DNA from: Rhynchopus sp. YZ270_cl-10
Taxonomy: Eukaryota; Euglenozoa; Diplonemea; Diplonemida; Diplonemidae
DNA length: 64,000 nt
Assembly (NCBI GenBank): GCA_964035575.1
Contig: OZ037905.1
Span: forward strand, 521,001 to 585,000
Direction of reading: 5' to 3'
Part shown: piece by piece, positions 1-64,000 of the stretch
Layout of the letters: the number at the start of each line of letters is the position of its first letter
Position numbering within the stretch: the first letter of the stretch is position 1
Program-made: the position numbers and the translations under genes
The notes under the pieces: model-generated
The model's input: only the letters and a program-made list of their open reading frames with translations
Databases searched by the model: none
Told to the model about the DNA's origin: nothing

Positions 1-3000
1 TCATACGGACCCAGAGAAACCTCTGTCAGGATACGCGCTGTATCAGAACCACTCACATTCACGTCATCCTTCGGCACCACAATGTCAATCCCCTTTTCCA
101 CCCACAACTGCAACACCGTGCGCGTCGGTGCAAACTCATTGGTCAGATTCCAGCGTACAAGAATTTCCGGGCCTTTCTTTTGCGTCGGTGAGCCAGCTGC
201 TGCATTGATCTTCACCCAACGCTCCCCTTTAACATCAACAGCATTCTCCCATGGGTTAAACGACGCTGTACCGAGCACCGTATTCGAAACCAAGCCCTTA
301 TCAATCACTTCAAGAAGAACGTCTTGGTTGAGAAGCACAGTAGACAGTTTGAAGGAGGTGTCTTTCCCCCAGACGGGGTTGGTACCGGAGGCGACGTTCG
401 TGGTTTCTGCGTCTTTGTCTTCACAGGTTGACGGGAATTTGATACGGCAGATTGGAGAGATAGAGGTGAAGAGACCGGAGTCAATGAGGTTTCGTGCACG
501 GATCACCTCGAGGGCGAGGATGTTTGCTTTGTAGAGGTCTGCGAGGCGAAGTTCGCGTTTCATTTCCCTCTCTTTGCGGGCTTCGGGTGTGTCGACGGAC
601 CATGCGCAATGCAGCTGTCCTAAGGTACCACACTTTGATTCGAGCATCGCATCGTCGTTGTTTGAATCTCTCGGCCGTAAGGCAAACCATTTATCACCCT
701 CATTGTCATCCCCAATGAAGTCCAGCTCCTCTTCCACCGTCCCCAGGCAAGTGTCCGTCTCCCATACGGAAAGTTCAACGAGCACTTTGTTTTCGGTGTG
801 CAAATTGATTGTAGTGCTCTCAGAGAAGGTCGGATTCTTCCCTTTCCCTTGCTTCGAGGAGAATTCAAGGATCTTTTTGCCGCGTGTAGTAGTCGCAGAG
901 GCAACACCCTCAGGGGGTTGGTCGAAGACGCGTAGAAGAACTGTGGGGGTAATGTCGAACATAAGATTCGGGTCTGCCAAGCTCTCAGCCTCGTGGATGC
1001 AGAATTTGACTGAGACTGCAGTGCGTTTGACCTTCTCAATCGCGTATTTGACAAGAATGTTCCCAAGGTCGTCGCCCTGCTTCATCGAAGGGGAGGGCTG
1101 CAGTTTGATGGTTTCCTCCCCAGATTCGTCGGATACTGCTGCAAGGTTTAACCTCGTCTGACCCAACTCCCGGTCACTCCCAAGCAACTCCTTATCTTTA
1201 ACAAAAAACTCGATAGGTTGCGAAAAGGTGTCAATCTCCCAGGTGGTTACGTGGTTGTAGATTGGGTTGCAGTTGCTGCTGACGACGCGGGTTTGGGATT
1301 GGTGCGGGCCGCATGAGATTACCACGTAGGGGTCGATTTTGCCAAAGGTCTCGATATTGTGAAGATTTGCACACCGCGCTACCGTGACAGTGACCCGCAG
1401 AGCGCTGTTTGTATCGGTAAGATACTTTTTCAAATCCTTCCGCACCTCCGGGTCGAGCCATGGGCATAGGTTCTTCTGGCCAAACTTCAGCTCCCATTTG
1501 AAATTGATCCTCCCAAGGTTTGCGTCGCCGCTGTCATCTTCGCTTCGAAGCTCTACAGTTTTGGTGCCTACCTCTCTGGTAAAGTCTAACGCGCTTTGTG
1601 TAAAATGCCCGATTTTGCTGTCATTTTCCCCGAAAACTTCGAAGAAAATGTCGTATTCCTTAAGGTCAGCTGGAGTAGTTTTCTCCAGATATTTGAAGAA
1701 GTGATAGGAGAAGGGCCCAGCAAGCCAAGAAGGGGATGCAGTTTCAGAGCCTGGTGGGCGGGTCATGAAGAATTTTGATTTGATTTCGCGGGAGCCAGGT
1801 CTGTTGAAGGAAACCTTGCAGACCTGGTTTTTGGTCTTTTTTGGGAGCATTTCTGCTGAGTCGACCCAGATGGAGACCTGGCCTCCTTTGTTGATCAGTT
1901 CGTCGACCGGCACTTCGTTGTTCTCTTTGTCAATCGCGTCTGCTTTGGAAATGTCAAACTTCGCGTTTTTCACCAACGTCAAATCGCCCTTGAGTGTAAC
2001 GTTAATCCGCAACCTCCCGAAGTTTGCGTTGTGCTTCTCATATAATTTCTCATCTTCTTTGTTCAGAGACCGTGGTGCCAATGAGACCCAGCCCTGTTTA
2101 GTTCGGTTCGATCCTGCCCCATCGGAATCAGAAAAGATAAAAGCAAAAGGATCTATCTCGACATGACCCATAAAGTCATCTGCATCAACGTCAAAGTCAT
2201 AGCAGGTCAGTTCTAGAACCGTGTTCGCGTCTTCGAAAGGAATGTCTTCAAGAGTTTCTTTCCATATTGGGGAGAGTGTACTCTTTTTGTAGGCAGTCTT
2301 GCGCATTTCCTCCCCAAACCTGACCATCACGTAGGGATCTGAAGTGAGCAAATCGCGCGCAATGAGGTGTTCCCCTTCGATGATCTGCAGGGAAATGCAG
2401 GGGGGTCCTTCGTCCTCCTTTGTGACAGCTACCTCTCGTTTTTCGATATTCATATTGGTAGAGTGGCGGATCAAAAGGCGACCTAGGGTGCCGAATTTTT
2501 GCAAAATTTTCGCATCATCCTGAATCGGATCACCCTTCTCATCCGTTCTTGGTACAATACTATGCCATGCCACCGTCTCTAAGAGAACCTCCATCGGAAA
2601 CAATTTTTCCTCCTTTTTGAGCGAGTCGAACACACGGTTGTACGTCTCCTTCGTTGGGGTGTGTTTTCCATTGAGATGCGTCGCCTTGCGTGATGTAAAC
2701 CCTTTGAAATGCTGTGCAACCCTTTTTTTGTTTTGCAAAGTAACCACCTCAGGGTTAACCTCTACCTCCATGGTATCCTTTATTTGCAGAAATTGGTACA
2801 TTTCGTCGGTCTCTGAAGTGAAGTAGAGATACTCATAATCAGACACAACATCAATCTCACAAATTCCAACAATCTGATCCGCAAACACAGAGTTTTTATC
2901 GTACACCTTGAGAAGCACTCTGCCATCTGGTCCGATCGATTCTGCATCTGCTCCTCCCTTTGCTTCTAACGGAATGGAATGGGTTTTGTTGATAAACGGA

Positions 3001-6000
3001 AATCGCGCAGAAGTTGAAGAAGTGTAAAAATCGATTTCGTGCCTCATGTATTCGATCTGAATTTTGCATTGGATTGCCCCGGAGTCTACCCCTGGAAGCG
3101 CTGCTGCCTGGATTACTTCAATTTGAGCGCAGCTTTCTTGAATGAGAAGGCCACTGAGAACTTCACGGGTTGTCGCAGTTTTGTCAAAAGGCTTGAGAAG
3201 CAGGGATCGATGAAATTCACCCCCCTCCCTCGCATCCCCTTTCAGCTCCGGCAGATACCCAAACCCCCCATGCTTTGCATGCGAATACTCAAACCCAAAG
3301 GTGATCACCCCGACGGTATTGTTCTTTTCATCAAAGAGGGTCAGGCTTTCGGTTCCTTCTAAAGCAAATTGTTCGTATCCACTGAATTTCGCAGACCCCA
3401 CCGGGGTACCATCGATTTTGACTGTGAAAGAAACAACCTCATTTCGAACTGCAAGGGGAAAGAAGAGGTTCGCTGTCTCCCATTCTGGGGAGGTGGACTT
3501 CGGGGAGGGGTCGGTTTTTTGGAGGGTCCCTCCGCAGGTACATTCGACGGTGGCAGAGCCTTGTTTGGGGAGGCTTTCGCAGGAGAGAACTTCGATAGCG
3601 AGGGTGTAGTCTTCGCCACGCATTCGTTGGTATATGGTTTGCCGGCGTTCGCGGTCGGCGGTTTCTGTGATAAGTGCTGCTGCAGCGTCGGAGACGTTGC
3701 CAAAGGTTTGATCCTCAAATTTTTTCACCAACTGCGCGCTCCCCAGGAGAAACCCCCACGACAACCGAACCTGCCCAACCACATTTTTATCTTTTTTCGC
3801 TCTCGGCATCAAAGCGTGCCAGCTCCCCTCATTCGATGGTTTCGCCCACAGTTCTTCATCCGATTTCAGAATCGTTGTCCTCCCAATAAAATCATCCGAC
3901 CCAAAAAATGATTTTTTAAAAAGCTGGACACAAAACCCTTCAACCGCGTCTTCTCCACAATCATCGAATTGGAGGTTCCCGTTGTTGGCGTTTCCTTTGC
4001 GTTCTGCGGATTCAAAGTGGAGTTCTTCAAGAATTTTCGACGCAGTATGTGTTGTAAACTCTCTGGTACGATGCGCCGACGCAGGAGGTGCGAGGAGTTT
4101 TACTACTGCGTATACTTTGTCATCGGTGAGGTTGGAGGTGGAGCTGAATTCCTTTGCGGCTTGCACTTCTACAGTTACCCCTTCACGGAGACGTACCGAC
4201 TGATAGGCATGGCCATCTTCGTCTAAGGTGATCCCCTTCATTTCTTCGTTTTCATCTCCGGTAATGTCGTCCACCCCCTTAAGGCCTATGTTGTCGGAGG
4301 TAACGAGGTTTCCTTTGAAAGAGATGAGAAGCTCTCCAAGGGGTTTGTCGCCTGCGGAGTGCCGTGCTGCGACTTTGTCTTCTTGGTTGCCACGGTGCAG
4401 AAGGGTCAGCCATGTTTCGATGGAGGCGCCGTCTTCTCTTCCAGAGTCTTGCCAAGGATCCAGCTCGGCAAGACCAAGAAACTCATCGGTACCAATTAAA
4501 TCGCTGTCCCAAACCTCAAAGCGGATCCGCTCGCCTTCGCCCAGAATGATCGCAGAGGGGAATGAGAAGTTCCATTGTGGGTTTAAAGTGTTTTCGTCGA
4601 CGTCGGTTTTGAGGGGGAGGCCTGGTTTTGCGCGGCGGCCGAGGAGTGGGGTTCCGTCGCTGTCGACTGCGGAGGCAACGATGTAGGGGTCGGATTTGCG
4701 GAGGATCATGCTGTCTGCGCGGATCAGCTTTTTTGCTTTGATGATACGCACAAAAAGATTGAGTTTGATTTCGTCCTGATTTAGTCGGTTTTTTTTCTCC
4801 GATTTGGAAAGATTGCTAACAATAAACGACAGCTCCGTTGCCTTATTTTTAGCATAAATCTCCTCCGGGGATTTATAAAACTGCATCACCGGCTGCGAAT
4901 TAATCGCGTAAACCTGCTGCCCTGGGTGAAGTCCATTTTCTTCCGCATCCGTCTTTTTGTTAACTTCAGACACCTTAACGTAATCCTTGTTGAATTCTAG
5001 AGTATATTCCCCTTCCTTCTTGGTTTTGAAGGTGCAAAGCAAGACGTCCTCCAGTTGCACAGTCAACGAAAAATTCTTTGGAGATTTTTTTACCGCAGAT
5101 CTGAGGGAGGCGAGGCATTTTTTCATATCTTCTCCGGTGGCAGGGATGTTCTCGTATTCGGTGATTTCTGTGCCGAGGGGAAGGCCGACTTTGAAAGCGC
5201 TGGAGGAAGGTTTGACGTTTGTAATGCGAATTGATTTTCCAAAAGCCTCAAATGAGACGTCATCAGCGAGAAGCTCCGGAATTTTGTAGGTAAGCGCAAG
5301 CGTTTTCGGTGTGCCCACCTCATCTGGGTCATGCTCCATCGAGAGAATCGCCTGCTCCGTCTTGCTTCCATACAGCTTCGGCTCTGACGTTCTGCAGACA
5401 ATATGGATTTCACCAAAATACTTCTTTTTCGCCTTCCAAAGCTTTTCATCCGCCTCAATCGTTGCCAAATCCGTAGAAGGCCGTTTTTCAAGAGGAAGCG
5501 AAAACTTCTTTTTCTCCACAATCATTTTCTTGAGAGCGTCGCGTTCAAAGACCACCTCACAATATCCCATAAAATCGTCAGCATCGATGTCATCATCCCA
5601 AATGGTGAAACGGAGTTTGATCATCTGCTCATCTGGAACATCCTTTTTGGGTTCGAGAAGCTCAAAGAGATCATAAGTGAATTTTTCACGCCATTTTGGG
5701 TTTAGAGTGGATTTTTGTGTTTTAGTTTTGTTTTGTGCGAAAACTTTGTTAACACCAGGCCATGCAGGGAGCAGTTCCACCACGCAGTACGGATCCGACG
5801 AAAAAATGTCGCAAACAACGAGGTTCGTACCCTTCACGATGTCAACCTCGAGCACCGAGGGGATCTTTTTGTCTTCCTCCTCCTGCTGTGCTCGCTCCTC
5901 CGCCTCTTCTTCTTGCGCAAGCTGCTCTGCTAGGGAAAGTCCTGCTTCCTCCTTCACTACCTCTATTTCCTGCACAACATGGTCCTTCAACTCAAGCACC

Positions 6001-8621
6001 AATTTCAGCCGCAGTGAGGTCGCAATCTCTTCGTCATCCAGCGAGGTGAAATGCTTCCACCCGAGGTCTCGCGACACACTCTTCTCCTCCCCTTTGCAGA
6101 CGCAGTTTCCTGGAATCTGCAGTTTTATTAATCCAAAGGTTTTATCCGATTCTGTCATGTCTTGGGTAGGTGCCTGCCCCTTAAGTTCTACGGAGGTTGT
6201 AGATTTTCCTATTAAATTGACCGTCATTCCGGTATCCCCGGGGGTGAAGTCGGCGAAGGTTGCACCTTTACCTTTGGCTTTGAGTGCTGTGTAGTCGGCG
6301 GTGGCGGCTGTTGTCTTGGAGATGACTGTGGAACGTTTGTCGAGAGCTCCTCCTTGAACGATAATGTAGCTTGCGGCAATGGAGGCGTCGAGCATCTTAG
6401 CAGAGATGATGTGCACCTTCGCTGATTTGACCTGTGCTGCAGTTAAGGCAGCACCACGTTGCAAATCAGCACGCCCCTTCTCCCAGTTCTCGTGAAGCTG
6501 TTTGCGCTTCTCCTGCTCCTGCTGTATCACCACCTTTTTGTTTTGAATTTTTGCGGTGCTCGCAGCCATCTCGACAACGTCCTTAAACTGCCCGCAATAT
6601 TTTTTTTGGTGTTTTGCAAGCGCATGCTCAAATTTTTGGTTGAAATGGGTAATAGTATCACCGTACTCTACGTAGTGGTGTTGCAGCTGCAGCTCCGACG
6701 GAGTTAAGGAGGCCTGGTGTGCGGCGTCAAAGAAGCGTTCGTTTGTGTCAAAGAACTCTGCGTTTCGTTCTTTCATGACTTTTGTGAAGCGGGCCGCTTG
6801 GGTGTCCATTTTTTCGTTGAATTTGCGGAGCTCTTCTTCGGGCGAGTCTTCCTCGATGTCGCCCAAGAGATCTAGGTTGTTGCGTGATATGGTCTTTTTC
6901 TCGCCAGAATCGAGAAGGACGACGTACATCTGTACACGCTCACCGTCGACATCGTCTGTTCCGCAGTACGTTTCGATGTAACCACTCTCCCCAGTATGTG
7001 ACCCAGCCGCACCATCCTGCCCCACTGCGGGAACATCATCGTCGTCCCCAATCACCATCACCCTCGTCATTTCTGGAAAAGGTGGGTCCTGCGCCCGTAC
7101 CCCAATGGTGATGTTCCCGAGCGACCCTTTGTTGTTGCGGATCAACGCCTGGTCCTTCGCCTGGTGGTCCTCTTGAGGCCGTGCAGTCAGATCTAGTGTC
7201 CATTCGCACATTGATTGCACTGCTTTCAATAGATGCTCCTTCTTCAGAATCAAAGATGTGTACCCCATCCACTCGTCGTTCATCATGTCCCAGTCCCAGA
7301 CGTTGAGATGCACAATGTACGTATCCAAATCAGCCTTCAAATCCACCTCAATCTCCTCATCCCAAACTGGATCCAAAGTCTTCTTTTCGGTATGCGTTTT
7401 TTTGAGAATCTCGCCAATCGATCCCTCAACCATGCAGGTAACATACGGGTCAGATTTTCCAAAGAGGCCATCCATTTTGATGAGGTTCGACCCTTTGAGA
7501 ATCGTTATTTCTATGGTCTGTGGGATCCGCTCCTTCTTTTCAACGGGAGGCTCGCTTTTGACACTGACCGGGGTGAAGGAGGCATGCGACCCTGGCTGTG
7601 AGTCCGTTGGTGTGGGTGGCGCGCCTGTTACGGGGTCGTTCACGACCCAGAGGACCTCGACGTGGAGAAGGATCTTTCGTGTGGGCGACGGTGCTGGCTC
7701 ATCGTCTTCTTCGCTTTCTTCTTCTTCCTCCTCCTCATCGTCTTCATTGCCCACCGGCGCGGTATACGACTGTTTGCAACGTGCCAGCTGAATTTCCATC
7801 GGCTTGACATCATCTGACTCCTTCATCTGCGCATAGTCCTTCTCAGAGATCAGAAGCGCCGCCAGACCTACTACTTCTTTCTTCCCACGCTCGGATACTA
7901 CCTCAAAGGTGCACGTCGTCTTCCCGCCACCACCGTCAAAACGAAGCCAATCATTCCACCTAATATCACCTTTGCTATTGACACGCCCTTTCAGCTCTTG
8001 TTTCTGATGTTTCGGGGCGTCCTTTTTGCTCTGTTCGCAGGTCACCCCCATCAGACCAGAGACCCCCGGGGTAGGGGGGATGCCAGTAACGACCAATGGT
8101 TTGATGTAGATGGACCGTTCAGGTTCGACCTCTACTAAGGGCGCTGCTGGTTGCGCGGAGGAGGAGGGGCGACGTGCTGTAGGGGACGGCGGGGAGTCGA
8201 CCCAATTCCACATCACATCAATCGAGCCGAGGGCTGTGTCGGGACCACGCTTTTCGTATTTGGATTTGACCTTCGCTGCGTGAGAAGAATCTCCGGGGAC
8301 AAGCTTGAGGGGGGATAGTTGCATATTCTGTTGCAAAACGGTCGCATGATCGATACCCGCGCATCCCATGAAATCATCCTTCCCAAACGTATCCGAATCC
8401 CATACATTAAACTCCAGCCTGCTCAACGTCCCGGTATACTCGATACTCCCTTTCCAGTTCCATTTTGGGTTGACTGTGCTGCTTTGTACCGGTGTTTTTA
8501 TCTCAGATTTGACAGCCCCGCTGTCATCATATGCAGAGATTTTGACGTAGGGGTCAGAACTAAACGCATCTGCAACAATCAAGTTGTGTCCAGACCTGAT
8601 CTCCAAATAGATTTTTACCAT
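1..8621 (-). CDS. Giant multi-C2 / PDZ-like protein, 3' end outside window
   Basis: One minus-strand frame stays open from the ATG at 8621 to the window edge (2,873 codons, no stop). I checked the phase at five C2 'NPxW' motifs (near 8460, 5692, 2263, 1495) and at the edge, and all agree. It reads as about 15 C2-like units, roughly at 8621-8300, 8120-7790 (degenerate), 7530-7190, 6430-6110, 5860-5500, 4750-4370, 4190-3780, 3620-3320, 3100-2790, 2410-2080, 1890-1560, 1400-1130, 1010-650, 550-190 and 115-1. The first unit has the calcium-binding pattern AxxxSSDPY ... WDSDTFGKDD; several later ones lack the SDPY aspartates. Two PDZ-like units lie near 5290-5060 and 5020-4800 (GLHPGQQVYAINSQPV), and a charged helical stretch near 6900-6450. 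C2 arrays bind membranes, often with calcium, so a ferlin-like membrane-tethering role is an inference. No transmembrane end can be seen because the C-terminus is missing. Confidence 0.9.
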   Translation of the reverse strand, partial: MVKIYLEIRSGHNLIVADAFSSDPYVKISAYDDSGAVKSEIKTPVQSSTVNPKWNWKGSIEYTGTLSRLEFNVWDSDTFGKDDFMGCAGIDHATVLQQNMQLSPLKLVPGDSSHAAKVKSKYEKRGPDTALGSIDVMWNWVDSPPSPTARRPSSSAQPAAPLVEVEPERSIYIKPLVVTGIPPTPGVSGLMGVTCEQSKKDAPKHQKQELKGRVNSKGDIRWNDWLRFDGGGGKTTCTFEVVSERGKKEVVGLAALLISEKDYAQMKESDDVKPMEIQLARCKQSYTAPVGNEDDEEEEEEESEEDDEPAPSPTRKILLHVEVLWVVNDPVTGAPPTPTDSQPGSHASFTPVSVKSEPPVEKKERIPQTIEITILKGSNLIKMDGLFGKSDPYVTCMVEGSIGEILKKTHTEKKTLDPVWDEEIEVDLKADLDTYIVHLNVWDWDMMNDEWMGYTSLILKKEHLLKAVQSMCEWTLDLTARPQEDHQAKDQALIRNNKGSLGNITIGVRAQDPPFPEMTRVMVIGDDDDVPAVGQDGAAGSHTGESGYIETYCGTDDVDGERVQMYVVLLDSGEKKTISRNNLDLLGDIEEDSPEEELRKFNEKMDTQAARFTKVMKERNAEFFDTNERFFDAAHQASLTPSELQLQHHYVEYGDTITHFNQKFEHALAKHQKKYCGQFKDVVEMAASTAKIQNKKVVIQQEQEKRKQLHENWEKGRADLQRGAALTAAQVKSAKVHIISAKMLDASIAASYIIVQGGALDKRSTVISKTTAATADYTALKAKGKGATFADFTPGDTGMTVNLIGKSTTSVELKGQAPTQDMTESDKTFGLIKLQIPGNCVCKGEEKSVSRDLGWKHFTSLDDEEIATSLRLKLVLELKDHVVQEIEVVKEEAGLSLAEQLAQEEEAEERAQQEEEDKKIPSVLEVDIVKGTNLVVCDIFSSDPYCVVELLPAWPGVNKVFAQNKTKTQKSTLNPKWREKFTYDLFELLEPKKDVPDEQMIKLRFTIWDDDIDADDFMGYCEVVFERDALKKMIVEKKKFSLPLEKRPSTDLATIEADEKLWKAKKKYFGEIHIVCRTSEPKLYGSKTEQAILSMEHDPDEVGTPKTLALTYKIPELLADDVSFEAFGKSIRITNVKPSSSAFKVGLPLGTEITEYENIPATGEDMKKCLASLRSAVKKSPKNFSLTVQLEDVLLCTFKTKKEGEYTLEFNKDYVKVSEVNKKTDAEENGLHPGQQVYAINSQPVMQFYKSPEEIYAKNKATELSFIVSNLSKSEKKNRLNQDEIKLNLFVRIIKAKKLIRADSMILRKSDPYIVASAVDSDGTPLLGRRAKPGLPLKTDVDENTLNPQWNFSFPSAIILGEGERIRFEVWDSDLIGTDEFLGLAELDPWQDSGREDGASIETWLTLLHRGNQEDKVAARHSAGDKPLGELLISFKGNLVTSDNIGLKGVDDITGDENEEMKGITLDEDGHAYQSVRLREGVTVEVQAAKEFSSTSNLTDDKVYAVVKLLAPPASAHRTREFTTHTASKILEELHFESAERKGNANNGNLQFDDCGEDAVEGFCVQLFKKSFFGSDDFIGRTTILKSDEELWAKPSNEGSWHALMPRAKKDKNVVGQVRLSWGFLLGSAQLVKKFEDQTFGNVSDAAAALITETADRERRQTIYQRMRGEDYTLAIEVLSCESLPKQGSATVECTCGGTLQKTDPSPKSTSPEWETANLFFPLAVRNEVVSFTVKIDGTPVGSAKFSGYEQFALEGTESLTLFDEKNNTVGVITFGFEYSHAKHGGFGYLPELKGDAREGGEFHRSLLLKPFDKTATTREVLSGLLIQESCAQIEVIQAAALPGVDSGAIQCKIQIEYMRHEIDFYTSSTSARFPFINKTHSIPLEAKGGADAESIGPDGRVLLKVYDKNSVFADQIVGICEIDVVSDYEYLYFTSETDEMYQFLQIKDTMEVEVNPEVVTLQNKKRVAQHFKGFTSRKATHLNGKHTPTKETYNRVFDSLKKEEKLFPMEVLLETVAWHSIVPRTDEKGDPIQDDAKILQKFGTLGRLLIRHSTNMNIEKREVAVTKEDEGPPCISLQIIEGEHLIARDLLTSDPYVMVRFGEEMRKTAYKKSTLSPIWKETLEDIPFEDANTVLELTCYDFDVDADDFMGHVEIDPFAFIFSDSDGAGSNRTKQGWVSLAPRSLNKEDEKLYEKHNANFGRLRINVTLKGDLTLVKNAKFDISKADAIDKENNEVPVDELINKGGQVSIWVDSAEMLPKKTKNQVCKVSFNRPGSREIKSKFFMTRPPGSETASPSWLAGPFSYHFFKYLEKTTPADLKEYDIFFEVFGENDSKIGHFTQSALDFTREVGTKTVELRSEDDSGDANLGRINFKWELKFGQKNLCPWLDPEVRKDLKKYLTDTNSALRVTVTVARCANLHNIETFGKIDPYVVISCGPHQSQTRVVSSNCNPIYNHVTTWEIDTFSQPIEFFVKDKELLGSDRELGQTRLNLAAVSDESGEETIKLQPSPSMKQGDDLGNILVKYAIEKVKRTAVSVKFCIHEAESLADPNLMFDITPTVLLRVFDQPPEGVASATTTRGKKILEFSSKQGKGKNPTFSESTTINLHTENKVLVELSVWETDTCLGTVEEELDFIGDDNEGDKWFALRPRDSNNDDAMLESKCGTLGQLHCAWSVDTPEARKEREMKRELRLADLYKANILALEVIRARNLIDSGLFTSISPICRIKFPSTCEDKDAETTNVASGTNPVWGKDTSFKLSTVLLNQDVLLEVIDKGLVSNTVLGTASFNPWENAVDVKGERWVKINAAAGSPTQKKGPEILVRWNLTNEFAPTRTVLQLWVEKGIDIVVPKDDVNVSGSDTARILTEVSLGPY

Positions 8622-8700
8622 TTTAAAGAGGGCCCCCTCCCCCCCCGGGAAAACCCCTTCTGGAAAAGGAAAGAATAGGGGGTGTGTGTGGGGTGTGGAG
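8622..8700 (-). promoter_or_regulatory. Leader with pyrimidine tract and AG splice acceptor-like site
   Basis: On the coding strand a C/T-rich run (8663-8700) ends in TTTTCCAG, leaving a 38-nt leader before the ATG at 8621. No open frame lies upstream. The site could be a trans-splice acceptor or the end of a 5'-UTR intron; the sequence alone does not decide. Confidence 0.4.
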
Positions 8701-10383
8701 AAAAAAGTGGTAACTCTGATGGTGTGATCGCCAACACCGATTCTATATGGTTCTTCCGCAAATCTTAATATAGCCCAAAAAGCAGTTCTCCCGTGGTTCT
8801 CCCGTGGGTTGTCCGTACCCCCTGAATCACACTAACTCTGAGAGGGTAAGTAAAAAGAGGGGAAAAAAGGTTTTCCTTGCTCAATAACCCAGGGGAGGAG
8901 GTGATTGGCGAACCGTATCGAGTTATTTCTCCTTTAAGCTATCGCTTTGTTGGTACAAAAAAAACGCTTTTTTTTTGGTTGTTGTTTGCCTAGGGCTAAA
9001 CAATTTAGACTGTGAGGGGGGGTAGCGGGGGTGTCTGATTTTTTCAAAAAGAGAACATAAAAGATAAGACGTACCGAAGCCTTGAGAGTGGCGAGGCGGG
9101 GGGGAGTGCGAGGCAAAAGCCTTCTCATTGCCTAGTCACAGTGACTCACACCAAAGCAGTGCACATAAAAAGGGGCGGGGCAATTTTCATGGCGTCTTTG
9201 ACCAACTGTACCCTGAATGGGATTGATACCCGTACACAGACAATTTATTTTTAAAAAGGGGGGAGGGGCTGGGTACTATAAAAAAAAACACACTGGTGCA
9301 AATGTATGGACCACTCAAGCCTAGAGGGTTTGCTTTTTTAATGGACTGTTGCATCGACAACATGACCGTGTCGAAAAAAATGACAGGCTTTTGCGTGACA
9401 TCAGTCATCCCCCGAAAAGGCAGTACAGAACAGTCAGACTATTTTAAAAAGAACATACATCCCTCAGTCCCTGAAAGAGTCAATGAGATACACAGAAAAA
9501 AGAGAGAGAAAAAAAAAAGTGAAGATATTAGTGGGAAAAGAAGGCCACCGGAACAGCCCAAAATGCAATGCCTCCCACAAAGGTCGGGGGCTGCGTTTGG
9601 GGAATAATAAAAAAAAAGAGCAGGTGCGTGGGGGGGGTTGCAAGCTTGCAAGCTGCCATTGAGTTAAGGGTGTGCACGTGTGTCGCTACATTGGTCAGAA
9701 GGATTCGTGTCTCCTGACAAAACAGGTGTATTTGTCGATAGCGCCACCCACCAGGACGTACCTTGGTACATGACCAAGTGGAACCAAAGTTTGATTTGAA
9801 ATACAAAAAAAACCCCCCCGGTCTCGTGAACACTGTACCTTAGCACTGGGGAGTACTCCAACCATGCGGGTGCTACATCCATTTCGAGGTTTACATCTGA
9901 TATTTTTTTAAACAATTGAGCGAATTGACTCACAGAAACCGGAATCTTTTTATTTAAATGTTGGGATTGTAGCTACATCAGGCTGGAGGTGGTGGGGGGA
10001 GAGCTCAAACACTGCACATAGTACTCCATTCTTCTGTTCGCAAATTTCATTGGAACCGTCCTGACTTTTTTTCACAGCTCCGGGTAATGAAGGTAGCCCA
10101 GAAAGCCTTGGTTTCGCCTCGCCGTCGTTTGTTTACTGACAGAGAGAGTGGGGATTTGCGCTTTTCAACCAGGGAAGGAAAAAAAGAAAATGAAAATTAA
10201 ACAAAACGCCTGGTGTTGAAAAGTCCAAACAGGCCAAGAAGTGGCAAAAAAAAAAAATCACTCTGTTTACATTAATTTAGCGCAAGATCCCAGAGAGTCT
10301 TGGGGTTTCAAAAATGTAAGATAATAGGTAGTGTTTTTTTGTGTTTGAAAACTTGGTTGTTAATAGTGCAAGGTTTGCAGACA

Positions 10384-10413
10384 CATATGACTACTGGCAG
10401 GATCAACCAGGTT
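10384..10413 (-). rRNA. 18S rRNA 5'-end fragment
   Basis: The minus strand reads ACCTGGTTGATCCTGCCAGT followed by AGTCATATG, the near-universal first ~30 nt of eukaryotic small-subunit rRNA. After a further TGTCT the similarity stops; what follows is AT-rich spacer, so this is not a whole gene. It has the common GATCCTGCC form. It may be a stray rDNA piece or part of a repeat carrying an rDNA start. Confidence 0.75.
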
Positions 10414-11069
10414 TCTTGTCCACTCTAATCGAATAGGGGATTGCTCCCCTGAGATCAGTGATCAAAGAGCTTCGAGAAGCCCCGAGGATGAGCTTCACTA
10501 TTATTATTTTTGCTATTTCTGTCAAATTGAAGTACAGAAACCGTAGCTTTTTCAAAAGTCATGATACAAAAAAAAAAAAAGGAAATGGAACACTGCAGCA
10601 TACTTGAGGGGAGAAAGGGGGGAGGGGGGAACAAAAAAAAATCTTCACAGGGAGTATACAGTGCGTACCTTAAATGTTAAAATAGGAGAGTTGGGTATCG
10701 GCCAAAAGGGGGGGGGGGAAATCTTTTTGATAAATTGGAATAGTGTAGTTTGTCTCGGTTGTGTTGCCACAGTTGTTGGCAATCTGCACTTTCCAAAAAG
10801 TTCACTTTTTTTTGGTATTGTTTTTATTTTTTTTTTTGGAAAAGATGAAACCATAAACCACTGCTTAGGGAGCTTGAAAAAGAACATAAACCACCCCGCT
10901 GATTAGAATAAAACACACGGCTCAGTACACAAACACAAAAAAAAAAAAAAATGCCACACGGACAAATGGACAGGGAGTACGATAAGGGTATAATTTGATA
11001 GCATAAAAAAAAAACAACCATATTCGAATATGATGATTTTCACGGCGGGGAAAACAAGAAAAGTTGATA

Positions 11070-11100
11070 AGATGAACCTAAGCCTCTCGTGCTTGGTCAG
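11070..11100. repeat. Two-copy conserved hairpin motif, copy a
   Basis: GATGAACCTAAGCCTCTCGT followed by GCTTGGTCA. The same motif recurs at 59649-59678 with only three differences. AAGC and GCTT can pair around a 7-nt loop, and the closing pair changes from T-A to T-G. Both copies lie several hundred nt past the stop of a minus-strand gene. Function unknown. Confidence 0.4.
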
Positions 11101-11673
11101 CTACATCAACAAACAAAAAAAAATCCGTGTTGCTCAAAAGGAAAATATCGTTCTTATCGCACACCCTGGAGTTTGGGCCTAATAAATTCCAATAGGGAAA
11201 ATTTGAATGTACCAAGGGGGCCACATGCTTTGTTTGTTTTAAAATATGGGTGAATTTTTTGGAACAAAAAGAAAATCGACCCTTATTAGCAGTGAAAAAA
11301 AAAAAAACAAAACAAACAACAACGTGCAACAATACACCCTCGTCTGGGGTGAAAGTGCACCTTCATGGAGGGGAATAACGCTGTTCTTACCATCGGGGTT
11401 TGCTACAAACAAAACTGACTTTCCCCACACACGATGTGTTCCCCTTTCCCCCTTTTGTGTTAAAAAAAAATTTTTTTTTTGTAGTTTCGACAATTATTTC
11501 TTTTTGTTGTGTCGACAATCGCCGAGTAATCCCACCAGGTGGGAGAACTCGGGTCTGTACTTTTTTTTTCTTTTGCTTTTTTCCCCCTTGCGCGTTCTGG
11601 ATCCTCTCTCTCTCTCTCTCTCCGCCTGCCCCCTTTTTCACCCACATGTATTTTTCCTTATTTTTTTAAACAT

Positions 11674-14040
11674 TTACTTCGTCACGTACAAACTGATGGT
11701 GCATCGTGTTTGGTCCCCGAGGGGGGCACGGAAGGACGCGACCCCAACAGAATTGGTTACGACCGTGTCGATTGGTGGGGTGACGTCGCACCCAGCTGTC
11801 GTCAGGGTGTACTCCGCAGACGGGGACATGCCGTGGATGACAAAGTTACGCTCTCCTGTTCCTGGGAGACGCAGGGCCACAAGCCCTTGGGAGTACTTCA
11901 CGAAGATGGATCCGACGTTGTACACGAAGTCTGTCTTGCCGAAGGGTGCAATGGTGTGCGTCGTGAGCCCCAACTCAATCCCGTACTTGATGCGGTGTGT
12001 GAGGATTGCCTGCACGGAGGGGTACTCGAAGTAGTACATGGTGCGGTTCAGCTGCTGTGTGCCGTTGCAGTAGTAACGTTCGTGCATCCAGGTGGTCTTG
12101 AGGACCTGGTCGCGGAGGGGCTTCTGCAGCACGTCGTTGAAGTGTGCGAGCTGTGCCTTGCCGATGAGGGGCTGGCTCGGGTACAGCTGCTGCGCAACAC
12201 GCTTCCTTGAGAGCGCGTCGAACCAGGCAATGCGTCCCATGCCGCACCAGGAGTCGCCAATGTTCTGGTGCCAGCAGTCGTCGCGGCCGTAGTACTTCTC
12301 CGAGACAAAGGTGTGTGCAGTGGGGCACCTCCCCTTGTCAATCCTGTTCAGAATGTTCAGAGAACGGTCATCCGTGTCCGCAATACCCGCAGCAATGGCC
12401 ATAAGGTTTGCATCGTAGTCCACAAAGTCGCGTGTTGTCCCATCCGGGTTGACCTGCGTCAGGTAGTGGTCGTTCGTCTTCTCGGCCCACAGGAACTCCT
12501 GCATGGACTTCGAGATCTTGCCCGCCAGTGTCGTGTATTTGGTTGCGTTCACGGTGTCGCCAATGGCAGTCGCAGCCATGGAAAGTTCCTCAAACAGGCT
12601 CACCACCATCGCGTTCGAGTCAGATGTGTAGTTGGTTCTGATGAACACATCAATCATAAGGGCACCAGGGGAGTTCAGCATGGCGTCGAACTTACCCAGC
12701 CCAGGGATGGTGCCACCCTCGACAATGAGCTCGACCAAGTAGTCTGCTGCCTTGTAGATGGTCTGGATGTAGCCCTTCAGCCACGCCATGTCCTGGGTGA
12801 TCTTCGCGTACGTCAGACACGTCAGCACCCAGAACAGGTTCGGCCCGGTCTGCACGGCACCGGAAAGCGCCTGGTACGTTGGGATGAGGTCGTTGAAGTG
12901 GTGGGGCAGCTGTCCGTTGTCAAGCAGGTAGCTGCCGGAGCGCTCGATGACCTTGCGTGTCTCCTCAATGAGGTCTGCGTCGGTGGAGAACATGACGGCG
13001 GAGAGCGCAATGTTGTTGTCGGGGTCGAAGAAGTTGTAGCCACCCTCGTAGCCACGGATGGGGGTGGCGATGGTGGTCGCGATCTGTGCGGCCTGCTGGC
13101 CCTCCACCACCTCGTTCTTCTGGGTGCACAGGTTGCCTGCGGGGGACGCGTACACACCTGTCATGAAGGCAATGTAGTCCTTTGTCGAGTCGTCCTGGTC
13201 GTTGCTGTCAGTGATCCCCTCACCGTCAACAAAAATCGGGAAGTCGTGGTTGTTCGCCGACATCGTGAACAACGAGGACCACTCCTGCGACGTCGTCGTC
13301 GGGGTGCAGCCGGTCTCCAGCTTCTTCGAAGTTGTGTTGTCCCACTGGGTGTCCATGTAGCTCGCAGCGCCGGTCAGCGAGCACTCCGTCAGAAACTCGG
13401 AAAGGACGACGTCCATGTGTTCTGCGGTGATGATCTTGAGGGACGGCTTGCCGGTCGAGATGGTGGTCTGCATCTTGCTCAGCGCAGCGCACACATTACC
13501 GGCAGTACCCTGTCCGTCCTGGACAGCTCCAAGGACGTAGGCCTTCTTGAGCACGTCGTACGTGGCGTACTTGTACTTGGCGTAGTGGGTGTCCTGCTGC
13601 ATCATCTGCACCATGCCGCCCTCGAAGGAGTTGTAGATGGAGATCCCACCGAAGGGGATGTTCCTGTACACAGCGCCGGCACCCTTGCCCACGGTCACGA
13701 AGTCGACGAGGTTGGACCCCTTCTTCACGGAGATGGTGATGTTCTCGGTTGCGCTGGTGTCGTCGGCACAGTTCACGGCGGTGTGGAGCTTGTACGACTG
13801 CAGGTCTGTCGTGTTGGACACAACCTCCGGGGGCGAGCACAGCACCAGGGTGTAGTACCCCTTAGGGTTCGTCACACGTGTCGTCATCGACGTGACGGCA
13901 GTGGTCGGGTAGAGCGCACTGCCCTCGTAGTTGCCAGCAATGCTCACAGCACCAAGCGTGTCAATGGTGACACGAACAAGTCCGTTCTCAATTACCACAT
14001 CCGCAGCAAGAGCATAGCTCAACACACTGAGCAGCAACAT
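11674..14040 (-). CDS. Secreted six-hairpin glycosidase-like protein 1
   Basis: A 788-residue intronless protein. A short hydrophobic leader (MLLLSVLSYALAADVV) suggests secretion. Residues ~10-290 look like a beta-rich N-terminal domain. The middle and C-terminal part has the helical-toroid signature of the six-hairpin glycosidases: NFFDPDNNIALSAV, a Gly/Trp-rich QTGPNLFWVL helix, SDSNAMVVSLFEEL, FVDYDANLMAIAAG and GDSWCGMGRIAWFDAL, then a small beta domain at the end. This fold is used by amylo-glucosidases, rhamnosidases and phosphorylases. The substrate cannot be told from sequence, and the family call is by pattern rather than search. Many N-x-S/T sites fit a glycoprotein. The next upstream gene (14381-16726) is its paralogue, in tandem. 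Confidence 0.75.
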   Translation of the reverse strand: MLLLSVLSYALAADVVIENGLVRVTIDTLGAVSIAGNYEGSALYPTTAVTSMTTRVTNPKGYYTLVLCSPPEVVSNTTDLQSYKLHTAVNCADDTSATENITISVKKGSNLVDFVTVGKGAGAVYRNIPFGGISIYNSFEGGMVQMMQQDTHYAKYKYATYDVLKKAYVLGAVQDGQGTAGNVCAALSKMQTTISTGKPSLKIITAEHMDVVLSEFLTECSLTGAASYMDTQWDNTTSKKLETGCTPTTTSQEWSSLFTMSANNHDFPIFVDGEGITDSNDQDDSTKDYIAFMTGVYASPAGNLCTQKNEVVEGQQAAQIATTIATPIRGYEGGYNFFDPDNNIALSAVMFSTDADLIEETRKVIERSGSYLLDNGQLPHHFNDLIPTYQALSGAVQTGPNLFWVLTCLTYAKITQDMAWLKGYIQTIYKAADYLVELIVEGGTIPGLGKFDAMLNSPGALMIDVFIRTNYTSDSNAMVVSLFEELSMAATAIGDTVNATKYTTLAGKISKSMQEFLWAEKTNDHYLTQVNPDGTTRDFVDYDANLMAIAAGIADTDDRSLNILNRIDKGRCPTAHTFVSEKYYGRDDCWHQNIGDSWCGMGRIAWFDALSRKRVAQQLYPSQPLIGKAQLAHFNDVLQKPLRDQVLKTTWMHERYYCNGTQQLNRTMYYFEYPSVQAILTHRIKYGIELGLTTHTIAPFGKTDFVYNVGSIFVKYSQGLVALRLPGTGERNFVIHGMSPSAEYTLTTAGCDVTPPIDTVVTNSVGVASFRAPLGDQTRCTISLYVTK

Positions 14041-14075
14041 TTTACAGTTGGTTAGCCTGAGGGGGGAAGAGTGAT
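14041..14075 (-). promoter_or_regulatory. Pyrimidine tract and AG 16 nt before the ATG
   Basis: The coding strand reads CACTCTTCCCCCCTCAG, then 16 nt, then ATG. This is a textbook 3' splice site placed directly before a start codon, with no upstream coding exon. Confidence 0.45.
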
Positions 14076-14380
14076 GGTGGTGGCGATGGTGGTGAATAAT
14101 GGGAAATCGTATTTCAACTGTATTCGTTTTATCTTTCTGTACACACCAACCCTATTTTTGACAAAAAAAAAATCGAGGCCCCGGGTAAGGGCATCACTGT
14201 TCTGTAAATTGCTTCACAGCCGTATTAATTCTGTTGTTGTGACAATCACCCTCTCCAAAGACGGTTCCTGTACATCAAATTGCTCCTTTTTTTTTCTTTC
14301 GGCGATGCTGTGGTCAGAAAAGGCTAGGCAATTCGCTAACAGAGATACTTTCCCCCCCACCCACTCCACCCATTTATGTT
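14076..14380. other. Spacer between the glycosidase-like paralogues
   Basis: About 300 bp of low-complexity sequence between the two genes, with runs of A and T at 14160-14175 and 14287-14300. No gene or structured RNA seen. Confidence 0.5.
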
Positions 14381-16726
14381 TCATTCACTGTCGTGCTTGA
14401 GGTTCACTGTGCAGACTGCACCATTATCGTCTGATATGGTTGCGGTGAAGGACGCGGTACCAGAGGCGGCCACTTTGATCGTCACATCAACTGCATCGCA
14501 CCCTTCGTGGGTCAGGGTGTACTTCTCCGACGGCAGCATGCCCTCAATCACATACGCGAACACCCCTTTCCCGGGGAGACGCAGGACCACAAGCTGTTGG
14601 GAGTACTTCACGAAGATGGATCCAACGTTGTACACGAAGTCTGTCTTGCCGAAGGGTGCAATGGTGTGCGTCGTGAGCCCCAACTCAATCCCGTACTTGA
14701 CGCGGTGTGTGAGCATCGCCTGGATGGAAGGGTACTCGAAGTAGTACTTTGTGCGGTTCAGCTGCTGCGTGCCGTCGCAGCCGTAGCGCTCGCGCATCCA
14801 GACATCCTCCAGGACGGTGTCACGTATGGGAACATGCAACACATTGTTGAAGCGAGAGAGTGCTGCCTCGGCAAGCTCAGAGTTAGGATTGAGCGATGCA
14901 ACACGCCTTCTCGCAAGCGCGTCGTACCAGGCAATGCGTCCCATGCCGCACCAGGAGTCCCCAGTGTTCTCCATCCAGCAGTCGTCCGGCCCGTACCACC
15001 GTTCTGATACAAACGTCGGCGACGAAGGGCATTGCCCGCCCTCATCGATCCTGCCGAGAACCTTTGCAAACCGGTCATCCGCATCCGCCACACCAGCCGC
15101 AACAGCAATCAGGTTCGCATCGTAGTCCACAAAGTCGCGTATCGTCCCATCCGGGTTGACCTGCGTCACAAAGTGGTCCTCCTCCCACAGGACCTGCCGC
15201 ATGGACCGCGATATCTTTCTGGAGAGTGTGGCACAGCGGTTGGCGTTGTCCTCATCGGCAACCAGCTCGTATGCCTTGGCAAGCTCGCTGTACATGATGA
15301 CAAGCATTGCGTTCGAGTCTGCAGTGTAGTTCCCCCTTTTGAAGACATCGATCATCAACGGGCCGGGCGCGCTCATAAGCGCCTGGAACTCACCCCCACG
15401 CGGTGTCTCACCGTTTTCGTGTATTTGTTTGGAAAGGAAACGTTCCGCACTCTGCAGTGTTGGCATGCTGGCCTCTAGGTAGGTCACGTTCTGCGTTGCT
15501 GCAACGTAGGCCAGAAGCGACAAAATCCAAAACACGTTTGGCCCTGTCTGCACCGCACCCGAGATCGCCTCATACGTCGGCTCCAGATAGATCAAGTGGT
15601 GCGGGATCTGCCCCGTCTCAGAGATGAGATCTGCAGACCTGTCGAGGACCTTCCGCACCTCCCCCATAAGTGTTGCGTCTGCTGCGTACAGGATGGCACT
15701 CAGGGCGATGTAGTTGTCGGGGTCGAAGAAGTTGAAGCCATCTGGGTAGCCCCTTTCTGGTGTTGCGACTGAGGTTGCCATTTGTCCTACGGTCACACCG
15801 TTCTGGATCTGGTTCGGGTGTGTGCAGAGTGTGCCCACCGGCGACCCGTACACCCCTGTCATGAACGCGATGTAGTCCTTTTTGGAGTCTTCTGCATCGG
15901 CGCTGACAATACCCTTCCCGTCCTCGAAGATCGGAAAGTCGTGGTTGTTTGCCGAGATCGCGAAGGAGGAGTTCCATTGCTGCACGGTGTCCGAGGGTGC
16001 ACACCCTTTGTTGAAGGTCTTCGAGGTGGCTGTGTCCCATGTGTTTTCTGTGTAGTGGTACTGCTGCGTGAGACTGCACCGCGTGAGGTACTCAGCGAAG
16101 ACCACGTTGCCCAGCTCAGCGGTGACGACCTTCAAATGCTTGCCGCCGTCGGGGCTTGTTGTGCTCAGCCGTGTGATGGCACCGCAGTTCTTCCCCGCAG
16201 TGGCAGCGCCGTTCTTGACAGCGCCCAGCGCGTATGCATTGCGCACAGAGTCGTACGTCGCATATTTGTTCTTCCGCCGTACCAACGTCGTCTGCATCAT
16301 CTGCACAACTCCCTTCCCAAAGACGTTGTACACAGAGTCGCCTGCGAAGGGTATGCTGCGGTACACAGAGCCCGACCCTTTTCCGAGGGAGGAGAATTCC
16401 ACGATGTTCGAGTCGGTGCGCACGGAGAGGGTGAGCACCTCAGAGACGCCGCCTTTGGAGGTGCAGTCGATTGCCTGCAGGAGTTCGATTGTTTGCACTT
16501 CAGAGTTGTTTGCAACGACACGTGGCGTCTCGCACAACACCAATGCGTCGTACCCCGTCGCAGAACTCACACGTGTCGTCATGCGGACCACTGCGTCCGC
16601 CCCAAACGTCCCCGACCCCTCATAGTTCCCCGCAACACTTACAGCCCCCAAGTAATCAACCGTGACACGTACCCGACTGTTCTCTATCACAACCGCCAGG
16701 GTGTATATGGCCAACGTTGCCAACAT
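14381..16726 (-). CDS. Secreted six-hairpin glycosidase-like protein 2
   Basis: A 781-residue paralogue of the neighbouring gene with the same architecture. It has a leader (MLATLAIYTLAVVIEN), an N-terminal beta-rich part, then NFFDPDNYIALSAI, QTGPNVFWILSLLAY, SDSNAMLVIMYSEL, FVDYDANLIAVAAG and GDSWCGMGRIAWYDAL. The pair differs widely along most of its length but is almost identical in nucleotides around 14600-14715 (against 11888-12005), which suggests local gene conversion. The ATG at 16726 is preceded by a CCAG site 14 nt upstream. Likely a secreted or lysosomal sugar-processing enzyme; activity and substrate are inference. Confidence 0.75.
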   Translation of the reverse strand: MLATLAIYTLAVVIENSRVRVTVDYLGAVSVAGNYEGSGTFGADAVVRMTTRVSSATGYDALVLCETPRVVANNSEVQTIELLQAIDCTSKGGVSEVLTLSVRTDSNIVEFSSLGKGSGSVYRSIPFAGDSVYNVFGKGVVQMMQTTLVRRKNKYATYDSVRNAYALGAVKNGAATAGKNCGAITRLSTTSPDGGKHLKVVTAELGNVVFAEYLTRCSLTQQYHYTENTWDTATSKTFNKGCAPSDTVQQWNSSFAISANNHDFPIFEDGKGIVSADAEDSKKDYIAFMTGVYGSPVGTLCTHPNQIQNGVTVGQMATSVATPERGYPDGFNFFDPDNYIALSAILYAADATLMGEVRKVLDRSADLISETGQIPHHLIYLEPTYEAISGAVQTGPNVFWILSLLAYVAATQNVTYLEASMPTLQSAERFLSKQIHENGETPRGGEFQALMSAPGPLMIDVFKRGNYTADSNAMLVIMYSELAKAYELVADEDNANRCATLSRKISRSMRQVLWEEDHFVTQVNPDGTIRDFVDYDANLIAVAAGVADADDRFAKVLGRIDEGGQCPSSPTFVSERWYGPDDCWMENTGDSWCGMGRIAWYDALARRRVASLNPNSELAEAALSRFNNVLHVPIRDTVLEDVWMRERYGCDGTQQLNRTKYYFEYPSIQAMLTHRVKYGIELGLTTHTIAPFGKTDFVYNVGSIFVKYSQQLVVLRLPGKGVFAYVIEGMLPSEKYTLTHEGCDAVDVTIKVAASGTASFTATISDDNGAVCTVNLKHDSE

Positions 16727-16820
16727 TGTCTTTGCTTTGCCTGGTGAGGGTGTGGAGGTGTGGAGGTGTGGAGGTGTGGAGGTGTGGAGGTGTGGAGGTG
16801 TGGAGGTGTGGAGGTGTAGG
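16727..16820 (-). repeat. 8-bp minisatellite forming the pyrimidine tract of the upstream leader
   Basis: About eight and a half copies of TGTGGAGG (16751-16820) on the plus strand. On the coding strand this is (CCTCCACA)n, running into CCCTCACCAG 14 nt before the ATG of the glycosidase-like gene. The repeat therefore supplies the pyrimidine tract before the putative splice acceptor. Confidence 0.7.
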
Positions 16821-16994
16821 TCAAGTTGTCAAAGCATTTCTCCACTTTCTGACATATGCTGTGCGAGCACGTCATGGGGCAGGGTTCCTGGGTAGGGAGA
16901 GCTGCAAGAGATCATGTGCTGTGGGGGCAGCAGGGGGAGGGTATGGGGGTGTGCAAAGTGATGTGTTTACGACCTTTCATTAGTGGAAATGGGT

Positions 16995-18086
16995 TCAAGA
17001 CAGGTGTGAAATGTCCACAATCTCAACATTTCCGTGCATCACCACACCACCACAGCTGCTGATCGCAAGACCGTAGGAATCGAAGCTCTCAAATTGACGG
17101 CGTAACAGTTGCTTCCCTGTTGAGATGGACCACACGCATGATACGTTAGAAGAGCAGGCAGCAACAATATCGTTGGACACAGCAACCTCAGCCAAGCTGT
17201 ATTCCGAGACGTCTTCAAATACACATTCACCTGTTTCAATGTTCCAGACACGCACACCGTTGTTGCAACACGCTGCAATGACACGTTTGTTTGGCGAAAG
17301 TGCAACATACTTTACATCATAAGGGCATGTCAGAACAAGCACCTCCACCCCTGTCGTGTAGTCCCAGATGGTCACATCTTTGCGGTACTCCCCAAACATC
17401 GCCACCTTGTCGCCTGCCACAACCATAACGTAAAAGCAGTCCACAATGTGGCCCCATTCATGCACGAGAACGCCTGTTGCAATGTCCCACACCTGCAAAC
17501 CCTTCTCGCAGCACGACAACAGCTTTGTTCCACAGGGTGACCATGCCGTGTTCTTCCTCTCATCGCCTGCAGCTCCAAAGGAGAGCTTCAATGCACCTGT
17601 CTTCACGTCATGAACTTCAGCACACTTCGTGTCATAGTTGACACATGAGATCCACTCACTGCAAGGTGAGAAGGATGGGGAAGAAGTTGCCTTTGCAGGG
17701 AAGCTGCACAGACGTTCATGTGTTTCCGTGTCGAAGACGGACAGACCGACGATGGACACACTACGCATGTAACCTATGCCTGCAAGGTACCTGTCACACG
17801 GGGAGAGTGTGAGCGAATATGTGTAGCCAAAATTTTGTATCACCCCAGGAGTGATGTTGGCACCAGTGCAGTACAGCTCAACGGCACATCCCTCATCCAT
17901 CTCCGTGTCGCAGATGCGCAAGTCGTCGTTGCCGATGTCGCCACCGCCTCTCATCCGCACACCAACATGCCGAGCACGTGGCACGCCAAGCTCCGCAACA
18001 AGCTTCCCCTTCACCTGTGCAAGGGTGGCGCTCCTGTCCACTTCTATCACACAGCTTGCAGACTCGAAGTGTCCTGTGATGTCCAT
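16995..18086 (-). CDS. UBL-WD40 family copy 1
   Basis: A 363-residue member of the 12-copy family. Residues 1-79 resemble a ubiquitin-like fold (CVIEVDRSATLAQVKGKLVA ... ELYCTG). Residues ~85-363 form a WD40-type propeller with blade ends LQVWDIATG, VTIWDYTTG, VRVWNIETG and SNVSCVWSISTG, and a fixed tail VEIVDISHLS. The start is the ATG of MDITGHF, conserved in every copy. The 240 nt after the ATG are nearly identical in all copies, whereas the loop segments between blade strands differ; here the first variable segment is VIQNFGYTYS. There is no signal peptide, so a cytosolic protein is likely. A recognition or adaptor role is inference. The next family gene starts 351 bp upstream. Confidence 0.85.
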   Translation of the reverse strand: MDITGHFESASCVIEVDRSATLAQVKGKLVAELGVPRARHVGVRMRGGGDIGNDDLRICDTEMDEGCAVELYCTGANITPGVIQNFGYTYSLTLSPCDRYLAGIGYMRSVSIVGLSVFDTETHERLCSFPAKATSSPSFSPCSEWISCVNYDTKCAEVHDVKTGALKLSFGAAGDERKNTAWSPCGTKLLSCCEKGLQVWDIATGVLVHEWGHIVDCFYVMVVAGDKVAMFGEYRKDVTIWDYTTGVEVLVLTCPYDVKYVALSPNKRVIAACCNNGVRVWNIETGECVFEDVSEYSLAEVAVSNDIVAACSSNVSCVWSISTGKQLLRRQFESFDSYGLAISSCGGVVMHGNVEIVDISHLS

Positions 18087-18437
18087 GTTCAGGGGGTGTA
18101 ACTCTGCTCTGTGGGGAATGGTGTGTGGGGAGGGCAGGAAGAAGAGGGGTGGGGTGGTGTTTGTGAAAGGAAACGAGATGTGTTGTCATTTGCAAAAACA
18201 AGAGAGATAACTCCTCACCCAGTTAGAGGTCCTCCCACCTTCCCACACCATGACGGGTAGTTGTGCTTCGTGTGTGCAAAAGACACAGCGGAACGGCGCG
18301 GTCTCTATTGCCAACCCACTCCCACAACGAGAGACATGTGCATCTATCTTTATGTATCTTCCTGCGTGGAGTTACCCAGGCAAGGTGCAGGAAAGGGAAG
18401 CAAAGTTAGATGGCACCTTTCAGTTGTGGAAATGGGT
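18087..18437 (-). promoter_or_regulatory. Long-type (~350 bp) family spacer with AG leader site
   Basis: The coding strand carries a C/T-rich run (CCTCTTCTTCCTGCCCTCCC) and ends CCCCACAG 22 nt before the ATG at 18086. This leader is kept before almost every family copy. The spacer is the long form, which contains a ~158-bp block (about 18172-18329) missing from the short spacers at 19521-19713 and 40083-40275. Confidence 0.5.
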
Positions 18438-19520
18438 TCATGACAGGTGTGAGATGTCAACAATCTCAACACCCTGACTCTCTCCGTACATCACCACACC
18501 ACCGCAGCTGCTCATTGCAACACCGTAAGAATCGCGGCTCTCAAATCTGCGGTACAAGAGTTGCTTCCCTGTTGAGATGGACCACACACACAATATTTCA
18601 GCAGTGTGGGCAACAACAATATCGTTTGACATAGCAACATCAGTCCATTTGTTTTCTGAGACGTCTTCAAATACACATTCACCTGTTTCGATGTTCCAGA
18701 CACGCACACAGTTGGTGCAACACGCTGCTCTGAAACGCTGGTTTGGTGACAGTGCTACATACGCCACAGCAGAAGGGCATGTAAGAACAAGCACCTTCTC
18801 CCCTGTCGTGTAGTCCCAGATGGTGATGCGTTTGCTGGAACTTCCAAACATCACCACCTTGTCGCCTGTTACAAGCATCACGTACTCGCAATCGATAATG
18901 TCGTCCCATTCATGCACAAGAACGCCTGTTGCAATGTCCCACACCTGCAAACCCAGGATGCAGCACGACAACAGCTTTGTTCCACAGGGTGACCATGCCG
19001 TGGCCCACCTCACAGAACCTTTATCTCCAAAGGAGTGCTTCAATGCACCTGTCTTCACGTCATGAACTTCAGCACACTCCGTGTCGTTGCTGACACATGA
19101 GATCCACTCACCGCACGGTGAGAAGAATGCGTTGCAGGGATGGTCCGCAGGGAAGCTGCACAGACGCTCATGTGTTTCCGTGTCAAAGATGAACACAACA
19201 TCATCGCAATCCATCACAGCAAGGTACCTGTCACACGGGGAGAGTGTGATGGAGTGTGGGTCCTCCGAATGTATCACCCCAGGAGTGATGTTGGCACCAG
19301 TGCAGTACAGCTCAACGGCACATCCCTCATCCATCTCCGTGTCGCAGATGCGCAAGTCGTCGTTGCCGATGTCGCCACCGCCTCTCATCCGCACACCAAC
19401 ATGCCGAGCACGTGGCACGCCAAGCTCCGCAACAAGCTTCCCCTTCACCTGTGCAAGGGTGGCGCTCCTGTCCACTTCTATCACACAGCTTGCAGACTCG
19501 AAGTGTCCTGTGATGTCCAT
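18438..19520 (-). CDS. UBL-WD40 family copy 2
   Basis: 360 residues, with the same UBL (1-79) and propeller layout as copy 1, ending VEIVDISHLS. The frame stays open 234 nt upstream of the ATG at 19520, but that stretch is the conserved spacer and leader, so MDITGHF is chosen as the start. The variable segment after the UBL is VIHSEDPHSI, and the mid-propeller reads DEWDDIIDCEYVMLVTGDK. Intact. Confidence 0.85.
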   Translation of the reverse strand: MDITGHFESASCVIEVDRSATLAQVKGKLVAELGVPRARHVGVRMRGGGDIGNDDLRICDTEMDEGCAVELYCTGANITPGVIHSEDPHSITLSPCDRYLAVMDCDDVVFIFDTETHERLCSFPADHPCNAFFSPCGEWISCVSNDTECAEVHDVKTGALKHSFGDKGSVRWATAWSPCGTKLLSCCILGLQVWDIATGVLVHEWDDIIDCEYVMLVTGDKVVMFGSSSKRITIWDYTTGEKVLVLTCPSAVAYVALSPNQRFRAACCTNCVRVWNIETGECVFEDVSENKWTDVAMSNDIVVAHTAEILCVWSISTGKQLLYRRFESRDSYGVAMSSCGGVVMYGESQGVEIVDISHLS

Positions 19521-19713
19521 GTTCAGGGGGAGTAACTCTGTTCTGTGGGGACAGGTGTGTGGGGAGGGCAGGAAGAAGAGGGGTGGGGTGGTGGTTGTGA
19601 AGGAAACGAGACATGTGCATCTATCTTTATGTATCTTCCTGCGTGGAGTTACCAGGCAAGGTGCAGGAAAGGGAAGCAAAGTTAGATGGCACCTTTCCGT
19701 TGTGGAAATGGGT
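19521..19713 (-). promoter_or_regulatory. Short-type (~193 bp) family spacer
   Basis: Same leader as the other copies (TCCCCACAG before AACAGAG) but lacking the ~158-bp block. The junction falls at a shared AACGAGA, so the short form looks like a deletion between short direct repeats. Confidence 0.5.
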
Positions 19714-20799
19714 TCAAGACAGGTGTGAGATGTCAACAATCTCAACACCCTCATCCCTGCCGTACATCACCACACCACCACAGCTGCTGATTGCAATACC
19801 GTAAGAATCGCAGTTCCCGAATTCACGGTGCAACAGTTGTTTCCCTGCTGAGATGGACCACACGACAAATACTTGACATGCGTGGGCAGCAACAGTGTCG
19901 TTGGACACAGCAACGTCAAGCCACTCATGTTCTGAGTCGTCTTCAAATACACACTCACCTGTTTCGATGTTCCAGACACGCACATGGTTGTAGCAACACG
20001 CTGCTATGAGACACTGGTTTGGTGACAGTGACACGTCACTAATTTCCAATGGGCATGAACGAACAAGCACCTCCACCCCTGTCGTGTAGTCCCAGATGGT
20101 GACGTCTTCGCTCTCGTAGCCAAACATCGCCACCCTGTCGCCTGTCACAACCAGGACACCCTCGCACTTCACAACGTAGCTCCATTCATGCACAGCAACG
20201 CCTGTTGCAATGTCCCACACCTGCAAACCCTTCTCGGAGAACGACAACAGCTTTGTTCCACAGGGTGACCATGCAGTTGACCACATCTCCTCACCTTCAT
20301 CTCCAAAGGAGTGCTTCAATGCACCTGTCTTCACGTCATGAACTTCAGCACACTTCGTGTCCTTGTTGACACATGAGATCCACTCACTGCAAGGTGAGAA
20401 TGTCGGGTTCCGAGAGTAGTCGCAAGGGAAGCTGCATAGAAGCTTATGTATTTCCGTGTCGAAGATGGACACACCACTCTCGGAATGCATCACTGCAAGG
20501 TACCTGTCACACGGGGAGAGTGTGAGGGAGTACGTGTCATCCGAACGTGGTATCACCCCAGGAGTGATGTTGGCACCAGTGCAGTACAGCTCAACGGCAC
20601 ATCCCTCATCCATCTCCGTGTCGCAGATGCGCAAGTCGTCGTTGCCGATGTCGCCACCGCCTCTCATCCGCACACCAACATGCCGAGCACGTGGCACGCC
20701 AAGCTCCGCAACAAGCTTCCCCTTCACCTGTGCAAGGGTGGCGCTCCTGTCCACTTCTATCACACAGCTTGCAGACTCGAAGTGTCCTGTGATGTCCAT
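19714..20799 (-). CDS. UBL-WD40 family copy 3
   Basis: 361 residues, intact. The first variable segment is VIPRSDDTYS, the fourth-blade loop reads EWSYVVKCEGVLVVTGDR, and the last blades carry CYNHVRVWNIETG and HACQVFVVWSISAGKQ. The C-terminus VEIVDISHLS is conserved. Its upstream spacer is broken after about 95 bp by the 1.7-kb TIR element at 20896-22628, which separates it from copy 4. Confidence 0.85.
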   Translation of the reverse strand: MDITGHFESASCVIEVDRSATLAQVKGKLVAELGVPRARHVGVRMRGGGDIGNDDLRICDTEMDEGCAVELYCTGANITPGVIPRSDDTYSLTLSPCDRYLAVMHSESGVSIFDTEIHKLLCSFPCDYSRNPTFSPCSEWISCVNKDTKCAEVHDVKTGALKHSFGDEGEEMWSTAWSPCGTKLLSFSEKGLQVWDIATGVAVHEWSYVVKCEGVLVVTGDRVAMFGYESEDVTIWDYTTGVEVLVRSCPLEISDVSLSPNQCLIAACCYNHVRVWNIETGECVFEDDSEHEWLDVAVSNDTVAAHACQVFVVWSISAGKQLLHREFGNCDSYGIAISSCGGVVMYGRDEGVEIVDISHLS

Positions 20800-20895
20800 G
20801 TTCAGGGGGTGTAACTCTGTTCTGTGGGGACAGGTGTGTGGGGAGGGCAGGAAGAAGAGGGGTGGGGTGGTGTTTGAAGGAAACAAATTTGAATA

Positions 20896-22628
20896 GGGGG
20901 CTCCCTAAAAAGGAGTATTTTGGATAAAAAGGTTCAAAAAGCGCGTGGTTTCTGGGTCAAAAAAGAGGGAAAAAAGAGTGAGGGGAGTTGGGTCCAGTCA
21001 TAGGGGGTATAGCATATTTTTTGGAAAATTCTTCAAAAAAACGACGATTTTTGCTGGGCACAATGCAAATTTCAGAAAAATCCCAATTTTTCGACTGGTT
21101 GAGCAAATTATGGCCCACCCACCCCGATTGTGTGTCAAAAACAGAGTTCAGAATGTTTCTAGAAAGTATTACTCTTATCAGAGGGCGCAGTGTCCGACAA
21201 GGGTCACAGACAGAACGCGATTTAATTGGGGTCAAACGCCGAAGGAAAAGGAAGGATGCAGTATGGCGAGAGAATAAAAGTAGCGCACCGTGCGCCTTGG
21301 GCGCAAGCTTGCAACCCACACTTCGCGTGACATAGTTTGGCACTAAAAACGTGCAATTTTGAGCGCAATTTTTAGAAATGTTGCGTACCGTGGCTTCGCC
21401 ATGGGTGCCATGACCGCCGTTTCTTTTGTAAATGTATTGAGATTACTGATACTGCGTGTGCCCAGTGCAAATATCAATGTAGTGTCGAACTCCGCAGTAG
21501 GATAACCGAGGAATTCTCACATTCTGCCGGAGGCCCCGAACGAGCTGGGTTGGGCTCGACCGAGTAATGACCAGTTTCAGCGAAAACCACCAAAACCTAT
21601 TTTCCCCTGCGGTTTAGTTCTGCGGCAGTTGAGATGTGTAAAAAAACAACACTATTCTGCCTCAGTACAGGTACCAACCTGCTTGTTCGTTTTTCTTTTC
21701 AGACGGTCACTCAATTTTTCGACTCGCTGCGTTCGCGGACAAACCATCAACCCCCCCACGATTTCCTAAAAACCTGACAGCTAGCATCAGGCCTGCGCGG
21801 AAAAATCTCAAAAACGGGAGAGAAAAATAAAACGAAAAAAAATCTCGGATTTTCAGCGAAAAGAAGCTTCCGCCTCGTCGCAAAATCGTTAGTGCGTTCG
21901 CACTGCTCACACTTGTACTGAACCCGTAAATGCCAGACGTCGTCCGTGTTCCACGTCAGGTCGAAAAAATCCTGCACCAATGTGGACGCACTGCCGAGGC
22001 TGGACACCGTAGTGTTCTCCTGCATGAGGTCTGATGCCGCATGATGGCAAGGAATAGCGCTGCGAGCACTATAACATCTACATTTAAAATTCACGTTCGG
22101 TATGACCTAGAGCTCCGAACTGCGCCGCAGGCCCCCAATTGCATAGGGGGGTCTGGGGGGTTTGGGGGGCAAAGCCCCCCAATGGGGGGTTCGGGGGGCG
22201 AAGCCCCCCGGCGCTTTTTTTTTGGACTTTCGGGCCAGAAAAACCGAAAATTTGGGTTGAAATGGGCATTTTCCTAAGTAAAAACCACGAAATTTCGGGT
22301 GCGCGAAACCACGTTTTAGACCCCCACAGATGCTCAAAAGTGTCAAATTCTGGTTTTAACGGCCTCAAATCGTCGAAATTAGCCCTATATAGGCGGAAAA
22401 AAAAATTTGCGAGAGTCCCTTTCTATAAGTCAAAATAGCTGGAAAGTGGGGTGGGAGGGTCCGTAGTCCGAGGGTCCGTAAACATTTGAAAACATACGAA
22501 AACATGTGTTTTTCCCAGTTTTGGCTGGCAAAAAACATTTTTTTCCCCTTTGTATCTCAGTTTTGGCAAAGGTAAAAAACACTTTTTGAACTTTTTTGCG
22601 ATTTTTTAACATGTTTTAGGGAGCCCCC
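20896..22628. mobile_element. 1.73-kb non-autonomous DNA transposon with short TIRs
   Basis: Bounded by a perfect 15-bp inverted repeat (GGGGGCTCCCTAAAA at 20896-20910, its complement at 22614-22628). Weaker similarity runs further inward (shared GTTCAAAAAG). ATA flanks both ends (20893-20895 and 22629-22631), a possible 3-bp target duplication. It splits a family spacer whose two halves resume on either side. No transposase-sized frame; the longest internal frames (115-128 codons) look random. G-rich hairpins (GGGGGGCAAAGCCCCCC and GGGGGGCGAAGCCCCCC) lie at about 22165-22212. The superfamily cannot be assigned; a 3-bp duplication would fit PIF/Harbinger. Confidence 0.7.
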
Positions 22629-22727
22629 ATAGTCTATTTTTACGTATCTTCCTGCGTGGGGTTACCCAGGCAAGGTGCAGGAAAGGGAAGCAAAGTTAGA
22701 TGGCACCTTTCCGTTGTGGAAATGAGT

Positions 22728-23831
22728 TCAAGACAGGTGTGAGATGTCAACAATCTCAATACCCTCATCCCCTCCGCAATCACCCCTGCCGTAAATCACC
22801 ACACCACCACAGCTGCTGATTGCAAGACCGTAACTGTGCTCGCCACCAACGACACGGTGCAAGAGTTGCTCCCCTGTTGAGATGGACCACAACCACAATA
22901 TACCAGAAGTGTAGAGAGCAATAGTATGGTTGGACATAGCCATATCACTACAGCCGTCTGAGCTGCTTCCTGAGTTGGCTTCAAATACACGTTCACCTGT
23001 TTCAATGTTCCAGACACGCACACAGGTGTCCGAACACGCTGCAATGAAACGCTGGTTTGGTGTCAGTGCCACATCACAAACATTAGAAGGGCATGTCAGA
23101 ACAAGCACCTCCACCCCTGTCGTGTAGTCCCAGATGGTCACATCTTTGCTACTATCTCCAAACATCGCCACCCTGTCGCCTGCCACAAGCATATCGCACA
23201 AGCACTCCACAATGTGGCTCCATTCATGCACAACAACGCCTGTTGCAATGTCCCACACCTGCAAACCCTTGTTTTTTCCGAACGACAACAGCTTTGTTCC
23301 ACAGGGTGACCATGCAGTTGCCCCCCTCTCATCACCTTCATCTCCAAAGGAGTGCTTCAAGGCACCTGTCTTCACGTCATGAACTTCAGCACAGTGCGTG
23401 TCCTTGTTGACACATGAGATCCACTCACCACACGGTGAGAATGCTGGGTCGAGAGAAAAGTCGCAAGGGAGGTGACACAAAAACTCATGTGTGTCCGTGT
23501 CGAAGATGACTGTATCCTCACGTACCACTGCAAGGTACCTGTCACACGGGGAGAGTGTGAGGGAATATGTGTCCTCCGAAGGTATCATCCCAGGAGTGAT
23601 GTTGGCACCAGTGCAGTACAGCTCAACGGCACATCCCTCATCCATCTCCGTGTCGCAGATGCGCAAGTCGTCGTTGCCGATGTCGCCACCGCCTCTCATC
23701 CGCACACCAACATGCCGAGCACGTGGCACGCCAAGCTCCGCAACAAGCTTCCCCTTCACCTGTGCAAGGGTGGCACTCCTGTCCACTTCTATCACACAGC
23801 TTGCAGACTCGAAGTGTCCTGTGATGTCCAT
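22728..23831 (-). CDS. UBL-WD40 family copy 4
   Basis: 367 residues, intact. The variable segments include MIPSEDTYSL (shared in part with copy 12) and an unusually long last blade with extra acidic/Gly residues (YGRGDCGGDEGIEIVDIS). The leader before the ATG at 23831 is conserved for about 55 bp, then diverges into unrelated sequence at 23886, which marks the end of this block of the array. Confidence 0.85.
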   Translation of the reverse strand: MDITGHFESASCVIEVDRSATLAQVKGKLVAELGVPRARHVGVRMRGGGDIGNDDLRICDTEMDEGCAVELYCTGANITPGMIPSEDTYSLTLSPCDRYLAVVREDTVIFDTDTHEFLCHLPCDFSLDPAFSPCGEWISCVNKDTHCAEVHDVKTGALKHSFGDEGDERGATAWSPCGTKLLSFGKNKGLQVWDIATGVVVHEWSHIVECLCDMLVAGDRVAMFGDSSKDVTIWDYTTGVEVLVLTCPSNVCDVALTPNQRFIAACSDTCVRVWNIETGERVFEANSGSSSDGCSDMAMSNHTIALYTSGILWLWSISTGEQLLHRVVGGEHSYGLAISSCGGVVIYGRGDCGGDEGIEIVDISHLS

Positions 23832-23885
23832 GTTCAGGGGGAGTAACTCTGTTCTGTGGGGACAGGTGTGTGAGGTTGTAACGTC

Positions 23886-24175
23886 ATTCGACGCTGGGTT
23901 CTTAGCGGGGTTACCCAATACAAGAAAACAATGGGGTAGAGTGGGGTTTCTTGTAGACATCATTGTTGGGAAGGTCCAGATCGTTGCACACGAAGATGAA
24001 GGCTTCTTAAGGCATTAGAGATATGGCTTTGCGTGTGCAAAGACACACTCAATGTATGAAGCGCCTGGGTTGAGGGTAAGGGGTAGCACTAAAAAAGACA
24101 CAAAAACCTGGATTTTAAAAAAGTGAAGTTTTACACAAACAAAGAACGTCGTTGGTGCCGCAAAGGCACATAAGG
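23886..24175. other. Spacer at the end of the first UBL-WD40 block
   Basis: About 290 bp with no recognisable gene. The family leader similarity ends at its left edge and the carboxypeptidase duplication starts at its right edge. Confidence 0.5.
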
Positions 24176-25573
24176 AATGGGTGGGGGGGAGGTGAGGCTG
24201 TGCTCACTGCTGGGGGTGGATGAATTTGTTGAGCATGTCGAGGGCAGCCTTGGGCTGGTCCATCGGGACCATGTGGCCAGCGTCGTACACCTGCACAAAG
24301 GAGAAGCCTCCGTACGAGCGCACCTTGCCGACCTCCTTCCCGTCAAGCGTCCACGGGGCGTCAAAGGCAGTGTTGAAGTCCCCCCTGCCGGGCCACTCCA
24401 TCTCGAGTGCCCAGGCCTTGTTCCCGAGCCAGTTGCAGATGAAGTCCTGGTCGCCAGCGTAGATCTGCACACGGATGCCGGCAGCAAGCTGCTGGGGGAT
24501 GTCCTGCTGGTAGTGGTGCATCCAGTCGCCCTCCATCAGGATCGTCACCTCGTGGTTGCAGTCCTCCCAGCGCACCAAGGACGGGATGCCAAGCTCTGTG
24601 CGCACGGAATCCTGCGACAGGAAGGTCTTGATGTTCGAGAAGTCGTAGCACAGCGGCTTCTTCTCACACTTGATGCGCATGTCGTACACGTTCCGTCCGC
24701 TCAGCTGGTACGGCATCATCAGTGCCATGTTGCAGTAGTCCACAGCAGTCAGGCACTGCTCTGTCCGGTTGAAGCCAATCGGCTTGTCCGCGTTGCACTC
24801 CTTGATCAGGCGGATGCACTCGGGCGTCGCAAGCTTCATCAGGTCGATCTCAGTCGTGTTCAGGGCTGCTGTGTGGTCGTTCGTCGACGCAGCCATCTCG
24901 GCGTAGTGCTTGTACTGGATCTCGGGGTTGACAAGCCCGTTCCCGACAGAGGTGCCGTTCAGGTTGATCTGCACTTTGCCGTCCTCAGGCACCTGGTTCT
25001 CCTCCCAGATGCGCTGCGTCACTGCAGGCACGTAGTGTCCTGCGTACGACTCCCCAAACACGTAGAACGGGAGGTGCTGGTACTCGGGGTGTCCCTTCAG
25101 GAACTGCTGCAGGAAGTCGTACATGTCCGACGCAACCTGGTTCTCGTTGCTGTCAAAGCCAGTCCCGTACGAGAACCCAGTGCCTGTCGGCTGGTCAATG
25201 TAGATCAGCGTCGCGTTGTTGTTCCAGCTGTACGGGTTCGTGATCGTGTCCGTCCCCTCCTTGTTCACCTTGCAGGGCCCGTTCTCCCCGAACAGCGCCA
25301 CCTCCGACGAGCACCCAGGTCCACCCGTCATCCACAACACAACAGGGTCCGTCGACGGGCTGTTGCGCGACTCAAAGCCCCAGTAGAAGTACTCCTTCAT
25401 CATGCCTGTCGACAGCGAGTAGTAGCCGTGCATCTGCTTCACGTTCGCGTCGCACAGTCCGCCGGTCACCTGGTTCTCCTTCAGCACGCCGCGTGCAGAC
25501 ACAAGCCCGCATGCCACTGCCGCAACAAGAGCGCGCATCATCATTTGATATCGTAGGGTTCTGTGGGGTGTGT
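24176..25573 (-). repeat. 1,398-bp duplicated segment, unit 1
   Basis: The same sequence recurs at 30487-31884 (offset 6,311 bp, same orientation). The sense protein and two other frames agree completely, so the DNA is essentially identical. The unit runs from 28 bp past the stop codon to just beyond the AG leader site; flanks are unrelated at once on both sides. Confidence 0.9.
24204..25544 (-). CDS. Serine carboxypeptidase (S10 family), copy 1
   Basis: 446 residues from MMMRALVAAVACG, a signal peptide, so a secretory or lysosomal exopeptidase that removes C-terminal residues at acid pH. The S10 landmarks are all present: WMTGGPGCSSEVALFGENGPC (oxyanion region), GESYAGHYVPA with the nucleophilic Ser, YAGDQDFICNWLGN with the catalytic Asp, and YDAGHMVPMDQP with the catalytic His. 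The length is normal for the family. The frame stays open further upstream, but the signal peptide and the CCCCACAG leader 16 nt before the ATG mark the start. The protein is identical to copy 2 at 30515-31855. Confidence 0.95.
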   Translation of the reverse strand: MMMRALVAAVACGLVSARGVLKENQVTGGLCDANVKQMHGYYSLSTGMMKEYFYWGFESRNSPSTDPVVLWMTGGPGCSSEVALFGENGPCKVNKEGTDTITNPYSWNNNATLIYIDQPTGTGFSYGTGFDSNENQVASDMYDFLQQFLKGHPEYQHLPFYVFGESYAGHYVPAVTQRIWEENQVPEDGKVQINLNGTSVGNGLVNPEIQYKHYAEMAASTNDHTAALNTTEIDLMKLATPECIRLIKECNADKPIGFNRTEQCLTAVDYCNMALMMPYQLSGRNVYDMRIKCEKKPLCYDFSNIKTFLSQDSVRTELGIPSLVRWEDCNHEVTILMEGDWMHHYQQDIPQQLAAGIRVQIYAGDQDFICNWLGNKAWALEMEWPGRGDFNTAFDAPWTLDGKEVGKVRSYGGFSFVQVYDAGHMVPMDQPKAALDMLNKFIHPQQ

Positions 25574-26699
25574 TGCAGTTATGTCGTTGAAGATTGACAA
25601 AAGCGTTCTTTATTTTTACTCCACACATTCTCACCAGTGGACAAATGTATACGGGTGTAAAGACCGGTACAAGGGTGGTGACGTTGGCTGCTGACCCAGC
25701 AGTGGGCAAAGAACGTGAACCTGAAACATATAAAACACTTCTGACCCGCACGGCAGTGAGGACCTAGTATACATCTCGGATGGTGGACAAACGCTGCCGT
25801 CAGACATACTCACATACAGACGTATGCTTGGTTGCATACACCAACACAGGACATCTCTCCTGCACACGCATTGCCTCGGGTTGTGTCGTTTTCGCCCGAC
25901 TGAACAAAACAGAAAAAGATGAACTCGCAAAAATACCATATTTTCGGTGTACATGGCACATACAAACAGACGCGATGTGTCTTTGTGTTTGTTTTTTGGC
26001 ACAAAAAAAAAAGTGAGGGGTAAAACAGAAACTAATAGGAACGGGGAAAGCGCTGCTGAAAAATGGACGGCAGAAACTCATCTTTGGTAACAAGTTTCGT
26101 GCAGACTTCTCGCAGGGACGCAGGGTTGGGTCGAAAGCATTAAAAAAGGGTGCCGTGGTGCACACTGCACGTGAAGCAGACAGTACAAAGAGAGACTTCT
26201 GCAACACCCAACGGCCTTCATTTTCTGTCTAGAAACAAAGACACACCTTCACAAACTCAATAGCTCCGTGTCAATAATTGCCAGCTGGCACAGAAGGTTT
26301 GAAACGCGAGTCCACAGCAAAATTCTATGGACAGATGAATGTACACAACGACCAAGTACACTATCACGCTACTGCATAATATGATACTTTTTATGTCATG
26401 TCACCTACTTGGCCACGTGTACCTCTTGGATGGGTTTGAAGCAGAAGACAACTTCTGCTGTCTCTTTTGAGACGTTCAAAATCTTAACGTACACTCTCCG
26501 TTGATTCTAAAACGGGAGAGGGTAAAAAAGCGCGAAAGCGCTTTAAAAAAAAAACGCATCTGTCACCTTTGGGATTGCGTTGGCCGAATAGTATACCCTT
26601 GGGTATACTATTTCGACCCCACCCCCTCCCCTCCCCCTTCCAGTAAAAAGGTTAGCCCAAAAAAAAAAGTCTGCTTTCGCTCCAACGTCAGAGTGAATT
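25574..26699. other. Spacer with one perfect hairpin
   Basis: No gene recognised in about 1.1 kb. The only clear structure is the palindrome at 26587-26612 near the 3' end of the next gene. Confidence 0.5.
26587..26612. terminator. Perfect 12-bp inverted repeat past a stop codon
   Basis: AATAGTATACCC, a 2-nt TT loop, then its exact complement. It begins 88 nt downstream of the stop of the propeller gene ending at 26700. Whether it acts in 3'-end formation is not shown. Confidence 0.4.
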
Positions 26700-27953
26700 T
26701 CACGCAGATCTGGCTCTGCGCGAACGCTTTCGTTTTAATGCTGGGACTATTTGGGGTGCGGGGAGTTGCAGCTCTGTGCCCAACACAAACGCTTCGACCT
26801 GAACAACCAGGAGCTGCGAGCCCGCCTCGCTGTACAGATACACCCACTCACCGCTGTGGCTGACGCAAATGAACTTCCAGGGCGCGCCTGCACCGGGGCC
26901 GTTTTGGAGTACTTTCCCCGACTCGATGTCGGACAGACTGCACACCGCATCGATGAAGGAAGTGACCTTACACAGAAGCCGTCCTTGGGTCAGTATTGCA
27001 GTGTCTACTAGACCTTCGTGGACGATCTTGCGGAGGATGGCCTTCGTATTGAGACACCACAGTGTGACGACCCGATCGCCACCTACTGCAGCGAATGCAC
27101 CGCATTCTGAGGAGTTAACGCAGGTCACCCTGCTTGGGTTGTACAGCTTTGCCCCACATCCGTCATAGAACATCGTCCGCAACGACGACAACAGCCCGCC
27201 CTTCCGCGGCCGCAGCACCTCCTTCAACCCCCAAAGCACAATATAATTCGAATTTCCATGCGCCGTCAACGCATACGTCGGTGTTACACAGAGTCCTCCA
27301 GTACCACACATTGCGTCAATAGAACGTATCCTCCTCCCCGTCAATGTGCTGACCACCACCACAGAAGGGCCATCCGCAAGGAGAAGGTATTTGGCGCATG
27401 CAGTAAAGGCAACAGCATTCGGTAAAGGAGAAGAGGGGATTGTGTGGAGGAGCTCGCCGGTCGCGGTTCTGCAGATGGCGACGGTGCTTTCCATGCCTTT
27501 GGAAAATGCAACAAGGTGCGCGCAGTGTGAAAAACATGCCGCAGTTTTGATGACAGAGGTGCGCGCTACCCACAGCGCTTCGCCGGTTAGTGTTATGCGC
27601 ATTCTGACGCAGGTCATGCGGCGGGAGACGAGAAGCATGTATGTTTCACAGCGAGACACCGTCAGAAGCTCTTCTCCGTCAAGTAGACGTGACATCTGTC
27701 GTACATTCGGGTCATGCCGGTCCACCACCTCCACAGCGCCCCCCTCCTGCAGCGCAGTGTCAGCAATGCTGAGCTCGTCTTCCCCCAACTCCCCTTCTCC
27801 TGGCAGCTGTAAGGTCAGCTCCCCTACCCGTGCTTCAAGCGTGGTGTCAAGTGCTCGAAGAATTTTCAACTTCGCACCTTCCACCGTCTCGTCCACACCA
27901 AGCTCCACGACACAACTTAAACCAGACTCAGCATGGTGTGCGCTGATCTGCAT
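26700..27953 (-). CDS. Divergent single-copy UBL/propeller protein
   Basis: 417 residues. The N-terminus aligns with the UBL of the tandem family: CVVELGVDETVEGAKLKI against CVIEVDRSATLAQVKGKL, and LGEDELSIADTALQEGGAVE against IGNDDLRICDTEMDEGCAVE. The remainder has irregular propeller-like blades (TVAICRTATGELLHT, VVVVSTLTGRRI, VVTLWCLNTKAI) and a basic tail KRKRSRRARS that could be a nuclear signal. Unlike the array it has no repeated neighbours and its DNA is unrelated to the array at the nucleotide level, so it may be the old stable member of the family. It sits between the two identical carboxypeptidase genes. Confidence 0.7.
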   Translation of the reverse strand: MQISAHHAESGLSCVVELGVDETVEGAKLKILRALDTTLEARVGELTLQLPGEGELGEDELSIADTALQEGGAVEVVDRHDPNVRQMSRLLDGEELLTVSRCETYMLLVSRRMTCVRMRITLTGEALWVARTSVIKTAACFSHCAHLVAFSKGMESTVAICRTATGELLHTIPSSPLPNAVAFTACAKYLLLADGPSVVVVSTLTGRRIRSIDAMCGTGGLCVTPTYALTAHGNSNYIVLWGLKEVLRPRKGGLLSSLRTMFYDGCGAKLYNPSRVTCVNSSECGAFAAVGGDRVVTLWCLNTKAILRKIVHEGLVDTAILTQGRLLCKVTSFIDAVCSLSDIESGKVLQNGPGAGAPWKFICVSHSGEWVYLYSEAGSQLLVVQVEAFVLGTELQLPAPQIVPALKRKRSRRARSA

Positions 27954-29052
27954 TTGGAGCTTTTGTAATACCCCAAAAAAAAAAGATACAAAAAAAACAA
28001 CAACAATTCTGCAGTGGGGTGAGAGGAGAAGAGGAGGGGGAGGGAGTAATGAAACCAGAATGGTTATTATAAGAAGAGAAAGGGGGGAGAGGTTGTGTGT
28101 TAGTCAGGGTAGAAAGGACAGCCAATAGATTCATTTTCACGGCGTGTCACCAATTTTCGTTACCCCACAATTTTTTTATGCAAAATAAACTGGAAAGATT
28201 CATGCGCCTCACGAGAGCACAAAAAAAGGGGGGGGAAAGGAATATGTGCATGTGTAACATAGCATAGGCGTTGAGACACCACACCCGCAAAAGAAAATAG
28301 TAATGGTACAGAGACAAAGAGATCTTTTACCACAAGCCTTAATGCATTGCGTTATCGCTTTTTTGGGGGTGATCCCAGTGTCAAACCTTTTGTGATTAGG
28401 TTGCAAGAACGTTCACCCCATTTTCGGTGTCGTTGGGGTAGGGATGTGGACCAAAGAGGGTATGACTAACTAATTAAAAATGGGAAATAGAAAAAATGGG
28501 GGAACGTTGCTGACAAAAAAAAAAGTAGTTGAAACGTGCTAATACGCATCTCAGTCGAGCTCACTGCAAAGGGTGGGACGTGGGTGCAAGAAATACTGAG
28601 CCACTCATAATATGATTCGTCATCTACTAAAACCTTGCAGATGACGGTCGCCCCAAAAAGGACTTTTAAAGGATGAGGGGGGACAGAAAAGGTATCACAC
28701 ATAGCAATATTGCTTTCAAAAAAAAAAGGGGGGGGGTAGTTAAGTTACGAACCACTCCTTGCCGAACACACCCGTCTCTTCCCCCCACCCCATTTATGTC
28801 ACGTAGTATCGACAATCACCTTTCTAAGGATCCGGTTCGACACAAAGTCGCCCGAATGCCTTTTTTTAGACACCGTTCAACAAAGCACTTTGAGGCTACT
28901 CTATAAATTGAGATCGGCATTTCACACTGGAATTCCTACTGTCAACCTCAATTTAGCCTGCACAGCGGACACAGCGGCACATTACGTCAAGATTCCAACT
29001 ATTTTTTTTGTGTTTTTCATTTGGGGAAAAAAACCCCCCTCTCTCTCTTTAC
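27954..29052. other. Spacer with a dispersed short repeat
   Basis: About 1.1 kb, poly(A)/poly(G)-rich. It holds copy 1 of the three-copy element described at 28525-28591. No gene recognised. Confidence 0.5.
28525..28591. repeat. Dispersed three-copy element, copy 1
   Basis: Core ACGCATCTCAGTCGAGCTCA, flanked by TTGAAACGTGCTA before and CAAAGGGTGGGACGTG after. Copy 2 (29793-29856) matches over about 60 nt and copy 3 (59936-59970) over about 35 nt. Confidence 0.5.
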
Positions 29053-29562
29053 TCATTTGTGCATGGGCATGTATCTCTCCTCGGAATTCAAGAAGGGCGT
29101 CATTTGGGGGAAAGGTGTGCCTAGTGGTGTCGGGGCAGCTACATTGGGTTCATTCGCGTGCCTCCACTTTGTCTCATTGGCGGAATAGAGGCGTTGGAGG
29201 AATGCCTGGCAGTCGCCTGCGTCTGCAACAGTCGCCTCCATCCCCATAGGGAAGCGGCCATTGTAGGTCATCTTCGAGACCAGCCCCTCGCATCTGTCAA
29301 ACTCGCTCTTCACCATGACACCCTCCTCCTTCGGGCGCACCCAGGTACGCTTCCCGGTGTCGTTGTTCACATAAAACCGCTTCCCATCAGGGCGGATATG
29401 CTCGACCCATCCATTCCCAATATCCATCTCTGTACGGCCAACCAACCCCATGCTTATGCTGTGCCCAGGCTCCAACGCCATGCGCTCACGTCTCTGAAGC
29501 AACTGACACTCTCGTGGCAAAAACATACTCATAAAATCAAAGGTGGACATCCCATTTGCCAT
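29053..29562 (-). CDS. WW-domain protein
   Basis: 169 residues from the ATG of MANGMSTFDFMSMF. A WW-type domain is visible at about residues 50-80: WVEHIRPDGKRFYVNNDTGK followed by RTWVRPKE, with the two spaced Trp residues. Such domains bind proline-rich peptides. Residues 1-45 are charged and helical; the C-terminal third is Pro/Met-rich. The frame remains open for 81 codons upstream, but these are low complexity and overlap a dispersed repeat. An upstream exon cannot be excluded. The partner is unknown; SF3B3-type splicing factors and polymerase tails are common WW contexts. Confidence 0.65.
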   Translation of the reverse strand: MANGMSTFDFMSMFLPRECQLLQRRERMALEPGHSISMGLVGRTEMDIGNGWVEHIRPDGKRFYVNNDTGKRTWVRPKEEGVMVKSEFDRCEGLVSKMTYNGRFPMGMEATVADAGDCQAFLQRLYSANETKWRHANEPNVAAPTPLGTPFPQMTPFLNSEERYMPMHK

Positions 29563-30486
29563 TCCTACCAACGTGTACTGTGTATAACGCCCCCTGGGTA
29601 ATTTTGAATAATTGATAATATGTGGACACCTCGGTTTTTCCTCGGAGCTGATCTCCACGCAGCCAGCCGTCACCTTCCCATTTCTCGGAGAGAAGTGCTC
29701 AGGGGGGGGGTCACTGAGGGGGGGGTGTGCCGGAGTCCCACATCTACACAGCTTCGTATGAACGTCATGTGGAACGCTGTAGAAAAGAAAGAGTGATTGA
29801 ACCATGCTACAAACGCATCTGAGTCAAGCTCATACAAAGAGTGAGACGTGAGTGTTCTGCACCGTGAAGAGAATGGAGGCGTTCGGCAAGAAATGCGAAC
29901 CAGACGTTAAAAAAGGGAAAAAAAGAAGTCCTGGGTATAGAGGTAGTTTAAAAGTTATTTGTACATACTTTTGTATTTTCCAACATTTTTTTTCCAACCC
30001 CTCCACAAAAACAAAGAATTAAGCAAGGCAGACAAGCACCCCCAAAGGGTGGGGGGTTTTTTTCTGGAACCAAGCTACTATCTTTTAACGCACACACCAT
30101 CAAAGATGCGGACGTCTCGGGAGGGGCGCGCAAACAGGGGAGAGAGGGAGAGGGGGCATGAGGGGAGGGTGGTGCAGTAGCGGCACGAGGGGGGTAGGCC
30201 ACCTTAAGGGTGGTTGTATATGCAGTTCACACTCGGAACTATTGCACACTACGTGGTGCTATCTATAAGGACAGCTGTGTTCCCTCGCCAGAGCTATGCA
30301 CCGCACACCCCATGTCCACATAGTAAAGCTAAGTCGGGTAAAGGAAACCGGAGTGTAGCTAAAAAAAGAAAGTCAAACAAAACACACACACGGCAAAAAA
30401 CTGCGCCTCGGAAAACTCCACGTCGTTAAAAAAAAAATTTACAAAGGAGGACGCAGCATCTTGGTGCTCACACTCGTTGGTAGGGA
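29563..30486. other. Spacer with dispersed element copy 2
   Basis: About 920 bp. It includes the three-copy element at 29793-29856, a G-rich run at 29700-29732 and otherwise nothing recognisable. Confidence 0.5.
29793..29856. repeat. Dispersed three-copy element, copy 2
   Basis: TGATTGAACCATGCTAC, then ACGCATCTGAGTCAAGCTCA, then CAAAGAGTGAGACGTGAGTG. It is collinear with copy 1 over its whole length, with scattered substitutions typical of an old repeat or a conserved RNA. Confidence 0.5.
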
Positions 30487-31884
30487 AATGGGTGGGGGGG
30501 AGGTGAGGCTGTGCTCACTGCTGGGGGTGGATGAATTTGTTGAGCATGTCGAGGGCAGCCTTGGGCTGGTCCATCGGGACCATGTGGCCAGCGTCGTACA
30601 CCTGCACAAAGGAGAAGCCTCCGTACGAGCGCACCTTGCCGACCTCCTTCCCGTCAAGCGTCCACGGGGCGTCAAAGGCAGTGTTGAAGTCCCCCCTGCC
30701 GGGCCACTCCATCTCGAGTGCCCAGGCCTTGTTCCCGAGCCAGTTGCAGATGAAGTCCTGGTCGCCAGCGTAGATCTGCACACGGATGCCGGCAGCAAGC
30801 TGCTGGGGGATGTCCTGCTGGTAGTGGTGCATCCAGTCGCCCTCCATCAGGATCGTCACCTCGTGGTTGCAGTCCTCCCAGCGCACCAAGGACGGGATGC
30901 CAAGCTCTGTGCGCACGGAATCCTGCGACAGGAAGGTCTTGATGTTCGAGAAGTCGTAGCACAGCGGCTTCTTCTCACACTTGATGCGCATGTCGTACAC
31001 GTTCCGTCCGCTCAGCTGGTACGGCATCATCAGTGCCATGTTGCAGTAGTCCACAGCAGTCAGGCACTGCTCTGTCCGGTTGAAGCCAATCGGCTTGTCC
31101 GCGTTGCACTCCTTGATCAGGCGGATGCACTCGGGCGTCGCAAGCTTCATCAGGTCGATCTCAGTCGTGTTCAGGGCTGCTGTGTGGTCGTTCGTCGACG
31201 CAGCCATCTCGGCGTAGTGCTTGTACTGGATCTCGGGGTTGACAAGCCCGTTCCCGACAGAGGTGCCGTTCAGGTTGATCTGCACTTTGCCGTCCTCAGG
31301 CACCTGGTTCTCCTCCCAGATGCGCTGCGTCACTGCAGGCACGTAGTGTCCTGCGTACGACTCCCCAAACACGTAGAACGGGAGGTGCTGGTACTCGGGG
31401 TGTCCCTTCAGGAACTGCTGCAGGAAGTCGTACATGTCCGACGCAACCTGGTTCTCGTTGCTGTCAAAGCCAGTCCCGTACGAGAACCCAGTGCCTGTCG
31501 GCTGGTCAATGTAGATCAGCGTCGCGTTGTTGTTCCAGCTGTACGGGTTCGTGATCGTGTCCGTCCCCTCCTTGTTCACCTTGCAGGGCCCGTTCTCCCC
31601 GAACAGCGCCACCTCCGACGAGCACCCAGGTCCACCCGTCATCCACAACACAACAGGGTCCGTCGACGGGCTGTTGCGCGACTCAAAGCCCCAGTAGAAG
31701 TACTCCTTCATCATGCCTGTCGACAGCGAGTAGTAGCCGTGCATCTGCTTCACGTTCGCGTCGCACAGTCCGCCGGTCACCTGGTTCTCCTTCAGCACGC
31801 CGCGTGCAGACACAAGCCCGCATGCCACTGCCGCAACAAGAGCGCGCATCATCATTTGATATCGTAGGGTTCTGTGGGGTGTGT
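30487..31884 (-). repeat. 1,398-bp duplicated segment, unit 2
   Basis: Direct repeat of 24176-25573, containing the whole second carboxypeptidase gene, its leader AG site and 28 bp after the stop. Confidence 0.9.
30515..31855 (-). CDS. Serine carboxypeptidase (S10 family), copy 2
   Basis: 446 residues, identical to the gene at 24204-25544, with the same signal peptide and Ser/Asp/His motifs (GESYAGHYVPA, YAGDQDFIC, YDAGHMVPM). The two lie 6.3 kb apart in direct orientation with two unrelated genes between them. Since the flanks share nothing, either the copy is very recent or gene conversion keeps the coding segment uniform. An assembly artefact is less likely because both flanks are unique. 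Confidence 0.95.
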   Translation of the reverse strand: MMMRALVAAVACGLVSARGVLKENQVTGGLCDANVKQMHGYYSLSTGMMKEYFYWGFESRNSPSTDPVVLWMTGGPGCSSEVALFGENGPCKVNKEGTDTITNPYSWNNNATLIYIDQPTGTGFSYGTGFDSNENQVASDMYDFLQQFLKGHPEYQHLPFYVFGESYAGHYVPAVTQRIWEENQVPEDGKVQINLNGTSVGNGLVNPEIQYKHYAEMAASTNDHTAALNTTEIDLMKLATPECIRLIKECNADKPIGFNRTEQCLTAVDYCNMALMMPYQLSGRNVYDMRIKCEKKPLCYDFSNIKTFLSQDSVRTELGIPSLVRWEDCNHEVTILMEGDWMHHYQQDIPQQLAAGIRVQIYAGDQDFICNWLGNKAWALEMEWPGRGDFNTAFDAPWTLDGKEVGKVRSYGGFSFVQVYDAGHMVPMDQPKAALDMLNKFIHPQQ

Positions 31885-32494
31885 ACAGATATGCGGGCAT
31901 AACAGAGGGGTACTAAGGAACATGATGTGAGCGTTTTCTTTTCTTTATTGTCCTTTCATCTCACGCGTCTTCGCGCTAATGTCGGTTTGCCTCCTACTTT
32001 CGGATATTTCTTTTGTTTAAACATGCCTTTGACCTCTCTCACACTACGGGGAGTCAACCTCATTCCTTAGCGCTCAACATAACGCTATGTCGCTACGCTC
32101 TTTTTTTGACACGTATTCCTCGAAAAAAACACACCTTGTGAACCCACGCGTTCACACAACACAAGAAAACAATCAACCATGAACACAACTCAGAGCCTAG
32201 ATCGGCCCCTGCAGACATTTCCACCCACCCCATTACACCCCCCACCCCATCGCCCCACCCGCGCTTCGGTGTTTCTTAACTTTTGACTGTTTATTGTTGA
32301 ATATCCCACACCCACCCATCCCTCCCCAAGATGCCCTACACCCCCAACTCATGAGGGGTGTTTGTTTGCTCCTTTGTTTTGATGAAAACCTCTTGTCTTC
32401 GATTCCCCAAAAGCATCTTCACGAAATCCATGGAAAGATGACGCCAAAAGTTTAAAAAAAAAAAAGCCAAAAAAAATCTTTTCTTTTGTTGTTC
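31885..32494. other. Spacer 3' of SF3B3
   Basis: About 610 bp of mixed low-complexity sequence with C-rich runs (32220-32340). No gene seen. Confidence 0.5.
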
Positions 32495-35400
32495 CTAGAG
32501 AACCTTGTTCCTGAGCTCCTCGATTTTTCTGATGATCTCGGGAGGGGTTTGGTCGAACTGCGCCGCGATGCCTGCCTGGACGTCGTACGGAAGGTGGCCG
32601 TATGTTTCGAGCAGGTCTCCATCGAGGACGGACCGCTGTGGGGTGTAGTACGAACGGAACGCAAGGTGGTCTCTGCCACATAGGGGCGGGCTCTCCTGGC
32701 GCATATGTGCCTCAAGCAGGCGCAGGGTCTCAACCTCTTTCCTGTGAAAATGAAAAAATGGTGTTTTTTAAGTCAGTATTACAACATATGCCATCAATAA
32801 ATTGATAGCACAATATTATGTGAAAATCGTAAAGTATTGACATACGGTTTGCTCAGCGGCGAGAGGCATCCGATCGTTCCGTTCATGGTAGTGTACAATA
32901 TCACCTCAATACCTCCTGCTGTCAGCGAGGCTCTGGAGAATTGGAGGTTTTTTGCATCATGATTTGAAAAAAAAAAAAATACATACTTTTGGATGCTGGT
33001 GAGACCGGAGGCAACGAAGAAGGAGGCGACCACGCTGAAGCGCTGGGGCGCACCGTTGAGATACCCTTTGTCGTGCAGCCACTTGTTCGAGGAGGCGTCG
33101 GCGGTGGTGGTGGTGTCGTTGTCCAGGTCCTCTGCGACATTTTCATCAAGACGGCAGATCGTCACGTTACCAAGCTTATCACCTATCGCGACGGTGCTAG
33201 CGTCAAGTGGGCACACACATGTGGACCACCTCGGAACCACGTCATCAGCAAACACCGACAGTTTGTTCTCATCCTTGCGATACTTCAAGACATGCACAGA
33301 GTCAGTAATGTCTGCCGCAAAGACCCTGTTCCCCGCACTGCAAATGCTCACAACCATATTCGGGATCTGTCTGTTCTCACATTTGTTCAGCAGCTTGGAA
33401 ATACCGAGGTCATAAATCTTCACCTTGTTGTTCAGCCCCACCATCAGACGGCCCTGTGGAAGAGTTGAGATGATTGTGCTGAGATTACATGACATACCTG
33501 GAATGGGTGCAGTGCCTTTGGAATGCCGTCCACAACGGTTTTGTGCACCAATGTCAAGCGTTTCCCTTGGTTGGTGAACTTAAAGGTGAGGAGAAGGCCG
33601 CTTGAGTAGCTCTGGGGGTTGGGGATGTAGTCCTTGACTGCCCCGACCACGAGATGCACCTCGCCTCCAGTGTCGTGGAAGACGACGGTGGTGACGGACA
33701 CCGCCGCATGGTTCTCCTCCATCTCAATGAAGTCTGCTGGGATCTTCGTCTGCATATCCATCACTCTGATGTACGAAACCCATTTCCCCACAGGGCCCTT
33801 CAAGCTTCCGTAGTCCCTGCAAAAAATGAGATGAGAAAAAAAAGAAGAAAAAGTCATACTTATCAGGAAGGTCTTCGATCTTCGCGGCTTCTGCGCCAAC
33901 TGATGCTACAAGCTGGGCCTCGTATTGCTGTGAAAGTGATGGGTTAAACATGAGAGGGAAACGGTTGTGAGAAGCGTGAGAAGCCTAAGTTGTGCTCAGT
34001 CAGCAAGGTGGATGTATCTCGCAGGGAAGTGACGGTGGGTAAAGATACGACACCACCTGGGGATGCTGAACCCCCAAGGTGTTCAGGGAAAAAAGGGATT
34101 AAAAAGTGATGGCTAAATTGGTAGAAAAAAAACTATACCTGCTTCACAACAGCCTTCTCCTCCTCCGTGTAAGATCGGTGGTCCGACTCAATGACAATGA
34201 GTGTGTTCAGGAAGGGGTGGGTCGCGAAGCCTCTCGGGGTTGCGTTGAGGTCTGTGATCTGCTGGTTGAACGTGACACCGAGCTCTTCGAACGCGTACAC
34301 GACGAGGTCCTTTTCACTGAGCGCGACCAAGGCTTCTGGGCAGGCATCAACCGACATGGACGCAACATGCTCCAACGAAGGCACGGTGAGAGGACTCATG
34401 CAGTACGTATCATGGTGGAAGTACGCCAGCCACGAGCGACTTGACAGCACCATGATACCGTGCCTCCCCCCAACCTTTGTTTTGACAAGCTTGCACGGAT
34501 GGGTTCCACAGAAGCGTGGACGTGAGTCTGTGATCTCCCCCTTCATTCCGTCGATGACACTCCGTACCACAATGCCGTTCACGCACCCGATGAACATGCA
34601 AAGGTTCTCTGACAGGCCCGGTTGGCCAAGCTGGTTCTCCATGTCGACGATGGCAATGCCGCTGATGTCTGCACCGCACTGCTGTCTTGCGAGGGTCGTC
34701 ATCTTGTCCTCAACCTCGAGGGACAGAATCTGCACAATCTTCTCGCACCCCACTGCCAAGAACTTAGAACGGATGGACTGCTTCGGGATGGGTCCAATCG
34801 AGAGGCAGGTCACCTCTTTGTTCAGCTGCTTCTTGTCCACCTGTGTGACGGAGCCGTGTGAGTCAAGTTCGAAGTACACCAGCTCTGCTGTGCCTAGTGC
34901 CACCACAACCTGTCTCTGGTTTGCGTCGCATGCAACGATGGGCTTCACGCCGCTGGTGCTCCAGTCGACGACGCGTCTGTCCTTCTTGATGTGCCGGATG
35001 CCGTTGGGGTAGATCTGCACAATGGAGTCGTCAGCCATGGTGCAGCAGTAGAGCGTGGGTGTGCTGCTCAGCAGGTTTGCGTCGTGCACCTCCTGGATGG
35101 TGTCGCCGATGGAGAAGACCATCGTCGCGTTGATGAAGGACACCACGATGTAGTCGTCTGTGTCTGCGTTGTAGTTCTTCTTCAGCGTCCACACCTGCTG
35201 GGGCGTGCCCTGGAACTGTTGGTTCCCCAACTCCCCGAGGGAGAGGCCGTGCTGGAGGGTGCGCAGGGAGGAGCGCGCACCCCTGCCGCACAGCGCGTAG
35301 AACTTCTTCGACTCCGACTCTGCGCTGACCTGCAGGTTCAGCAGTGGCGCCAAGGATTTCACCTCGGTTTTGAGCTCCAGGTTTGCGAGCGATTTGGGGT

Positions 35401-36580
35401 TGAAGAGGGGGAAGATGTCTTGCTGTCCGTTGGGGAGGGGGACGGTCATGGCGCCGATAATGGGGTCGCTGGGCTCAAGGGAAACAAACTTGTAGAGCGA
35501 GTGATTCGCAGACTCGCTTGCAGCAAAGAGGAACCCCGACCGCGTGATCATAATGTTCGTTGCCACCGGGATCGTGTCGAAGTACTGAATGGAGATCTTC
35601 TGCACCATATCCTTCGCAGAGTTCATAATGAGGTTGATCTTGTAGAGGTCACCCACCTCCGACTGCAGCAGGTAGAAGAAGCTGCCTTTGTGCGGAACGT
35701 TCTTCACAATATCCCCTGACACAAGCATCAACCCGTTGGAGGGGTGCCCCATCGTCTGCCTTCTCGGCAGCACCTCCCTCAAGCTTGTGTGCCCTGTGTT
35801 CATATAGTAGATGAAGCTTTCGCAGCATACGAGAACACCTCCTGGTCCCATCTTTCCTTCGGGGACTTCGAATAGAAGGTTTGCGGAGGCTGGGAGAGGG
35901 GAGGACTGCCAGGGGCTCTTTCGGACAACGTGGTTCAGTCCGAGGTCGTATTCATAGAATACGAGGTGTTTCTCGGCAGTTTCGATCCCAGAGTCTTCAT
36001 CCAAGGCAGAGTGGTCAACTTCTAATGCAGCAAAGACAGGGTTTTCATAACCTACATCCAGCCCGATCACAGCGTAGGTGATAGTATTGCTTTTGTGAGC
36101 GATAAGAGGTGAGGAGATCGTGAGGTTCGCCTCGTCGCGTCTGGGGCAGTAGACAAACTTTTGTTTTTCGATCGCGCCGATCATGATGGCCCGCCCCTTA
36201 GGGTCCGTTGCGAGGTATTCGGAAGGTACGGCACGGCGGAGGCCGGTTTTGCCGTAGGTTTCTTGGTGGGTTTTTTTCCAATCGGAGCGTTTTTCGTCGT
36301 ATTCGAGAATGACAAGACGGCCGGAGTCGGAGGTGACAATCAAATAGTCAACCGACTGTCCCGGAAGGCGGAACGCTGCAACCTGCTTGATCAGACCAAA
36401 CACATTTCTCATCGACCGAGACGTAATCGCGCCCGCAGCAGAGATCGACAACAGCTCCAGGTACTGCCCCCGCCCGACCACCACCTCGTACTGCTTCGCC
36501 GCCGAGAACGACCCATGGCACGAACAGTTCACAGCACCCCCCTTCTCCAAGGTCAGATTCAACAGCTGCAATGAATCCAT
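32495..36580 (-). CDS. SF3B3: Splicing factor 3B subunit 3 (SF3B3/SAP130), six exons
   Basis: U2 snRNP SF3b scaffold that helps recognise the branch site. Exons: 36580-34139, 33927-33860, 33816-33498, 33453-32987, 32932-32846 and 32741-32495, joined in phase to 1,209 codons (human SF3B3 has 1,217 residues). All five introns begin GTATG or GTATA and end CAG: 211, 43, 44, 54 and 104 nt. Landmarks include YDLGISKLLNKCENRQIPN, YRKDENKLSVFADDVVPRW and the near-invariant C-terminus QESPPLCGRDHLAFRSYY ... DQTPPEIIRKIEELR. The start is MDSLQLLNLTLEKGGAV; the longer open frame upstream is G/C homopolymer and not coding. The 5' two thirds form one exon; introns cluster at the 3' end. Confidence 0.95.
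32742..32845 (-). other. SF3B3 intron 5
   Basis: 104 nt, donor GTATGT, acceptor TTTCACAG, phase 2, completing a Pro codon before KEVETLRLLEAHMR. Confidence 0.85.
32933..32986 (-). other. SF3B3 intron 4
   Basis: 54 nt, donor GTATGT followed by a 13-nt T run, acceptor TTCTCCAG, phase 2. Confidence 0.85.
33454..33497 (-). other. SF3B3 intron 3
   Basis: 44 nt, donor GTATGT, acceptor TTCCACAG, phase 0, between HPFQ and GRLMVG; the human protein reads APFQGRVLIG across the same junction. Confidence 0.9.
33817..33859 (-). other. SF3B3 intron 2
   Basis: 43 nt, donor GTATGA, a T-rich body and acceptor TTTTGCAG, phase 2. Its removal joins AA to GGAC as Lys-Asp. Confidence 0.85.
33928..34138 (-). other. 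SF3B3 intron 1
   Basis: 211 nt, donor GTATAG, acceptor TTTCACAG, phase 0. The longest intron of the gene. Confidence 0.85.
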
Positions 36581-36583
36581 GAT

Positions 36584-36637
36584 TGGGGGGGGGGGGGGGG
36601 GGGGAGGGGGGAGGGGGGAGGGGGGAGGGGGGGGAGC
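36584..36637 (+). repeat. Poly-G tract directly upstream of SF3B3 start
   Basis: Some 50 bp of almost pure G on the plus strand (poly-C on the coding strand), interrupted by single A residues every 6-7 bases. It begins a few nt before the ATG at 36580 and has obvious G-quadruplex potential. Confidence 0.8.
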
Positions 36638-37153
36638 CCTGGTGGGGAGGGGTGATAGCTCTGTTTGTGTTGAAGTTGTGTAGAAATGAAAAAAAAAGTA
36701 GCTGAGGCAGTACCCACAATACGAAGGCCAGCATCCCGGATGAAAGTGCAAACACCCTACAGCAGATTCCCGGCCAGGAGTAATAGTACTCGGGGGGGGG
36801 GGAATTCTTTTTTTCCGAGGGGGTTTTTTAAGGGGTGAACAGGAGGGGGGGTGGGTGTCTCTCGGAGTATAGATATACCACCACAGTCGATCGCTTTCCA
36901 AAGACGGCATGCAAGGGTAGTGGTGTGTGTGCCGCTTGTCCAAGCAATCGTGGGGTACTACTTTGACTGTCGATATTCACCCTTCAGCTTTGCGTCTGAC
37001 GCAGACCACCGTGTTCTGGTATCCTTTCGAGTGGGAGTGGGTCAGTTGTAGTGTACTACCCCGTGTCTGAGCACTATCGTTACGCTGCAGCTCTCAGGGG
37101 GGCAAGTGTGGGGAGGGCAGGAAGAAGAGATGGAACCTCTGTTGGAAATGGGT
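36638..37153. other. Spacer upstream of SF3B3
   Basis: About 515 bp. The coding strand contains a T-rich run followed by AACACAAACAG (about 36656-36690), which could be the SF3B3 leader acceptor. Family-spacer similarity for the next gene begins near 37105. Confidence 0.4.
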
Positions 37154-38220
37154 TCAAGACAGGTGTGAGATGTCAAATATCTCAGCACAAGCATTTTCGA
37201 CGTACATCACCACACCACCACAGCTGCTGATTGCAAGACCGTAAGAATCGCCGTAATAATAGACCAGTTGCTTCCCTGATGAGATGGACCACACGACAAT
37301 ACTAGGCAAGAGCAGGCAATTACAACGTCGTTGGACACAGCAACATCAGTCCACTCGTCATCTGATTCGTCTTCAAATACACGTTCACCTGTTTCGATGT
37401 TCCAGACACGCACAAAGTTGTAGCAACACGCTGCAATGAAACGCTGGTTTGGTGACAGTGACACAGACGAAGAAGGACAGGTCAGAACAAGCACCTCCAC
37501 CCCTGTCGTGTAGTCCCAGATGGTGACATCTTCTCTGCCAAGCATCACCACCCTGTCGCCTGCCACAAGCATCACGTTCTTGCTCTTTACAATGTGGCCC
37601 CATTCATGCACAACAACACTTGTTGCAATGTCCCACACCTGCAAACCCTTGTTCTTGCAGAACGACAACAGCTTTGTTCCACAGGGTGACCATGCCGTTG
37701 CCTTCCTCTCATCACCTTCATCTCCAAAGGAGTGCTTCAATGCACCTGTCTTCACGTCACGAACTTCAGCACACTGTGTGTCCTTGTTGACACATGAGAT
37801 CCACTCACTGCAAGGTGAGAAGGGTAGGTTGCAGTTATGGTCTGCAGGGAACCAGCACAGACACTCATGTGTTTCCGTGTCGAAGATGGACAGAACATCG
37901 TCACGATGCATGACTGCAAGGTACCTGTCACACGGGGAGAGTGTGAGGTGCACTGTCTTGTCCAAACCTGGTATCACCCCAGGAGTGATGGCGGCACCAG
38001 TGCAGTACAGCTCAACGGCACATCCCTCATCCATCTCCGTGTCGCAGATGCGCAAGTCGTCGTTGCCGATGTCGCCACCGCCTCTCATCCGCACACCAAC
38101 ATGCCGAGCACGTGGCACGCCAAGCTCCGCAACAAGCTTCCCCTTCACCTGTGCAAGGGTGGCGCTCCTGTCCACTTCTATCACACAGCTTGCAGACTCG
38201 AAGTGTCCTGTGATGTCCAT
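37154..38220 (-). pseudogene. UBL-WD40 family copy 5, frameshifted near 3' end
   Basis: The UBL and most of the propeller are intact (first variable segment VIPGLDKTVH; DEWTDVAVSND late). In the last blade a 1-nt deletion near 37300 shifts the frame, and translation ends at 37207 in a tail that matches the wrong-frame reading of the other copies. The original frame resumes and ends DISHLS at 37154. A 9-nt in-frame deletion lies nearby. The loss affects only about the last 35 residues, so a truncated product is possible. A sequencing error in a run of repeats would look the same. Confidence 0.75.
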
Positions 38221-38395
38221 GTTCTGGGGGTGTAACTCTGTTCTGTGGGGACAGGTGTGTGGGGAGGGCAGGAAGAAGAGGGGTGGACACCTTTTGTGTA
38301 TACAAGATTGCATGGTTATCTTTGTTTTTCTCTGTGTCTATTTTTTCCTGCATTTCTTATTCTCTTCTTGGGTTGTTTTTGGTTGTTGTTATATA
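38221..38395. other. Family spacer, left half, interrupted by MITE
   Basis: Leader as in other copies, then a block (CACCTTTTGTGTATACAAG, ATTGCATGGTTATC, TTGGGTTGTTTTTGG) shared with the spacers at 52827-52995 and, in part, 51470-51525 and 59135-59165. Confidence 0.6.
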
Positions 38396-38758
38396 CCGTA
38401 ATCGTAAGAATTCTGGGGCGTAAAATTTTGGGACGTAAATATTCTGGGACGTAACAAAACTGGGACATTTTGGGCTTTTTTAAACTTGGGACATTTTTAC
38501 GTCCCAGAATTGTCTGTGTGACCTTCCCCCCTCCCTCACCCATGCACTTAGGTGCAAACCCAAACATGTCTAACAAACAAAAAAAATATACATACTTGGG
38601 CCGGTTATGATCCATCCGCCAACCAGCCGCACCCCCAAAAAATTGACAAGTACCCGGAAAGCCGCCCGAACAATTCTGGGACGTAACAAAACTGGGACAA
38701 TTGGGGGAAAATCTGAAACTTGGGACATTTTTATGTCCCAGAATTCTTACGATTACGG
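38396..38758. mobile_element. 363-bp MITE with TA target duplication
   Basis: Terminal inverted repeats begin CCGTAATCGTAAGAATTCTG on both ends, flanked by TA. The same spacer without insertion exists at 52985-53010: TTGTTGTTAGA-TA-CGCTCAATCG against TTGTTGTTATA-TA-[element]-TA-CACTCAATCG. Inside are two direct copies of TTCTGGGACGTAACAAAACT and two of ACTTGGGACATTTTTA, so it looks like a doubled or internally duplicated element. TA duplication fits a Tc1/mariner-type transposase acting in trans. No coding capacity. Confidence 0.85.
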
Positions 38759-38959
38759 TACACTCAATCGCCTATCGAGTTCTGTGAATAGCACAGAACT
38801 CATTTTCATGTGTATCCATGGAAAGACAGTATCATATGTGATACCGGGGGCAAAAGCTATTTGTGTCTCTTTGTTGTCGTTCATTGCGTGGAGCTACCCA
38901 GGCAAGGTGCAGGAAAGGGAAGCGAAGTTAGATGGCACCTTTCAGTTGTGGAAATGGGT

Positions 38960-40082
38960 TCAAGACAGGTGTGAGATGTCAACAATCTCGACACCCTCCG
39001 CCTTGCCGTACATCACCACACCACCACAGCTGCTCATTGCAATACCGTAAGAATTAGCATGCAACGCCGTAAGTATGGTTGCCCTCAAATTCACGACGTA
39101 GAAGTGGCTTCCCTGTTGAGATGGACCACACACACAAGATCCCAGAAAAGCAGGCAGCAACAACGTCATTGGACGCAGTAACATCAATCCACCTATCTTG
39201 TGAGTTGTCTTCAAATACACATTCACCTGTTTCGATGTTCCAGACACGCACACAGTTGTCCGTACACGCTGCAATGAAACGCTGGTTTGGTGTCAGTGAC
39301 ATATCACCTACATACGCCATATTAGAAGAGCATGTCAGAACAAGCACCTCCACCCCTGTCGTGTAGTCCCAGATGGTGATGTGTTTGTTGCAAGACCCAA
39401 ACATCGCCACCTTGTCGCCTGTCACAACCATAACGTTCTCGCAATCCACAATGTGGCCCCATTCATGCACAACAACGCCTGTTGCAATGTCCCACACCTG
39501 CAAACCCTTCTTCTCGCAGCACGACAACAGCTTTGTTCCACAGGGTGACCATGCTGTGGTCAACCTCTCATCAGCTCCATCTCCAAAGGAGTGCTTCAAT
39601 GCACCTGTCTTCACGTCATGAACTTCAGCACACTGCGTGTCAGAGTTGATACATGAAACCCACGCACTGCACGGTGAGAAGGATGGGTAGTAGCCACGGT
39701 CTGCCGGTAAACGCTCCGGTAGACGCTCATGTGTTTCCGTGTCGAAGATGGACAGAGCATCCTCGCGATCTATCACAGCAAGGTACCTGTCACACGGGGA
39801 GAGTGTGAGGGAGTATGTGTCATCCGAAGTTTGTATCACCCCAGGAGTGATGTTGGCACCAGTGCAGTACAGCTCAACGGCACATCCCTCATCCATCGCC
39901 GTGTCGCAGATGCGCAAGTCATCGTTGCCGATGTCGCCACCGCCTCTCATCCGCACACCAACATGCCGAGCACGTGGCACGCCAAGCTCCGCAACAAGCT
40001 TCCCCTTCACCTGTGCAAGGGTGGCGCTCCTGTCCACTTCTATCACACAGCTTGCAGACTCGAAGTGTCCTGTGATGTCCAT
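38960..40082 (-). pseudogene. UBL-WD40 family copy 6, broken by a short insertion
   Basis: Closest to copy 8 (shared DNSQDRWIDVTASND and GKPLLRREFEGN). Near 39049-39072 a ~22-nt insertion, an imperfect repeat of the preceding TTACGGCGTTGC, brings an in-frame stop at 39054 and shifts the remaining ~25 codons, which otherwise read SYGIAMSSCGGVVMYG ... DISHLS to 38960. Copy 8 has a 12-nt in-frame insertion at the same point. The UBL carries one substitution (TAMDEG for TEMDEG). Confidence 0.75.
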
Positions 40083-40275
40083 GTTCAGGGGGTGTAACTC
40101 TGCTCTGTGGGGACAGGTGTGTGGGGAGGGCAGGAAGAAGAGGGGTGGGGTGGTGTTTGTGAAGGAAACGAGACATGTGCATCTATCTTTACGTATCTTC
40201 CTGCGTGGAGTACCCAGGCAAGGTGCAGGAAAGGGAAGCAAAGTTAGATGGCACCTTTCATTTGTGGAAATGGGT
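40083..40275 (-). promoter_or_regulatory. Short-type family spacer
   Basis: Second example of the 193-bp spacer lacking the 158-bp block. It ends in TCCCCACAG about 20 nt before the ATG at 40082. Confidence 0.5.
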
Positions 40276-41346
40276 TCAAGACAGGTGTGAGATGTCAACA
40301 ATCTCAACACCCTCACCCCTGCCGTACATCAGCACACCACCACAGCTGCTGATCGCAAGGCCGTAAGAATCGTAGTCCACAAATTCACGGTGCATGAGTT
40401 GCTTCCCTGTTGAGATGGACCACACGCACAAGGTCTCAGAAGAGTAGGCAGCCACAATGTCGTTGGAGAGTGCAACATCAGTCCAGTCGTTTTCTGCGTC
40501 GTCTTCAAATACACATTCACCTGTTTCGATGTTCCAGACACGCACACAGATGCCCGAACACGCTGCAATGAAACACTGGTTTGGTGACAGTGACACATCA
40601 CGAACATGAGAAGTGCATGTCAGAACAAGCACCTCCACCCCTGTCGTGTAGTCCCAGATGGTGACATTTTCGCTCTGGGCAAACAGAACCCTGTCGCCTG
40701 CAACCAAGACAACGTGCTTGCTCTCCGCAATGTGGCTCCATTCCTGCACAAGAACGCCTGCTGCAATGTCCCACACCTGCAAACCCTTCTCGCAGCACGA
40801 CAACAGCTTTGTTCCACAGGGTGACCATGCCGTTGCCCGCCTCTCAGCACCTTCATCTCCAAAGGAGTGCTTCAATGCACCTGTCTTCACGTCATGAACT
40901 TCAGCACAGTGTGTGTCCTTGTTCACGCATGAGATCCACTCACTGCAAGGTGAGAAGAATGGGGACAAGCAAGGGAAGCTGCACAGACATTCATGTGTTT
41001 CCGTGTCGAAGATAGACACTACATTCTCGTAATGCATCACAGCAAGGTACCTGTCACACCGGGAGACTGCAAGCGAGAATACGCAATCCAAACCTTGTAT
41101 CACCCCAGGAGTGATGTTGGCACCAGTGCAGTACAGCTCAACGGCACATCCCTCATCCATCTCCGTGTCGCAGATGCGCAAGTCGTCGTTGCCGATGTCG
41201 CCACCGCCTCTCATCCGCACACCAACATGCCGAGCACGTGGCACGCCAAGCTCCGCAACAAGCTTCCCCTTCACCTGTGCAAGGGTGGCGTTCCTGTCCA
41301 CTTCTATCACACAGCTTGCAGACTCGAAGTGTCCTGTGATGTCCAT
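40276..41346 (-). CDS. UBL-WD40 family copy 7
   Basis: 356 residues, the shortest intact copy. The first blade departs from the family: VIQGLDCVFSLAVSRCDRY instead of LTLSPCDRY. A short second loop (FPCLSPFFSPCSEW) accounts for the length. Late variable segment DDAENDWTDVALSNDIVAA. One UBL change (DRNATLA). The C-terminus VEIVDISHLS is conserved. The spacer similarity upstream of its leader stops near 41415, the end of the second block. Confidence 0.85.
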   Translation of the reverse strand: MDITGHFESASCVIEVDRNATLAQVKGKLVAELGVPRARHVGVRMRGGGDIGNDDLRICDTEMDEGCAVELYCTGANITPGVIQGLDCVFSLAVSRCDRYLAVMHYENVVSIFDTETHECLCSFPCLSPFFSPCSEWISCVNKDTHCAEVHDVKTGALKHSFGDEGAERRATAWSPCGTKLLSCCEKGLQVWDIAAGVLVQEWSHIAESKHVVLVAGDRVLFAQSENVTIWDYTTGVEVLVLTCTSHVRDVSLSPNQCFIAACSGICVRVWNIETGECVFEDDAENDWTDVALSNDIVAAYSSETLCVWSISTGKQLMHREFVDYDSYGLAISSCGGVLMYGRGEGVEIVDISHLS

Positions 41347-41415
41347 GTTCGGGGGGAGTAACTTTGTTCTGTGGGGACAAATGTGTGGGGAGGGCAGGAA
41401 GAAGAGGGGTGGTGT

Positions 41416-42440
41416 ATGTGGACATCTGAATGACTATCCCACTCGTGAAGCCTCGCTTGCTCCTTGCGGAACCCTAGGACGAAGATGCGTTTGACCCTCC
41501 CGAAGGCGCGGATGTTACTGACTTCGACAGTTTGACGGCAGATGTGGGTATGCTGAAGACTGAGATGCTCGACGAAGCATGATAAGTGTGGTGTGGCCGT
41601 TTGCTTTACTTTGTGATACACTGCCGCAGTTTGGGGTGAGGGAGAAATTCTCAAAAAAAAATGGGGAGGATTTTACTGTTGCTTCTAAGGGGGGAGGGAT
41701 AAGAACATAAGTACAGGAGGAAATAGCCCAGGCTGAAAACACAATAAACAAAAAAAAAACGAAAAAAAGAGGCAAGAAAGCAAAAATGTGTACGTGAGAA
41801 CATAATACGGGACACCTCAATTTCTCTAATGAGTTGCGGAAAAAGAATTTAGACGACTGAATACACTGACCCCTCCAACACTGTGTTAACACTGCATTAC
41901 ATTATTATTATTTTTTTTTGAAAGCTGGGTTGTCTTTGTGTTGACACCCAAAGGATGCTGCATTTAATACAACACGCTTTCGACAGAAGGGTTTTTGTGA
42001 GGGAGAGGTTAAAACAACAACAACAAAAAAATCCATTTTTAACACATAGAAATTACGATACAAGAATAAAATAAAAATAATACGAGCTCTAATATCAGGC
42101 TTCCTAAATCTGCCTTTACCCCTTTCACTTTTGAGTTTTTAGAAATTTGCGCGCTTTTTTGAAGTTTCAGATTTTCAGAATCTCTGTCAGCTTCTGAATA
42201 CCCTTTATTTTTTTTATTTTTTTTTGGAAATCAACAACTGAATGGTCCATTTTGACACTCTACACTATCTAAGTATTTAACAAAATCAAAATCAAAATCA
42301 AGTCTCAAAAGTCTCAAAAGTCTCAAAAGTCTCATGAGAGTTCCACCCAACAGGAACGGTCAAATCATGTTGTCGAAAGTACAAACTACTGCGCAAGAAC
42401 AAAAAACCAAACCGTCTCTTTTCTTATTCGTTTTGCTGTC
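41416..42440. other. Spacer with short tandem repeats
   Basis: About 1 kb, A/T-rich. The tandem repeats at 42282-42338 are the only clear structure; open frames here are short and not protein-like. Confidence 0.5.
42282..42338. repeat. Two adjacent short tandem repeats
   Basis: Three copies of CAAAAT followed by three to four copies of the 9-mer GTCTCAAAA, about 100 bp downstream of the modular gene's stop codon. Confidence 0.75.
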
Positions 42441-45400
42441 TTAGAACCGTTGTATCTCGTTCCAGGTGAAGGCACTTTGCTGGCCGACACGGACCTTTAT
42501 GAGGCTGCCGTCCACTGTGTCAACGATGCCTTCCTTCCATTCTTCTCTGGGGCTGTCTCGCACCTTGACACGGTCGCCTGTTGTGTAGACAAACTTCTTT
42601 ACCTGCGACCACGTGTACCCGGTCTTTTGCCCGATAAGCTTTACGGTGGGTTTCGAGCCAAACGCGGTGTCGACGACCCCTTCCTTCCAGTCCTCTTTGT
42701 TGCTGTCGCGCACCAGGACACGGTCTCCACCTTTGAACTTCTCGGGTATCGGCGAGTCGTCTGTGTCCACACGGTAGTACGACCACGTGAAGGAGTGGTC
42801 GCTGCCTTCACAGCGCACCAACGGTTTGGACCCGGCGGTGGCCACGACGCCTCGCTTCCAAGGGTCCTTTTCGTTGTCACGCACCTGCACCTTGTCTCCC
42901 TGCTTGTAGGTCCCAGAGGACACCGACGACGACGATGACGATGACGCAGCAGGCAGCGCGCCAAAGGAGGACTCCTTCCCCTTCCCGGGCAGTGCAGGGA
43001 TCGAATCCTCGGTGTCGTGCTCAACAAACGACCACATGAACGTACCGCGTGACGTGGCAACCATCGGCTTGGGACCAGCAGACTTGACAACACCTTTGTT
43101 CCACTCATCCGCAGCACGGTCACGGACACGCACCTTGTCTCCAACGGAGTACTGTCCCTGGGTCTTCCCGCCCGCAGCCTTTTCGACAAACGCCCAAGAG
43201 AACGCCATTGCCCCGCCGCTGATGCGCACCTTGGGCTGGCCATTGCTGTTCACAGACTCAACAACACCCTGCTGCCATTTGTCCTTCTCGCCGTCACGAA
43301 CCTGCACCTTGTCGCCCTTCGCGTACTTGACCTCAGTAGAGGACACGTCCTTCTCCACCAAGTTCCAGGTGAAGGGGCGTTTCTGTCCGTCCCCGATAAC
43401 GACGGGCTTGCCGGTGGCGTGTTGGATGGACTCCACGACACCCTTCTTCCATTCGTCACGCTCGTGGTCGCGGAAGCGGACTCTGTCCCCTATGGCGAAC
43501 TGTTGCGTGGGTGATGGGTGATGGGTGATTGGTGATGGGTGGTGCGTGGTGGTGCTGTGTGGGTGAACATGGTCATACCGATTTGCTCGCAGCATCCGCC
43601 CGCTTCATCATATTCCACCCAAACGCACGTGCCGCACCCTCAACCTTAGCAGTGATTTTCGGGTCCGTCGCTTCAATAGTCGCACGCTGCCACTTCTCCG
43701 TCTCCGTGTCTCTTACCATCACACTCTCGCCGACTTTGAACTGTGGAAAGGGTGGGTGATTCAGTTATGACCCAAAAATCATGGTGCAAAATGGGGGGAA
43801 ACAACGTTTCCATGGTGGTGACATACCGCAGCCTCGCCCTTCTTCACAATGGCCCATTTGAGGGAACGTTCGCCGCCGTCAATCTTCACAAGGGGATCGG
43901 GGCCGGACGCGCTGGTGACGGTACCTGTTTTGTGAGTGGTTATTTTTTGAAACATTGGCCGTATTGGTGGTCTCCACTGCTGTGGAGGGTATCCTCGCTG
44001 TGCTGTTCGATGCTGAGGCATACCTGACTTCCACTGCTCACGCTCAGAGTCGCGGACCTTGACACGGTCGCCGATCTTCCATTTGCTGCCTTCGGACGAC
44101 TTTCCTGTCTTCCCCGTGGAGGTGTCGTTGTCGGATGCTATCTTCTCGTAGAGGGCCCATGTGAAAGGCTTGTCCTGGCCATCGATCACGACAAGGGGGC
44201 GGCTGCCGCCTTCCTGCTGCACGATGCCGTTGCGCCAGGTCTCTCTGTCCGAGTCGCGCACGCGGACACGGTCGCCTGTGCGCAAGGTCGTGTCCTTGTC
44301 AGCAGACGCCTTCTTCTTAGGCGACTCCTTGCTCGGCTCAATGAACATCCATGTGAACGACCGCTGCTGACCGTCAATCTTGACATGCACCTTCGAGTCC
44401 TTGATTTTGTCGACAGTGCCCTGACGCCAGGATTCTCTGTCCGTGTCGCGGACGCGCACACGGTCGCCCACCTGGTACTGCGGTGCGGCGGATGAAGACG
44501 AAGACGATGTTGCGGTCTGCGTCTCTTCTGCCCTCTCGACGTGTGCCCACGTGAAGGCACGCTCCTGCCCGTCGAGACGGACCTTCGTGCGCTTGTCGAC
44601 CACAGCCTCAACGACACCAAGCTTCCACTGCTCTCCAGAGGAGTCGCGCACACGCACCCTGGTGCCCACGGAGAAGATCTGCGAGGCCTCGCCAATGGTG
44701 CGTGTCTTGTCGGAGGACGACGATGAGGAAGAGGAGGACGAGGACGAGGACGAGGCTGCCGACTTCCCGTGGCTGTCGTCGGCCTCCACAAAGTTCCACG
44801 TGTACACCTTGTTGTCGACACGCACAGAGACCTTTCCGGTGGAGGAAACCAGGGCCACGACACCGTGCTGCCACGCCTCGTAGTCTGCATCGCGGACACG
44901 AACACGGTCGCCTACGGTGAACTGTGGAGGGTGGAAGTGAGATGAAGCGTTTTGAACGAAATGAACCGTGCGGTTGGTGTTGTGTGGTAGCATACCTTGG
45001 ACGCGCTGTCCTTCTCGTCGTACTTCTCCACCAACGACCATGAGAAGTCGCGTAGCTGCCCGTCGACACAGACCATTGGCTTCTTGTCGCCGTTGCTCAG
45101 GGTTTTGAGGGAGTTCACAGTTCCGACGCGCCACTCTTCGCGTGTAGTGTCGCGCACACGGACACGGTCTCCGATGGAGAACTGAAGTGTTGGATGTGGT
45201 GTGGGGTGTGTGTGATGTGCATACCTCGTCACGCGGCGACGCCTTCTTGCCAGCCTTCTTGCCATCGCCCTCTTCATCATCGATGCGCATCATGTTCCAC
45301 GTGTAGTCCTTCGTGTGGCCCGCTATCGTCACCGTCACACGCGAACCCGATACCGTCGTGACAGTGCCCTTGCGCCACGACTCCTTCTCAGAGTCACGTA

Positions 45401-47600
45401 CCTGCACAGCGTCGCCCACAGAGTACTCGGGCGGAGGCGAGTCGCGCTCAACATACTTCCATGTGAAGGAGCGTGTCTGTCCGTTGATGCGAACGTCCGG
45501 GCGTGGGGAGGCCTTCGTCACGACACCCTTGCGCCAGTCCTCGCGTTCCGTGTCGCGTACACGCACTGTGTCACCAACGCTGAAGGAAACGGAGCGCTTC
45601 TCCTTTTCCTTCTCCTTCTCCTTTTCCTTCTCGTTCTCCATGTCCCTCCGCTTCTCGTCCTCCTCGTCTTTGCGCTTGCGCTCCTGGTCGCGTCGGTCGC
45701 GCTCCTTCTCACGTTCACGTTCGCGCTCTCGGTCCTCCTCGCGTTCCTTCTCGCGCTCACGTTCGCGTTCCCGTTCACGCTCCTGATCCTCCTGCTTGCG
45801 TCGGTGCTCTTCGTCAAGAGACTGGCGGCGTTTTCTGTCCTCGCAGTCACGGTTCTTTTCTCTTTGGCGATCCTCCTCACGTTCGCGCTCGCGCGCACGT
45901 TCGCGTTCGTTTTCACGTTCCCTGTCGAGCTCGCGCTCCTTTTCGCGCTCGCGTTCACGTTCCCTGTCACGTTCATCCTCGCGGTCACGTTCACGTTCAC
46001 GCTCACGATCACGGTCACGATCACGGTCACGCTCGCGTTCACTCTCCTTCTCCTTGTTGGCGTACTTGTCCTCCTCGGCCATCTTCTTCTTGAGGGTGTC
46101 GTCCTCGTCGATGGAATCCTTCCTGTCACGATCAGACTTTGCGCTGTCGCCTTTAGGGGACACGTCGCCACCCTTGGCGCGCCGCTCGTCACGCTCGTCC
46201 TTCTCGCGCCGGTACTCCTTATCCTCCTTCTCGTCCTTGTCGCCCCTCTTCTCTTCCTTGCCCTTATGTTTCTCGTCCTCTTTGCGCTCTTTGTCCCTTT
46301 TGCGCCGCCGTCTGGATGACTCCGACGACTCCGAGGAGTAGTGTTTCTCATCCTTGTCCCTATCCCTATCCCTGTCCCTGTCACGGTCTCTGCTCTTCTC
46401 TTTGTAGATGCGCCGCTCGTGCCCGCTGTCGGAGTGGTGTGCGTTGCGTTCACGGCTGCGCTCTCTGCGTGCGGGCGCCGCTGGTCGTCCCCCTGCGGGT
46501 GGAATACCGAGCGCACTGTGCCCATGGTGTGAGTAGCAGAACTGGTCGACGGCGGAGAGCACTTTGTTTGTGTTGTGGAGGAGGTTCTTGAGGATGCCGA
46601 CCTCCACCTCGAAGAAGTTCTGCTCCTCTGCGGAGTAGTGCGACGTGCGGCCGAGCTGCTTGTCGCTTTCGACGTACTCCTCCACCAGCGTCATGATCGT
46701 TGCCAGCTGCGCAAGCACCTCGTACCTCAGGTACTTCCGCACGGAGCCGCCACTCACCGCATCCGACTCATAGTCCGACACATGCACCTTGCCTCTGCGC
46801 CCCCTCTCCCTCTCCCTCTCTCTCTCTCTCTCCCTCTTCCGATGCCGCACCGTCGACGATGCATGAGGCCGCATGCTATCCTCTGTGATCGTGCTGGTGT
46901 TGTCGGAGTCCTGCCTCACCCGCCTCTTCTTCCTCCTCCGTGGCACCGCCCCTTCAAACACACCAGAAGAAGAAACCTGCGCAAGGCTCAACGGCTGGTT
47001 CGTCACCTGCACAAACCTCCCTGCTTGGTCGCGAATATAGGTCGGTGGCGAAGCCGCATTTTGAATACGCTGCGGCGACGCCGCGTTCAGAGGTGCCTGC
47101 AGCTGCTGTGGGATGGTGGAAGGGCCGAGGCATGTCAGACGCACATCGATGGTCATAGTTCCAATTTTGTTTCCAAGCACATCGGCGAGGGGGAAGGCAC
47201 CACGACCTATACTGCATTTCAGAGGATCCCTGCTGTCACCAATGACTAAGGCGTGACTGCCTAGGACAGTCCTGTCCCCTGAATTGACTTCGTCCACTAA
47301 GAGAACATGAAGTGTCAATGGCAGGCACGGTGCCAGCTCATCGGGGCGAACTTGAAAGAGACAGCTCTTCCCGCTTTCAAAGCAGATGCTTGTAAATGCT
47401 CCATCGGTTGCTTCCGTATCCCGTTTGTGACCCTCACGGTTTGTCAGATCTGGACGCAAAAAGAGTGTGGGGAAGTCCCACAAGCGAAACGCCACGCAAG
47501 GATTCGTAGAGGTAGGTACATTGCTTAGGTTCTTCAACCCATAGCAGTAAACCTCAAGGCTGTAGAGTTGTGATGGGGCGGATGGGGGTGGTGGGTTCAT
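42441..47600 (-). CDS. C2-like protein with 15 SH3/Tudor-like modules, six exons
   Basis: Exons 47600-45225, 45181-44996, 44921-44024, 43924-43827, 43740-43579 and 43499-42441 join in phase to 1,593 codons. Residues ~5-150 look like a C2 fold (LYSLEVYCYGLKNL ... TMTIDVRLTCLG). A helical segment (~285-360) and a long Arg/Glu/Asp-rich region (RERERER runs) follow. From about residue 690 come 15 modules of ~50 residues with consensus F-VGDRVRVRD-E-W--G-V ... DG--F-W--VE, an SH3/Tudor-like barrel pattern. Introns 1, 2, 4 and 5 are phase 0 and fall exactly before the module's first Phe (TTC). I chose the ATG at 47600; the in-frame GTG four codons earlier is unlikely. Function unknown; cytoskeletal or ciliary scaffold is only a guess. 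Confidence 0.85.
43500..43578 (-). other. Modular-gene intron 5
   Basis: 79 nt, donor GTATGA, acceptor GCAACAG, phase 0, before module 10. Its 3' half is a CACCCAT microsatellite. The exon between introns 4 and 5 is one module of 54 codons. Confidence 0.85.
43741..43826 (-). other. Modular-gene intron 4
   Basis: 86 nt, donor GTATGT, acceptor TTCCACAG, phase 0, before module 9. Confidence 0.85.
43925..44023 (-). other. Modular-gene intron 3
   Basis: 99 nt, donor GTATGC, acceptor AAAACAG, phase 1. The only intron that splits a module (module 8, between EQWKS and TVTSASG). Confidence 0.85.
44922..44995 (-). other. Modular-gene intron 2
   Basis: 74 nt, donor GTATGC, acceptor CTCCACAG, phase 0, immediately before module 4. 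The exon between introns 1 and 2 is exactly one module of 62 codons. Confidence 0.85.
45182..45224 (-). other. Modular-gene intron 1
   Basis: 43 nt, donor GTATGC, acceptor CACTTCAG, phase 0, immediately before module 3. Confidence 0.85.
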
Positions 47601-48420
47601 CACAACATCCACAGAAAAAAAGAGGGTCGGGGAGAGAGGGGTAAGACAAAAACGGAAGATGTGTAGCCTATAGTGTTCAGTGGAGTATAGTGGGAAGAGC
47701 TTGGTGTGAAATAACGGAGAAGAGGGGAAATAGTTTTTTTTTTTTTTTGTAGATTTTGAGGAAGCGCCAAAAAAAAAAAAAGTTGTCCTGTCGTTCCCTC
47801 ACCCTCCCCTTCTTGTAGTTTGATGCGTTGACTGACACTTCCAGGAGTATGGTTGGGTGAGGTGAACGACGTGACACTTTCCGCTCACCAAGAAGTGTGA
47901 GTAAAAAAAAAACCCCCCCCAAAGAGGAGAAGCTAGCCATTTTTGGGGTTCCTTGGATGAGGAGTTTCTCTCAGGGGGGGGAAAAAAAAAGAAGGAAAAA
48001 GAAACAGTAACGAGAAGGGTGTAGCAAATACTCCCTATATTTTGAACCAGCGTTTCTTAGTCTAACAAAAGAAAAAAAAGAAAGAGAAAAAAAAAAGCGT
48101 TTCCGTGTATGTTGCAGTCCACCTGTACATAAACCCTTACCCATCTCTTCCATTCCCCTCATATACCTCCGTGAATATCAAGCTAAAACTTTCAAAAAAA
48201 TTGAAAGCAAAACTCGGGTGTCTGTGCAAATCTTATCTTCTCTCTAGAAAAGAGGCCCAATAAAAAAAAATGCACAAAAATTTCATTTAAAGAAAGTATC
48301 AAAACACCCGCTGCCTTCACCAACCACGGGGGAGACATAGAGGGGGAAGGTGTGGGATGGATATGGGGTTTTGTATGTGGCATTAGTTTTTTTCTTTTTT
48401 ATTATTTTTTCTTCTTCGCT
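47601..48420. other. Spacer; 3' region of the SelW-like gene
   Basis: About 820 bp rich in A and T runs. The minus strand here would be the 3' UTR of the gene at 48421-48741. I could not pick out a SECIS element by eye: ATGA cores occur (for example near 48290) without a convincing helix and opposing GA. Confidence 0.4.
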
Positions 48421-48741
48421 TTATGCAGCTTTGGCAACGGCGGCGGAGATCTCACTCATGGTCCGGGTGCGTTCGGCGCCACGTTTTTTGAAGAGACTCT
48501 TTTGGGAGCCCTTCCACACAGTCTTCCCAGCAGGGTCAATCACGGAGACCATGAGAGGATGCCCGCCCGAGCCCTTCGCCACAACAGTGGCGTTTGGGAC
48601 GGCGCTCTTGACGGCCTGGATCGCGGAGTCGCGTTCCTGGCTGCCTCCGTCTCAATTAAACATGAACGTCACCACGTAGCTCCCTGTCACGCTTGTGTTG
48701 CTCGCCACCGGCGCCTCAGACTGACTACATTTGTTCCCCAT
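48421..48741 (-). CDS. Candidate SelW/Rdx-like selenoprotein with in-frame TGA
   Basis: A 107-codon frame from ATG 48741 to TAA 48421, open except for one TGA at codon 30 (48652-48654). The N-terminus MGNKCSQSE fits N-myristoylation with a neighbouring Cys for palmitoylation. The rest matches the Rdx thioredoxin-like pattern: strand YVVTFMFN, the TGA, helix RDSAIQAVKSAVPNATVV, a GSGGHPLMVSV turn-strand, then GKTVWKGSQK and a C-terminal helix. The TGA sits where SelW has the Sec of its CxxU motif; the first Cys is Met27. Codon pattern and composition are protein-like on both sides. TGA is also a normal stop in this window (all UBL-WD40 genes), so recoding or a nonsense mutation are the alternatives. 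A CAG site precedes the ATG by about 55 nt. Confidence 0.6.
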
Positions 48742-49170
48742 GTCTGAACGAAGCTCCGCTATGTAGTCCACCTTGTGAGTGTTTTGTGTAAATTCTGTAA
48801 TGTAAGTGGACAGAGGATGTGCGGAAAGTGGAAGAGGAGGGGGTGTGCTACCGTTTGCGAAAAAAAAAAAAAATTATTACGCGTCCACTCGACGTTTGGA
48901 TAAAGAAAACTAGAGATGAAAGGGGGTTTGGGGGGAAGAGTTTAATTCTTGAACGCATCCCCACACTCAGTCACACGAAGGGGATGAAAGGGGGGTTTTT
49001 TTTTTGAAAAACACCAAACGCTGTTCACAATAATGAACGAAAAATTGACAATTTTCCTGATGAAGATGTAATGTATGTGTGAGAGATGGGGAGCACGGGA
49101 GGGAAAAAACGACTCGTGGATACTGAAAAATTTCACTAGAAATGCACGCATGTCTTATAAAAAAAAAATG
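48742..49170. other. Spacer left of the Mutator-like element
   Basis: About 430 bp. It contains the leader of the SelW-like gene (CTTACATTACAG) and poly(A)/poly(T) runs, then the left copy of the 9-bp target duplication. Confidence 0.5.
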
Positions 49171-51404
49171 GAGAAAAGTTCGATTTCGGCCTCGAAAATA
49201 CCCGTGACACCGATTTGTCACGGTACTTTGTCACGGATTTTTTTTGAAAGATTCGATTTCGTGACAAAAAAAGTTCGATTTCGTGACAAGCCGATTTTTT
49301 CATTGACACACAAAATTCAATTTAGTGACAAATGACTTTTTTCATTGACAAAAAAAAATTCGATTTCGTGACAAATCCATTTTTTCATTGACAAAAAAAT
49401 GTCATTGAAAAAAATGGATTTTGTCAAGGAAAAAGTCGTGACAGCCAACCCGCCAGTCACTGAAAAGTGACCAGACAGCCACTTGACAAACACAAAAGAG
49501 GCCATTCTTGAGCTGTCTAGAAACCTAAGGGCAGAGACTGAAGACACAAGGTATGATAACTTTATGATTATGCAAGACTTAGTATATCGCGAACACGGTC
49601 AGGCTTGCACGCCTCTGGCCAGAGGCCAGCCCCACTAAATGATATGCAGCAGACACTCATTGCAGATTTCATTTTCATTCGGTAAAAAATTAATGGGTGC
49701 GCAAGTTTCTATACCTAATACCCCAACCCTCACCCATACATTCCATTACACACACCAAAACAGATCGAATCCACCAGCGCATGCGACGGAAGCAGATTCA
49801 GATTGTGGTTTGATAAGCAGAGTTCGGTTATTATGGTGGTGGAAAGGGGGGTGGGAACACTTTGTCAGTCACTGCTATAGCCATTAACCAGGGAGCATAG
49901 CTAGTGCAAGAAATTCGACTTTGGAAACCTTCCGGAAAGTCTGTCCTCTGCTTCCGGAGGACTAGACACAAGAAAATATTGTTTGTTCCCCCAGAAAACC
50001 AGTGCACAATTCACACTCCTTGTGGGTGGTCTTGTTGCCTTTTCGTCATAGTAATTTTGGCCCAGGCATGCTCTCGAAGCATGACAATTTAGTGTGTATG
50101 GGGCAGGGTGTTGTTTTGTTCTGAATTCTCTTTGTTATAACATCTAAGTCAATCGCGGGTGGTGGTTTGTGTAGCGTGAGGCACTCTTTTTAGCAAACTT
50201 CCTGCGGCTGCTAAAGTGTTATTTCTTCGGATTTAACAACGTACAGCGTAACATAGTGGTTTCGCCTGGTCGACACAACCTTTGATAGATACGGGATAAC
50301 CAACCCCCTTCGACCCCTCGTGGGTTCACTGAACAAGCCCTAGTGGTAGTTAAACGCGATTGACATTTACATTTCCTAGAGATGAAAGAACAAGATAACA
50401 CTTCTGTACCCGCGCATCAAAATTGTGGAAAACTTTGCACCCCAAACACCCTCAACAACGCCCGCCAAAAGGCGCCCCTTGTTGCTGGGAGTTGGTTCTC
50501 ATGTTTTGATACACTGCACAGCAGGCATTCCTCTGAGTCCAACGCATGTTTGGCCTGTCTGCGGCGTTGTACTTAAGGTGCACGAAGACAGGGTCTGGTG
50601 GTAAATTTTGCGTAGTACTGCGACGTGGTACTACGTGGGTCTGGGAACCTGGTACCTGGGTACAGGATATTTGTTGTAAAGACATCTTCCACCATGCATT
50701 GAGGAGGGTAAGACAGTGTTCGCAGTTTCTACCTGATAGCATTACACATTTAACTTCTCCACGGGGGTCTTGGGCCGTTCATTCGGTTATACCTTGACTA
50801 CCGGAAGATATTCTTGAGGCCTTTTTGGTCTCTAGAATATCCGGTCTTCCCGAACGGAGGCACACTTTGTGTGTTACTACGACCTGGCAATTTCCAGCAG
50901 TAGGTTAAGTAATCTTTCTTGTAAATTGTTGGATCATTATCTCCTCAGTGCATGCATGCCCCACGTGACTGGACACTTTTGTGTTTGTCATGTGGAGCTG
51001 TGGTTGCTCTTTCACAACTTTTATCCTTGTGTCCAGTGTACCCAGTACCCAGTGCCCTGTCACGACTTTTTCCGTGACAAAAAGTTTGGTTTCCTTGACA
51101 AAATCCATTTCTGTCACGACTTTTTCCGTGACAAAAAGTTCGGTTTCCTTGACAAAATCCATTTTTTCATTGACATTTTTTTGTCACTGAATTTTTGGAT
51201 TTGTCACGAAATCGAATTTTTTTTTGTCAATGAAAAAATCGGTTTGTCACGAAATCGAATTTTGTGTGTCAATGAAAAAATTGGTTTGTCACGAAATCGA
51301 TTTTTTTTTGTCACGAAATCGAATCTTTCAAAAAAATTCCGTGACAAAATTCCGTGACAAATCGGTGTCACGGTAATTTTCGAGGCCGAAATCGAACTTT
51401 TCTC
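49171..51404. mobile_element. 2.23-kb Mutator-like (MULE) non-autonomous element
   Basis: Long terminal inverted repeats, about 270 bp left (49171-49442) and 347 bp right (51058-51404), begin GAGAAAAGTTCGATTTCGGC. They are flanked by a 9-bp direct repeat AAAAAAATG (49162-49170 and 51405-51413). Long TIRs with a 9-bp duplication are the mark of Mutator-type transposons. The TIRs are themselves built of repeated TTCGATTTCGTGACAAA and TTTTTCATTGACA blocks; the right one carries an extra ~60-bp tandem copy. The ~1.6-kb interior has no frame above ~100 codons and no recognisable transposase. It holds a palindrome GGCCTCTGGCC-type at 49610-49627. Confidence 0.85.
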
Positions 51405-51413
51405 AAAAAAATG

Positions 51414-51722
51414 GGTCGTGTTTGTTTTTTTTTTCCTTGTCCATTAGTCAATATTTCTTTGTTTGTCTATTTTTTTTCCTGCATTTCTTATTCTCTTCTT
51501 GGGTTGTTTTTGGTTGTTGTTAGATACGCTCAATCGCCTATCGAGTTCTGTGAATAGCACGGAACTCATTTTCATGTGTATCCATGGAAAACAGTATCAT
51601 ATGTGATACCGGGGGCAAAAGCTATTTGTGTCTTTTGTTGTCGTTCATTGCGTGGAGTTACCCAGGCAAGGTGCAGGAAAGGGAAGAAAGTTAGATGGCA
51701 CCTTTCCGTTGTGGAAATGGGT
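51414..51722. other. Family spacer fragment right of the MULE
   Basis: From about 51475 it repeats the spacer block seen at 38340-38960 and 52940-53110 (TCTTCTTGGGTTGTTTTTGG, then CTCAATCGCCTATCGAGTTC), showing that copy 8 has this block on both sides. Confidence 0.6.
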
Positions 51723-52826
51723 TCAAGACAGGTGTGAGATGTCAACAATCTCAACACCATCATCCCTGCCGTACATCAGCACACCACCACAGCTGCTGAT
51801 CGCAAGGCCGTAAGCACATCCGCTGTAAGCATTGTTGCCCTCAAATTCACGACGTAGAAGTGGCTTCCCTGTTGAGATGGACCACACACACAAGATCCCA
51901 GACAAGTAGGCAGCAACAACGTCATTGGACGCAGTAACATCAATCCACCTATCTTGTGAGTTGTCTTCAAATACGCATTCACCTGTTTCGATGTTCCAGA
52001 CACGCACATAGTTGATTGTACAAGCTGCAATGAAACACTGGTTTGGTGTCAGTGCCACATCACGAACATTAGAAGTGCATGTCAGAACAAGCACCACCAT
52101 CCCTGTCGTGTAGTCCCAGATGGTGATCTGTTGGCTGGAAGATACAAACGTCGCGACCTTGTCGCCTGTCACAACCATAACGTTCTCGCAACCCACAATG
52201 TGGCCCCATTCATGCACAACAACGCCTGTTGCAATATCCCACACCTGCAAACCCTTCTTCTCGCAGCACGACAACAGCTTTGTTCCACAGGGTGACCATG
52301 CCGTGGTCAACTTCTCATCGCCTGCATCCCCAAAGGAGTGCTTCAATGCACCTGTCTTCACGTCATGAACTTCAGCACACTGTGTGTCAGAGTTGACACA
52401 TGAAATCCACTCACTGCAAGGTGAGAAGGATGGGTAGCAGCAACGGTCTGCAGGGAACCAGCACAGACGCTCATGTGTTTCCGTGTCGAAGATGGACAGA
52501 ACATCCTCGCGATCTATCACAGCAAGGTACCTGTCACACGGGGAGAGTGTGAGCGAGAAACTGTAATCCAAACCTCGTATCACCCCAGGAGTGATGCTGG
52601 CACCAGTGCAGTACAGCTCAACGGCACATCCCTCATCCATCTCCGTGTCGCAGATGCGCAAGTCGTCGTTGCCGATGTCGCCACCGCCTCTCATCCGCAC
52701 ACCAACATGCCGAGCACGTGGCACGCCAAGCTCCGCAACAAGCTTCCCCTTCACCTGTGCAAGGGTGGCGCTCCTGTCCACTTCTATCACACAGCTTGCA
52801 GACTCGAAGTGTCCTGTGATGTCCAT
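51723..52826 (-). CDS. UBL-WD40 family copy 8
   Basis: 367 residues, intact, sister of copy 6. It shares the CCEKKGLQVWDIATGVVVHE and DNSQDRWIDVTASND segments. A 12-nt in-frame insertion in the last blade gives NAYSGCAYGLA where other copies have one SYGLA. First variable segment VIRGLDYSFS. UBL has one silent-looking change plus TGASITPG for TGANITPG. The ATG at 52826 follows the usual leader. Confidence 0.85.
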   Translation of the reverse strand: MDITGHFESASCVIEVDRSATLAQVKGKLVAELGVPRARHVGVRMRGGGDIGNDDLRICDTEMDEGCAVELYCTGASITPGVIRGLDYSFSLTLSPCDRYLAVIDREDVLSIFDTETHERLCWFPADRCCYPSFSPCSEWISCVNSDTQCAEVHDVKTGALKHSFGDAGDEKLTTAWSPCGTKLLSCCEKKGLQVWDIATGVVVHEWGHIVGCENVMVVTGDKVATFVSSSQQITIWDYTTGMVVLVLTCTSNVRDVALTPNQCFIAACTINYVRVWNIETGECVFEDNSQDRWIDVTASNDVVAAYLSGILCVWSISTGKPLLRREFEGNNAYSGCAYGLAISSCGGVLMYGRDDGVEIVDISHLS

Positions 52827-53717
52827 GTTCAGGGGGTGTAACTTTGTTCTGTGGGGACAGGTGTGTGGGGAAGGCAGGAAGAAGAGGGGTGGACACCTTT
52901 TGTGTATACAAGATTGCATGGTTATCTTTGTTTTTCTCTTTTTTCCTGCATTTCTTATTCTCTTCTTGGGTTGTTTTTGGTTGTTGTTAGATACGCTCAA
53001 TCGCCTATCGAGTTCTGTGAATAGCACGGAACTCATTTTCATGTGTATCCATGGAAAACAGTATCATATGTGATACCGGGGGCAAAAGCTATTTGTGTCT
53101 TTTGTTGTCGTTCGTTTGTTGCATTGAAACATCTACACCAGTTTCCACAGTGACCTCGCTAGTTTTTCCTTGTTTGTTTGTCATGTTGACTGTAGATTCA
53201 TCCTGTACACTCTCTCCATTCAATTGCCCCCCCCCGCCCCCTTTTTTAATGCACGCTGTTCAGAAGTCTGTTTTTTCAATAATGAATGTTTTACCAATGA
53301 GGTGTGTGGACTGGTGCAGAGCACAGACATGGGATGGGTGTGGCTGTCTCTAGGGGTTGGGGTGCTGGGGGGTACGGGGGTCACGGGGGTAACTGGTGGG
53401 TTACTCCAGCTACTTCATCGCAACAGAAACTTTCTCTGTACACTACATGCCACTAAAAAAAAATTGAAAAAAAATGTGTCGTTGAGAAAATCAAACAACG
53501 GAGGTGCGTGAAAAAACGAGTGTTTCTCTGCGTGTGATATCGTGTCGGTGAGAATAAAACATTATGAAAAAAGATCGTTGCATTCCCACTATCGTTTCCT
53601 CTGCGCTCTCACTACGTTTCCACTCCATTCCGTTTTCTCTCACTTCGCAAAAACAAGAGAGATAACGCCTCGTACAGTAAAAAGAGGTCCTCCCACCTTC
53701 CCGTTACGGAAATGGGT
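52827..53717. other. Long spacer containing the MITE empty site
   Basis: About 890 bp. The left part (to ~53115) is the spacer block shared with 38221-38960, here without the MITE. The right part is unrelated low-complexity sequence (C run at 53228-53245). No gene seen. Confidence 0.6.
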
Positions 53718-54797
53718 TTAAGACAGGTGTGAGATGTCAACAATCTCAACACCCTTAGCCCCTGCGTACATCACCACACCACCACAACTGCTCATTGCAA
53801 GGCCGTAACTGAACTTGCTACCAACGTCATGGTGCAAGAGTTGCTTCCCTGTTGAGATGGACCACACACACAATGTATCAGAAGTGTGGGCAGCAACAAT
53901 ATCGTTCGACACAGCAACAACAACCCAGTCGTTTCCTGAGACGTCTTCAAATACGCATTCACCTGTTTCAATGTTCCAGACACGCACACAGTTAATCGTA
54001 CACGCTGCAATGAAACGCTGGTTTGGTGACAGTGACATATCACCAACATTAGAAGGGCATGTCAGAACAAGTACCTCCATCCCTGTCGTGTAGTCCCAGA
54101 TGGTGACCTCATCGCCGAGTACGCTAAACTCCGCCACCCTGTCGCCTGCCACAACCATGGCATCGCACTGGTCCAGGTGGAACCACTCATCCACAAGAAC
54201 GCCTGTTGCAATGTCCCACACCTGCAAACCCTTGCTGCAGCACGACAACAGCTTTGTTCCACAGGGTGGCCATGCCGTAGACTTCCCCATATCACCTTCA
54301 TCTCCAAAGGAGTGCTTCAATGCACCTGTCTTCACGTCATGAACTTCAGTACACTGCGTGTCATAGTTCACGCATGAGATCCACTCACCGCAAGGTGAGA
54401 ATGCTGGGTCGCAAGAATCGCAAGGGAAGCTGCACAGAAGCTCATGTGCTTTCATATCGAAGATGGACACAACATCGTCACGATGCATCACTGCAAGATA
54501 CCTGTCACAAGGGGAGAGTGTGAAGGACTGTGTCTTATTTGAATGCGACAGCAACCCAGGAGTGATGTTGGCACCAGTGCAGTACAGCTCAACGGCACAT
54601 CCCTCATCCATCTCCGTGTCGCAGATGCGCAAGTCGTCGTTGCCGATGTCGCCACCGCCTCTCATCCGCACACCAACATGCCGAGCACGTGGCACGCCAA
54701 GCTCCGCAACAAGCTTCCCCTTCACCTGTGCAAGGGTGGCGCTCCTGTCCACTTCTATCACACAGCTTGCAGACTCGAAGTGTCCTGTGATGTCCAT
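53718..54797 (-). CDS. UBL-WD40 family copy 9
   Basis: 359 residues, intact. It shares the odd first segment LLSHSNKTQSF with copy 11 (LLSHSNETQSF), in place of the VIxxxD form of most copies. The second blade has FDMKAHELLCSFPCDSCDPA, and the fourth EWFHLDQCDAMVVAGDRVAE. C-terminus VEIVDISHLS. Confidence 0.85.
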   Translation of the reverse strand: MDITGHFESASCVIEVDRSATLAQVKGKLVAELGVPRARHVGVRMRGGGDIGNDDLRICDTEMDEGCAVELYCTGANITPGLLSHSNKTQSFTLSPCDRYLAVMHRDDVVSIFDMKAHELLCSFPCDSCDPAFSPCGEWISCVNYDTQCTEVHDVKTGALKHSFGDEGDMGKSTAWPPCGTKLLSCCSKGLQVWDIATGVLVDEWFHLDQCDAMVVAGDRVAEFSVLGDEVTIWDYTTGMEVLVLTCPSNVGDMSLSPNQRFIAACTINCVRVWNIETGECVFEDVSGNDWVVVAVSNDIVAAHTSDTLCVWSISTGKQLLHHDVGSKFSYGLAMSSCGGVVMYAGAKGVEIVDISHLS

Positions 54798-55148
54798 GTT
54801 CAGGGGGTGTGACTCTGTTCCGTGGGGACAGGTGTGTGGGGAGGGCAGGAAGAAGAGGGGTGGGGTGGTGTTTGTGAAAGAAAACGAGATGTGTTGTCAT
54901 TTGCAAAAACAAGAGAGATAACTCCTCGCCCAGTTAGAGGTCCTCCCACCTTCCCACACCATGACGGGTAGTTGTGCTTCGTGTGTGCAAAATACACAGC
55001 AGAACGGCGCGGTCTCTATTGCCAACCCACCACCACAACGAGAGACATATGCATCAATCTTCACGCATCTTCCTGCGTGGAGTTACCCAGGCAAGGTGCA
55101 GGAAAGGGAAGCAAAATCGGATGGCACCTTTCCGTTGTGGAAATGGGT
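54798..55148 (-). promoter_or_regulatory. Long-type family spacer
   Basis: 351 bp, carrying the 158-bp block. Leader TCCCCACGG here has CACGG in place of CACAG, so the AG is lost at this copy; the next AG is AGAGT three nt later. Confidence 0.4.
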
Positions 55149-56237
55149 TCAAGACGGTTGGGTGATGTCAACAATCTCAACACCTTCGTCCCTGCTGTAC
55201 ATCACCACACCACCACAGCTGCTCATTGCAAGACCGTAAGAATCGTTGTACTCAAATTCACGACGTAACAGTTGCTTCCCTGTTGAGATGGACCAAGCGC
55301 ACAAGGTCTCAGAAGAGTAGGCAGCAACAACGTCGTTGGACACAGCAACATCAAAATACCTGTTCCATGAGAAATCTTCAAATACGCATTCACCTGTTTC
55401 GATGTTCCAGACACGCACACAGTTATCCGTACACGCTGCAATGAAACGCTGGTTTGGTGACAGTGCCATATAAGTAACATTGGAAGGGCATGTCAGAACA
55501 AGCACCTCCATCCCTGTCGTGTAGTCCCAGATGGTTACATCTTTGCTGTTGTCATCAAACATCACTACCCTGTCGCCTGCCACAACCATCACGTACTTGC
55601 TCGCCACAATGTTGGCCCATTCATGCACAACAACGCCTGTTGAAATGTCCCACACCTGCAAACCATTCTTCTTGCAGCACGACAACAGCTTTGTTCCACA
55701 GGATGACCATGCTGTGGTCTTCCTCTCATCACCTTCATCTCCAAAGGAGTGCTTCAATGCACCAGTCTTCACGTCATGAACTTCAGCACACTCCGTGTCA
55801 GAGTTGACACATGAGATCCACTCACTGCAAGGTGAGAAGGATGGGGTGGAATCACACCAGCAAGCGAAGCTGCACAGACGCTCATGTGTTTCTGTGTCGA
55901 AGATGGACAGACCACTCTCGCGATGCATGACTGCAAGGTACCTGTCACACGGGGAGAGTGTGAGCGAATGCGTCTCCGCCGAACCTCGTAGCGGCCCGTG
56001 AGTGATGTTGGCACCAGTGCAGTACAGCTCAACGGCACATCCCTCATCCATCGCCGTGTCGCAGATGCGCAAGTCGTCGTTGCCGATGTCGCCACCGCCT
56101 CTCATCCGCACACCAACATGCCGAGCACGTGGCACGCCAAGCTCCGCAACAAGCTTCCCCTTCACCTGTGCAAGGGTGGCGCTCCCGTCCACTTCTATCA
56201 CACAGCTTGCAGACTCGAAGTGTCCTGTGATGTCCAT
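55149..56237 (-). CDS. UBL-WD40 family copy 10
   Basis: 362 residues, intact. First segment PLRGSAETHS. The UBL has DGSATLA and TAMDEG, the latter shared with copy 6, which points to exchange between distant copies. It is the only copy whose tail departs from DISHLS, ending EIVDITQPS because of changes at 55149-55175 (GGTTGGGTGATG in place of AGGTGTGAGATG). Confidence 0.85.
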   Translation of the reverse strand: MDITGHFESASCVIEVDGSATLAQVKGKLVAELGVPRARHVGVRMRGGGDIGNDDLRICDTAMDEGCAVELYCTGANITHGPLRGSAETHSLTLSPCDRYLAVMHRESGLSIFDTETHERLCSFACWCDSTPSFSPCSEWISCVNSDTECAEVHDVKTGALKHSFGDEGDERKTTAWSSCGTKLLSCCKKNGLQVWDISTGVVVHEWANIVASKYVMVVAGDRVVMFDDNSKDVTIWDYTTGMEVLVLTCPSNVTYMALSPNQRFIAACTDNCVRVWNIETGECVFEDFSWNRYFDVAVSNDVVAAYSSETLCAWSISTGKQLLRREFEYNDSYGLAMSSCGGVVMYSRDEGVEIVDITQPS

Positions 56238-56565
56238 GTTCAGGGGGTGTGACTCTGTTCTGTGGGGACAGGTGTGTGGGGAGGGCAGGCAGAAGAGGGG
56301 CGGGGTGGTGTTTGTGAAGGAAACGAGAGGTGTTGTCATTTGCAAAAACAAGAGAGGTCCTCCCACCTTCCCACACCATGACGGGTAGTTGTGCTTCGTG
56401 TGTGCAAAAGCCACAGCGGAACGGCGCGGTCTCTATTGCCAACCCACCACCACAACGAGAGACATGTGCATCTATGTTTACGTATCTTCCTGAGGGGAGT
56501 TACCCAGTCAAGGTGCAGGAAAGGGAAGCAAAGTTAGATGGCACCTTTCAGTTGTGGAAACGGGT

Positions 56566-57641
56566 TTAAGACAGGTGTGAGATGTCAAGAATCTCAACAC
56601 CTTCATCCCCTGCGTACAGCAGCACACCACCACAGCTGCTGACTGCAAGACCGTCAGACGACTTGTTCTCAAATTCACGGTGCAAGAGTTGCTTCCCTGT
56701 TGAGATGGACCACACGCTCAAGCTTTCATAAGTGTGGGCAGCAACAACGTCGTTGGACACAGCAACATCTGCCCAGTACTTTTCTGAGACGTCTTCAAAT
56801 ACACATTCACCTATTTCAATGTTCCAGACACGCACACAGGTGTCCGTACACGCTGCAATGAAACGCTGGTTTGGTGTCAGTGCAACGCGCTCAACATAAG
56901 AAGGGCATGCAAGAACAAGCACCTCCATCCCTGTCGTGTAGTCCCAGATGGTGATCTGCATGCTGTAAGTTCCAAACATCACCCTGTCGCCTGCCACATC
57001 CCATAGCACTCCACAATATGGCCCCATTCATGCACAACAACGCCTGTTGCAATGTCCCACACCTGCAAACCCTTCTCGCACCACGACAACAGCTTTGTTC
57101 CACAGGATGACCATGCTGTGGCAAGACTCGCATCTTCCTGATCGCCAAAGGAGTGCTTCAGTGCACCTGTCTTCACGTCATGAACTTCAGCACACCCCGT
57201 GTCACTGCTGACACATGAGATCCACTCGCCGCACGGTGAGAATGCTGCGTCGTAAGAAGCATCGCAAAGCAAAACGTACAAGCACTCATGTGTTTCCGTG
57301 TCGAAGATGGACACAACATCGCCGCGATGCAACACTGAAAGGTACCTGTCACAAGGGGAGAGTGTGAAGGACTGTGTCTCATTTGAATGTGACAGCAACC
57401 CAGGAGTGATGTTGGCACCAGTGTAGTACAGCTCAACGGCACATCCCTCATCCATCTCCGTGTCGCAGATGCGCAAGTCGTCGTTGCCGATGTCGCCACC
57501 GCCTCTCATCCGCACACCAACATGCCGAGCACGTGGCACGCCAAGCTCCGCAACAAGCTTCCCCTTCACCTGTGCAAGGGTGGCGCTCCTGTCCACTTCT
57601 ATCACACAGCTTGCAGACTCGAAGTGTCCTGTGATGTCCAT
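56566..57641 (-). pseudogene. UBL-WD40 family copy 11, frameshifted in mid-propeller
   Basis: The N-terminal 220 codons (57641-56979) and a C-terminal open part (to 56566, ending ILDISHLS) lie in different frames. Compared with copy 8, about 7 nt are missing near 57000, after HEWGHIVECYGM, so the fourth blade is broken. The first segment LLSHSNETQSF groups it with copy 9. Both halves keep normal family sequence, so the break is recent or an assembly error. Confidence 0.8.
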
Positions 57642-57991
57642 GTTCAGGGGGGGTAACTCTGTTCTGTGGGGACAGGTGTGTGGGGAGGGCAGGAAGAAAA
57701 GGGGTGGGGTGGTGTTTGTGAAAGGAAACGAGATGTGTTGTCATGTGCAAAAACAAGAGAGATAACTCCTTGCCCAGTTAGAGGTCCTCCCACCTTCCCA
57801 CACCATGACGGGTAGTTGTGCTTCGTGTGTGCACAAGCCACAGCGGAACGGCGCGGTCTCCATTGCCAACCCACTCCCACATGACATGTGCATCTATCTT
57901 CACGTTCCTTCCCGCGTGGAGTTAGCTACCCAGGCAAGGTGCAGGAAAGGGAAGCAAAATAAGATGGCACCTTCCCGTTGTGGAAATGGGT

Positions 57992-59071
57992 TCATGACAG
58001 GTGTGAGATGTCAACAATCTCAACACCTTCGTCCCTGCCGTACATCACCACACCACCACAGCTGCTCATTGCAACACTGTAAGAATCGCATGTCGCAAAT
58101 TCACGGTGAAAGAGTTGCTTCCCTGTCGAGATGGACCACAAACATAATATTTCAGAAGTGTGGGCAGCAAAAACATCGTTGGACACAGCAACATCCGTCC
58201 AGTAGTTTTCTGAGAAGTCTTCAAATACACATTCACCTGTTTCAATGTCCCAGACACGCACAGAGATGCCCGAACACGCTGCAATGAAAAGCTCATTTGG
58301 TGTAAGTGCCAAATACTCAACACCAGAAGGGCATGTCAGAACAAGCACCTCCACCCCTGTCGTGTAGTCCCAGATGGTGACATATTTGCTGTGGCCAAAG
58401 ATCACCTTGTCGCCTGCCACAACCAGCACTAACGCGCACCTCGCAATGTGGCTCCATTCATGCACAACAACGCCTGCTGCAATGTCCCACACCTGCAAAC
58501 CCTTGTTCTTGCAGAACGACAACAGCTTTGTTCCACAGGGTGACCATGCCGTTGCCCACCTCACATCGCCTTCATCTCCAAAGGAGTGCTTCAATGCACC
58601 TGTCTTCACGTCATGAACTTCAGCACACTCCGTGTCATTGTTGACACATGAGATCCACTCACTGCAAGGTGAGAAGGATGGGTTGCAGGCATGGTCTGCA
58701 AGGAAGCTACACAGACGCTCATGTGTTTCCGTGTCGAAGATGGACACAACATTCGCGCGATGCATGACTGCAAGGTACCTGTCACACGGGGAGAGTGTGA
58801 GGGAGTGTGCGTCCTCCGAAGGTATCACCCCAGGAGTGATGTTGGCACCAGTGTAGTACAGCTCAACGGCACATCCCTCATCCATCTCCGTGTCGCAGAT
58901 GCGCAAGTCGTCGTTGCCGATGTCGCCACCGCCTCTCATCCGCACACCAACATGCCGAGCACGTGGCACGCCAAGCTCCGCAACAAGCTTCCCCTTCACC
59001 TGTGCAAGGGTGGCGCTCCTGTCCACTTCTATCACACAGCTTGCAGACTCGAAGTGTCCTGTGATGTCCAT
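57992..59071 (-). CDS. UBL-WD40 family copy 12
   Basis: 359 residues, intact. First segment VIPSEDAHSL, close to copies 2 and 4. The UBL has YYTGANITPG (Tyr for Cys), shared with copy 11 next to it. Blade five is distinctive: VEYLALTPNELFIAACSGISVRVWDIETG. Its upstream spacer starts with the family leader, then carries the CACCTTTTGTG ... AAGATTGCATGGTTAT block, and ends near 59170, the right limit of the array. Confidence 0.85.
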   Translation of the reverse strand: MDITGHFESASCVIEVDRSATLAQVKGKLVAELGVPRARHVGVRMRGGGDIGNDDLRICDTEMDEGCAVELYYTGANITPGVIPSEDAHSLTLSPCDRYLAVMHRANVVSIFDTETHERLCSFLADHACNPSFSPCSEWISCVNNDTECAEVHDVKTGALKHSFGDEGDVRWATAWSPCGTKLLSFCKNKGLQVWDIAAGVVVHEWSHIARCALVLVVAGDKVIFGHSKYVTIWDYTTGVEVLVLTCPSGVEYLALTPNELFIAACSGISVRVWDIETGECVFEDFSENYWTDVAVSNDVFAAHTSEILCLWSISTGKQLFHREFATCDSYSVAMSSCGGVVMYGRDEGVEIVDISHLS

Positions 59072-59648
59072 GTTCAGGGGGTGTGTGACTCTGTTCTGTG
59101 GGGACAGGTGTGTGGGGAGGGCAGAGAAGAGGGATGGACACCTTTTGTGCTCAAGATTGCATGGTTATAACGTTCTCGAATTACAGTCAGAGAACAAACA
59201 CCGGTGGTATAAAACTAAGGTGTATTGTGCGATTTCAAAACTCTCAGGAGGGTTGTTACCACTGATGTTTTCTTGTCTTACTGTATTCCGAGTTGTGTTC
59301 ACTGCTTCTGTCTACAGGCCAGCGGGATATTTGAGGAATCCATGCGTCACACGGCACAACTACAGCACGGGGAGGGAAATTGAATTGGAAAGTGTGAAGC
59401 TAGACAAGAGTCAACATTCTGAAGCAGGGTACAAAATAAAATAGCCTTTTTTTAATTTTATTTTGAAAATTCTACCAAAAAAATGTCGGCATGCCTTGGC
59501 CGAAAATCTACCTTGGGGTGGGGGGGGGGGAAATCAGAAGTTTCATTAAAAAGGATCTTGCTTTAAGTGGGATCGGGGGTGGTGGTGCCTTTGGGAAGGG
59601 AAACACGGTTGAGGTTTTCAAATTATCAAAAGAAAGAAAAAGCTTATT

Positions 59649-59678
59649 AGATGAACCTAAGCCCCTCGTGCTTAGTCA
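59649..59678. repeat. Two-copy conserved hairpin motif, copy b
   Basis: GATGAACCTAAGCCCCTCGT followed by GCTTAGTCA; pairs with copy a at 11070-11100. TAAGC and GCTTA form the stem. Confidence 0.4.
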
Positions 59679-59935
59679 CCGCCGCTGCCTCAGAAAAGAA
59701 GGGTTGATAAAGCTGATCTGAAGGCGTCTCGTATTCTCCCTGCCAGCTTCAATCATTCAAAAAAAGTTTCATTTTTCACCTTTCAAATGATATGCTTGGC
59801 ATTCTGCCTTAGGGCATATTGCAACAACACAAACAAAATATTTGAAGATCACTCTAAGCGAACACAACTGGCAACTCTTCGAAGGGTTTTTTTTTATTTG
59901 CAGTTCTGTGCGAAAAAACAGTAAAATAAAAAGAG

Positions 59936-59970
59936 CAGTTGAATCCAACGCATCTCAATCGATCTCATGC
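59936..59970. repeat. Dispersed three-copy element, copy 3
   Basis: CAGTTGAATCCA, then ACGCATCTCAATCGATCTCA, then TGCAAAA. It lies about 80-115 nt past the stop codon of the gene at 60051, i.e. in its likely 3' UTR, unlike copies 1 and 2. Confidence 0.45.
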
Positions 59971-60050
59971 AAAAAAAAAATGTCAACCACTCTCATTAGC
60001 ACCAAAATATCTAGCTTCGGTTTTTTCCCGGGAAATTCCAAATTTTGAGT

Positions 60051-63000
60051 CTAAGGGTAATGCAGGAGTTTACCCCGCTTTGCTTTCGCATTGTCCCAGA
60101 AGGATCTGTTGGAGGCTTGTGAGAGGATGCTTGTGTCGTGGGCGTCTCCTCCTCCTCCTCCTCCCCCACCCCCTACGCTCGCAACAGTACATTTTATCCG
60201 CAGTTTTGCGGACATCTCAGTAAACATCCCCGCAAAGGTTGCCTCACGCTGCTGCAACGATACTCTCCCCTCATATTCCCTGGCCTCCATCGCCTGCAGC
60301 AGCATCGCACCTATCCCCCCTGGACCATGAAACACCCCCACACCCGCCGCGGCACCGCTACTCTCCCCCACCACACCAGCCCCCTCCTTCCTCCGCGCTC
60401 CCTCCTTCTTCTTTACTCGCACCTCTTTTTCTAACATCACAAATTCATCTACTGACGCATTTCGAGGCGGTGCAGTTTGAACCCTACTCAAAGGTTGTGT
60501 TGTCGCGATGCTCGAAGAAGCTTGCGTTTCCTCTGAGGAAGAGGAAGAGGAAGGGGAAGACGACGACTCTGTTGACGTCATCGAGACCTCACTGCTCGCA
60601 ACCTGTCGTCTCTCGCTAAACGCAACCCTTTTCTGCTCCATAGTCTCTCTATGTGAAGACGACGAATTGGTGTCTGAAGGGATTGGCAGATCCGCAGCCT
60701 TTCGGTTCACAGAGAAGAGCTGTGTTTCAATGGACGCAAGCGTGCCGATGGCGGAGGCTGTCAGGTGATTGACCACGGAGTCGTGGGGGCGGCGGGATGG
60801 GGGTGTTTCTGTCTGCGGTGGTGGTGGTGGTGGTGGTGGAGGTGGAGGTGTAGTTGGCGCCGAAATCGGGGACTCCAGGTTTTCGTAATACGCTTCCGTA
60901 CGGCCCTTCTGCCATTCATGGTACCGTCGTACATATGCGGCACGTTGTTCCGGGTCCTCACCAATCCCTTTCTTCTTCTCGTGCTTAGGAGGGGGTGTAG
61001 TTTGAACACACTGTGCAAGGCGTTGGCTTTTCAACCGCGCGGTTTTTTCCAAAAAAACCTCGTGTATACTGCAGTAGAACCGCGTATTGAAGTCGCGCAG
61101 CCAGCTTTCATGCTCCTTGATGATCACCCCTCGTGCGTCCTCCTCCACAAATGAAAGCAGCGCGGTCTGCTCTCCTGGTACAGACAGCCAGCCCCCGAGA
61201 AGCCTCTGCTCCTTCCCCTTGGAAGGTGCGTTTACACCTACCACTTTGCACCATTTCTCTTCCACACGGCGGCGCGAGAACTCATCTGCGTAGCTCGCCA
61301 CCTTCTTGTACGAAGGCACACGATGCGTGTTTTGAGAACGCGACCGCTTCACCTCCACTTTGATGTCCTCTTTTACGTCATACATCGACGTCACATCGGT
61401 TTGCAGCGAGGAACGCGTTGCGCAGGAGGAGGCACGGTGCGGCCTCTCCTTCTCCCTCTCCTCCCTCCCCCTCTCGCCCCCCCTGCCTTGCGACACACTC
61501 TGCACACTCTGCACACTTTGCGCGCCTTGAGTTGAGGAGCGAGAAGAGCTCTGCATCGAACGTCTATACGAAGCACGCGCCTCCGCCTTGCTGTAGATGT
61601 AGTCGTCATTGCGGGACCTCCGTGGGAGTGGTGCCGGATGATGATGATGCTCCTGCCTCTGCACCTGCGACATGCCTCCCCCCCCTCTTCCTCCTCCTCC
61701 CCCTCCCGGCTGCCGCTCCAAACGCTGTCTCATGATATCCGACGCAGAGCTCATCGAATGCAACGAACCACGCCCCAACGGCAGCGTTGCATCCACATCA
61801 CTTCTCGACACCGACACAGAAGACGAAGACGGGCACGACGCTGACGACGGCTCGCCCCTCCCGCCGTCCTCCCGATACTGCGCTGCAAGCTCGCATTCTA
61901 GCACCAACGCTTCATACGAATCGGGGAGGAATGTGTCCTCTGTCTCCTCCTCCTCCTCCTCCTCTGCATCCCCGTCTAAAAGGTCATGCAGGCATATGGC
62001 AGGTTTGCCTGAATAGCGCGATGATTTTGGCGACTGCGATTGAGACTGCGACTGCGACTCTGACAACCGAAACCCCCTTTCCTGCGGCAACGTCCACTCT
62101 CCCCCTCCTGCATTCTGAACACTCGGGGAAGCCTCTGGTGAAGGCGTCGTTGTTGCTGTAGATGTAATCTGCGTAGTATCCGTTCCACTACCTACTACAG
62201 GGGATGACGTATCAGAAGAGGAGGAAGAGGAAGAGGAGGAAGAAGAGGCTACCGACACAGCCTCCCGCTCGACATCGATAGTCTCAATATCCGTGGTGCT
62301 GGGCTCTCTGTGAGGCGTAGTCCCCATCTCGCTTGAGGAAACGCTGTAGAGCCCGCCTTCCAAAAAGCTTTTCGTGAGTTTGTTGAAGACCCCCATTCCG
62401 TCGCTTGCGCTGTCTCGGTTGGTTTTTTTGAAAAAGGGGGATGGTGGTGATGTGCATAAATTTGGATCCGTCGGGGTTGATGCAGCAGAGGTAGGTGCAG
62501 GTGGCGGTGCGCGAGAAGGACGGCTGGTGTTGCTTGGTCGGCTGCTACCACTGTGTTGCCGTGAAATGCGTTTTGTTGTGGAGGTGTGGAACTGCTCGAG
62601 GGTGATTCCTTCTCTCAGCTCTGCAATGACAACCCCATTCCGCCCTGCAGCCTCCTCGACCGCAATGAGATTCATCCAATGAGAAAAGAACACCGACACC
62701 ACCCCACGCTCCCGCAGCACCCCCTCCTCCCCCTCAATCCCCTCCCTCCCAATCGCCTCCCGCTCGGCAAGCCCCGAACGCTTCAATGAAAACAGCGTCG
62801 CAGCGCCAACACCCTCTCTCTCATGAAAATGCTGCGTCATCTGCTGGATGTTCCTGCTGTTTAGTGGAGTCTGCTCAATACTCTGCCGTCTCCTCAGCTG
62901 TAGAACCCCCTGGCGGATTTTTCTTTCAAGAAAACGGAGGGATTCACGTTGTTTTGCTTCATTTCGGAGGAGAAAAAAAACTTCGAAATAGGATTTCCGT

Positions 63001-64000
63001 TGGGAATACTCTTGAAGAAGCACATAATTCCTCCCTTCACACTCTTTTAACGCAAAATACGCTGTTAAAGCGTGACGTTCGACCCGGCGTCGTCCTGACA
63101 TCTCCTTATCGACCACCTTTAAGACAGCCATACGTCCTCTCAACTCTGCCTCCTCTGAGAATATGCTAGCGACGGATTCATGCCCGATTCGGAGATCAAA
63201 GGCTAAGGAAAACTCTTCCCATACACGGCGTTCTTCTGCTAGAACGCACCGCCGCAGTTTGCCTTCAGAGTATAGTACAATCTCTAGCCAGGACGAAAAA
63301 TAATCCCTTCTGATCATCTCCCGAAAAGAGGTTTCATGATGCTCCAAAATGTCCGTCGTGATGGCAGGGAGGAGTTCGGTGTGGGGTTCGAAACCCCCTC
63401 CCCCTCCCCTCCCCCCTTCAGCATAAGATCGATGATACTCCTGTTGTTTCAAAAATGAAGAAACAAATGGTCGTGAAATGCCCGAAAATCTTAGAGAAGG
63501 TGAAGAAGACGGTCGTTCCAATGGAATGCTTGGCAATGACATTGTGGAGGATGGTTTTGGAGGTGGGCTGGGAGACACATCGAAGGAAGCTTCACTCCGC
63601 TTGGAGGTACCTTCCTCTGAAGAACACCTTGGGAGATTGAGAAATCCTTCCATAGGCCCGGTCAGGGAGCGCATCGAGAGCGTTTCGTACAACGACACAT
63701 TGCGTGGAGACACACACGAGGAAATCGGAGTCTGCGGTGTCGTCCCCCTACCAGCCTGCAACAACCCCAACGCTAACCCCTCTGCCTTAAACTCCCCCTT
63801 TATTTCAGGCGAATCCGGCATCTTTAACTCCATTTTTGAACTCTTCTTCGATCCTTCATCGAGCAACAACGCCATTCTTAGATTCGGTGGCTTCTCGATA
63901 TTCGCCCCCCACTGCGGATCTCCTCTACCTGCCATCATATCAATCATCCCGGTCTGTGGTGACGTTGAAGGAGAATGTGAAGAAGGCACCGAAGGGTACC
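60051..64000 (-). CDS. Large low-complexity protein, 5' end outside window
   Basis: The frame is open from the stop at 60051 to the window edge (1,316 codons) and no clear start is inside; the first in-frame candidate is a GTG at 63989, so the gene probably continues to the right. I do not recognise it. It alternates Ser/Pro/Glu-rich, probably disordered stretches (poly-Ser near 62220-62250, acidic near 61955-61970, poly-Pro near 60820-60850, poly-Gly near 60150-60170) with charged helical segments. One is near 63330-62640 (REMIRRDYFSSWLEIVLYSE, RNEAKQRESLRFLERKIRQG); another near 61140-60880 (IIKEHESWLRDFNTRFYCSI, RRYHEWQKGRTEAYY). The C-terminus is FWDNAKAKRGKLLHYP. A structural or coiled-coil scaffold is a guess. 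Confidence 0.75.
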   Translation of the reverse strand, partial: YPSVPSSHSPSTSPQTGMIDMMAGRGDPQWGANIEKPPNLRMALLLDEGSKKSSKMELKMPDSPEIKGEFKAEGLALGLLQAGRGTTPQTPISSCVSPRNVSLYETLSMRSLTGPMEGFLNLPRCSSEEGTSKRSEASFDVSPSPPPKPSSTMSLPSIPLERPSSSPSLRFSGISRPFVSSFLKQQEYHRSYAEGGRGGGGGFEPHTELLPAITTDILEHHETSFREMIRRDYFSSWLEIVLYSEGKLRRCVLAEERRVWEEFSLAFDLRIGHESVASIFSEEAELRGRMAVLKVVDKEMSGRRRVERHALTAYFALKECEGRNYVLLQEYSQRKSYFEVFFLLRNEAKQRESLRFLERKIRQGVLQLRRRQSIEQTPLNSRNIQQMTQHFHEREGVGAATLFSLKRSGLAEREAIGREGIEGEEGVLRERGVVSVFFSHWMNLIAVEEAAGRNGVVIAELREGITLEQFHTSTTKRISRQHSGSSRPSNTSRPSRAPPPAPTSAASTPTDPNLCTSPPSPFFKKTNRDSASDGMGVFNKLTKSFLEGGLYSVSSSEMGTTPHREPSTTDIETIDVEREAVSVASSSSSSSSSSSDTSSPVVGSGTDTTQITSTATTTPSPEASPSVQNAGGGEWTLPQERGFRLSESQSQSQSQSPKSSRYSGKPAICLHDLLDGDAEEEEEEETEDTFLPDSYEALVLECELAAQYREDGGRGEPSSASCPSSSSVSVSRSDVDATLPLGRGSLHSMSSASDIMRQRLERQPGGGGGGRGGGGMSQVQRQEHHHHPAPLPRRSRNDDYIYSKAEARASYRRSMQSSSRSSTQGAQSVQSVQSVSQGRGGERGREEREKERPHRASSCATRSSLQTDVTSMYDVKEDIKVEVKRSRSQNTHRVPSYKKVASYADEFSRRRVEEKWCKVVGVNAPSKGKEQRLLGGWLSVPGEQTALLSFVEEDARGVIIKEHESWLRDFNTRFYCSIHEVFLEKTARLKSQRLAQCVQTTPPPKHEKKKGIGEDPEQRAAYVRRYHEWQKGRTEAYYENLESPISAPTTPPPPPPPPPPPQTETPPSRRPHDSVVNHLTASAIGTLASIETQLFSVNRKAADLPIPSDTNSSSSHRETMEQKRVAFSERRQVASSEVSMTSTESSSSPSSSSSSEETQASSSIATTQPLSRVQTAPPRNASVDEFVMLEKEVRVKKKEGARRKEGAGVVGESSGAAAGVGVFHGPGGIGAMLLQAMEAREYEGRVSLQQREATFAGMFTEMSAKLRIKCTVASVGGGGGGGGGDAHDTSILSQASNRSFWDNAKAKRGKLLHYP

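Follow-up and report, generated by a model that had tools for sequence, protein, structure and literature searches.

The frame and its surroundings

On the minus strand of the window (the whole stretch of 64,000 nucleotides that was analysed), positions 48741 to 48421 hold a frame of 106 codons that runs from an ATG to a TAA and contains a single internal stop, a TGA at codon 30 (Table 1). The translation reads MGNKCSQSEAPVASNTSVTGSYVVTFMFN*DGGSQERDSAIQAVKSAVPNATVVAKGSGGHPLMVSVIDPAGKTVWKGSQKSLFKKRGAERTRTMSEISAAVAKAA*, where asterisks mark stops here and below, and agrees with the original prediction of a 106-codon frame with one in-frame TGA. This frame is absent from the list of open reading frames, which holds those of at least 80 amino acids, and had indeed been missed by ORF calling. 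It stays open for 132 nt upstream of the ATG without an earlier ATG. The AG that closes the pyrimidine-rich stretch ahead of the frame is likely a trans-splice acceptor.

The euglenozoan spliced-leader core, with at most one mismatch, occurs 739 times in the host genome (450 forward, 289 reverse), and a reversed control pattern gave 0 matches. One of these leaders, on the reverse strand, reads ACCAACGATTTCTAAAGCTACAGTTTCTGTACTTCATTG, which we take to be diplonemid-like.

The flanking genes lie on the same strand. On one side is a large frame (43779-47612) with a Pfam match to MAP10_N, on the other a WD40-type frame (51723-53042, Pfam). The former also shows several matches to SH3/KOW-like barrels. 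Separately, the minus strand between 16995 and 59071 carries several WD40/THOC3-like paralogues with a common start, MDITGHFESASCVIEVDR, and a common end, EIVDISHLS.

The predicted product begins with MGNKCS. The acylation signal claimed for this N-terminus is present as a fit of the sequence to what we take to be the consensus for N-myristoylation (a Met-Gly start and a small residue at position 6) and for palmitoylation (Cys5). We know of no membrane anchor of this kind in SelW-type proteins, and among the literature titles searched none dealt with a lipid-anchored SelW-type protein. Around codon 30 the motif is MFNU: since Met27 lies three residues ahead of the TGA, it is of the form MxxU and not CxxU, and the claim that Met replaces the first Cys holds.

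Table 1. Positions of the candidate gene and its features in the window
Feature	Positions	Strand	Basis
Candidate selenoprotein CDS, 106 codons, ATG to TAA, TGA at codon 30	48421..48741	minus	Sequence, translation, codon usage
In-frame TGA, proposed Sec codon, next base G	48652..48654	minus	Translation, next-base comparison
MGNKCS: Gly2 and Ser6 fit to N-myristoylation consensus, Cys5 possibly palmitoylated	48724..48741	minus	Translation; general consensus
Met27, where CxxU has its first Cys	48661..48663	minus	Translation
Predicted strand 1, residues 23-29, directly ahead of the TGA	48655..48675	minus	Predicted structure
Predicted helix 1, residues 34-47, past the redox loop	48601..48642	minus	Predicted structure
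AG ending a pyrimidine-rich stretch, 53 nt 5' of the ATG, likely trans-splice acceptor	48795..48796	minus	Sequence; acceptor use inferred
Region from the TAA to the next same-strand frame, expected SECIS site, none recognised	47613..48420	minus	SECIS scans

Is the sequence on both sides of the TGA protein-coding? Using codon scores trained on 9 ORFs or exons (6620 codons), we obtained +12.8 for the whole frame, the first of the six frames. The 29 codons before the TGA scored +3.8 nats, a value reached by 18 of 5000 base shuffles, and the 76 codons after it +6.1, reached by 0 of 5000; both parts were the best of the six frames. The codon-usage effect is modest, yet alike on both sides of the TGA, and judged by codon usage the in-frame UGA lies within a coding frame. 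We also considered the antisense ORF 48352..48747 as a gene. Its frame is fully open, but the codon score is -16.4 and no fold was predicted for it (pTM 0.26; it was the only antisense frame folded), so we think it unlikely to be a true gene.

Predicted fold and comparison with known selenoproteins

Single-sequence structure prediction gave a thioredoxin-like fold of the order strand-helix-strand-strand-strand-helix, in which the TGA falls directly past strand 1. SelW-type structures are among the best fold matches, and mouse SelW is one of them, as a match at the level of the fold. The top Foldseek rows were thioredoxin-like domains of the NDUFA2/mitoribosomal type (6yj4_S, E 8.5e-4, 21% identity). 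The query differs from these in an N-terminus that looks, by eye, acylated rather than mitochondrial, and we know of no Sec in that family. With VIA-align, SelW-type chains were interspersed with thioredoxins within 1 Z unit; the fold search alone thus cannot separate Rdx from thioredoxin.

The profile search with the Rdx/SelW family that had been proposed for this locus turned out negative, as Pfam Rdx (PF10262) gave no row for the query at E 10. An hhalign comparison with 16 mostly vertebrate SelW sequences reached a score of 13.8 over 12 columns, which was equalled by 6 of 100 shuffles and is therefore at chance level. Membership of SelW thus fails the sequence tests, and the CxxU/CxxC motif of SelW/Rdx is replaced by MFNU. 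What stands of the original prediction of a SelW/Rdx-like protein with its TGA at the Sec site is the structural part: in the model, the TGA falls on the redox site of a thioredoxin-like fold that is predicted to be akin to SelW structures.

Compared with SELENOW (Rdx, PF10262), the query is alike in domain length and, going by the prediction, appears alike in the order of strands and helices and in a TGA between strand 1 and helix 1, but it differs in the missing sequence support, in MxxU versus CxxU and in the extra N-terminal acylation signal. For SelW, the portion of PMC7539508 available to us mentions CxxU and UxxU, and MxxU is not among the SelW motifs there. The SelT of the same genome (contig C101), a member of the Rdx family, likewise has an in-frame TGA that, by analogy, lies past the first strand; unlike the query it shows a CVGU motif, several exons (read by eye) and recognition by PF10262. 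Three SelM/Sep15-like genes (L057, L058, L060) resemble the query in being small, of a thioredoxin-fold family and with one TGA, and are set apart by C-x-G-U, a match to PF08806, a start that by eye resembles a signal peptide and a Cys-containing C-terminal part. Kinetoplastids are also euglenozoan users of Sec; the accessible part of PMC12153298 names for them just SelK, SelT and SelTryp.

The protein database returned 7 candidates for the query, none reaching E 0.001, and no protein homologue for the post-TGA part alone; no orthologue with Cys or Sec at codon 30 was among the results. With tblastn, 16 pattern matches in viral contigs and 56 in prokaryote genomes left 0 confirmed, and plasmids gave no homologue. 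In its own genome the query recovered itself plus one match at E 2.6, and neither a further copy nor another allele lacking the TGA was found there. By sequence, the query appears to be an orphan within the collections searched, which comprise proteins and viral, prokaryote and plasmid DNA; TGA-bearing eukaryote relatives would have been cut short by gene callers.

Selenocysteine use in the host genome and SECIS scans

In the host assembly (152 Mb, 126 contigs) we sought tRNA-Sec, SepSecS, SPS2 and eEFSec. For tRNA-Sec there were 53 matches, 44 of them above the family cut-off and 43 of those at an identical 73.9 bits; ARAGORN called both copies submitted to it tRNA-Sec with anticodon TCA. SepSecS was found at E 2e-109, SPS2 with one in-frame TGA (TGLKG*GCK) and eEFSec with PF21208 and PF21131. 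The three components named for a check in the original prediction (tRNA-Sec, EFSec, SPS2) are therefore all in place, with SepSecS in addition, and the host cell, to the extent that a genome can reveal it, uses selenocysteine.

To our knowledge, 43 equal-scoring matches are an unusual number for tRNA-Sec. Copies lie on contigs C5, C17, C36, C42 and others (L004-L011), several of them in tandem about 447 bases apart, and in a comparison of eight copies the gene sequence was the same in all.

In-frame TGAs at known Sec sites were found in three of five GPx matches (NVAS-x-*-G), in SelT (YCVG*GYRK) and in three of five Sep15/SelM matches (C-x-G-*). Together with SPS2 these make eight genes (L013, L014, L015, L018/L023, L024, L057, L058, L060), which we call accepted on the strength of a TGA that coincides with the Sec site of an established selenoprotein family, and not on the ground of expression. 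As a further Sec protein we considered a PDI (L045), the only TGA-bearing one among 71 thioredoxin matches, and rejected it, its TGA falling in an intron donor, GTATGA. As a separate observation, the Cys-containing C-terminal part of the three SelM/Sep15-like proteins is an extra part past the thioredoxin domain, for example CIAWRA...C...GFCEC in L057. In the query the TGA is followed by G, as in five of the eight accepted genes, the other three having C; at the 16 TGA stops of the window, 8 of which belong to near-identical paralogues, the next base is A in 10, T in 4 and G in 2.

We then turn to the insertion signal. With Rfam at E up to 10, no SECIS family was found in the query region, and no SECIS in five loci of accepted genes or in two single 3' regions; RF00031 against the genome gave 0 matches (133 of 1764 candidates scored). 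In addition we ran our own SECIS scorers, one template-based and one refined, and lists of stable hairpins. Our first scripts, being overly strict, had little power, and their zeros mean little. The refined scorer gave -20.8 for one known SECIS, its sole positive control. Over about 1.15 kb past the stop, the best value among the eight accepted genes was -13.6, in four of the eight no candidate scored better than -8, if there was one at all, and the query had no candidate. With 60 shuffles for each stretch, the top score ranged from -14.1 to -22.4, and a shuffle can thus equal the score of the positive control.

In longer stretches, of 3.4-4.1 kb in five genes and 1.1-1.2 kb in the remaining three, a single candidate behind SelT scored -24.4 at 2.66 kb past the presumed stop; by eye it sits inside another apparent coding frame, and we take it as chance. 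The template scorer, run with every 5' triplet and 3' pair, placed TGA with GA below shuffles (z -1.3), and the best of about a thousand combinations tried was TCT with GA (z 3.3, a match in 8 of 8 genes). With the refined scorer, AA required and 900 bases, between 1 and 5 of the 8 genes had a match to the top triplet/pair combinations. In the query, a hairpin carrying TTGA, AAA and AGA was rejected as a SECIS: its -13.8 is no better than shuffles (median of 40, -13.1).

Across these scans, in which one run of our own scorers took five accepted genes and Rfam the five loci and two single regions, no convincing canonical SECIS was found beside any of the eight accepted genes or the query. Since the scans find none beside eight of eight accepted genes, the absence of a SECIS says little on the query, and the refuting condition 'no SECIS' of the original prediction has no force here. 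The insertion signal of this lineage may be divergent; otherwise, the element lies beyond the scanned stretches or our scans lack the power to recognise it.

Reading of the TGA

Codon bias, the position of the TGA, the Sec machinery genes and the other selenoprotein genes with in-frame TGAs lead us to favour, with moderate confidence, a real, orphan, N-acylated, SelW-like selenoprotein. The original prediction had posed a selenoprotein against a freshly dead gene; the Sec machinery and the eight other TGA genes argue for the former, and the lack of a SECIS or homologue in our searches leaves room for the latter. Indeed, the main rival is a recent Cys-to-TGA pseudogene, that is, a single-copy thioredoxin-fold gene of the Cys type in which a point change turned the redox Cys codon (TGC or TGT) into TGA and left the rest intact. 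Such a change would yield exactly this picture, and neither homologue nor SECIS backs the Sec reading. However, 106 codons carry this single lesion and no frameshift, the codon bias is retained on both sides of the TGA, and TGA has a Sec role in other thioredoxin-fold genes of the genome; a random first lesion, moreover, would be expected to hit codon 30 only about once in a hundred cases. We regard a dead gene as fairly unlikely. It also seems improbable that the TGA is a true stop behind a peptide of 29 residues, or that there is no gene at all, with a downstream frame left open by chance in GC-rich sequence. At the given composition, 9.7% of shuffles show a stop-free run of 76 codons in a given frame; of the antisense frames, one has no stop over the whole length and a second stays open across the post-TGA stretch, scoring +3.2 there. 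Yet codon usage is best in the query frame on both sides, a compact fold is predicted for the query and none for the fully open antisense ORF, and a good start context and the acceptor-like AG precede the frame.

Could a short intron remove the TGA and leave a shorter protein without a residue there? The introns bounded by eye in the host genome speak against this, as all five are 175-391 nt long (with GT start and AG end), have a GTATG donor in four of five cases and contain 39-42% GC, whereas the three 60-base windows around the TGA contain 57-70% GC. Among GT/GC..AG pairs of at least 25 nt, the splice-site types considered, frame-preserving ones do span the TGA from 27 nt up, but none has a GTATG donor and each would delete part or all of the predicted strand 1. 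On the other side, the accessible part of PMC12621601 covers six diplonemids, three of which have short introns, with medians of 37, 41 and 42 nt, against 74, 91 and 107 nt in the rest; in two, many introns are not of the GT-AG type. An intron is, in our view, decidedly improbable. Finally, translation of the TGA into a selenium-free residue, for instance Trp or Cys, would fit an in-frame TGA in an otherwise open frame and a SECIS that was not recognised, but we found no sign of it in the genes read, all eight accepted genes have their TGA where Sec is known in the family, and TGA terminates 16 of 22 hand-picked large ORFs of the window, many of them paralogues. TGA is also an ordinary stop in the host genome, and we consider this reading highly improbable.

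On the selenoprotein reading, the host, a euglenozoan and probably a diplonemid, would have a small protein-coding gene at this locus. The mRNA of the gene would come from a same-strand gene cluster and probably be trans-spliced 53 nt ahead of the ATG. From the company the gene keeps we infer Sec insertion at codon 30, where the UGA would be decoded by the tRNA-Sec/eEFSec system of the cell. A flexible N-terminus of about 20 residues, presumably with a myristoyl group on Gly2 and possibly a palmitoyl group on Cys5, would place the product on a membrane, and would be followed by a compact thioredoxin-like domain of the SelW/Rdx type in which Sec would occupy the tip where strand 1 gives way to helix 1. 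Due to the absence of the first Cys of CxxU, the protein would act through a single selenol, which may pair with either a small thiol or a partner protein in a mixed selenenylsulfide, in the manner of a monothiol thioredoxin-fold protein. A wider proposal, an orphan diplonemid family of doubly acylated, membrane-held, one-selenol thioredoxin-fold selenoproteins with an insertion signal unlike the canonical eukaryotic SECIS, is possible but on balance doubtful.

If the candidate is real, it represents a selenoprotein beyond the reach of homology-based annotation, which cannot find a gene that is short, without relatives and interrupted by a stop, and it opens up the selenoproteome of a probable diplonemid. 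Full-text literature searches gave no study whose title or opening abstract lines concern diplonemid selenoproteins, and in the main text of PMC7052976, on euglenozoan features, the whole words seleno, SECIS and Sec are absent. The locus also raises a testable question, namely the location of the Sec insertion signal in such mRNAs.

Several repeats were seen in the assembly. A stretch of more than 200 bases (TTTTGAAAATATTCTGTTGATGGTCCACGTTGG...) is common to GPxC (L015) and SPS2 (L018), about 0.6-0.9 kb past their stops, and looks dispersed. By eye, a short hairpin-like repeat of approximately CTAAGCxCAGAGxGxCTTTAG occurs in the introns of L001 and in the 3' regions of L014 and L060. Contig C48 (G000:C48:642810-700907) contains a large tandem array of at least 27 near-evenly spaced EF-Tu-family matches with equal scores, which is probably EF1A.
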